Below, one piece after another: positions 1 through 34,547 of a stretch of DNA of 34,547 nt. The notes under the pieces were generated by a model. The model was not told the origin of the DNA, did not search any database, and saw only the letters and a program-made list of their open reading frames with translations. Every line of letters begins with the position of its first letter. The stretch's first letter is position 1. Location: positions 1 through 34,547 of the IMG/VR virus record IMGVR_UViG_3300034198_018502. One strand, written 5' to 3'. This DNA is from a virus. Both the position numbers and the translations under genes were made by a program.

Positions 1-191
1 AACCATTTTTCAAATGCTTTAATGGTTTTTTCTTCTTTTATTTTTTTCTTTTTATTTTCCTTTTTTAAATTAGCAAATTCACCAAAAAGAGAATCTAATT
101 CCAAATCTCCAACTAGAGAATCAATCTCTTCTTTTTTCTTTTGTTTTTCTTCTGCTAATAATTTAAAGAAATCAGATAATTCAGAAGACAT
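1..191 (-). CDS. Hypothetical charged protein, 3' end cut by window edge
   Basis: A minus-strand frame opens at ATG 191 (protein begins MSSELSDFFKLLAEEKQKKK) and stays open to base 1, so at least 63 residues are visible and the C-terminus is missing. The visible part is very rich in Lys and Glu with a heptad-like pattern, suggesting a coiled coil. The start lies one base after the TAA of the 453-aa gene (TAATATG), which argues for co-translation in the late operon. In T4 the gene after gp16 is the large terminase gp17, but this N-terminus does not look like gp17; it may be an extra virion or assembly protein inserted before gp17. Function unknown. Confidence 0.75.
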   Translation of the reverse strand, partial: MSSELSDFFKLLAEEKQKKKEEIDSLVGDLELDSLFGEFANLKKENKKKKIKEEKTIKAFEKW

Positions 192-192
192 A

Positions 193-1554
193 TTAACAAT
201 TCCAAGCTCTTAATGATTTGTTGATTCTTGAATCTGGATCATGTGCAGTTTTTGCGCTTGTTAATTTTGCTTTCATTCCCTTCATTCGGGCACAAAAAGA
301 ATCTCTACGTGAACCACCTTTTGGTTGGGGTGCCTTCAAATCGCTACCAGGATGCTCTCTTTCATAAGATTTACGTCCTTTTTCATTTAAACCACCTTTA
401 GAATTTTTTCCTTCTTTTCTTTGCCAAGCAGCAGATGCCTCAGCCATAAATGATTCAAAAGATTTTTGTTCTTTTGGTACACAATTTGGAACTTCCTTAC
501 CACCCTTATTTTTTTTACCAATCATCTCATATCCTTTCCAGCAAGGATCTTCACCTTTCATTTTCTTTGCTTCTTTTACCAATGGTTCCGATTTAATTAA
601 ATCAACAATTTCAACAAAAGTATTTCCGTTAGCATCTTCAATTGTTATATCTTCCTTTTGATATTTTTTTTGATATCCCTTTGCTTTAGGAACTCCTTTT
701 GAAGGAACGCAATTTGGAACTTTTTTTCCATTTTTCTTTTTCATTCCAACTTGAGTATATCCATCCCAACAGGGATCTCCCTCCACTAATTCATCAACTT
801 TTGTTTTTGAGATAATACGAGAAAATAAAGAAGTCTCTTCTTTTTTAAATTTTGGTAAATCAGTTTTATTTTTTAATTTTGTTTCTGCTGCTTGCCTTTC
901 TCCTGGATTATCAGTTTTAGCTGCAAGGTTTCTAATTTTTGCTTGCTTACTAGCTGCCCTATGTGCCTTTGGATTTATTTCAAAACTTTCAGGAAAATTT
1001 CCTGGGTGTGGCATATTTGGATCATATTTTTTAATTGAGTATCTATCCCAAAAATTTCCACCCCATGAGCACTGGTTACGTGTTTCCATTTTTCCACAAA
1101 GCTTACAATATCTAGATTCTTCCTTTGCTTCTTTCATGTCTTTGATCCAAGTATCTGGAGTTTTATGGTATTTATTTACAAAATCATTGTGGAGTTTTTT
1201 TGCACTCACACCTTTGTTTTTCATAATACGTCTCATAAGTTTATCGATAGAATTATAAGAAGTATTATCTAATTTTTTTAAACCAGCTTCTAAATCTTGA
1301 ACTGCCCCTTCTTTAACATCTTTAAATTTTTTATGCTCTTTTTTAGCAGATGCTTCCATTTTTTTCAAACGAGTATAATAATCTGGAATTTCATCTAAAT
1401 GTTGGAGGGCAATATCAGTTGCTAAAATTTTATCTCCCGTATGCTCATGTTCAATAGGAATACCCATCTCAAGTTGATTCCTTACAAAGGAAACTTCAAG
1501 GCGATGCTTCTTTGCAATTTGCTCAACTGATTTATGTGGCTTTAGTTTATCCAA
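193..1554 (-). CDS. 453-aa multidomain protein (DUF5661-like N-terminus, DPCW repeats, DUF6321-like C-terminus)
   Basis: The only start that keeps the N-terminal domain is TTG at 1554; an in-frame TAA lies a few codons upstream, and the first ATG (residue 30) would truncate the domain. Residues 1-70 resemble DUF5661, with the motif EHEHTGDKILATDIALQHLDEIPDYYTRL. Cysteines at about 150, 153 and 162 (CKLCG...QC) could bind metal. Two near copies of a DPCW-GY-x-G-K-GK-VPNCVP motif lie at about 260-284 and 336-360. Residues 377-453 (AWQRKEGKNSKGGLNEKG...SFCARMKGMK) look like the phage DUF6321 family. It is Lys-rich throughout and sits between gp16 and where gp17 would be expected. Family names are from memory; biochemical role unknown. 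Confidence 0.85.
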   Translation of the reverse strand: MDKLKPHKSVEQIAKKHRLEVSFVRNQLEMGIPIEHEHTGDKILATDIALQHLDEIPDYYTRLKKMEASAKKEHKKFKDVKEGAVQDLEAGLKKLDNTSYNSIDKLMRRIMKNKGVSAKKLHNDFVNKYHKTPDTWIKDMKEAKEESRYCKLCGKMETRNQCSWGGNFWDRYSIKKYDPNMPHPGNFPESFEINPKAHRAASKQAKIRNLAAKTDNPGERQAAETKLKNKTDLPKFKKEETSLFSRIISKTKVDELVEGDPCWDGYTQVGMKKKNGKKVPNCVPSKGVPKAKGYQKKYQKEDITIEDANGNTFVEIVDLIKSEPLVKEAKKMKGEDPCWKGYEMIGKKNKGGKEVPNCVPKEQKSFESFMAEASAAWQRKEGKNSKGGLNEKGRKSYEREHPGSDLKAPQPKGGSRRDSFCARMKGMKAKLTSAKTAHDPDSRINKSLRAWNC

Positions 1555-1566
1555 GATGCTATGAGA

Positions 1567-1989
1567 TTACTCTTTATTATTTAGAAATCCTTGTTTAAGA
1601 AGTTTTTGCAACTCAGTGGTTGATCCAACAAATACAGCATTATTTGTAACATTATTTGTGGTTTTTGATGCAGTTTCTTCAACATCCTTAAGTTTCTTTT
1701 GCAAATCAATCAGCTTATCCGTTACGTCACCTACACTTTTAATTAATTGTCCAGCAACCTCATACGCTCTAGGACTATCACTATCACTAGCCAACTCCAT
1801 AATTCCATTGATGGCTTCCTGCCCTTTTTCAATCAATGAATAAAGATTGGCTCTTGTATATTCATAATCTTTATGAATATCATTTTCAGTAGATTTAATT
1901 ATTTTAACTTCCGATTGTTTTGCATCAACGTCTACAATACTACTTTCTGTATTCAATGCCTTATCAAGTTCTTCAAATTTATTTGTCAT
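1567..1989 (-). CDS. 16: Terminase small subunit, T4 gp16-like
   Basis: The 140-aa product resembles T4 gp16 (164 aa), which regulates the gp17 packaging motor at the portal. Shared features are a KDYEYTRANL stretch near residue 40 (T4 DDYGVVRRNM), the DSPRAYEV motif in the central helices (T4 ADSPRHMEV), a long KLIDLQKKLKDV helix, and a C-terminal NNAVFVGSTTEL (T4 QNATVFMGSPTEL). The central part is predicted helical and coiled-coil, as in oligomeric small terminases. ATG at 1989 follows gp15 by about nine bases, giving the T4 order 13-14-15-16. It is shorter than T4 at both ends. Gene identity is firm; activity is inferred from the family. Confidence 0.9.
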   Translation of the reverse strand: MTNKFEELDKALNTESSIVDVDAKQSEVKIIKSTENDIHKDYEYTRANLYSLIEKGQEAINGIMELASDSDSPRAYEVAGQLIKSVGDVTDKLIDLQKKLKDVEETASKTTNNVTNNAVFVGSTTELQKLLKQGFLNNKE

Positions 1990-1998
1990 GTTAAATTA

Positions 1999-2796
1999 CT
2001 AAATGTCAGATTGTGTTGTTGGACTATAAGTTTTAGAGTCTGAAAAAATATCTAATGTTTCTGTATAGCTATAATCATCACCCGGATTTGCGGTGATTGG
2101 ATCTGGGGTAACTGTATACCTCATTTCCCTTTTATTTACAGTTGTATCAGTATCTGAATAAAAATCAACCTGAACCTTACGAATAAGTCCATCAGTTGTA
2201 GAAGATATTGGACCGAAGAGATATGTTTTTGCAGTAAATTGTAAAGTATAAATTAATGCTCTTCTGGTTGAGAAATCTCCCTCATAATCATCTTGAAAAG
2301 AAACACTATTTAAAGTAAATGGAATATCTCTTTTTTCGCCAATTTCTGAAATTAAATCTAAGGTAACTGTAAATGTGGGTTGAAAAAATGGCAGAATTTG
2401 CTCCAAAATTTGTAAAGCATCATCTTCCAATTTTGTAAGAATATTTAACTCAAATCCAATATTGTATGGGACAGGCATATAAATTTGCTTTAAATTTCCC
2501 CCACCAAGAGCTTTAAATGACTGCGTAACAGTTGCCTTTCTGCTTCCATCATACTCAATTGAATTCATTTCAAAGGACATTCTTGGCAAATTAATCTGAA
2601 CTGGTGCATTCAGATTTGGTTGCTGATCAATACGAGCTAGAAATTTTTGAGGTGGTCCATATGCCAATGGAACTTCCATTTGGCTAATAATATTACCACT
2701 TTTATCATCATGCATGATATAGGTATCTTTAAAAAGTGCCCCAAATGCAATTATAGTTTTTTTAAAAATTTTATGATAAAAGTAAGTTCCTAACAT
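1999..2796 (-). CDS. 15: Tail completion and sheath stabiliser protein, T4 gp15-like
   Basis: 265 aa against 272 in T4. gp15 forms a hexameric ring on the last tail-tube/sheath layer and joins the tail to the head neck. Recognisable features are the N-terminal GTYFYHKIFKKTIIAFGALF (T4 GYFYNSSFRRYATLMGDLF), a central LTKLEDDALQILEQILPFFQP (T4 FTRYEDDMFQIVEQILPYFQP), KRDIPF, then STRRALIYTLQF and a GLIR strand near residue 205. The ATG shares its A with the preceding TAA of gp14 (TAATG), implying translational coupling. The C-terminus is Ser/Thr/Asp-rich as in other cyanophage versions. Confidence 0.93.
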   Translation of the reverse strand: MLGTYFYHKIFKKTIIAFGALFKDTYIMHDDKSGNIISQMEVPLAYGPPQKFLARIDQQPNLNAPVQINLPRMSFEMNSIEYDGSRKATVTQSFKALGGGNLKQIYMPVPYNIGFELNILTKLEDDALQILEQILPFFQPTFTVTLDLISEIGEKRDIPFTLNSVSFQDDYEGDFSTRRALIYTLQFTAKTYLFGPISSTTDGLIRKVQVDFYSDTDTTVNKREMRYTVTPDPITANPGDDYSYTETLDIFSDSKTYSPTTQSDI

Positions 2797-4178
2797 TAAT
2801 AAGTACCAAATGGATTAGATTCTGAAAAATCAAGTAATATATCTGCCTGATCTTTAATATTTTTATTTTCTTGGTATTTATTATCGTGCGTATCGTAACT
2901 TTCAAAATGTTGTACCGCATAAGTAGCTGAAGATGCAGTACCAACAACAAGTTCTCCTGGATAAAACTCACCATCATTAATTGAAATTTCTAAAATATTT
3001 GTTGCCTTATCCCAAGATTTAACTCTAGCAGTTGTACTTGAAATGGATCCAACAATTACTTCATTGAAGATATAAGTTCCAATTCCAGAAAGCACAGGTG
3101 GAGAACCTATTGTAATAGTTGGAGCCCCTGTGTAACCAGATCCAGCATTAATAATTGAAATTCCAGTAACAAATCCATCAGTTACGGTAGCAATTCCAGT
3201 GGCGGTTACTCCTCCACCAACTGTTGGAGAACTGAACGTAACAGTTGGTGCAACTACATAACCACTTCCACTATTTCCAATTGAAATAGCTCCAATTCCA
3301 TAAAGGGACTTTTGAATATTTGCAATAGCAGTAGCACCAATTCCAGTGCTACTTGCAATTGATACTAATGGTGCAACAGTATATCCATATCCTGGATTTG
3401 TTAGTATTATATTGCTAACTGATTTTGATCCTGATAGGTTTCTAGTAAATGCAATAGCAGTTGCATTTACTCCACCAGAAGGTGCTGTTGCAATTGAAAC
3501 TGTTGGTGGAGTTAGATAATTATATCCATCATTAGTTAATGATATACTTTGAACAAACCCAGTTGTTAGTCCTGCTGTTGCAGTAGCTAAAACACCAGAA
3601 GAAATTAATTGTAAAGATGTAATATAACCTTGATCTTCAATAGTTCTATCAACTTCATCAATTGAAGTATCAATAACTTCATCTTCATATTCAAAGAGTT
3701 CGCAGTTTAGTTCATAGACATATAATTTTCCAAGTTGATAAAATGGTTTCTCATGTTCAACAAATTTAACTTCAAATAATCTTTGTCCGAGTGGGAAATA
3801 AATTAAATCACCTTCTCTTGGTCTTGAAGCTAATACTATTTCCTCACTATCCATTGAAGCTAAAAATGGAGCAATAAAATCTTCAAACCTATCTTTTGAA
3901 ATAACAATATTCAAATCATCACGAAGACTCATTCCAAATTTTGTTAAAATATCTCCAGATCCAGCATACCCTTCATAAGTATTAACATATGCCTCTATAG
4001 CAAAATTATCATCAAATTTGGAAGAAGTAACTTCTTTAATGATAAGGTGTTCATTTACAAACTTTCTTGGTATGTAAATTACCTCCACACCAAAAATTTT
4101 CAAATGTTCATTGATTAAATCTTGAACAAGTCTTTGTTCGGCTGGTGATCCTTGAAGAAAGTAGGGATTAAGTGCCAT
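2796..4178 (-). CDS. 14: Neck protein, T4 gp14-like, with glycine-tyrosine repeat insertion
   Basis: 460 aa against 256 in T4 gp14, the neck protein that with gp13 closes the filled head. Residues 1-170 carry the gp14 signature: FGVEVIYIPRKFVNEHL (T4 RGVECYYVPREYVNTDL), YVNTYEGYAGSGDILTKFGM (T4 [20 protein letters not shown]), and REGDLIYFPLGQRLFEV followed by PFYQLGK. The C-terminus ends FSESNPFGTY, like the T4 'FESSPFD' tail. Between them, residues about 207-360 hold four tandem repeats of about 40 aa of the type I-x-NxGxGYxxxPTVxI...GxxATAIA, which T4 lacks and which account for most of the extra length. Coupled by TAATG to gp13 upstream and gp15 downstream. Confidence 0.92.
   Translation of the reverse strand: MALNPYFLQGSPAEQRLVQDLINEHLKIFGVEVIYIPRKFVNEHLIIKEVTSSKFDDNFAIEAYVNTYEGYAGSGDILTKFGMSLRDDLNIVISKDRFEDFIAPFLASMDSEEIVLASRPREGDLIYFPLGQRLFEVKFVEHEKPFYQLGKLYVYELNCELFEYEDEVIDTSIDEVDRTIEDQGYITSLQLISSGVLATATAGLTTGFVQSISLTNDGYNYLTPPTVSIATAPSGGVNATAIAFTRNLSGSKSVSNIILTNPGYGYTVAPLVSIASSTGIGATAIANIQKSLYGIGAISIGNSGSGYVVAPTVTFSSPTVGGGVTATGIATVTDGFVTGISIINAGSGYTGAPTITIGSPPVLSGIGTYIFNEVIVGSISSTTARVKSWDKATNILEISINDGEFYPGELVVGTASSATYAVQHFESYDTHDNKYQENKNIKDQADILLDFSESNPFGTY
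3100..3560 (-). repeat. Four tandem GYxxxPTV-type coding repeats inside gp14
   Basis: This stretch encodes repeats with tyrosine-containing turns DGYNYLTPPTVSI, PGYGYTVAPLVSI, GSGYVVAPTVTF and GSGYTGAPTITI, each followed by a Gly/Ala/Thr-rich strand such as GVNATAIAF or GVTATGIATV. The unit is about 40 residues. The same motif appears in gp8 and in both giant virion proteins in this window. A beta-rich decoration or fibre-like fold is my inference. Confidence 0.85.
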
Positions 4179-5038
4179 TATCCAATAGAGTCGTAAGGAG
4201 GCATTTCGTAGTCCATAGACATTCTGCTCATAATATCATCGATTTCTCTTTGAGCATCTTCATAGAGTTCTCTACCATTCAATTCAATACCACCAGGAAG
4301 TTTTACTCCTTTAAATTTAATCAAATTCTGTCCCCACTGCCTCTTAATTAAAGCAGTCAAGTATCTTTTAACAAAACGATCATTATAAACTTTAGTAAAA
4401 TCATTTGGATCCAAAATCCTATAACAGTCGATAACAAAAAATGTTCCGAGAGGAGCATATCCCCAATCAATATCCAAATACAATCTATTTTGTCGTATAT
4501 TAAATCTAATTTGTTTATCCGTTTCTAATAGGAAATTGATATCTTCCAAATATGATTTAACCATTGAATATTGTAAAAGTTCAACAGAATTGAAATAATA
4601 CAAATCATTCAAAAATAACTGATATTTAATACTAAACATTCCTCCAGAAATTGTACTAGTATCAAATTTATAAATTTTTTCAATTCCAATTACACTATCT
4701 GGAACTTGAATAAAATTGGAATTTTCGTAGAAATTAAAAGTTGTTGTAATTCCTGCAATATTTGCTGTTCCTGTTGTAGTGACTATTCCTACTCCAGTTT
4801 TTGAAACTGATCCACCAGTTTGATTGAGTCCACGACCTCTGTTAATATCATCCTGACTAACTTGGTATTTTAGATACATCCTCTCAACGCCGTCGTAGTG
4901 CCTCTCCTGGAACATCTGGAGGGCGTCATCTACTAGATCGTCTATTTGATCGTCATCTACGTTAATCTCCAATACAGGGTATCCTAGACGCCTTAGACAG
5001 TAATCTATGAGTCCTTGACGACTTGATGGTTTAGACAT
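4178..5038 (-). CDS. 13: Neck protein, T4 gp13-like
   Basis: 286 aa against 309 in T4 gp13, which binds the portal after DNA packaging. The N-terminus LIDYCLRRLGYPVLEINVDDDQIDDLVDDALQMFQERHYDGVER matches T4 ([44 protein letters not shown]) and the C-terminus FVKRYLTALIKRQWGQNLIKFKGVKLPGGIELNGRELYEDA matches T4 [43 protein letters not shown]. The middle is divergent. ATG overlaps the TAA of the upstream 113-aa gene, and its own stop overlaps the gp14 start. It presumably acts at the head-tail junction with gp14 and gp15. Confidence 0.93.
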   Translation of the reverse strand: MSKPSSRQGLIDYCLRRLGYPVLEINVDDDQIDDLVDDALQMFQERHYDGVERMYLKYQVSQDDINRGRGLNQTGGSVSKTGVGIVTTTGTANIAGITTTFNFYENSNFIQVPDSVIGIEKIYKFDTSTISGGMFSIKYQLFLNDLYYFNSVELLQYSMVKSYLEDINFLLETDKQIRFNIRQNRLYLDIDWGYAPLGTFFVIDCYRILDPNDFTKVYNDRFVKRYLTALIKRQWGQNLIKFKGVKLPGGIELNGRELYEDAQREIDDIMSRMSMDYEMPPYDSIG

Positions 5039-5379
5039 TAGTTAGTAGCCCCTTCTCTTACAAGTGCCATACCTTCAACTACTCTAGTTTTAACAGAATT
5101 TGCACTAACAATTACAATATCGTAAATATATCTTCCAGGCTTAATTTGGGAAATTGCCGTCGCTGACATTCCAATTGCAATCGTTCCTTCAGAAGAACTG
5201 GCGATTGAAACATTAAATCCATATGATGTAGAACTACTAGAATATTTTCTCATTCGAGAACTTACTCCATATCCAGTAAGATTTAACGCAGAATTATCAG
5301 AAGAATTTGCTAAGTTAAATGTCTGGGAAAAATCTGCACCAGTATTTATTACTATATTGCTGACGTATACTGCAGCCAT
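5038..5379 (-). CDS. Small virion-structural candidate, 113 aa
   Basis: First gene of the neck operon. ATG 5379 lies 24 bases downstream of a perfect late-promoter sequence. The protein is beta-rich: NIVINTGADFSQTFNL near the start, a middle LTGYGVSSRMRKYSSS, then ISQIKPGRYIYDIVIVS and a final VVEGMALVREGATN. This strand pattern resembles the N-terminal domain of baseplate or receptor-binding upper proteins (BppU-N type), but that is a weak resemblance from memory. Its coupling to gp13 by TAATG and late promoter make a structural role likely. No T4 counterpart recognised. Confidence 0.85.
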   Translation of the reverse strand: MAAVYVSNIVINTGADFSQTFNLANSSDNSALNLTGYGVSSRMRKYSSSSTSYGFNVSIASSSEGTIAIGMSATAISQIKPGRYIYDIVIVSANSVKTRVVEGMALVREGATN

Positions 5380-5403
5380 TTACTTTTTAGTATACCTAAA
5401 CAA

Positions 5404-5411
5404 TATTTATA
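5404..5411 (-). promoter_or_regulatory. T4-type late promoter for the 113-aa/gp13-gp16 operon
   Basis: The minus strand reads TATAAATA, a perfect match to the T4 late -10 element recognised by gp55. It lies 24 bases upstream of the 113-aa start and falls in the short gap after the 58-aa gene. It marks the head of the neck operon. Confidence 0.8.
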
Positions 5412-5412
5412 A

Positions 5413-5589
5413 CTAAACAATAATGTGCATTTTTCCTATAACTTCTTGTTGTTTGAAATAAAGTTTTATGTATGATTTGCTAATATTTTTCAATTGCTCT
5501 ACATCTTCACAACTATCAATTTCTCTAGCAATTTTTTCATATTCAAATAATTTAGAGATGTTTTCTAAATCAATTTTATTTGGATCCAT
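5413..5589 (-). CDS. Conserved-looking small protein, 58 aa
   Basis: A minus-strand ATG at 5589 gives a 58-aa protein beginning MDPNKIDLENISKLFEYEK and ending QQEVIGKMHIIV. It is mostly helical and charged, with SCEDVEQLKNISKSYIKLYF in the middle. It overlaps the end of the 69-aa gene by 14 bases and ends just before the late promoter. From memory, similar FEYEK...REID proteins occur in other cyanophages, supporting a real gene. Function unknown. Confidence 0.75.
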   Translation of the reverse strand: MDPNKIDLENISKLFEYEKIAREIDSCEDVEQLKNISKSYIKLYFKQQEVIGKMHIIV

Positions 5590-5785
5590 TTTTTTCTAAT
5601 AATTGATAGAGTAAAGTTTTTATTTCATCAAGTTCATTTTTCATGTCTTCAATTTCTTTCTTTTCTTTTTCTTTACTGCTTAGCGATTTTAAATAATTGT
5701 TATAAGCAGTTTTATCTGTATTAATTATAGCATTAGTTTTACTATCACGATATAAATTTGGATGACCTTCTACTGGTATTCTCAT
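5576..5785 (-). CDS. Small conserved phage protein, 69 aa
   Basis: Begins MRIPVEGHPNLYRDSKTNAI and then becomes a Lys/Glu-rich coiled coil (KEKEKKEIEDMKNELDEIKT) ending in LLYQLLEKNGSK. The N-terminal HPNLYRD-x-x-x-NAIINTD pattern is familiar from short cyanophage virion-associated proteins. Its ATG overlaps the TGA of the 2389-aa gene (ATGA, four bases), indicating coupled translation, so it may be a partner or chaperone of that large protein (inference). No enzymatic motif. Confidence 0.82.
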   Translation of the reverse strand: MRIPVEGHPNLYRDSKTNAIINTDKTAYNNYLKSLSSKEKEKKEIEDMKNELDEIKTLLYQLLEKNGSK

Positions 5786-8700
5786 AGGATTGCTATTGTT
5801 CTTATCGAATCTATTTTTGGAGCAAGTGCTTGATTAGATCCAGACATAACAATTTTAATTCTATATCCGTTAAATAACGGCAAATTATCAGCAGTAAAAG
5901 TATATTCTAAGTATTCATCTCTATTACTTCCACGAACATAAGCATCTGGCAATCCATCATTATTTGCTGGATTAATAACAGTATCTCCAATGCTATCTCC
6001 AGTTGTATCCTTTAGATTATTATATCCTGGGAATAATTCAAAAGATTGATTAGATTCAGATGAATTTTGCTTAGTTAAGCTATACAATACTCTGAAGTCC
6101 GCAGAAGTATCTCTATAAGCACTGATTATAACTTTTAAACCTTTTGCTGATTGATCTAAAGTAATTGGAACAGAAACATATATTGCAGAGTTTGGATCAT
6201 AATTAAATGAGTTTACTCTATTATCCTTAGCATAATTTTGAATTGGATCATTTAGACGATTGCTACCAAATTCCGAATATGCACTATCAAGGAATATCAT
6301 TGGTGATATATTAGTATCCGTAGTTGATAACGTAATTCCAGTTGTTAATGATTTATTTCTTGGTAATGCACCCAAATAATTGGTTTCATTAACTTTAGAA
6401 CATACAATTCTAGGTGTTACAAATTTATTTGGAACATTTAATTGAATTGGTTCAAAATTTTGATCTACAAATGAACTTTCATTTCCACCCATGCTTGTTC
6501 CACTAATGGATCTGATTTTTCCACTTACAAAAGTAGAAGAACCTGGTGTAATTACATTGTAGTATGGAGTAATTGTATCAAATTGAATATTTTGTGTTGC
6601 ATTAACACCACTTCCGCCAAGATATGCACTACTATTAAATGCTAATTGTGGCAACCCGTTACCACTAACATTATCAGAACTTCTATCTGTACCATTTGTA
6701 CTGATTCCAACTTGTAAATAATACCCATCACTATTTGAATAAAGGCTATTAATATTAAAAGTATTATTAACTCTTCTTAAAGATATTCCATTTAATTCAT
6801 ACTTATAAACCTGAGTTTGATTTGTATGTGGTTGAGCCAACGTTGAATCTATTCCACGAATAATCCCATTCAATGTTCCACTTGCTAATGAAGTATACCC
6901 AATAATTTCATTATCTATTTTGACGTATCCAGGATTTGTAGAGGAAACGATACCACCTTCAAATAAATTGAAATTCGATGTATCTCCAATTGAGATTGAA
7001 GAATCATTTACTGCAAGATTTGTTGTAAGTATTGTCGGAGATATATTTGATTGGACATTACTTAAAGTAACAAAATTACTCAACGAATACATTCCATGAT
7101 TAAAATGATTTACTGAAATGAAGTTACCAGCATAATATCCACTAGGTGGCGTTGATGATACTACATAAGTATTTCCTAAAGAAACTCTAGTTCCACTATT
7201 ATCATAATAAACTAAGTTTGTAGCTGCTGTAGTAAATGAATTTGCTTGAACATTTGAAAGATATAGTGTATCTAAACCAGCAACTGAACCAATTGTAATT
7301 ACTGCCCCAGCTCCAGTTCCACCAGCAGACGAAGTTACGATTCCTACAATATCACCAGAAACATAGCCACTTCCAGCATTTACAGTTGTTATTCCAGTAA
7401 TAACACCACCTGTCTGGCTAATTGTGACTGTAAGTCCAGTTCCATTGCCAGTAATTGAATATGTTGGGATATTTGTTTGGTTAGTATAATTAATTCCACC
7501 AGTAGTAATTCCAACTGAAGATACTGGACCACCACTTCCAACAATATATCCATAGTTATAAGTTTTTGTTGACTCGCCAACTTTTCTTCCTGTAGTGAGA
7601 ATTCCAATCATCGTTGAATTTGATGTAGTTGTAATACCTACAGTTAAAGTTCTTGGATAAGTTGTGATTGGGTTTTCGTTCAATGTAGCTACATAACCAT
7701 TACTTTGATCTAAAGTTGGATTGTAGAAGAATGCAGTTCCCGAAGTTGATGCAAACTGTGCTTTATACAATTTAAACATCATATCTTGATACTGATTTTC
7801 AGTCCAAGTAGATCCATTTTGAGATTTGAATATACTACCTAAAGAATATTGTTGTCCATAAATTACGGCTTCAGAATTAGGTAAATTTTTACTATTTACA
7901 GTTTTCTTGCCCATTTCGGCAATCCAAACTTGATATTGATCACTACTTGGAGACAATAATACCAAGGCATATTCATTTCCTGGAGCAAGATAAATTGGAT
8001 AATCAAATTTGAAGTTAGTAGCAACTGTTCCATCGGATGAAACATTTACCTCACTTGGAGTTAAAGTTTTTGGATTTCCTAAAATGGTAGTGGTAGGTTT
8101 CCCCAATTCAACTGTTCTAATTTGTGCTGTTACAGGAGCATTCCCAGCATCTTTGCTTGCAAAGAATACATCTGCGGAAGTTATGAATGCTCCATTGACA
8201 TCGGGACTAACATCATTAGCAGTACTTGCAGAATTAGTACCTCCAACATTAAATGTTTGTGCTAAAGGATCTACATAGTATTCTGTGCGTGTAATTGTAG
8301 TTGTTGTTTGAGCAACATTAACAACACCTTGCGAATCATAATTAGTTTGTGCTGAAGATGTTAATAAACTTCCAGGTAGTGCAGGAGAATTTGTTGAACT
8401 TGAAGTAATAACATAAGTTTTATTTCCAGTCGGAATTCTTACTGGTGGTGGTGGATTAGAAAGAGGATCTCTTAAGAAGAAAGTTCCAAGTAAATCTCCA
8501 TAATTGTCGGAGATTAATCTCAAATCTTTAACATATGCGATAGCACCACTGCTTTGACCGACAAGAAGCATACCCTTAACAAGATATCCAGAATATAGTC
8601 CTTGAGCTTCTTCTGAGAGGGCATGGGTATCAATATTTAAAATTTTACTCGATCCACTATATGAAGAAGGGATACTTTCTGTAGGTACATAAGGATTTGA

Positions 8701-11700
8701 ATTATATACTGTTGTTGGTGAATTGAAAGTACCATACTTATGATTTGATGTGGCAACTCTAAATTTAATTAAATTTTGATTATTGTATGTTCCAATTACA
8801 GTTTCGCCAACTTGGAATGCTGCAGATGCACCATAAGTTTGTAATGTTGAATCTGTTGCAATTTCTATTAATTTGGGGGTAAAATCAACTCCAGCCGCAC
8901 TATCTAAGAATTGGTAGAATTGTGTAGTTGGCTTAAGATTTCTTGCAGAGAATTCAGTATTACGAGATCTCATATAAAGATCTGCTCCACTTGATACTAA
9001 AACATTATTAGATGAAATAGTTGTATCCCAAAATAAAGTTTGTCTACGTCCTGTTGCTCTCACCCAAATGTGATCTTCTCTTTCGATTACAATATCAGCA
9101 AGTTGGATAGTTCTTACCCAATTATCACTTGATGGTGATAATGTGATATTTCCAGTATATTGAACAACATTAAACGGATTTACATTCTCAACTTGCGTTG
9201 CTAATGGCTGATTAATCCACGAAACTTCATTATAATTCAACAATACAGTATTTTTTCTTTTTACTACATTTGAATCTAAAAGTGTATAATCAATAGATAA
9301 GTCAATTGAAGAATCTGGTAAACTAGTTGCAGGAGCTAATTGACTCTTAATAGAGCTTCTACTAATTATTGGTACAAGTTTTTGATTGGCAGAATCTACT
9401 TGAATTGATGAATATTGAGAATCGATAAATGATGAATCTCTAAAATCATCAACAAAAATTCCACTCTTAAATCTATTTAAACCTTGAGCATCAACAATTT
9501 GTAGATTATTTGTACTTGCCTCAAGTAATGAAAGTGAAGTTGATTTTTCTAAATTACTCACTCTATCATCGATTACTCCAATATCTCTCATTGTATATCT
9601 TCTATTATCATCCAAAGATATTTGAGCTAATTTTGGATCAAAAAGATATGGAGGTAAAGTAATGGTTGCTACTTCCATTACCTCATCAATAGTTACTGGT
9701 GGAGTTGGATTATCTGAAGAAGTTCCTTGCGATAAAATAAAGTTTCCTTTTTTATCTAAGAAAAGTTTATCAATTCTTCCCAAATAATAACTATATCCTA
9801 TCAATGAACCTTCTTCTGGAGTTATAATTAATTTTGGATTTGTTCCAAAAGATCTTGAAGAAAAATCAAATGGAGATGCTGTAGTAATTCCAGTAAATGG
9901 AGTCACATAGGGTCTAAAATCTAAAGTATCAGACGCCCTTACATTATTTGCTCCAATATCTGGAATATCATAGAGATATCTTGAGTTATCATAACTTAAA
10001 ACTGTAAATAAATCTCCATTATCATTACTAGGTACTGAATAATAATCAAATACAACTAATAATTGATTTGAAGATTGTGTAACTGAACTATTTCTTACTA
10101 TTTTGGAATAATCATAATATTCATCCTTCTGTCCTTTGTCTAAGGTAAAATTATTTGTTACGTTTTTATATAAGCCTAAAGTGATTGTTTGTATACTTCC
10201 TGTGATGTTGGACTCTTGGAAAGTCACATTTTCATATGAAGAGAATCTGTTAGAATTCAAGTATACTATTCCAACAGTATCTGAAGAAGGTTTTGTTACA
10301 ATTCTGGCAACAGCACCACTCACATTACCGATAATATTTTCTCCAATAATTGCACCATTAGTTACTCCTAAGATTGGACTAAATGAAAGAGTATCTAAAG
10401 TAGGAGCATTTGCATTGACAGATTCATAGATTGCTATAACGTTTGCTACATCTGGATAGTTTAAACAAATTTCATCATCTTCAACTCTTAATCCGTAGAA
10501 TTGATTGTAAGTCAATCCATTATTTACAGAAGTGTTTACTCCAGTTCCAGATTGTGGATATTTTGAGTATATAACATTTAAAGTTTTACTTCTATTATAA
10601 TTCTTTACTTTACTTTGTATGCTATTTTTCAATAACGTTGAATTAATCGAAACAATAGTTTTACTAGTGGTAAGTCCACTAATAGTTACAATATTATTAT
10701 TTAAAGAAAACTTGTCAGATGTTATAGTATCAAGAGTTCCATCAGAATAGAAAATTGAATATCTTTGATTATTGAACGGTAGAAAGAAAACACTTGTTAT
10801 TCCAGTAACATTTGATGAGTTAAATGTTACACTTCCTCCAACACCAGTGCTTGTGGAACCTCCAAGAGTTATTTGTCTGCTAACCGTTAAATTAGATCCA
10901 GTTAGATTTACTGAAGATATTGGAGAATTTGGTAAAGTAGAATATAAAGTTCCATCATTCCTATTTCTGGTTAATGGAATACCTAATGAAAAAGTAGTAT
11001 TACTAATAATACCTACGGCACCATCACAAACTCCAGATGTAGTAGTAACTCCAACAACAGTCATGGATAATCCTGTTGATGATACTGAAGTGACTCTATT
11101 ATAAGTTTCTGTACTAAATCCTGCTCTTTGATATCTAATTATACTATCAGTTACTATTCCACTAAAAACTTTTCCTGAAGCAGTTACATTTCCAGTGGAA
11201 TCAATACTAATTGTATCTGTAGAGTTAAATCCACTTGCAGTAATTTTTTCTAAACTAGTATCCGCACTAAAGGCTGTTGAAAATCCGGATATGGCTGTAG
11301 ATTGATAAGTAGATTTAATATCTTTTGTATCAAAACTTCTAATTGATGCTACAGTTCTTGTTGGAATTGTAGATACTCCATTTATAAGTAAAGGCTCACC
11401 TACTTGGAAGGCTCCTGATACCTGTCTCAATAGAATTAGTGTTGTGCCACTTCCAGCATTTGCTGCATAGCCACTTGCTCCACTATTTTGCCCCTTTACA
11501 AATGAAGTTGCAGGTAAATCAAGGCTAGATATAGATTGATTTAATGTTAATTGAGTATATGTTTGAACATCATAAAGATATAATCCCCATCTAGTTGCAG
11601 TTCCAATCCCAGAAGAATATGATGAATCATTAAGATTCATCATGTAAACTCTAGCATCACCAATTTGAGTTCCTGTTGGTATTGATGATCCTTTTCTTTG

Positions 11701-12951
11701 ATTATAAAGAGCTATTTTTTCTTTGAAGAGAGGAGTTCCTGAAACATTATTGACTATAAAAGTGTGTCCAAAATAAAATGGTATTTCTGCAGCACTAATA
11801 GTTTTAACATCTCTTGGTTTTGGAGAATCTAGAATTGTCAATCCATTTTGGGTTATATCATAACCTCTTACATAAGACAAGCCTGGTGAAATTTTTACAC
11901 ACATCAAATCATCTGATGGTGTATTAGATTGATCAGTTTTTTGATTGGAGAAATAAATCCCATCATTTCCCAATCTATCATTTAAAGAATTTTGGGTATC
12001 TACTTTATATTCAGTAACCGAAAAATCTCCAGCTTCATCATAAGTTCTTTTTGCCAAATAATCTCTTATATTTGAATTTGGTGTGGTATTTTGTATTTTT
12101 AAAATTTTTCCGTTTACAACTCTCAGAAGCTCAACAAAATTAGTATCGTCAAGATCGGTTAGTAATTTTTTAGTTAGGGATAAAGATATTTTAAACCTAT
12201 CTGCTCCAGGTGCCGCATAATTTGTAAATCCTTTTGCATTATCATATAAGTTTTTATCATCATATGCCGTAATTACTTCTTCACTAATATATAAACCAAC
12301 TCTATATGATGGAACATTGTCATAATAGTCAAGTATTATAGTTTCAGCGGATACATTTACAAAATATCCTCTAATAAAATAAACTCCATCTGCAATAGAT
12401 ACTGCTGATCCAATAGAAGTTGCATTTAGGGAAATTAATCCTACAAGAGGAGTTCCTGAATTTATGGTGCTGGAACCATAGGTAATATTATTATTTGCCG
12501 CAACTAAAAGCTCTCCATCAATAAAAGAGCTGATTACAAAATTATTTCCAGAATCAATATATTTTACATATAAGGTAATATTATTTACTTCAACATTGTT
12601 TGGTAGTTGTACATACTGCACAATAGCTGTTACGCCAGAAGATTGTCCAGTTAATTTTACACCAATAAGTTGATTTGCATAATCTGAAACATTAACACCA
12701 TAAAGTGTTGGATTTACTTGAACTGCATAAAAATATCCATCATATGCAACATTTCCTGGAACTACAACAGAACCATTTTTAAAAGTATTACTTCCAAATT
12801 TTTCAATTTGATCTTGTAAAATTGATTGTAAAGTTGTTAACTCTCTAGATTGGACTGGGCGTCCTGGATTAAATAATACTTTATAAAAGTTATTCGACGA
12901 ATTAAAATCATCATAATATGGACTAATATTCAGGTCTGTCTTTTGTGCCAT
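5782..12951 (-). CDS. Giant virion/baseplate-associated protein, 2389 aa, DUF4815-like N-terminus
   Basis: Starts at ATG 12951, four bases after the gp8 stop. The N-terminus (LNISPYYDDFNSSNNFYKVL then PGRPVQSRELTTLQSILQDQ) matches the DUF4815-type module common at the start of large phage baseplate proteins. Around residue 1558 comes DPLAQTFNV, then FITSADVFFASKDAGNAPV, PIYLAPGNEYALVL and VWIAEMG, a block typical of cyanophage virion proteins. Residues about 1807-1893 hold GGINY and NAGSGY repeats, and about 1997-2050 a KIDNEIIGYT...IIRGID module also found in the gp7-like protein. Position after gp8 is that of T4 gp9/gp10, so a fibre-attachment or peripheral baseplate role is likely, but no direct gp9 or gp10 similarity is visible. 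Confidence 0.85.
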   Translation of the reverse strand: MAQKTDLNISPYYDDFNSSNNFYKVLFNPGRPVQSRELTTLQSILQDQIEKFGSNTFKNGSVVVPGNVAYDGYFYAVQVNPTLYGVNVSDYANQLIGVKLTGQSSGVTAIVQYVQLPNNVEVNNITLYVKYIDSGNNFVISSFIDGELLVAANNNITYGSSTINSGTPLVGLISLNATSIGSAVSIADGVYFIRGYFVNVSAETIILDYYDNVPSYRVGLYISEEVITAYDDKNLYDNAKGFTNYAAPGADRFKISLSLTKKLLTDLDDTNFVELLRVVNGKILKIQNTTPNSNIRDYLAKRTYDEAGDFSVTEYKVDTQNSLNDRLGNDGIYFSNQKTDQSNTPSDDLMCVKISPGLSYVRGYDITQNGLTILDSPKPRDVKTISAAEIPFYFGHTFIVNNVSGTPLFKEKIALYNQRKGSSIPTGTQIGDARVYMMNLNDSSYSSGIGTATRWGLYLYDVQTYTQLTLNQSISSLDLPATSFVKGQNSGASGYAANAGSGTTLILLRQVSGAFQVGEPLLINGVSTIPTRTVASIRSFDTKDIKSTYQSTAISGFSTAFSADTSLEKITASGFNSTDTISIDSTGNVTASGKVFSGIVTDSIIRYQRAGFSTETYNRVTSVSSTGLSMTVVGVTTTSGVCDGAVGIISNTTFSLGIPLTRNRNDGTLYSTLPNSPISSVNLTGSNLTVSRQITLGGSTSTGVGGSVTFNSSNVTGITSVFFLPFNNQRYSIFYSDGTLDTITSDKFSLNNNIVTISGLTTSKTIVSINSTLLKNSIQSKVKNYNRSKTLNVIYSKYPQSGTGVNTSVNNGLTYNQFYGLRVEDDEICLNYPDVANVIAIYESVNANAPTLDTLSFSPILGVTNGAIIGENIIGNVSGAVARIVTKPSSDTVGIVYLNSNRFSSYENVTFQESNITGSIQTITLGLYKNVTNNFTLDKGQKDEYYDYSKIVRNSSVTQSSNQLLVVFDYYSVPSNDNGDLFTVLSYDNSRYLYDIPDIGANNVRASDTLDFRPYVTPFTGITTASPFDFSSRSFGTNPKLIITPEEGSLIGYSYYLGRIDKLFLDKKGNFILSQGTSSDNPTPPVTIDEVMEVATITLPPYLFDPKLAQISLDDNRRYTMRDIGVIDDRVSNLEKSTSLSLLEASTNNLQIVDAQGLNRFKSGIFVDDFRDSSFIDSQYSSIQVDSANQKLVPIISRSSIKSQLAPATSLPDSSIDLSIDYTLLDSNVVKRKNTVLLNYNEVSWINQPLATQVENVNPFNVVQYTGNITLSPSSDNWVRTIQLADIVIEREDHIWVRATGRRQTLFWDTTISSNNVLVSSGADLYMRSRNTEFSARNLKPTTQFYQFLDSAAGVDFTPKLIEIATDSTLQTYGASAAFQVGETVIGTYNNQNLIKFRVATSNHKYGTFNSPTTVYNSNPYVPTESIPSSYSGSSKILNIDTHALSEEAQGLYSGYLVKGMLLVGQSSGAIAYVKDLRLISDNYGDLLGTFFLRDPLSNPPPPVRIPTGNKTYVITSSSTNSPALPGSLLTSSAQTNYDSQGVVNVAQTTTTITRTEYYVDPLAQTFNVGGTNSASTANDVSPDVNGAFITSADVFFASKDAGNAPVTAQIRTVELGKPTTTILGNPKTLTPSEVNVSSDGTVATNFKFDYPIYLAPGNEYALVLLSPSSDQYQVWIAEMGKKTVNSKNLPNSEAVIYGQQYSLGSIFKSQNGSTWTENQYQDMMFKLYKAQFASTSGTAFFYNPTLDQSNGYVATLNENPITTYPRTLTVGITTTSNSTMIGILTTGRKVGESTKTYNYGYIVGSGGPVSSVGITTGGINYTNQTNIPTYSITGNGTGLTVTISQTGGVITGITTVNAGSGYVSGDIVGIVTSSAGGTGAGAVITIGSVAGLDTLYLSNVQANSFTTAATNLVYYDNSGTRVSLGNTYVVSSTPPSGYYAGNFISVNHFNHGMYSLSNFVTLSNVQSNISPTILTTNLAVNDSSISIGDTSNFNLFEGGIVSSTNPGYVKIDNEIIGYTSLASGTLNGIIRGIDSTLAQPHTNQTQVYKYELNGISLRRVNNTFNINSLYSNSDGYYLQVGISTNGTDRSSDNVSGNGLPQLAFNSSAYLGGSGVNATQNIQFDTITPYYNVITPGSSTFVSGKIRSISGTSMGGNESSFVDQNFEPIQLNVPNKFVTPRIVCSKVNETNYLGALPRNKSLTTGITLSTTDTNISPMIFLDSAYSEFGSNRLNDPIQNYAKDNRVNSFNYDPNSAIYVSVPITLDQSAKGLKVIISAYRDTSADFRVLYSLTKQNSSESNQSFELFPGYNNLKDTTGDSIGDTVINPANNDGLPDAYVRGSNRDEYLEYTFTADNLPLFNGYRIKIVMSGSNQALAPKIDSIRTIAIL

Positions 12952-12954
12952 TTT

Positions 12955-14502
12955 TTAAAATTCCAGGATAATTTTAACGTCTTCTTTTTGTCTAGAATTC
13001 CTTGAGATTACAGGTCTATTATCAATATAGATAATATCTCCAGATGATTTATTTATATCTGGATTAGCAAGTCCACTGGTAAAATTGGCATTTAAATTAA
13101 TTAAATTATTTCCAGTTGGGTTTGTAGTAATACCAGAAAAACTAGTATCTATTGAACCCGAAAATCCACCATTTGAAGTTACTGGATTTGATGTTGATTG
13201 GAAACTTAAAACTTTACCTCCGCTAGAAATTCCAACATAATCAGTTTGATCTATAGATGTGGAGTTATAATATGAAGTTCTGTCTCTAAAATATTTTAGA
13301 ACATTTGTCTGAGAATCAAATGATGCTACATAACCTTTTGCAGTCCCACCAGAAACTGTTTGTGATATGATATCACCAACATTAGCCGTTCCTGAATAGG
13401 ATGAAAATTTAATTGAGTATAATGAAGAAAATGAATTGCTTGTGAAATTTGAAGTTGATCCAAATGAAGTTGGATTTTTTACAATTCCAACTTGTGCATA
13501 ACTGGTATCTATTGGATAATCTTTTGTTGAATCATCAAACCTTGCGTAAACCAATACTTTATCTGTTCCAAGTTCTTGGTATAAATTATATCCATGACCT
13601 AAAGAAGGTGGGATAATAGGAATTAATTTAGCTGGGATAGTAGCTCCAGTATTAATTACTCCCAAATCAACTAATCCATATGTATATCCCGAACCACCAG
13701 CCGTTACCGTAACATTTGTAATAGATCCACTAACCACATCAACTAAAACTTTACCTCCAGATCCATCACCCAAAATATTTAAAGATTGTCCTAACCCACC
13801 GCCATATCCACTTCCACCATTTGCAATATAAACTTTTTTAATTTGATTATTATTTAAACTCGAATCTCCATTCTGCCTAACAGCAGTAATTTGGGCATCT
13901 GTAGAGGAACTCCAATTATCAGGAACTGTGACGTATTGAATTGAATCAAATTTTACAATATCATTTGGAGAAACGGTAAACAAATATTTCCAAAGATAAC
14001 CATCTCCACTTGTTCCTGCTGATGATGGTTCTAAATCGGTAAAAGTTGGTTCATCCTGAGAAGTATTTCCAGTAGTGTTTATTCCACTGGAACCATTATC
14101 AATACAAATATAAACATTATAATTTGAACTTATAACATAATAATTTGCATCATATAAACGATATGAATTTGTTATTGGTGATGGATTAAGTATGCTGTAA
14201 TCATGGCGATACATCTCATATTTTGTACCAGATGACCAAGTAACTTTTCTAATTAATCTTCTAATATTTGAAGAATTAACTACCTGTCCAAACATCATCG
14301 TATCATGATACGAATTCATGTAATCAGTATCATCAATTGGATTTGGTATATTACTATTCCAATTAGAGCTTCTACCAAATCCAACTGATGTGGGATTTGG
14401 TAGAGATGTGAAAACATAATAAGAATTTGATGAATTTTCTACAGAAGTTACAAAATTATCGGCATTTGATAATCTAAATTGATCTGTTACAATAGCTGCC
14501 AT
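12955..14502 (-). CDS. 8: Baseplate wedge protein, T4 gp8-like
   Basis: 515 aa against 334 in T4 gp8. N-terminal AAIVTDQFRLSNADNFV and VGFGRSSNW match T4 AIVTSKFRTEKMLNFY and ITFGRSEPW; a central GDGYLWKYLFTVSPNDIVKF matches T4 GDGYVWEYLFEIPPDV; the end SGDIIYIDNRPVISRNSRQK matches T4 SGEMIYMENRPPIIMAMDQT. About residues 220-290 an insertion carries two GGSGY repeats. gp8 is a wedge subunit between gp7 and gp9/gp10. It has its own late promoter just upstream and ends four bases before the 2389-aa start. Confidence 0.93.
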   Translation of the reverse strand: MAAIVTDQFRLSNADNFVTSVENSSNSYYVFTSLPNPTSVGFGRSSNWNSNIPNPIDDTDYMNSYHDTMMFGQVVNSSNIRRLIRKVTWSSGTKYEMYRHDYSILNPSPITNSYRLYDANYYVISSNYNVYICIDNGSSGINTTGNTSQDEPTFTDLEPSSAGTSGDGYLWKYLFTVSPNDIVKFDSIQYVTVPDNWSSSTDAQITAVRQNGDSSLNNNQIKKVYIANGGSGYGGGLGQSLNILGDGSGGKVLVDVVSGSITNVTVTAGGSGYTYGLVDLGVINTGATIPAKLIPIIPPSLGHGYNLYQELGTDKVLVYARFDDSTKDYPIDTSYAQVGIVKNPTSFGSTSNFTSNSFSSLYSIKFSSYSGTANVGDIISQTVSGGTAKGYVASFDSQTNVLKYFRDRTSYYNSTSIDQTDYVGISSGGKVLSFQSTSNPVTSNGGFSGSIDTSFSGITTNPTGNNLINLNANFTSGLANPDINKSSGDIIYIDNRPVISRNSRQKEDVKIILEF

Positions 14503-14522
14503 ATTACTAGCGTTTTTTTCTA

Positions 14523-14530
14523 TATTTATA
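14523..14530 (-). promoter_or_regulatory. T4-type late promoter upstream of gp8
   Basis: The minus strand reads TATAAATA directly after the TAA of the gp7-like gene and 20 bases before the gp8 ATG. It is a perfect late consensus in a 28-base gap, so gp8 and the 2389-aa gene can be transcribed independently of the very long gp7-like gene. Confidence 0.8.
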
Positions 14531-17500
14531 TTAACTATAAAGGTTACTGTATTTTATCCCACCACTATTTCTTATTCCATAATTTCTCCTTTGAATTGAT
14601 GCAAATGTTGTTAGTCCAACATCAACTTTTAATGCAGTAACCGCAATTGAAATTGGAGATGATGATCTGCTAAAACCTGACAACCTTCCCCAAGAATATC
14701 GCCCAACATAAGATCCAGTAGTTGCTATTCCAACAACTGAAGTGTTGGAGTTTATATTACATGTAATGGATGCAGTTAAATTGTTTAGTGGATCATAAGT
14801 AAAGGCATGTACATAATAAATGTTATCCAAATGAGACGTTCCAATTCCAACAATAGCACTATTACTACTATCAATAGATGTTACACCTTTTCCTACGCTT
14901 GTATCGCAAATGAATATTGGATATCCAGTTGTTAATCCTGAGGGGAATGGATTTGATACCGATGTGTTCAAATAGAATTTAAGTGCCAAAGGATTTCCTG
15001 ATGTTCCTGAAGTAGTTGTTATTCCAGTTATAATTCCGGCAAATCCTTCAACCAATGTAACTCCAGAAATATATTCTGAAGATGTAGAAGGTAATGGTAC
15101 AATTACTTGAGGGGGTTTTGAAGATGAATATCCAAATCCTGGATTGGTGATTGTAATTGGTGCTGTTAATGTACCATTAGTAACTGTTACTGTAGCTGTT
15201 GCTGTAGTTCCCAAACCTACTCCAACAGTAGGTGGTTTTGCAATTTTAACAGTAATTGCAGCTCCAACATATCCAGATCCTGCACTTCCGATAGTTAATA
15301 ATCTTACTGTGCCTGCAGCACTAACTGTAGCTGTAATAGCCGCAGCCACAGGATTTGGAGCCCCACTAACAATTAATCCATCAAAAGATTGAATTGTTGT
15401 TCCACTTAAGTTTTGTTCATATTTAAAGAAATTTGCATCATCTACAAATAATTGAGTATCTGTTGATGAGAAATTTTTAATAATTTTTGCTGTTGGATAG
15501 ATCAAAGATTCGATTGAATCCCTTGATTTATAAACAATTTGTCCATTTATTTGAGTATCAATTTTTTGTTTTGTCCAACTAAGAGGTTTTGAATTGTTAA
15601 TATCAATTCCAACATCCGAATATATGTTAGTTTGAATTTTATCCGAAGAAGGTGTATCAAATACTACTCTAGATTTTTGAGTAGTTGTAATAGCTAGATT
15701 TGAATTATTACTAAAAACTTGAACATTATCTCCAACTTTAATTGTTTGGTATATTGTTACTAAGTCACTATCAACACCTCTGGTTCCTCTATAGAAAAAT
15801 ATTGAAACTTTATCAGAAGGTAGTGGTGGTTCGGTTAAAGTAAATGAAGATCCTCCATCAAATTGATAAGCTACTCCAGGATCTTGAATAACGCCATTTA
15901 TAAAAATTAGTAAAATTGCATTTAAATCTATATTTAAAGAATTTGAATTTGCTGTATTAAGTTGATAACTTAACAATTGTGAATTATAATAAAGAGGGAA
16001 TCTAGTTCTCACACCATCTTGCAGATATGCAATAGAATCAATATAATCCAAATCTCCAAATTGCCAAGCTGCAAATGAATCAGAAAATGTATCAAGAACC
16101 GTTAACTGATACTGTGATAGTGGAGCAGGAATACCAGCCGCAGTAACTAAACCAACTGGAGTAAATACATCACCTTTTTGGAAAGCATATCCAGGTCTTG
16201 CAATTTGGAATGAATTAATTTTAAATAATGTTGATCCAATTCCTGTTGTAGAATTTGGAGCCACATTTACATTTAGTAATAATGAACTTCCAGTAGCTGT
16301 AGTACTAACACCTGATCTTGAAATTCCTTTTACTGTCAAGTTTGAATAGCTTGGAGAAGGTATTTGTAAAACTGGATTTACATAACCAGTACCAGCAGCA
16401 CCAATACTAAAAATTAAAGTTCCTCCAGCACCAACAACAGCATTAATAGTTGCATTATTATTCCCAACTTTATTTGGATCGGTTATACCAATAGAAATAT
16501 TTCCATAATATCCAGAGCCATACGAGCCGCTAGTGCCGATTCCAATGGATGTTATAGCTCCACTTCCATTTAAAGTTACCGTAGCTGCAGCACCTACTAG
16601 AGGGGCATATCCAACCCCACCAGTAGATCCTAAAGAAATAATTACTCCACCTCTAGGCAATTGATTCTGGTTTACATCATAGTTAGAAATTATTATAGAA
16701 CCATTACTTGAAGTTATTCCAGAAAATACAGCACTTGTAATACCAAGACTATTATTTTGAACAATTGAAAAATTATTTAAACTATTATTTGGTGTAGTTG
16801 GAGTTTGGAATATTTGATTAATGAATAAAACTCCATTTCCAGTAGATCCCAATCCAACAGTATTGATACCTTGAACAGTTAAAGTATAGGTTTGACCTAT
16901 TCCTGTAAATTTATCAGAAATTTCATCATATAATTGATTATTTGTATAATCTTGCTTTAAAAATACTCTTCCATTAAAAGAAGATTTTGCTTGAGCTAAA
17001 TTGCCAGAAGTATAGCTGCTGACTAAATTTCCAATAGGCGAATCGGTAAAATGAATTTGCCCTCCACTTATATTATATGATCCTCTATAAATTCTAGCCG
17101 TTCTAGAATCCAAATGAGAAGTTGAAATAGAACCAACAGATCCTCGTGAAACATTAACTAATGAAACTGTTCCACTATTCGTAATTGGTCCAGAACTAGT
17201 GGTACCAAGTCCAACATTTAAAACTTTCATGTATTCATTATCAATATAAAGCAAATCGCTTGGTTTAATTGACGATATTCCACTTAACGAGAATGTTGTA
17301 GAAGATGCACTTACCGAACCTCCATTATTATACAAGGTATAGTTTATAGGTGTATATGCTATTGGATATTGAACAACATTATCAATAGCAATTATTGTTC
17401 TTTCTAATCTTTTATTCATCTCCAAGGTGTGAGCATTTCCTAAACCATAAGATGTAAATGTTACATATATTCCTGCCAATGAATAATCTTTTCTTGTAGA

Positions 17501-20500
17501 TAATCTAAATGTATTATTTGTCAATTTAATTGGATAAACTACCGATGGTAAAATAGTAGTTACAATTCCAGCAGAATTTAATGTTGCTCCAATACCAACA
17601 CCAGTAGATCCAATTCCAATGAATGAAGAACCTGGCTCATAATTCAATGCCTCTCCAGTACTAAAGAAGTGATTTGCTATTGTAAATACTCCAGTTGATG
17701 GATTCAGCACTGAACTGTCTGTAGGATTAAATGTCTTTTGGAATATTGGGGTACCATTATACTTTAGATCAAAATCTACACGATTAATTCTTGCTCCATT
17801 ATTTCCAGAATATGTGGCAACATTAACAGTCTCCACCATTGAGCCATATTGAAGAGAAGGTGGAATATTTACCTCATCAATATCGGTATATAAACATTCA
17901 CTATATGCAAGAACTTTGATATTTCCTGTTATTGAGGCACTTGGATAAAATACTAAACTAAAATTGGATCCAGAACTATCGTAAACTCCACCAAAAGTAC
18001 CAATTCCACTTGTACTTCCAATTGAAATGAATGGATATTGTAATGTTTGGATATCTGTATTATCTTGAATTAGCATCACTTGATGCAATGCACTGGTAGC
18101 CCCAATGCTAACCTCAACCAATGACTTTATGGCTGAAGTATCTAAACGACTTACCGTGACTATACTAGATGCTGTTGATACAGTTGAATAATCGGCTTGA
18201 TATTTTGCACTTCTCTCATATCCTGGAGTTTGTCCATTAAGTATAAATCTGTAGGTTCCTATTCCAGCTGAAGTTGAACCCAAAGAAACATTTTTAGATT
18301 TTGCGGTAACTGAATTAATTCCAGTATTTGTATAATTTAAGGATAATACTCCAGATGAAATAGATGCCCCAAATGTTCCAATATGATTATAAGAAGCTGG
18401 TGTAGATGAAGTAGACGAATCAGTATAATTTTCTGCTAAGTAAGTATTAGTTCCATCAGTAGTCAAATATATTTCAACATAATTCATTGAATTTGTTACA
18501 TTATCAATGAGTTGAATATTTGAATATACTGCAGATGTACTAGCAGCAGATACTGAAATTAATGCAGTTGTTACACCAGAATTTACTATATTATTTTTTG
18601 ATATCAAATTAACAAATCCAACTGAGGTACTTCCTATTCCAGAGAATGTATCAGAAAAATTATTTTTCAAAATTTTAATATTATAATCATAATTATTAGG
18701 ATCTAAAGGATTAAAATACAAATATGAATTATTTGAAGAATCTGTATAAATTTCAATATCTCCAATTTTTTGATTATATACAGATCCCCTTTGAAGTTCA
18801 AATAAGTTTCCATTTATGGAATCATTCAATACAATTACTTCTGTTAATTGGAATTGAGTTTTATTTAAATCTACAATTTGAACCAAATATCTGTTATAAC
18901 TTTCTGTAGGTGATATTGATATTATATTATTTTGATCAGAAACAGATAATCCGGAGTTAGAAAACCTAGAACTTATATCATCAATTCTTAAAGCTCTATT
19001 CGTAGAGCACTGTATATAACTAGTTAAATTTTTATTATTAAATTTTAAAAATGCTGATGAATTATTTGTATTGCTGTAATCAACAACAGTGTCAAAAATA
19101 TTCAGGGTATCAACACGATTTTCATCAATAATATCATATAGTATTGTAGTAGTAGATATACCAGAAATAGTATTACTAGAATTTGATGTAATTCCAACAT
19201 CTGCAAAATTCTTAGTACCTGTTGTATGAAGTAAATTATTTACAGGAGTAATTAAATCTTCAAATTGAATTGGACTCTTAACAGTATAAGCTAAATCTTG
19301 ATAATAATCATTATCTGCGATTACTTGATTATCATAATTTAATTTACCAATATCATTAGACCATCCATGATCTTTTTTAGTGGAATAATCTACATTAAAT
19401 TTACCATAATTTTTTTGAAGAGTGTCTACAGTTGCTATAGTTCCTGATGATTTTCCTTTTATAATATTGTCCACTTCCAAAGAATATGAACCGGAAACTT
19501 TTATTGACTTATTTCCATAATATGTTACCGTAATGTCTTCTTCAATAAAACTTCCATTTATATTTACTAATAATTTTTCTCCCACAATAAATGGCGAATC
19601 AATTTGATTTATAGTAAATTTTGGATAATTTTTATAGTTAACAGCAGAAGCAATTGATTCTTGAGCAGTTTTTGCAATTCCAGGATTTGTAGTTAAACCG
19701 GAAATATTATATTCTATTTGGAAAGGATTAGCAGTAATTGCAGATGCATTGGTAACAGTAAAGAACTGATAATTATAATCTGAAGAATTAAAACCAGATC
19801 CATCATTACTATATTTTTGAATTCCCTCTACAAAAATTTTATCACCAACATAAAATACTGCAGGAGAATATGTACTAAATCCAAGTATAGGAGTTGTTAA
19901 TACGCAAGTAACAACGCCAGATGATGAACTATAAACTTTATCAATGGTTGATCCATTAGTATTATTAATGGCTATTATTTCATTTGAAGTTGCTAATCCC
20001 TTTGGTTCTGCTACAACAGCAACAGAACTTATACTATTTGAAGTTAAAGTTGCCTTTAAAATACCGTTATTAACTTCTTCACCAGTTAAAGAATCCACAA
20101 CGATTAAATTTGGAGCATTTGTGTAATACTTACCACCATCAGTTACTTCTATATTTGAAATAGTATCTGAAGATTTTAAAGTTATTGCTGGTGAAATATA
20201 TGCATTTGGTTTTAAAGTTTTGTCAGATGTATATTCAAAACCTTCATTTAAAATTGAAATATTTGTTATATTACCAATTGCGTTTGATTGTGGTACAATA
20301 TATGCTCCACTACCAATTGAAGAAGCTACTCCTGTAAATAGAGGAAGTTTTTTGTAATTTAATCCTTTTGAAATTGTTCTAATTTTTGCAATTGGACCAT
20401 ATGCTGTTAGTGAGTTAGTAGAATAACTTAAATTGTCACATTGTGATTGAATATAAGATAAATTTTCTGGAATATTTGTGAGAGAAATATTAAATGATGT

Positions 20501-23500
20501 CGTACCTATTCCAGAAATAATATATTCTCCAGTATATGTACTTGAAGAAAATGCTATTTGAGAAGAATTTTCCACATCAGAATCTGAACTAATTGTAGAT
20601 CCAGATTTTTCTAAGCTATAGTAAAGATAATTTGGAATGTCCGAATCATAAATCAAAGTTAACGATGCATTTGTTGAAACTCCGACTGTTCCAACTCCAG
20701 AAATATTAAATCCTGTAGTGGCTCCGGTTGAAACAAATTCATCATTAAAACTTTGATCATAGTATATTTTAAAATTATATCCAGCCAAAGATGAATCTGA
20801 TAGATTAAATACCAAATTATTATTTCTAATTACATTTATTTGTGGATTGATTGCACTAATAGTTTGATATTTTCCTCCAGTTGAAGCTATAGAAACTACA
20901 GTTGGGAGATTTTGTTGAGAATCATAATAGGTTTGGCATAATTGTATACTGTCACTATCAACCTTATAGACAAAATATTGGCTAGTTGAAAGTCCAGAAG
21001 CTAATAGATCAGTTGCAGAATAAGTTACTTTACTACCAGTTACCAAATTATGTGAAGGAATTGTAATAGTATTATTAGATGTATTAATTCCAGTACTACT
21101 AAAACCTATAGGATTAATCAATAATTTTTTATTAGTAGAGTCATATTTTACATAAATTGAAGATGAGGTTCCAATTCCAACGGAAAGATTTGGATTAACT
21201 ACCAAATCAACCACATCATCATTTGATAAATTGTGTGTTTTATTTGTGTATACAGTAGCTTGAATTTTTTTAGTTTTAGATATTACTTGATTGTAAATAC
21301 TTTCTAACGAATAAAAATAACTATTTGAATTTACTCCAAACCCCGTAAAAAATACTTCGGAAGAATTTAATGTTGTCTTTATACCAATCGTATTTCTAGA
21401 TTTATTTGTTACATATACTGTAGTGGAAATTCCAGATCCCGGCAAATTAAATGGAACAGATCCAAATGAAGTTGATATTTGAAGTGCATAGCCGGTTATA
21501 CCTGGTAAAGATAAAACAACCTGTTGATTGTCTTTAAATGGATGATTTTCAATGTAAATTGATTGTGATGGTATTGATCTAGGATAAGATGTTATTCCAG
21601 CAAATGCAAATGTTGTCGAAGTAGATACTCCAGCACTTACTCCACAACCAACAGTTTCTAATGGATTAAAAAATACTTTGTCGTTTATTTTTGAATCAAA
21701 ATAGTTTGATTTTTTTGAAATTGTAAATGTATCTGAAATAAATTGAACCAATGTTGAAGTAGTATAGCCAGTTCCAGATATTCCCCTATTTACCCTTAGA
21801 ACATTTTGATCCTCAAAAATGTTGAGGATGGATAAAGTTTCATTTCCAATAACAACACTACTTCCAATAGAAATATTTTGTGGTATTTCTGAAACATAGA
21901 TATCAGTTACTATTCCACTACTTGGATTAGATGGGATATATTTAGAAGTAACCGTATAATATGTTGTAACTCCTATACTATAAATTCCATTTAAATTAGT
22001 TGCACTTGTTGATAATCCAGAAATTATTATATTATCACCATTTAATAAATTATGATATGGAACGATCTTTCCGCTAATACTGTTTCCATCATTCCAAGTA
22101 AGAACTGTATTATTATAAGTTTGAATATTTGTTTGTATACTTGAAATTCCTACTCCATCTACACTATAAACTGCAGCAGCTATTCCTCCGCCATTTGTTC
22201 CTGTATTATCAAATTCAAGTTGATCTCCAACTTGATAATCAGTTCCAGCAGTTACAATACTAAAACTATCAATTGATCCTTTGCTTACAGATTCAACTAT
22301 TGATTTTTGGGCAACACTATCAGTTGATTCAATTATAAAATCATTTGTTGCATACTTATCATTAAGTTTATATGGAAAAGTATTTCTGATTAAATCCGAA
22401 TTATTAAAATCAAAAGATTGATCAAGTGATAAGTTATCAGTTATATAAGTTGATCTATAAGTATTGCCCACAAAATATGGAAAATTGCTTATAAGAGTTG
22501 AATTTGATGGGCTTGTAGTAACTCCTGCAAAATAAGCGTATACGCCATTTGGAAAATCTGGAGTTTTAGAAAATCTTCCATTATTTTGATCAAGATCTCC
22601 ACCATTACTAAACGTATAATCCTCTACAAAAAATCCAGAACTAAACCCGGATGGTCTATTAATTATTAAATTGCTATTTAATTGATATCCAGAAGTTAAA
22701 ATTTTAATTAATGATGAGGTATTTTGGGAATCTGAATATCCAAATGGTCCGTAGATTGGATTTCCATCGTATGCCCATCCAATTATTGGGGAATGTTTGG
22801 TTTGATCATTATCATTAAATTCTGTTCTAATACCTGCAGAATATCCAGAAACTGAATATTTTAAATCATATATGGAGGGCTTAATAATTTCATCTCCATA
22901 TTTAAAATTATTATTAACTGTTAAAGATCTTACTGCACTATCAAATACGGCATTTGAACCAACTGAAGAAACAGTTACTGAAATATTACTAGAGGTATAA
23001 CCTAACCCCGAATTAATTACATCAGCACTTGTTATAATACCATTATTAACAGTTGCTTGTATTACAGCTCCAGATCCGGTTCCATTTATGACTATATCTG
23101 GCGGAGAGTAGTAATTTGTTCCGCCATATAATACATTAACAGAACTAATATGCCCATCACTTACATTAGCAATTAATCTTGCCCCACTACCAATAGATGT
23201 TGTTATTTTTGGTTTTTTGTGAAAATTGAGAGTTGTTGATCCATAATCACTTCCTGGCTCATATAAGTAAGTGTCAATGATTTCACCTCTTACAATAGCT
23301 GTTGCTGTAACAATTCCAACAGTTTTAATTGCTGTTGATCCTACACCAACCGATGCAAAAGTCGCCACAATTGAAATTGGTGAATAGCTAAAATATTGAT
23401 ATCCAGATCCAGTTCCTGAAAATGTTACAGTATTTTTTCTTTGATAATTTGAACTATTTGTCCCGCCAATTCCAGCATCACATAATTTGAAATAATCATT

Positions 23501-26482
23501 ATCAATTTTTGAAATATAATATTGATTTGTAGTATTTAATCCAGCTATTGGGGATGTCTGATAGTTATAAACAATTAAATCTCCTTCATTAAATCCATGA
23601 TTTGTAAAATTGACGGTACTATTAATTGTTGATATTCCTGATGGTTTTGTAATTAATTTTCTATTTGTATACCCAACTCCACCATTTACAACTTTTATTT
23701 CAGTAAGAGTATTTTTAATATCGCCGCTATTGAATTTATGAGTGCCATTTGCATTGGCAGTTGTAAATCCTACAGTATTAATTCCAGTAAGAGAATCTGC
23801 TTTTGAATTATAGAGTTGAACTGTTTTACTATTAACTATAGAAACATAATAAATTCCATTATCTACCAAATATCTATTTTGATCTAAATTGGAACCACCA
23901 AAAGTACCTATGCCTAATGGGTTATTTCCATTTGAATTATAAATTAATGAATCTCCAGTATTTAAATTATGATTTGATAAGAAAGTAATAGTTTCATTGG
24001 AGGTATCAACTCCACCATAATTGCTATTAAGTATTCTTGCATCAAATGAAATTTCTCTTCTTCTTTTTTGAAGAATAGGATTTAATATGGCTCCAGATCC
24101 ATTTCCACCTGTTATTGCAATGGAAACCACAACATTTAAATCAAAATCTTGAGGAGCTACAAAAACTTTCTTAATAGATCCTGATACTACTGGTTGAATA
24201 AGTGCAGTTGATCCCAATCCAACACTTGCAGTTATGACTGGAGGATTAATTACATCGTAATTACTACCACCATTCAATACACTAACCGAATCCAGAGGAC
24301 CATAATAAATTTTATCATCAGATTTATAGTTTTCTATTTCAACTCCATTTATGAGCATTCCTATTGTTCCAGGAACTGTTTCTTGTTTCAATCCATCTTG
24401 AATATTTTGAATTAAAGTAAATTTCTTTAGTAATTTTTGATTAGAAATATAATTATTATCTTTACCATTTAAAATGAAATCATGAGATCCACTATTGGTT
24501 GGAACAGATGAAAAGCCAACATAATTGCTATTAGATCCTATAAAAGATCTTGAATTATATAATCTAATTTGATTTGTTGATGATAAAACTTCAACGTAAT
24601 ATATTTGTTCTGATAATCCAGGAATAGGTGTTGATTGTGGTTGATAGTAAACAGCATCTCCAGTATAAAATGGAACTGAATTTGCGAATAAAATTATAGA
24701 ATATAAATTGGTATTGGAATTGTAGGATGATATTCCAGATAAAGTGGCTTTAATAACATCTGTGGTTATCGAAGTTGACAGTCCACTTGAAGCAACATAA
24801 GCATTATCATTACCATCCAAATATAAATTTTGAACGTTAGAGGTAATTTTATCATTTCCAACTCCAATTGGAACCAAACTACTATTTGTTTTTACTATTC
24901 TTCTTCTTATATCATAATTTAAATTTGGATTTGGAGTAAATACACCAATATTATTCAAGTTTACTTGATTATTTGTTATATCTACATTGCTAACATATGG
25001 TGGATTTGAATTTGAAGATACAATAGTTTGAGTTTCTCTCTCTAAAATATCAACACGATCTCCTACCTTTAAACTTGATTTATCAATTGGACTTGAAAGG
25101 GTATATGATGATCCACTAAAAACACCTACTTGATATCTTGAACTTGTATTATAGATCCAAGAATTTGCAAATATTTGCTTATATGTCTTATCTATACTTG
25201 GATTTTCAATAATTTCTCCTAGGTAATATGCAGAAATTTCATCACCTTCATTTACATTATAAGTTTTTGACGAGGCAATAAAATCTGACAGTACACCAGT
25301 AATTCTTAATGATACTAATTTGGTAATATCGCCATTTTCATACCCAAAAACAGTCTCATTAAATCGAATATTATCAGCTACATTGATAGTTGTAGTAATT
25401 CCTGAACAACCATAAAATTGATTAACACTCTTATCAGAATAATTAATAATATTATTACCAGATATAATAATTCCTGATTGTGGAAATCCAATTGTAGAGT
25501 CTACAGTAATAATTGAATCGCCAGGAGATACTTGTTCTATAACTTTAGATTTTCCTGGAATATCAAAAGTTCCTACAATAGCTGAACTATCATTATACCC
25601 AACAAAAAGAGAAAGTTTATAATAAATTTTTCCATTTATAGTCAATATCTCTGCCTGAGATACTGATGCATAAGTATTTGGATCTGTAGACTTTGTAATT
25701 GTCTGCCCTACTAATTTACTTGGATCTCCAGAAATTGGCTCAACTACTATTTGCTCTCTTCTTAAATACTCTGCTGATGAAGGTCTAATCAAATATTCTG
25801 ATAGATTAACTACTGTTGGAGTTACTCCATATAAAACATTGAATAAAATTCTAAAAGATTCTTCAGTTCCCTTAGATTGGTAAAATGATTTTGCACTTTT
25901 AATAAAGTTTCCAATATTTAAATCTGATGCAAAATCATTATTTTCTAAACCTGGTGTAAATGTAGATTTAAATTTCTTATAAAATTCCTTTAAAAATAAA
26001 GAACTTAAATTATATACTGCTCTAGCAGAATCATGTGATGCTTGATTAGAAGAAGAAAATACTAATTCTTCAGGATCTGATGAGCTATGATAACTTGTAA
26101 TTCCACTAAATCCTCTTATACATCCAGTGAATGTATTTGTAGTTACTCCAGTATATGTAATAATTTCATCATCAATTTTCAATAATCCATATGTTTGTGG
26201 ATATCCTTTAGTACTATTGACTACAATAGTTGATGCTGTAGATGTAATACCGGCAGAGAGATAAGTATTATCTACAATAACTTCTGGGGTTAAATTATCT
26301 AATTTTAAATATTGATCTAAATTCTCTGCAATATCTACCGGACCGCCTTGATATTCTTGAGAAATATAATATTGCTTTAAAAAATCTGATGTTAAGGGAC
26401 TTTCTTGTAATATAAATCCTGGAAGTTGACTTTCAATTACGTCTTGAATCTTAACTCGTGTTTCAAAGCCAGTTTGTATCAT
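14531..26482 (-). CDS. Giant gp7-like baseplate wedge protein, 3983 aa
   Basis: Lies between gp6 and gp8, the position of T4 gp7 (1032 aa). Residues 150-262 match the C-terminal part of T4 gp7: FYKKF, SFYQSKGTEESFRILFNVLY (T4 DFYSTKGIEASYKFLFKVLY) and KLVGQTI (T4 DLVGQTI). Thus the gp7 core is N-terminal here, followed by about 3700 residues absent from T4. Around residues 1220-1250 is HSPIIGWAYDGNPIYGPFGY, a YHYH-domain signature. GGSNY/GTNYY/GSGY repeats occur near 730, 930, 1130, 1165, 2050-2110, 3320, 3370, 3740 and 3785, and DDEIITYTG-type modules near 85-125, 330 and 3070. The C-terminus ends RRNYGIRNSGGIKYSNLYS. Probably extends from the wedge as a peripheral baseplate or fibre-like structure (inference). 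Confidence 0.88.
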   Translation of the reverse strand: MIQTGFETRVKIQDVIESQLPGFILQESPLTSDFLKQYYISQEYQGGPVDIAENLDQYLKLDNLTPEVIVDNTYLSAGITSTASTIVVNSTKGYPQTYGLLKIDDEIITYTGVTTNTFTGCIRGFSGITSYHSSSDPEELVFSSSNQASHDSARAVYNLSSLFLKEFYKKFKSTFTPGLENNDFASDLNIGNFIKSAKSFYQSKGTEESFRILFNVLYGVTPTVVNLSEYLIRPSSAEYLRREQIVVEPISGDPSKLVGQTITKSTDPNTYASVSQAEILTINGKIYYKLSLFVGYNDSSAIVGTFDIPGKSKVIEQVSPGDSIITVDSTIGFPQSGIIISGNNIINYSDKSVNQFYGCSGITTTINVADNIRFNETVFGYENGDITKLVSLRITGVLSDFIASSKTYNVNEGDEISAYYLGEIIENPSIDKTYKQIFANSWIYNTSSRYQVGVFSGSSYTLSSPIDKSSLKVGDRVDILERETQTIVSSNSNPPYVSNVDITNNQVNLNNIGVFTPNPNLNYDIRRRIVKTNSSLVPIGVGNDKITSNVQNLYLDGNDNAYVASSGLSTSITTDVIKATLSGISSYNSNTNLYSIILFANSVPFYTGDAVYYQPQSTPIPGLSEQIYYVEVLSSTNQIRLYNSRSFIGSNSNYVGFSSVPTNSGSHDFILNGKDNNYISNQKLLKKFTLIQNIQDGLKQETVPGTIGMLINGVEIENYKSDDKIYYGPLDSVSVLNGGSNYDVINPPVITASVGLGSTALIQPVVSGSIKKVFVAPQDFDLNVVVSIAITGGNGSGAILNPILQKRRREISFDARILNSNYGGVDTSNETITFLSNHNLNTGDSLIYNSNGNNPLGIGTFGGSNLDQNRYLVDNGIYYVSIVNSKTVQLYNSKADSLTGINTVGFTTANANGTHKFNSGDIKNTLTEIKVVNGGVGYTNRKLITKPSGISTINSTVNFTNHGFNEGDLIVYNYQTSPIAGLNTTNQYYISKIDNDYFKLCDAGIGGTNSSNYQRKNTVTFSGTGSGYQYFSYSPISIVATFASVGVGSTAIKTVGIVTATAIVRGEIIDTYLYEPGSDYGSTTLNFHKKPKITTSIGSGARLIANVSDGHISSVNVLYGGTNYYSPPDIVINGTGSGAVIQATVNNGIITSADVINSGLGYTSSNISVTVSSVGSNAVFDSAVRSLTVNNNFKYGDEIIKPSIYDLKYSVSGYSAGIRTEFNDNDQTKHSPIIGWAYDGNPIYGPFGYSDSQNTSSLIKILTSGYQLNSNLIINRPSGFSSGFFVEDYTFSNGGDLDQNNGRFSKTPDFPNGVYAYFAGVTTSPSNSTLISNFPYFVGNTYRSTYITDNLSLDQSFDFNNSDLIRNTFPYKLNDKYATNDFIIESTDSVAQKSIVESVSKGSIDSFSIVTAGTDYQVGDQLEFDNTGTNGGGIAAAVYSVDGVGISSIQTNIQTYNNTVLTWNDGNSISGKIVPYHNLLNGDNIIISGLSTSATNLNGIYSIGVTTYYTVTSKYIPSNPSSGIVTDIYVSEIPQNISIGSSVVIGNETLSILNIFEDQNVLRVNRGISGTGYTTSTLVQFISDTFTISKKSNYFDSKINDKVFFNPLETVGCGVSAGVSTSTTFAFAGITSYPRSIPSQSIYIENHPFKDNQQVVLSLPGITGYALQISTSFGSVPFNLPGSGISTTVYVTNKSRNTIGIKTTLNSSEVFFTGFGVNSNSYFYSLESIYNQVISKTKKIQATVYTNKTHNLSNDDVVDLVVNPNLSVGIGTSSSIYVKYDSTNKKLLINPIGFSSTGINTSNNTITIPSHNLVTGSKVTYSATDLLASGLSTSQYFVYKVDSDSIQLCQTYYDSQQNLPTVVSIASTGGKYQTISAINPQINVIRNNNLVFNLSDSSLAGYNFKIYYDQSFNDEFVSTGATTGFNISGVGTVGVSTNASLTLIYDSDIPNYLYYSLEKSGSTISSDSDVENSSQIAFSSSTYTGEYIISGIGTTSFNISLTNIPENLSYIQSQCDNLSYSTNSLTAYGPIAKIRTISKGLNYKKLPLFTGVASSIGSGAYIVPQSNAIGNITNISILNEGFEYTSDKTLKPNAYISPAITLKSSDTISNIEVTDGGKYYTNAPNLIVVDSLTGEEVNNGILKATLTSNSISSVAVVAEPKGLATSNEIIAINNTNGSTIDKVYSSSSGVVTCVLTTPILGFSTYSPAVFYVGDKIFVEGIQKYSNDGSGFNSSDYNYQFFTVTNASAITANPFQIEYNISGLTTNPGIAKTAQESIASAVNYKNYPKFTINQIDSPFIVGEKLLVNINGSFIEEDITVTYYGNKSIKVSGSYSLEVDNIIKGKSSGTIATVDTLQKNYGKFNVDYSTKKDHGWSNDIGKLNYDNQVIADNDYYQDLAYTVKSPIQFEDLITPVNNLLHTTGTKNFADVGITSNSSNTISGISTTTILYDIIDENRVDTLNIFDTVVDYSNTNNSSAFLKFNNKNLTSYIQCSTNRALRIDDISSRFSNSGLSVSDQNNIISISPTESYNRYLVQIVDLNKTQFQLTEVIVLNDSINGNLFELQRGSVYNQKIGDIEIYTDSSNNSYLYFNPLDPNNYDYNIKILKNNFSDTFSGIGSTSVGFVNLISKNNIVNSGVTTALISVSAASTSAVYSNIQLIDNVTNSMNYVEIYLTTDGTNTYLAENYTDSSTSSTPASYNHIGTFGASISSGVLSLNYTNTGINSVTAKSKNVSLGSTSAGIGTYRFILNGQTPGYERSAKYQADYSTVSTASSIVTVSRLDTSAIKSLVEVSIGATSALHQVMLIQDNTDIQTLQYPFISIGSTSGIGTFGGVYDSSGSNFSLVFYPSASITGNIKVLAYSECLYTDIDEVNIPPSLQYGSMVETVNVATYSGNNGARINRVDFDLKYNGTPIFQKTFNPTDSSVLNPSTGVFTIANHFFSTGEALNYEPGSSFIGIGSTGVGIGATLNSAGIVTTILPSVVYPIKLTNNTFRLSTRKDYSLAGIYVTFTSYGLGNAHTLEMNKRLERTIIAIDNVVQYPIAYTPINYTLYNNGGSVSASSTTFSLSGISSIKPSDLLYIDNEYMKVLNVGLGTTSSGPITNSGTVSLVNVSRGSVGSISTSHLDSRTARIYRGSYNISGGQIHFTDSPIGNLVSSYTSGNLAQAKSSFNGRVFLKQDYTNNQLYDEISDKFTGIGQTYTLTVQGINTVGLGSTGNGVLFINQIFQTPTTPNNSLNNFSIVQNNSLGITSAVFSGITSSNGSIIISNYDVNQNQLPRGGVIISLGSTGGVGYAPLVGAAATVTLNGSGAITSIGIGTSGSYGSGYYGNISIGITDPNKVGNNNATINAVVGAGGTLIFSIGAAGTGYVNPVLQIPSPSYSNLTVKGISRSGVSTTATGSSLLLNVNVAPNSTTGIGSTLFKINSFQIARPGYAFQKGDVFTPVGLVTAAGIPAPLSQYQLTVLDTFSDSFAAWQFGDLDYIDSIAYLQDGVRTRFPLYYNSQLLSYQLNTANSNSLNIDLNAILLIFINGVIQDPGVAYQFDGGSSFTLTEPPLPSDKVSIFFYRGTRGVDSDLVTIYQTIKVGDNVQVFSNNSNLAITTTQKSRVVFDTPSSDKIQTNIYSDVGIDINNSKPLSWTKQKIDTQINGQIVYKSRDSIESLIYPTAKIIKNFSSTDTQLFVDDANFFKYEQNLSGTTIQSFDGLIVSGAPNPVAAAITATVSAAGTVRLLTIGSAGSGYVGAAITVKIAKPPTVGVGLGTTATATVTVTNGTLTAPITITNPGFGYSSSKPPQVIVPLPSTSSEYISGVTLVEGFAGIITGITTTSGTSGNPLALKFYLNTSVSNPFPSGLTTGYPIFICDTSVGKGVTSIDSSNSAIVGIGTSHLDNIYYVHAFTYDPLNNLTASITCNINSNTSVVGIATTGSYVGRYSWGRLSGFSRSSSPISIAVTALKVDVGLTTFASIQRRNYGIRNSGGIKYSNLYS

Positions 26483-26488
26483 ACTACT

Positions 26489-28420
26489 CTACCTTGTTAA
26501 TTGATTATATTCTGAATCGGAATAACTTGAAATACTGGTAAATTGATTTCCAGAAATATTCTGTCCAGATGAAATAACATCCTTAACCATATTTATTGAG
26601 CTTTTTGCAAGATCAAAATAAATGTAGAGGTTATTTAATCCTACAACATCATTCGATTCTGGATAAGCCTGAATTTCAATTACATTATTTTCAACAACAG
26701 TAGATGATATGATAATTGGATTGATTAATATTTCACCTGTTGAATAATTAATAGTTCCTGCAGATTGAACAACTACAGTATATGGAAGTGTGGTTGAAGA
26801 AATGCCTGCATTTGGATTTAATTTAATAATAGCCAAAGTACCCTTTCCGCTACCATCAAGATTTCCTAAAGCATTTTTATTTGGAAAATCTGTAAAATAA
26901 ACTAAATCATCAGATGAGGATAACTTAAACCCTGTAGATTTTATATTACGTCCTTCTGGATCTACATGGAAAGTATTTCCAAAACATACATCATATTGTG
27001 CTTTTTGATTTACTAATGCTACCAAATCTCTTCTAATTTTAACTCTTGTGATATTTGATGTAATAGAAGTGTCTGTATTATCAATAATTTGGAGAACTTT
27101 ACTATATTTAAATCTCCCCCCAAATTGATTTAAATCAATTGAATTTCCATATGTTGTCAATGATGTAACTATACTATCATGCAGGGAATTGACTGAAGAT
27201 ACTTGAGAATTTGTATAATAAACATAAGATTCAATTTCAATATTTAAAAGAACTAAATCTACAATTTCTTGTCTAATTCCCGATAAACTATAATCTTTCA
27301 ATTTAGTAAGAATTAAACTTTTATCAAAGTCCGATACATAAATTCCATTTTTTGGTTTGATGCTAATTTGAACAACTCCATATTTTGGAGTGCTTAATTC
27401 TTCTCCACCTACAATTGAAACAGATTCTGTATTTGTATAAATTTGAGGAATAATTGCTTCGTAATCACGGGCAGTTACTGCCCTATATTGGGAAGAATAA
27501 ACTCTTGGGGAAAAGTATTTAATTGAATCTATAGACTCAATATCGGCACCATTAGATGCTGAAGCACTTGTGGTAATAGTAACAGCCCCTAATGGTATAA
27601 CTGGATTGCTTAAGGAATCAGTTAAACTACCAGCATATGAAAAATTATTGGCACCATTACCACTTATACCATTACTGATAATGTATCCAGTAGTAATTAC
27701 CGCACCGTTATCAAGCTTTTTGCCAAAAATACCATCACCAAAAAATATTTGATATTCTTCATCTTGAACTTCCTGAATCAAATAAATTTCTGATTCGGAA
27801 TTAACATTGATAATATTATCTACTAAAGAATACTGAACACCGAGTCCAGTATCAGCAAGTCCTTTTACATAAACAACAAGTGTTGCCGTGTCAATATTTT
27901 GATTTGATAAAACAAATCTTTGATCAAGTGATCCATTATATGTAAACCTTTGAGATAGATATGTCCCTTCGTATACTGTAATGTCATTAAAGTTTGCAGT
28001 ACCAGATACGATTGGAACAGTAATACTCTCAGTAATTGAAAATACATAGGAGCCACCAGTAGCAGTTCCAACACAAACCAATCCAGGATTTAATGTTAAT
28101 GTTGGACTTGTACTATCAGTGGATACTGAGAACGATATAACTGCCTGTGCTGATCTTGTTGAACGAGGAACATACCCAATATTCCTTGCCAGAGAAATAA
28201 CATTTTCTCTAAGAGTTGCAGAATCCAAAAAGGATTCATTCACAACCATATTAGAGTTGAATGCTGTAATGTAAGTATTATATGCTAACGTATCAATTAA
28301 AATGGAAAAATTTGATCCTTCAAAATCAAAGTCCGTGAATGTGGAGTTAGCACGGAGATAATCTTTGATAGAAGTTTTGATCTGATCAAAATCTAAATTT
28401 GTAAATTTTGTAAAAGGCAT
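26489..28420 (-). CDS. 6: Baseplate wedge protein, T4 gp6-like (Baseplate_J family)
   Basis: 643 aa against 660 in T4 gp6, the subunit whose dimers form the continuous ring of the baseplate wedges. The N-terminus FTNLDFDQIKTSIKDYLRAN, FEGSNFSILIDTLAYNTYI and the following VNESFLDSATLRENVISLAR are diagnostic of the gp6/baseplate J family. Residues near 215-250 contain EEYQIFFGDGIFGKKLDNGA, the usual J-like strand, followed by ARDYEAIIPQIY. gp25 lies immediately upstream (one base between stop and start) and the gp7-like gene six bases downstream, matching the structural assembly order. Confidence 0.95.
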   Translation of the reverse strand: MPFTKFTNLDFDQIKTSIKDYLRANSTFTDFDFEGSNFSILIDTLAYNTYITAFNSNMVVNESFLDSATLRENVISLARNIGYVPRSTRSAQAVISFSVSTDSTSPTLTLNPGLVCVGTATGGSYVFSITESITVPIVSGTANFNDITVYEGTYLSQRFTYNGSLDQRFVLSNQNIDTATLVVYVKGLADTGLGVQYSLVDNIINVNSESEIYLIQEVQDEEYQIFFGDGIFGKKLDNGAVITTGYIISNGISGNGANNFSYAGSLTDSLSNPVIPLGAVTITTSASASNGADIESIDSIKYFSPRVYSSQYRAVTARDYEAIIPQIYTNTESVSIVGGEELSTPKYGVVQISIKPKNGIYVSDFDKSLILTKLKDYSLSGIRQEIVDLVLLNIEIESYVYYTNSQVSSVNSLHDSIVTSLTTYGNSIDLNQFGGRFKYSKVLQIIDNTDTSITSNITRVKIRRDLVALVNQKAQYDVCFGNTFHVDPEGRNIKSTGFKLSSSDDLVYFTDFPNKNALGNLDGSGKGTLAIIKLNPNAGISSTTLPYTVVVQSAGTINYSTGEILINPIIISSTVVENNVIEIQAYPESNDVVGLNNLYIYFDLAKSSINMVKDVISSGQNISGNQFTSISSYSDSEYNQLTR

Positions 28421-28421
28421 T

Positions 28422-28823
28422 TTACCTGGTTGCCTCTAGTAAGAATGTAAATTGTTGAGCTGGAACTTGTTGACCGATAATTTCAAAAGAAATAATAATT
28501 TCAAAATTGTTTTGATCTGGTTGAGGATTTACTACAATCTGTACATTATTTACTCTTTGCTCATAATTTTTAATAGTGTTTTCAATTTCAGTTTTAATAA
28601 CAGATGCAGTACCATAATCAACAAAATCAAAAAGAATGGATCTTACATTAGATCCAAGAGTAGAATTAAAAAATCTTTCAGTTGGAATTGTCTCTACAAG
28701 ATTTCTAACAGATCTTATGATTGCATTTTCATTTGACAATATAGCCAGATCCTTTGTAACTGGATGAGGTACAAAGGATAAGCTAATATCTTTAAATGAT
28801 CTAGATATCCTTTGTACCGCCAT
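28422..28823 (-). CDS. 25: Baseplate wedge protein, T4 gp25-like
   Basis: 133 aa, the same size as T4 gp25 (132 aa). gp25 caps the inner wedge and nucleates the contractile sheath; TssE of type VI secretion is a homologue. The core RSVRNLVETIPTERFFNSTLGSNVRSILFD contains the family E-x-x-P-x-x-R motif (ETIPTER). The C-terminal strand FEIIISFEIIG precedes VPAQQFTFLLEATR. Start ATG 28823 lies 22 bases downstream of a late-promoter match. Followed at once by gp6, as expected for core wedge genes. Confidence 0.94.
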   Translation of the reverse strand: MAVQRISRSFKDISLSFVPHPVTKDLAILSNENAIIRSVRNLVETIPTERFFNSTLGSNVRSILFDFVDYGTASVIKTEIENTIKNYEQRVNNVQIVVNPQPDQNNFEIIISFEIIGQQVPAQQFTFLLEATR

Positions 28824-28844
28824 TCTGAAACAAATTTCTTCAGT

Positions 28845-28852
28845 TATTTATG
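28845..28852 (-). promoter_or_regulatory. Late promoter upstream of gp25
   Basis: The minus strand reads CATAAATA, fitting the NATAAATA form of the late element, 22 bases before the gp25 ATG and inside the 30-base gap after the 78-aa gene. Confidence 0.65.
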
Positions 28853-28853
28853 T

Positions 28854-29090
28854 TTATTTCCATGAAGAACCATAAGTTGGTTCTGTTCCATATTCCCAAT
28901 CATCATAATCTTCATCATTACGAATTTTTTCATGAAGATCAGTTTGTTTTTTTAAATCATGCTTTGGTGCATCATCGTGCATAATTTCTTGCAAAACCTT
29001 TTGTTCTGGGACATAATCTGTGGTTAATCTTGTGGTTCCCCACATATTTCTCATGTATTCACGATCTCTATCAACTTTTAGATTGGACAT
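28854..29090 (-). CDS. Small acidic hypothetical protein, 78 aa
   Basis: Begins MSNLKVDRDREYMRNMWGTT and ends EYGTEPTYGSSWK. It is hydrophilic, with alternating basic and acidic blocks (DDAPKHDLKKQ, NDEDYDDWEYG), and has no membrane segment or recognisable fold. The ATG at 29090 has a clear Shine-Dalgarno GGAG seven to ten bases upstream, one of the few strong ones in this window. It lies between speD and gp25. A structural or assembly role is possible from position only. Confidence 0.78.
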   Translation of the reverse strand: MSNLKVDRDREYMRNMWGTTRLTTDYVPEQKVLQEIMHDDAPKHDLKKQTDLHEKIRNDEDYDDWEYGTEPTYGSSWK

Positions 29091-29099
29091 TTTTAGCTC

Positions 29100-29119
29100 C
29101 TGTTTTTATAGAAAAACAG
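29100..29119 (-). other. Perfect 8-bp hairpin adjoining the 78-aa gene ribosome site
   Basis: The minus strand reads CTGTTTTT-CTAT-AAAAACAG, a perfect 8-bp stem with a 4-base loop, immediately followed by the GGAGC Shine-Dalgarno of the 78-aa gene. The loop region CTATAAAAA also resembles a degenerate late promoter. Confidence 0.6.
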
Positions 29120-29129
29120 AACTTTTATA

Positions 29130-29149
29130 AAGGAGGTTGCTATCTCCTT
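29130..29149 (-). terminator. Weak hairpin after speD
   Basis: Minus strand AAGGAG-8-base loop-CTCCTT lies about ten bases past the speD stop and is followed by only TTAT, so termination would be weak; it may instead protect or process mRNA. Confidence 0.4.
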
Positions 29150-29157
29150 GTAATTAT

Positions 29158-29484
29158 TTAACGATCTAATTGTCTAAGATTATAATTGTCAGAATTTAAA
29201 TATTTAAGTAATTCAAGAGCAACTAATTTAGGTTTTCCTCCACCGCAAGTATAAACATCTATAGCAATACAACCTTCTTCAGGCCAAGTGTGGCATGAAA
29301 CGTGACTTTCTGAAAGTGCAATTACAATCGTAACTCCTTGAGGAGTGAATTGGTGAGTAAACACATTTAAAATTGTCATTTCGGCACGTTCAATTCCCCT
29401 CTTCATTACTTCCACTAGGGAGTGAACGTCATTTAACATGTCGTGGTTGACATTATACACCTCTAATAAAAGGTGATTCCCCAT
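29158..29484 (-). CDS. speD: S-adenosylmethionine decarboxylase proenzyme (bacterial class 1B)
   Basis: Makes decarboxylated SAM for spermidine synthesis. The chain self-cleaves at Glu-Ser to create a pyruvoyl cofactor; here the site is ALSESHVSCHTWPEEGC. With the start at ATG 29484 (108 aa), cleavage is before Ser60, with His65 and Cys80 (DVYTCGGG) matching the Ser63/His68/Cys83 triad of Thermotoga SpeD. An in-frame TTG at 29499 would add five residues, but the ATG has GGAAAA about seven bases upstream and gives the family-like N-terminus MGNHLLLEVY. All catalytic residues are intact. Phage speD genes are known in cyanophages as host-derived auxiliary metabolic genes. Its late promoter and place beside gp25 suggest late expression. 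Confidence 0.94.
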   Translation of the reverse strand: MGNHLLLEVYNVNHDMLNDVHSLVEVMKRGIERAEMTILNVFTHQFTPQGVTIVIALSESHVSCHTWPEEGCIAIDVYTCGGGKPKLVALELLKYLNSDNYNLRQLDR

Positions 29485-29533
29485 AGAAAACTTTTCCAAT
29501 TCACACTATACCTTCAAATTAACTCTGAAAGAT

Positions 29534-29541
29534 TATTTATT
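29534..29541 (-). promoter_or_regulatory. Late promoter upstream of speD
   Basis: Minus strand AATAAATA (NATAAATA form) lies 50 bases before the preferred speD ATG. The spacing is longer than for the other three late matches. Confidence 0.55.
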
Positions 29542-29570
29542 TTTAAAATTTTATTGGTTTTTGGCTTTCG

Positions 29571-29616
29571 GTTTTCTTCAAGACGAGAGTGACGCTACTC
29601 TTTTACGAGAAGAAAC
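29571..29616. other. Nested inverted repeat in the non-coding gap upstream of speD
   Basis: The 29500-29836 gap holds no convincing gene. Inside it an outer arm pair (GTTTTCTTC at 29571 with GAAGAAAC ending 29616, one bulge) encloses an inner perfect stem AGAGT-GACGCT-ACTCT at 29586-29601. It could fold on either strand. No tRNA or named ncRNA family recognised. Confidence 0.4.
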
Positions 29617-29637
29617 GGTATAAGAACTCATAAAGGC

Positions 29638-29649
29638 TTATAAGGCACT
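29638..29649 (+). repeat. Copy 1 of TTATAAGGCACT repeat
   Basis: TTATAAGGCACT on the plus strand; its exact reverse complement occurs at 31368-31379 and a 10-base direct copy at 31290-31299. All three lie in non-coding DNA. Confidence 0.6.
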
Positions 29650-29774
29650 TAGTGAATCAAAAATGAATAAGTTACTCTATAGGATTTTATGTTCTTGCGT
29701 GTAGGAGTTAGACTCTTCTATACTCTGATAACAGTGTTCTGAAAGATATAACAGTATTCGCTTGATCATTAGGT

Positions 29775-29813
29775 AAAAAAATATCTGTCCCCACTCCATA
29801 AGGATGAGAACAG
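29775..29813 (-). terminator. Intrinsic terminator of the glycosyltransferase operon
   Basis: On the minus strand, a hairpin with arms CTGTTCTCATCC and GGAGTGGGGACAG (G-U pairs and one bulge, loop TTAT; plus-strand 29785-29813) is followed within a few bases by seven T. It lies 24 bases past the 47-aa stop, separating the early-type operon from speD. Confidence 0.82.
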
Positions 29814-29836
29814 ACATGTAATTTAGTGATAGAGAA

Positions 29837-29980
29837 TTATCTTCCTTGTCCTCTATACTTTTTACGAGCCGCATTGCGTGATGTGGCAGAATACTTAGTA
29901 TTTGCCCCAGCACCCTGACGAGTGCTCTTAGGTTTTGATTCAATAACAACTTTACTAGTCAATGAGGGGCGTTTTGCCAT
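29837..29980 (-). CDS. Small basic conserved protein, 47 aa
   Basis: ATG 29980 opens a 47-aa Arg/Lys-rich protein: MAKRPSLTSKVVIESKPKST at the start, GANTKYSATSRNAARKKY in the middle, ending RGQGR. From memory, close versions (SxNTKYxATSRNxAxKxYRGQGK) are widely shared in cyanophages. The charge and size suggest nucleic-acid or ribosome binding, but this is inference. It follows the 51-aa gene by two bases. It ends 24 bases before a strong terminator. A longer overlapping 90-aa frame here is a shadow. Confidence 0.82.
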   Translation of the reverse strand: MAKRPSLTSKVVIESKPKSTRQGAGANTKYSATSRNAARKKYRGQGR

Positions 29981-29982
29981 AA

Positions 29983-30138
29983 TTAATCTCCAATAATTTC
30001 AGTATCAATGTCAGTAGGATTTGGAGAACCTGTCTCATAAAACTGTAGGGACAGATCCTCCATAATATCAAAATATTCTTCTTCTGAAAGATTTGAATAT
30101 ATCTTTCTTCCGTTTACAAGAATATTGTAGTGCGCCAT
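29983..30138 (-). CDS. Small acidic conserved protein, 51 aa
   Basis: Begins MAHYNILVNGRKIYSNLSEE and ends NPTDIDTEIIGD. The pattern NGRKIYSNLSEEEYFDIMED then LSLQFYETGSPNP is familiar from cyanophage and other phage small proteins of unknown function. It is acidic, soluble, and probably a beta-hairpin followed by a helix. The ATG overlaps the TGA of the glycosyltransferase gene (TGATG), so it is translationally coupled. Confidence 0.8.
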   Translation of the reverse strand: MAHYNILVNGRKIYSNLSEEEYFDIMEDLSLQFYETGSPNPTDIDTEIIGD

Positions 30139-30893
30139 CAGATCACACGAGTTTTTTCATGTCCAACACGAACACGAGGATCGCACCAGATCTCAAAGCC
30201 CGCCTCTTTTGCATCCAGGCAGAATGATACGTCTTCACCGCACATGTCCTGAACTTCTCCCGATTCAAAGACTTGCATCTTTGGTGCGAACCAAGGATAC
30301 TTCATCTCAGAATGCTCAAAGACTCCTTTCTTAATGAGAAGCCATCCAAAGCCGGTATAATCCACAGTGAAGGGCTTACGGCGCTTGGAGATGCTTTCCA
30401 GAGTCTCATGATTCATCACGCCACCATTATTACGGAAGTCATCCTCCTCCAGCCAATGAGCGACTGATGTAGTATGTCCGTCTTCGGTACAATACCAACC
30501 TGCAGAAATATCTTTATCCATTAATACGAGTTGCCAAAACTTCTCACTATTAAATACGATATCGCTATCAATCCACAGTTGATAATCATAATTTAACTTT
30601 CCTTGCCAGGGCACCTGATCTGGACCCGCCAATACGTTTGCTCCGAGGCACTTGCAGCGGGCAAAATTAACCATTGATGAATAGTCTTGCGAAATCTGAA
30701 TGCTTGCTCCTGACTGGACAAGATCAAAACAGAGTTGTACAAAACTCTTCAAGTAGGCATATGAAACTCCACGACCTGGAAGACAAAAGACAATCGACTT
30801 GCCTTTTACCATTTCTCTTGCTAAATCATAATCCCATTCATCTTTCTGTTCGGCAACTGGTGCCTTTGCTTTAACGGTAAATCCTTTAGCCAT
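30138..30893 (-). CDS. Putative GT-A-fold glycosyltransferase, 251 aa
   Basis: After a Lys/Ala-rich leader, residues 33-130 give a Rossmann-like nucleotide-sugar region (SIVFCLPGRGVSYAYLKSFV) and the metal-binding D-x-D as DSD at 109-111 in LNYDYQLWIDSDIVF. Residues 175-195 (FTVDYTGFGWLLIKKGVF) and 218-225 (CGEDVSFC) followed by AGFEIWCDPRVRVGHEKT fit the acceptor-side catalytic block of GT-A enzymes, with GED as likely base and the final His as metal ligand. It could modify phage DNA, virion proteins or host surface sugars; the sequence does not decide. Its GC content is higher than the structural genes. Heads an operon with two small genes from a near-consensus promoter. Confidence 0.78.
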   Translation of the reverse strand: MAKGFTVKAKAPVAEQKDEWDYDLAREMVKGKSIVFCLPGRGVSYAYLKSFVQLCFDLVQSGASIQISQDYSSMVNFARCKCLGANVLAGPDQVPWQGKLNYDYQLWIDSDIVFNSEKFWQLVLMDKDISAGWYCTEDGHTTSVAHWLEEDDFRNNGGVMNHETLESISKRRKPFTVDYTGFGWLLIKKGVFEHSEMKYPWFAPKMQVFESGEVQDMCGEDVSFCLDAKEAGFEIWCDPRVRVGHEKTRVI

Positions 30894-30916
30894 AATTGTA
30901 GTTGGTTTACTTCAGT

Positions 30917-30945
30917 ATCATAACGCATTATATATCACTTGTCAA
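30917..30945 (-). promoter_or_regulatory. Strong sigma-70-type promoter for the glycosyltransferase operon
   Basis: Minus strand: -35 TTGACA (plus-strand 30940-30945), 17-base spacer, -10 TATGAT (30917-30922), 24 bases before the ATG at 30893. The -35 is perfect and the -10 five of six, as expected of a phage early promoter read by host polymerase. Confidence 0.85.
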
Positions 30946-30949
30946 TCAC

Positions 30950-31120
30950 TTACTTGTTTTCGGTAAGTACAACCTCATCCCCGTCCAGGGTAAAAGAAAC
31001 TTCGGTATCTTCATACCATGAAAGCTCGTTCGCCAGCCATTCTGGAATCACGATATAATATTCACCCGTAATTGGATCGACTTGTACGAGCTGAAAATTT
31101 TCCTCGGAATTTTTCTTCAT
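30950..31120 (-). CDS. AbrB/MazE-like small protein, 56 aa
   Basis: ATG 31120 gives a 56-aa protein. The core ITGEYYIVIPEWLANELSWY then EDTEVSFTLDGDEVVLTEN has the strand-helix-strand layout of the swapped-hairpin AbrB/SpoVT/MazE DNA-binding fold (compare the family pattern G-x-x-x-IP-x-x-L-x-x-GD-x-V-x-x-x-DG-x-x-V-L). Arginines typical of DNA contact are few and the protein is acidic, so DNA binding is uncertain. It ends five bases before the -35 of the glycosyltransferase promoter, hinting at local regulation or simple compaction. No toxin partner is visible. Confidence 0.72.
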   Translation of the reverse strand: MKKNSEENFQLVQVDPITGEYYIVIPEWLANELSWYEDTEVSFTLDGDEVVLTENK

Positions 31121-31154
31121 GTTTCTGTATATAACTTTACAAATTCACAGGTAT

Positions 31155-31182
31155 ATAGTATTTTCAATTTTTCATTTTACAA
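31155..31182 (-). promoter_or_regulatory. Possible sigma-70-like promoter for the AbrB-like gene
   Basis: Minus strand TTGTAA (31177-31182), 16-base spacer, TACTAT (31155-31160), 35 bases before the ATG at 31120. Both hexamers match four of six in AT-rich DNA, so this is tentative. Confidence 0.35.
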
Positions 31183-31264
31183 TGAGAAATATTATGACTA
31201 CGAGTACAAATAGAATCACTAAGAATTCCGTGAATATCCACTTCGGTATTCTTAGATCATTAAT
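31172..31264 (-). CDS. Possible 30-aa single-pass membrane peptide with a non-canonical start
   Basis: A minus-strand frame contains IPKWIFTEF followed by LVILFVLVVIIFLIVK and TGA, a clean membrane helix after an amphipathic start. No ATG, GTG or TTG precedes it in frame; the plausible start is ATT at 31264 (product begins I/M-NDLRIPKW). Either an AUU start, a start lost by mutation or sequencing error, or chance. It lies directly upstream of the AbrB-like gene. Confidence 0.3.
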   Translation of the reverse strand: MNDLRIPKWIFTEFLVILFVLVVIIFLIVK

Positions 31265-31513
31265 TAGGGCACTTTATTGAAAAATTCTTTTATAAGGCAT
31301 TTTTTTCTGGGAGAATTTTTTTGATTCGTCCCTGTGAGCACTCGGCGTACCTGGGAAATTTTTTTAGAGTGCCTTATAAACAAGTTAGGCTTGGGTAACA
31401 CTTTATAGCTTGGGGGTACCTTGGGTTTTTATAAACGACGCCCCCCAATCACGGACACTGCCAATAACGAACGCACAAGGCTAAGTATACACAACTGTCC
31501 CACACGAACGCAT
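31265..31513. other. Non-coding boundary stretch with inverted repeats and T tracts
   Basis: I see no supported gene between about 31265 and 31513. The stretch contains TTATAAGGCA (31290) and AGTGCCTTATAA (31368) as an inverted pair, two similar elements CTGGGAGAATTTTTTT (31308) and CTGGGAAATTTTTTT (31352), and the change from AT-rich to GC-rich DNA at about 31430. Confidence 0.5.
31368..31379 (-). repeat. Copy 2 (inverted) of TTATAAGGCACT repeat
   Basis: AGTGCCTTATAA on the plus strand is the exact reverse complement of 29638-29649. A shorter direct copy is at 31290-31299. Confidence 0.6.
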
Positions 31514-31539
31514 AAAAAAGGGAGGCATCTCTGCCTCCC
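31514..31539 (-). terminator. Intrinsic terminator at the left end of the GC-rich gene array
   Basis: Minus strand GGGAGGCA-GAGA-TGCCTCCC (perfect 8-bp stem, plus-strand 31520-31539) is followed by six T. It lies 13 bases past the stop of the 98-aa gene. Confidence 0.92.
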
Positions 31540-31551
31540 TCAGTGATACCC

Positions 31552-31848
31552 TCAAACGGGGGTGTTGATGTTCTGAGCCCAGTTCCTCAGGCGAGCATTG
31601 CTTGCCTTGCTGAACACCCGATCACTGAAGACACCGTAGACTAAGACGTGGCGTCCGCCTGCCTTGGCGGCAGCTTGAAGAGCACGGCGTCCAAGGGCAC
31701 GGCGGGTAGGGGTGGCACCCGTGGTAGCCAGGTTGAACAGAGCAGTGGCACGGTTCGGACCGATCACGGTGGGGTTGCCGATCACACGCTCTGCGAGCAT
31801 GGCGGGGGAGATGAAGCGGATGGCGGTGGACTTCATGAAGTTGAGCAT
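31552..31848 (-). CDS. Basic hypothetical protein, 98 aa
   Basis: Begins MLNFMKSTAIRFISPAMLAE and contains an Ala/Arg-rich middle (TPTRRALGRRALQAAAKAGG) then HVLVYGVFSDRVFSKASNAR. The net charge is strongly positive, which would suit nucleic-acid binding; no domain recognised. ATG 31848 ends the leader CATTCAACACC, the same A/C-rich context seen before the other genes of this array, with no Shine-Dalgarno. It has its own promoter (TTGCCA/TATAAT) and its own terminator. An alternative overlapping frame of 97 aa is His/Pro-rich and not credible. Confidence 0.78.
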   Translation of the reverse strand: MLNFMKSTAIRFISPAMLAERVIGNPTVIGPNRATALFNLATTGATPTRRALGRRALQAAAKAGGRHVLVYGVFSDRVFSKASNARLRNWAQNINTPV

Positions 31849-31886
31849 GGTGTTGAATGCGGTGCGGGGCTGTCCCGCTTGAATGA

Positions 31887-31915
31887 ATTATAGACGGTGG
31901 GGGGCTGGTTGGCAA
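31887..31915 (-). promoter_or_regulatory. Sigma-70-type promoter of the 98-aa gene
   Basis: Minus strand TTGCCA (31910-31915), 17-base spacer, TATAAT (31887-31892). The -10 is perfect. The -35 lies within the loop of a G6/C6 hairpin that follows the upstream gene. Confidence 0.82.
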
Positions 31916-31921
31916 CCCCCC
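31899..31921 (-). terminator. Cassette A hairpin (G6/C6), overlapping a promoter
   Basis: Minus strand GGGGGG-loop-CCCCCC with loop TTGCCAACCAG. It follows the 51-aa gene stop by TCTCACC and has no T tract, so true termination is uncertain. It encloses the -35 of the next promoter. Confidence 0.55.
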
Positions 31922-31928
31922 GGTGAGA

Positions 31929-32084
31929 TCAGTTTTCAGTGTACCCGTCGAACCACTCCCCAGCCTTGCGGGTTTTGGGGTTGCGGCAGTGTGCCTGAGC
32001 TTCCTCCAGAGTCCGGACAGTTTTGATGATCTTGTCTGCCTTGTCCAGGTGGGGAGCGTAGGAGCGGATGATGGTGTAGGACAT
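31929..32084 (-). CDS. Small conserved phage protein, 51 aa
   Basis: ATG 32084 gives MSYTIIRSYAPHLDKADKII, then KTVRTLEEAQAHCRNPKTRK and the end AGEWFDGYTEN. The pattern TLEEAQAHC-x-P-x-T...WFDGY is familiar from many tailed-phage small proteins of unknown function. A longer reading to ATG 32156 is rejected because it would translate the promoter and leader between the genes. The leader AAGCAACCAAGCAACC has no Shine-Dalgarno. Probably early-expressed from its own promoter. Confidence 0.85.
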   Translation of the reverse strand: MSYTIIRSYAPHLDKADKIIKTVRTLEEAQAHCRNPKTRKAGEWFDGYTEN

Positions 32085-32110
32085 CGGATCGGTTGCTTGG
32101 TTGCTTGTGA

Positions 32111-32119
32111 ATTGTAGCA
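32111..32119 (-). promoter_or_regulatory. Cassette B extended -10 promoter
   Basis: Minus strand TGCTACAAT followed by TCACAAGCAACC. TGC before TACAAT is the extended -10 signature; no good -35 is visible because that position falls in the hairpin. Drives the 51-aa gene at 32084. Confidence 0.75.
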
Positions 32120-32125
32120 CGGAAT

Positions 32126-32145
32126 GGGGGGCGGTGATGCCCCCC
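32126..32145 (-). terminator. Cassette B hairpin
   Basis: Minus strand GGGGGGC-ATCACC-GCCCCCC, 7-bp GC stem, after the 52-aa gene stop (TGATTCCACCGGGGGG). Only ATT follows the stem. It abuts the extended -10 promoter. Confidence 0.6.
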
Positions 32146-32152
32146 GGTGGAA

Positions 32153-32311
32153 TCACCAGATCAGCGGGGTGCCGTCGGTGTCGTAGATCTCAGCTGGCAG
32201 ATCCTCCCAGAGGTCGGATTCCATGGAGGACCAGATCTCCTCTGTGAGATCCATCATGCTGAACTCCTCCAGTTCTTCAATCTGGGGGCAGTCGGTGAAG
32301 GCGTAGGACAT
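32153..32311 (-). CDS. Acidic hypothetical protein, 52 aa
   Basis: ATG 32311 gives MSYAFTDCPQIEELEEFSMM, DLTEEIWSSMESDLWEDLPA and the end EIYDTDGTPLIW. It is extremely acidic (pI well below 5 by composition) and probably helical; small acidic phage proteins often act as inhibitors of host DNA- or RNA-binding proteins, which is only a possibility here. It shares the MSY start with its neighbour. Its leader contains a G6/C6 hairpin near the 5' end of the transcript, unlike other genes in the array. Confidence 0.75.
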   Translation of the reverse strand: MSYAFTDCPQIEELEEFSMMDLTEEIWSSMESDLWEDLPAEIYDTDGTPLIW

Positions 32312-32329
32312 GATCGGTTGGTTGGTGAT

Positions 32330-32348
32330 GGGGGGATCTCCTCCCCCC
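32330..32348 (-). other. Hairpin in the 5' leader of the 52-aa acidic gene
   Basis: Minus strand GGGGGGA-GGAGA-TCCCCCC, a 7-bp stem. Because the promoter (32357-32384) is upstream of it, this hairpin would be at the very start of the mRNA rather than after a gene. Its loop contains GGAGA. Confidence 0.6.
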
Positions 32349-32356
32349 GTGATCGT

Positions 32357-32384
32357 ATTGTAGCAGATCGGTGGGAGGCGTCAA
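32357..32384 (-). promoter_or_regulatory. Promoter of the 52-aa acidic gene
   Basis: Minus strand TTGACG (32379-32384), 16-base spacer ending in TGC, then TACAAT (32357-32362). Has both a five-of-six -35 and the extended -10. The -35 contains the stop codon TGA of the upstream gene. Confidence 0.8.
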
Positions 32385-32611
32385 CCCCACTGATTGGATC
32401 GCCACCCGGAGATGGGGCATCGGGCGGATCCATCGGAGTGCAGATCAGCCAGCTCTACGGCTGAGAGTCCATCCACCCCAGAACGGCGGAGCGATTCGCC
32501 CACGTTGTCGCCACGGTGGGAGTTGAGCTGGGGGCGATCCTTCACCACGTTGGTGGAGATCCACACGGTTTGGCGTGTGGTGAGATCGGTTGCTTGGCTG
32601 TAGAGTGCCAT
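32381..32611 (-). CDS. Hypothetical protein, 76 aa
   Basis: ATG 32611 gives MALYSQATDLTTRQTVWIST, then NVVKDRPQLNSHRGDNVGES and LRRSGVDGLSAVELADLHSD, ending ISGWRSNQWG. Mixed charge, no membrane segment, no fold recognised. A longer reading to 32644 would include the promoter and is rejected. The leader CCAGTAACCAACCAAGCATC lacks a Shine-Dalgarno. It reads right into the promoter of the next gene. Confidence 0.72.
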   Translation of the reverse strand: MALYSQATDLTTRQTVWISTNVVKDRPQLNSHRGDNVGESLRRSGVDGLSAVELADLHSDGSARCPISGWRSNQWG

Positions 32612-32634
32612 GATGCTTGGTTGGTTACTGGTGA

Positions 32635-32643
32635 ATTGTAGCA
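32635..32643 (-). promoter_or_regulatory. Cassette D extended -10 promoter
   Basis: Minus strand TGCTACAAT followed by TCACCAGTAACC, 24 bases before ATG 32611. Its spacer region is the T tract and stem of the upstream terminator. Confidence 0.77.
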
Positions 32644-32670
32644 CGAAAAAGGGGGGCGATGGTGCCCCCC
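32644..32670 (-). terminator. Cassette D intrinsic terminator
   Basis: Minus strand GGGGGGC-ACCATC-GCCCCCC then TTTTT, the clearest full terminator of the repeated cassette, following the stop element TGATCTCACC of the 62-aa gene and joined to the next promoter. Confidence 0.85.
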
Positions 32671-32677
32671 GGTGAGA

Positions 32678-32866
32678 TCATCGCTTGGCTTTGATCTGAA
32701 GCTGGATCTCCCGGAGATCTTCGATCATCAGGCGGGCACCTTCAACGCTCATGGCTGGACGCTTGCCTGCCAGTGCCTCCTCAATGCGATCATCCCAGAG
32801 CATCAGGGAATCCATGATCGCCTGTTGGAGGGCGGTCTCTTGGTAGCCAGTGAGGGTGATGTTCAT
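32678..32866 (-). CDS. Hypothetical helical protein, 62 aa
   Basis: ATG 32866 gives MNITLTGYQETALQQAIMDS, LMLWDDRIEEALAGKRPAMS and VEGARLMIEDLREIQLQIKA, ending KR. It looks all-helical with two amphipathic helices, consistent with a small helical-bundle or dimer. No family recognised with certainty. Leader AAGTCAACCACACCGG, no Shine-Dalgarno except a weak GGAA. Confidence 0.78.
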   Translation of the reverse strand: MNITLTGYQETALQQAIMDSLMLWDDRIEEALAGKRPAMSVEGARLMIEDLREIQLQIKAKR

Positions 32867-32891
32867 CGGTTCCGGTGTGGTTGACTTGTGA

Positions 32892-32900
32892 ATTGTAGCA
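32892..32900 (-). promoter_or_regulatory. Cassette E extended -10 promoter
   Basis: Minus strand TGCTACAAT followed by TCACAAGTCAACC, 26 bases before ATG 32866. The accompanying hairpin is short (GGGC-ACTGA-GCCC) and includes the stop codon of the upstream gene. Confidence 0.75.
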
Positions 32901-32911
32901 CGGATGGGGGC

Positions 32912-33073
32912 TCAGTGCCCGTTGGTGTATTCTCCGATGATCATCCCATTCTGGCGGACTTGAGCGTAGCCAAACTCCTCTGAGAGATCCAGGCACAGAT
33001 GCCAGGCACGATCCTCATCGGTTGTGGTGTTCTCCCAGGGAGCAGCGGGGCAGATCACGTCGTAGCGTTGCAT
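32912..33073 (-). CDS. Hypothetical protein, 53 aa
   Basis: ATG 33073 gives MQRYDVICPAAPWENTTTDE, DRAWHLCLDLSEEFGYAQVR and the end QNGMIIGEYTNGH. It appears to be a small alpha/beta protein; no domain recognised. The leader AAGCAACCAAGCAACC is identical over 16 bases to that of the 51-aa gene at 32084. The stop TGA is embedded in a short hairpin before the next promoter. Confidence 0.78.
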   Translation of the reverse strand: MQRYDVICPAAPWENTTTDEDRAWHLCLDLSEEFGYAQVRQNGMIIGEYTNGH

Positions 33074-33098
33074 GGTGCGGTTGCTTGGTTGCTTGGAT

Positions 33099-33107
33099 AC
33101 TGTAGCA
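33099..33107 (-). promoter_or_regulatory. Cassette F extended -10 promoter
   Basis: Minus strand TGCTACAGT followed by ATCCAAGCAACC. TACAGT is a one-base variant of the TACAAT found in the other cassettes. Confidence 0.68.
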
Positions 33108-33108
33108 C

Positions 33109-33135
33109 AAAAAAGGGGGGCTGTGGTGCCCCCCC
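33109..33135 (-). terminator. Cassette F intrinsic terminator
   Basis: Minus strand GGGGGGC-ACCACA-GCCCCCC followed by TTTTTT, directly joined to the extended -10 promoter downstream. Confidence 0.85.
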
Positions 33136-33143
33136 CGTTAAGT

Positions 33144-33470
33144 TTAAGCTAACCGCATCCCAGAGAAGAATGGGATTGTGGAGAATTCTTCGCCCCACTT
33201 AGAACGAAGGAACCACTGATAGGACTTCTGGAATATACCTTCACCAGGGATTCCATGAACCTGAAGAATAGCGTTGAGGCGGGATTTGGTGGTAACAGTT
33301 TGCCATCCCCCATCATAGAGGCGGACAAAACCTTCACCAACCTCAGCAATCTTGTTACCGTGGAGGTATACAAAACTCACACCATTGGAGAAGTTAACTT
33401 CGGTGTTGTCTTGCTTCCAGTCACGCTTGGCGATGATGGCAGCGTTCATCCGTTGTTCGATCTTACGCAT
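33144..33470 (-). CDS. Conserved phage protein of unknown function, 108 aa
   Basis: ATG 33470 gives MRKIEQRMNAAIIAKRDWKQ, then DNTEVNFSNGVSFVYLHGNK, IAEVGEGFVRLYDGGWQTVT and TKSRLNAILQVHGIPGEGIF, ending FFSGMRLA. The blocks YLHGNKIAE and VRLYDGGWQTVTTKSRLNA are a pattern I recall from many cyanophage and other phage genomes, always without assigned function. It is basic and beta-rich in the middle, helical at both ends. The longer frame to 33542 is rejected because it reads through the promoter cassette. It is the largest protein of the array. Confidence 0.86.
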   Translation of the reverse strand: MRKIEQRMNAAIIAKRDWKQDNTEVNFSNGVSFVYLHGNKIAEVGEGFVRLYDGGWQTVTTKSRLNAILQVHGIPGEGIFQKSYQWFLRSKWGEEFSTIPFFSGMRLA

Positions 33471-33498
33471 GGTCGGGTGTCGTGTGGTTGACTTGTTC

Positions 33499-33504
33499 AG
33501 TGTA
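33499..33504 (-). promoter_or_regulatory. Cassette G -10 element
   Basis: Minus strand TACACT followed by GAACAAGTCAACC. Lacks the TG extension, so weaker than its siblings, but the position and leader are conserved. Confidence 0.5.
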
Positions 33505-33511
33505 AGGGGTG

Positions 33512-33533
33512 AAAGGGGGGCTGTGTGCCCCCC
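33512..33533 (-). terminator. Cassette G hairpin
   Basis: Minus strand GGGGGGC-ACACA-GCCCCCC followed by TTT, after the 61-aa gene stop. The short T tract makes termination less certain than in cassettes D and F. Confidence 0.65.
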
Positions 33534-33542
33534 GTGTGCCAC

Positions 33543-33728
33543 CTAGGCGACTGGCACAAGCTCAACGCTGGTGCTGGTGTCGATGGCGAGCAGAGCAGAA
33601 TCCAGGACATCCAGGCGATCCCAGATGTCAGGGTAGAGTTCGGGATACTTGGTGCTCAGTTGCAGGATCTCACCCCTCCAACTTACCAGAGCCAGGCGAA
33701 GCGTTGGGGTGGGGATTGTGGCAGGCAT
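33543..33728 (-). CDS. Hypothetical protein, 61 aa
   Basis: ATG 33728 gives MPATIPTPTLRLALVSWRGE, ILQLSTKYPELYPDIWDRLD and VLDSALLAIDTSTSVELVPV, ending A. Mostly helical with hydrophobic helix faces; not membrane-spanning. No family recognised. The promoter upstream has a TTGCCA -35 and extended -10. Leader AAGTCAACCGCACCGATCCG, no Shine-Dalgarno. The longer reading to 33782 would translate the promoter. Confidence 0.74.
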   Translation of the reverse strand: MPATIPTPTLRLALVSWRGEILQLSTKYPELYPDIWDRLDVLDSALLAIDTSTSVELVPVA

Positions 33729-33752
33729 CGGATCGGTGCGGTTGACTTGTGA

Positions 33753-33782
33753 ATTGTAGCAGCTCAACGGGGCATCTGGCAA
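33753..33782 (-). promoter_or_regulatory. Cassette H promoter
   Basis: Minus strand TTGCCA (33777-33782), 18-base spacer ending TGC, then TACAAT (33753-33758) and TCACAAGTCAACC. No G6/C6 hairpin here; instead the promoter overlaps the 3' end of the secreted-peptide gene. Confidence 0.75.
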
Positions 33783-33898
33783 GCAGCAGGAGCAACCCGG
33801 TTGAGAGCGTTACAGTCTGAAATGTTTTGATTGTGGGCGGCATCAGCAAGGCGGATCGCCCCCCAGCCCAGCAGCAGAATCAGGAGAAAGCGTTTCAT
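33764..33898 (-). CDS. Predicted secreted/periplasmic peptide, 44 aa
   Basis: ATG 33898 gives MKRFLLILLLGWGAIRLADA, a classic signal peptide (KR, Leu-rich core, ADA cleavage site), then about 24 mature residues: AHNQNISDCNALNRVAPAAC and QMPR. The two cysteines could form a disulfide in the periplasm. It starts only three bases after the T-rich tail of the terminator of the upstream KTSC-like gene (TTTTTACCATG), so its own promoter is not evident and it may depend on read-through. Role unknown; a host-envelope target is possible. Confidence 0.65.
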   Translation of the reverse strand: MKRFLLILLLGWGAIRLADAAHNQNISDCNALNRVAPAACQMPR

Positions 33899-33899
33899 G

Positions 33900-33928
33900 G
33901 TAAAAAGAAAGGGGAGCCGAAGCTCCCC
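33900..33928 (-). terminator. Intrinsic terminator of the KTSC-like gene
   Basis: Minus strand GGGGAGC-TTCG-GCTCCCC with a stable TTCG (UUCG) tetraloop, then TTTCTTTTT. Confidence 0.92.
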
Positions 33929-33935
33929 CATCCTA

Positions 33936-34154
33936 TCAGGCGGCGACGTTCAGAAGCTGATCGTTGCGGATGGCTTTGTTGATAAAGCCGCCCACCGACT
34001 GCTGAGTTGCAATCACTTCGTTAAGTTGGCTAACGAAAGTTTCAGGAGCAGCAGCCCGGTAGGTATAGTCACGTCCACCGTTGAAGGTAACAGTGACTTG
34101 ATCGCCGTTCATATCAGAGATAGATTCAACAGCGGAAGAGGTGAATTTGAACAT
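33936..34154 (-). CDS. KTSC-domain-like protein, 72 aa
   Basis: ATG 34154 gives MFKFTSSAVESISDMNGDQV, TVTFNGGRDYTYRAAAPETF, VSQLNEVIATQQSVGGFINK, ending AIRNDQLLNVAA. The strands SSAVESISD, QVTVTFNGGRDYTYRA, followed by a helix and SVGGFINKAIR match the KTSC domain pattern (SS-x-I-x-x-I-x-YD...L-x-V-x-F-x-x-G-x-x-Y-x-Y...G-x-x-x-N-x-x-IR), a small fold often found alone or fused to lysyl-tRNA synthetase-like proteins; possible nucleic-acid binding. It has a clear promoter 70 bases upstream and a UUCG terminator. Confidence 0.82.
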   Translation of the reverse strand: MFKFTSSAVESISDMNGDQVTVTFNGGRDYTYRAAAPETFVSQLNEVIATQQSVGGFINKAIRNDQLLNVAA

Positions 34155-34225
34155 GATGTAGTTTAAGGGATAGTGGGTTAGTGAAGTTTTTTGAGCGGGA
34201 TGCTTCACCCCCGCTTGATGTAATC

Positions 34226-34254
34226 AATATAGCCCGGATTGGGCGGGTTGTCTA
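34226..34254 (-). promoter_or_regulatory. Sigma-70-type promoter of the KTSC-like gene
   Basis: Minus strand TAGACA (34249-34254), 17-base spacer, TATATT (34226-34231), both five of six. The -35 begins directly after the TGA of the upstream 39-aa gene. The long leader holds a short hairpin (AGCGGG/CCCGCT). Confidence 0.78.
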
Positions 34255-34374
34255 TCAGGCTTGTGCCAGTTCTTCAACTGGTTGGAGATCTTGGATGATG
34301 CTATCCAGGATGGCAAGGATCTCATCACCCGTGCTGGCTTTGTTGAGCAGGGCGGTAGCAAGTTCAAGTGTCAT
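34255..34374 (-). CDS. Small helical protein, 39 aa
   Basis: ATG 34374 gives MTLELATALLNKASTGDEIL and AILDSIIQDLQPVEELAQA. Two amphipathic helices joined at STGDEI, of a kind I recall from cyanophages and cyanobacteria without known function. The leader contains AAGTCAACC followed by AAACAAACACC. Too short to assign function. Confidence 0.75.
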   Translation of the reverse strand: MTLELATALLNKASTGDEILAILDSIIQDLQPVEELAQA

Positions 34375-34398
34375 GGTGTTTGTTTGGTTGACTTGGGT

Positions 34399-34427
34399 AG
34401 TTTGAATGAAGCGGGGAGAATTGTCTA
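34399..34427 (-). promoter_or_regulatory. Possible promoter of the 39-aa gene
   Basis: Minus strand TAGACA (34422-34427), 17-base spacer, CAAACT (34399-34404). The -10 is poor (three of six) but the position relative to the conserved AAGTCAACC leader agrees with other array promoters. Confidence 0.4.
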
Positions 34428-34453
34428 GGGAGTGTGTGCCACTTCCCCAGCTG

Positions 34454-34547
34454 TCACACGTCCAGGCAGTGCCGATAGGTTTGTTGTAACCTGATCAGCA
34501 CATCATCCCAGAACTCTTTATCATCATCGTCGTTGTATTGGTTGTTA
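34454..34547 (-). CDS. Acidic hypothetical protein, 5' end cut by window edge
   Basis: The minus-strand frame enters from the right edge and ends at TGA 34454. The visible 30 residues read NNQYNDDDDKEFWDDVLIRL then QQTYRHCLDV. Acidic then helical. Same GC-rich base composition and orientation as its neighbours. Function unknown. Confidence 0.65.
   Translation of the reverse strand, partial: NNQYNDDDDKEFWDDVLIRLQQTYRHCLDV

Follow-up and report, generated by a model that had tools for sequence, protein, structure and literature searches.

Repeated promoter and stem-loop cassettes between small genes of an uncultured T4-like cyanophage as probable sites of gene exchange

Location and gene content of the array

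The window, i.e., the whole stretch of 34,547 bases that was analysed, is the IMG/VR virus record IMGVR_UViG_3300034198_018502 of an uncultured T4-like cyanobacterial virus; it matches the neck genes gp13/gp14 of P-SSM2 and other Kyanoviridae. The GC content is about 30% over 1-30 kb and climbs to 45-63% at 31.5-34.5 kb, where an array of small genes lies on the minus strand. These genes, designated below by their higher coordinate, include the following:

31552..31848, minus strand: ORF of 98 aa, the last gene of the array
31929..32084, minus strand: ORF of 51 aa, 89 relatives in IMG/VR
32153..32311, minus strand: ORF of 52 aa, replaced by another gene in sister L127
32381..32611, minus strand: ORF of 76 aa, relatives in other arrays, no match in the phage record collection
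32678..32866, minus strand: ORF of 62 aa, phrog_35291, absent in sister L019
32912..33073, minus strand: ORF of 53 aa, array member with 124 relatives in IMG/VR, one (85%) in phage S-CREM1
33144..33470, minus strand: ORF of 108 aa, Kyano_Gp96 (PF23790), E 1.6e-43
33543..33728, minus strand: ORF of 61 aa, before or after gene 33073 depending on the sister

Matches of the array proteins are limited to families of unknown function. A host origin was considered for gene 33073, which gave no match in 292 cyanobacterial genomes, although such an empty answer is weak evidence. Directly after the array, at 30950-31120, there is a MazE/AbrB-like gene of 56 aa with a 64% identical homologue in S-SRM01. 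This gene keeps its place after the array in most sisters and, therefore, the array site is fixed, with variable content. In the closest sister (L127, 2155-2560), about 1 kb of extra AT-rich sequence with two small ORFs, possibly endonuclease-like, separates the array terminator from the MazE-like gene.

A 48,422-base IMG/VR contig (L013/L205) is identical to the window over the 5,319 bases compared and runs 13 kb beyond the window end. The genes upstream of the array in this contig are tightly packed, mostly overlapping or separated by few bases, in contrast to the gaps of 35-100 bases between the genes of the GC-rich array; one of the upstream ORFs (283 aa, L205 6130-6981) has a TSPPY motif and is probably a DNA methyltransferase. 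The array forms a GC-rich island (to ~62%) in a genome of roughly 30-45% GC in the window (31400-34547) as well as in L206, L209, L210, L211, L212, L229 and L234. In the eight long contigs checked, cassettes are mostly confined to an island of 55-62% GC, followed by ~30-40% GC.

Cassettes in the gaps of the array

We define a complete unit as a stop codon, a G/C hairpin, TGCTACAA/GT and an A/C-rich leader that ends at the ATG. Three gaps of the array, those preceding genes 33073, 32611 and 32084, contain such a unit, and incomplete or modified versions precede genes 34374, 34154, 33728, 33470, 32866, 32311 and 31848. The following elements were delineated:

33899..33938, minus strand: stop and terminator-like hairpin 33929-33910 with T tract, no recognisable promoter
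33729..33766, minus strand: promoter and leader only, TTGCCA (33782) / TGCTACAAT 33761-33753, no hairpin
33471..33545, minus strand: weak cassette, hairpin, TACACT replacing TGCTACAAT, leader AACAAGTCAACCACAC
33074..33146, minus strand: full cassette, stop TAA, 9-bp hairpin 33136-33113 with T6 (-18.7 kcal/mol), TGCTACAGT 33107-33099, A/C leader
32867..32914, minus strand: short cassette, 4-bp hairpin 32920-32908 with a TGA stop in the loop, TGCTACAAT 32900-32892, leader
32612..32680, minus strand: full cassette, TGATCTCACCGGGGGG, hairpin with T5 (-17.4 kcal/mol), TGCTACAAT 32643-32635, leader
32312..32383, minus strand: reversed order, TTGACG/TGCTACAAT 32365-32357, then G6/C6 hairpin in the leader
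32085..32155, minus strand: full cassette lacking a T tract, with hairpin, TGCTACAAT 32119-32111 and leader
31849..31931, minus strand: divergent cassette, TGATCTCACCGGGGGG, 9-bp hairpin with -35 TTGCCA in its loop, -10 TCTATAAT (TATAAT 31892-31887), a different leader, no TGCTACAAT
31518..31541, minus strand: terminator with T6 after the last array gene (-18.9 kcal/mol, z -4.9)

A preliminary description of this DNA had proposed a single layout for at least four gaps, and this holds for the three complete units; the fourth gap, 31849-31931, has the hairpin but carries TCTATAAT instead of TGCTACAAT. The weaker versions that it placed before genes 32866, 33470 and 33728 are indeed partial units, the first with only a 4-bp stem that has TGA in its loop, the second with only TACACT, and the third without a hairpin. 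The repeats themselves are real; however, the array extends further than first described, to genes 34154 and 34374, and ends at the T6 terminator 31541-31518, and the cassette before gene 32311, in which the hairpin follows the promoter, had not been listed. Other details were accurate: the sequence around the stop codon is identical in two gaps (TGATCTCACCGGGGGG, minus strand 31916-31931 and 32665-32680) and nearly so in a third (TGATTCCACCGGGGGG, 32140-32155), and T5-T6 tracts occur in exactly two cassettes (32612 and 33074), where they lie within the spacer of the next promoter. Outside these two cassettes, T tracts accompany the hairpin 33929-33910 and the end terminator.

The minus strand of the window has five exact TGCTACAAT sites, and each of them is located in an array gap, just before a small ORF; the mean number in shuffles that preserved dinucleotides is 0.008. 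The same shuffles yielded 0.002 G6..C6 hairpins versus five observed, and no such hairpin is present in the other 31.4 kb of the window. Folding energies of the large hairpins are about -16 to -19 kcal/mol. A search against Rfam revealed no known RNA family at curated thresholds.

Cassettes in related viruses

The motif GGGGGGN4-10CCCCCCN2-12GCTACAAT matched 40 IMG/VR stretches. The set of relatives consists of 183 non-redundant loci, and because these were partly fetched by the hairpin-promoter motif, frequencies among them are not unbiased. Within this set, 92 loci contain 239 units in which a TGCTACAAT or TGCTACAGT promoter precedes, within 75 nt, an ORF of 30 aa or more. The distance from the -10 element to the ATG has a median of 25 nt (5-95%, 21-32), the leader is 73% A+C, a Shine-Dalgarno-like tetramer is found in its last 20 nt in only 20 of the 239 units, and there is little information at the -35 position.

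One possible, if doubtful, reading is that the cassettes are primarily transcription insulators that end one mini-transcript and start the next, recombination being a side effect. The stability of the window hairpins, their location just upstream of promoters and the T5-T6 tracts of two of them are consistent with this role, as is the presence of a stop codon between the G run and the C run in 60 cassettes compared to 2.9 in shuffles, several of these being the same gene in different phages. Conversely, one window hairpin is placed after its promoter, a strong upstream stem was detected in 100 of the 239 cassettes, ~58% being without one, and in only eight of these 100 do the 8 nt that follow the stem include four or more T. 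Thus, insulation is not the common denominator, whereas promoter plus leader is. The terminator before each promoter that had been proposed initially is only partly supported, in that termination is plausible at the two window cassettes with a T tract.

Dense cassettes are absent from the examined regions of S-CREM1, P-RSM1, S-WAM2, S-RSM4, DSL-LC02 and S-SRM01, which have mostly 35-50% GC per kb, and short-query searches did not find the array in 50,697 phage records. A host origin of the motif was rejected: TGCTACAATN2-8AAGTCAACC has 15 scattered matches in 257 Gb of prokaryote genomes, with none in Synechococcus, versus 41 viral stretches.

Evidence for gene exchange

The proposal that genes are swapped between gaps is supported by the sister phages, which show the opposite of a fixed gene order with unrelated gap sequences. 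Both gene order and content vary: gene 33728 precedes gene 33073 in the window and follows it in L041, and gene 34374 precedes gene 33470 in the window and follows it in other sisters. The sister L019 has gene 33073, a single cassette and gene 32611, to which the window adds one cassette and gene 32866. Cassettes are also common to unrelated genes; the one before gene 32084 in the window matches, without a difference over 43 nt, an L128 cassette that precedes an unrelated gene. The unusual 32311 cassette, in which the leader contains the hairpin, shows 90% identity over 83 nt to the cassette that L127 has in front of the homologue of gene 32084.

We compared the sequences across the -10 element between different genes of the same genome and between genomes. 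Exact identity over at least 40 nt was found in 10 of 317 within-genome pairs (3.2%) versus 11 of 26,748 between-genome pairs (0.04%), a difference of ~77-fold; the same gene in different genomes reached this length in 8 of 1,112 pairs. With a threshold of at least 28 nt, the fractions are 11% within and 0.9% between genomes. The within-genome leader similarity exceeds that in 200 of 200 permutations, and its mean is higher even than the mean for one gene compared across phages. Three cassette copies of L030 have the same hairpin, and two cassettes of L040 are identical over 69 nt. At ~5767 and ~6320 of L040 (array orientation), the genes of two different small proteins have the same cassette, and both proteins begin with the eight residues MTASTITP, so copying may extend into the coding sequence. 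This similarity within genomes is best explained by copying of cassettes. It should be noted that the cassettes of the window are not near-identical to each other and, therefore, no very recent event is seen there.

Gains and losses between sisters are often bounded by cassettes. Among 53 such events in sister pairs with flanks of at least 85% identity, the junction overlap is at least 15 nt in 29, of which 26 are promoter-like before an ATG, although some of the overlaps reflect over-extended BLAST alignments, in which the two copies have low identity. A stricter promoter-plus-leader pattern is found at 26 of the 53 junctions, whereas 10.0 would be expected at randomly drawn gene starts and 3.3 at randomly drawn positions. 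In the best case (L228/L247), the flanks are 97% identical, and the 169 extra nt are associated with a 46-nt exact repeat. Only 12 of the 29 short alleles bounded by repeats occur in at least two contigs.

Ordinary strong promoters under selection could produce part of this pattern, if the same early promoter and leader were kept or arose independently while genes turned over by any indel process, the cassettes not mediating exchange. The promoter and leader are, indeed, the conserved part, and selection that keeps genes intact favours breakpoints at their boundaries under any mechanism; random boundaries carry promoter and leader in 10 of 53 draws. However, the exact matches, up to 69 nt and concentrated within single genomes, extend through hairpin loops and spacers, which are dispensable for any promoter, the mosaic cassettes of L030 have a common upstream half and different leaders, and the same unusual cassette precedes unrelated genes in the window and L127. 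We consider this explanation unlikely. An assembly artefact, i.e., repeats collapsed or misjoined into a false gene order, is less credible still: all sister sequences are metagenome contigs, in which repeats of 25-70 nt can collapse, but the window and the 48-kb contig agree over the 5.3 kb compared, the 12 recurrent alleles come from distinct contigs, and gene order differs at a larger scale, too.

Proposed mechanism and comparison with known systems

Taken together, the data make it probable that this locus is a dense array of promoter/stem-loop cassettes in the hyperplastic region of a T4-like cyanophage, where recombination between near copies exchanges genes. Each cassette would supply the tiny gene that follows with a separate promoter of host type (an extended -10, TGCTACAAT, in most cases without a -35) and with a short A/C-rich leader without Shine-Dalgarno sequence. 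A GC hairpin often, but not always, precedes the promoter and may end or protect the upstream transcript. Homologous recombination between cassettes would then add, remove or exchange the intervening gene with expression unharmed, given that the cassettes of one phage are near copies and that T4-like phages are highly recombinogenic. From the sequences, we infer promoter activity, early timing, use by the host RNA polymerase, termination, and homologous recombination as the mechanism.

In the T4-type phages RB49/phi1, T4/PST and KVP40/nt-1, similar elements, the promoter-early stem-loops (PeSLs), have reportedly been described. Recombination between neighbouring PeSL copies reportedly can release small circles. 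In both systems, a stem-loop and a sigma-70-type promoter form a composite between small genes in the hyperplastic region of a T4-like phage, and related phages differ by the genes between copies. In the array, promoter and stem-loop are likewise combined in one short, repeated intergenic unit, and related phages appear to differ by exchange between copies. The stems of the array are stable by folding, with a T tract in few. Unlike PeSLs, the array belongs to a cyanophage, has an extended -10 mostly without -35 and a conserved A/C leader, and is restricted to a GC-rich island; its hairpin is optional, mostly without a T tract, and sometimes follows the promoter or has a stop codon in the loop. 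The array probably works like PeSLs, with the structural and evolutionary features present and early sigma-70 promoter function predicted; a PeSL-type mechanism, as in other T4-like phages, would then operate in cyanophages as well.

Large numbers of small genes without known function are typical of cyanomyoviruses, and the gain and loss of these genes are unexplained. A widespread, dense and genome-specific array would provide a concrete mechanism for this turnover, and the cassettes offer testable junctions as well as a sequence handle for finding early genes that are exchanged rapidly, which are candidates for host takeover and anti-defence. More tentatively, the promoter-leader-hairpin unit might be a phage-specific, self-homogenising landing site, such that any ORF that enters the genome takes on the cassette version of the resident phage, and a GC-rich island of exchangeable early genes is kept at a fixed place before the structural genes in uncultured cyanomyoviruses. 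Such a capture platform would resemble an integron without an integrase.

Small unknown genes that turn over also characterise the ORFanage region of the cyanomyovirus S-PM2. No more than one host-like early promoter and two stem-loops were identified there, and PeSL shuffling was considered unlikely (Puxty et al. 2015, PMC4503421); in contrast to these few elements, cassettes are dense in the window array. Repeated intergenic sequences of the halovirus HF2 were shown to carry promoters, a likeness to the array; HF2 is, however, an archaeal virus with TATA/BRE promoters, and the part of the account considered here describes neither a hairpin nor gene swapping between the HF2 repeats (PMC8707807).

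A different layout of TGCTACAAT was observed before a gene starting with MYDDYD, where copies of TCTCGTCGAGA / TCTCGACGAG lie on either side of the promoter. This layout, seen at L211 ~2543, L229 ~1785, L234 ~205, L243 ~4495 and L034 ~69 (array orientation), looks like an operator pair around the promoter.
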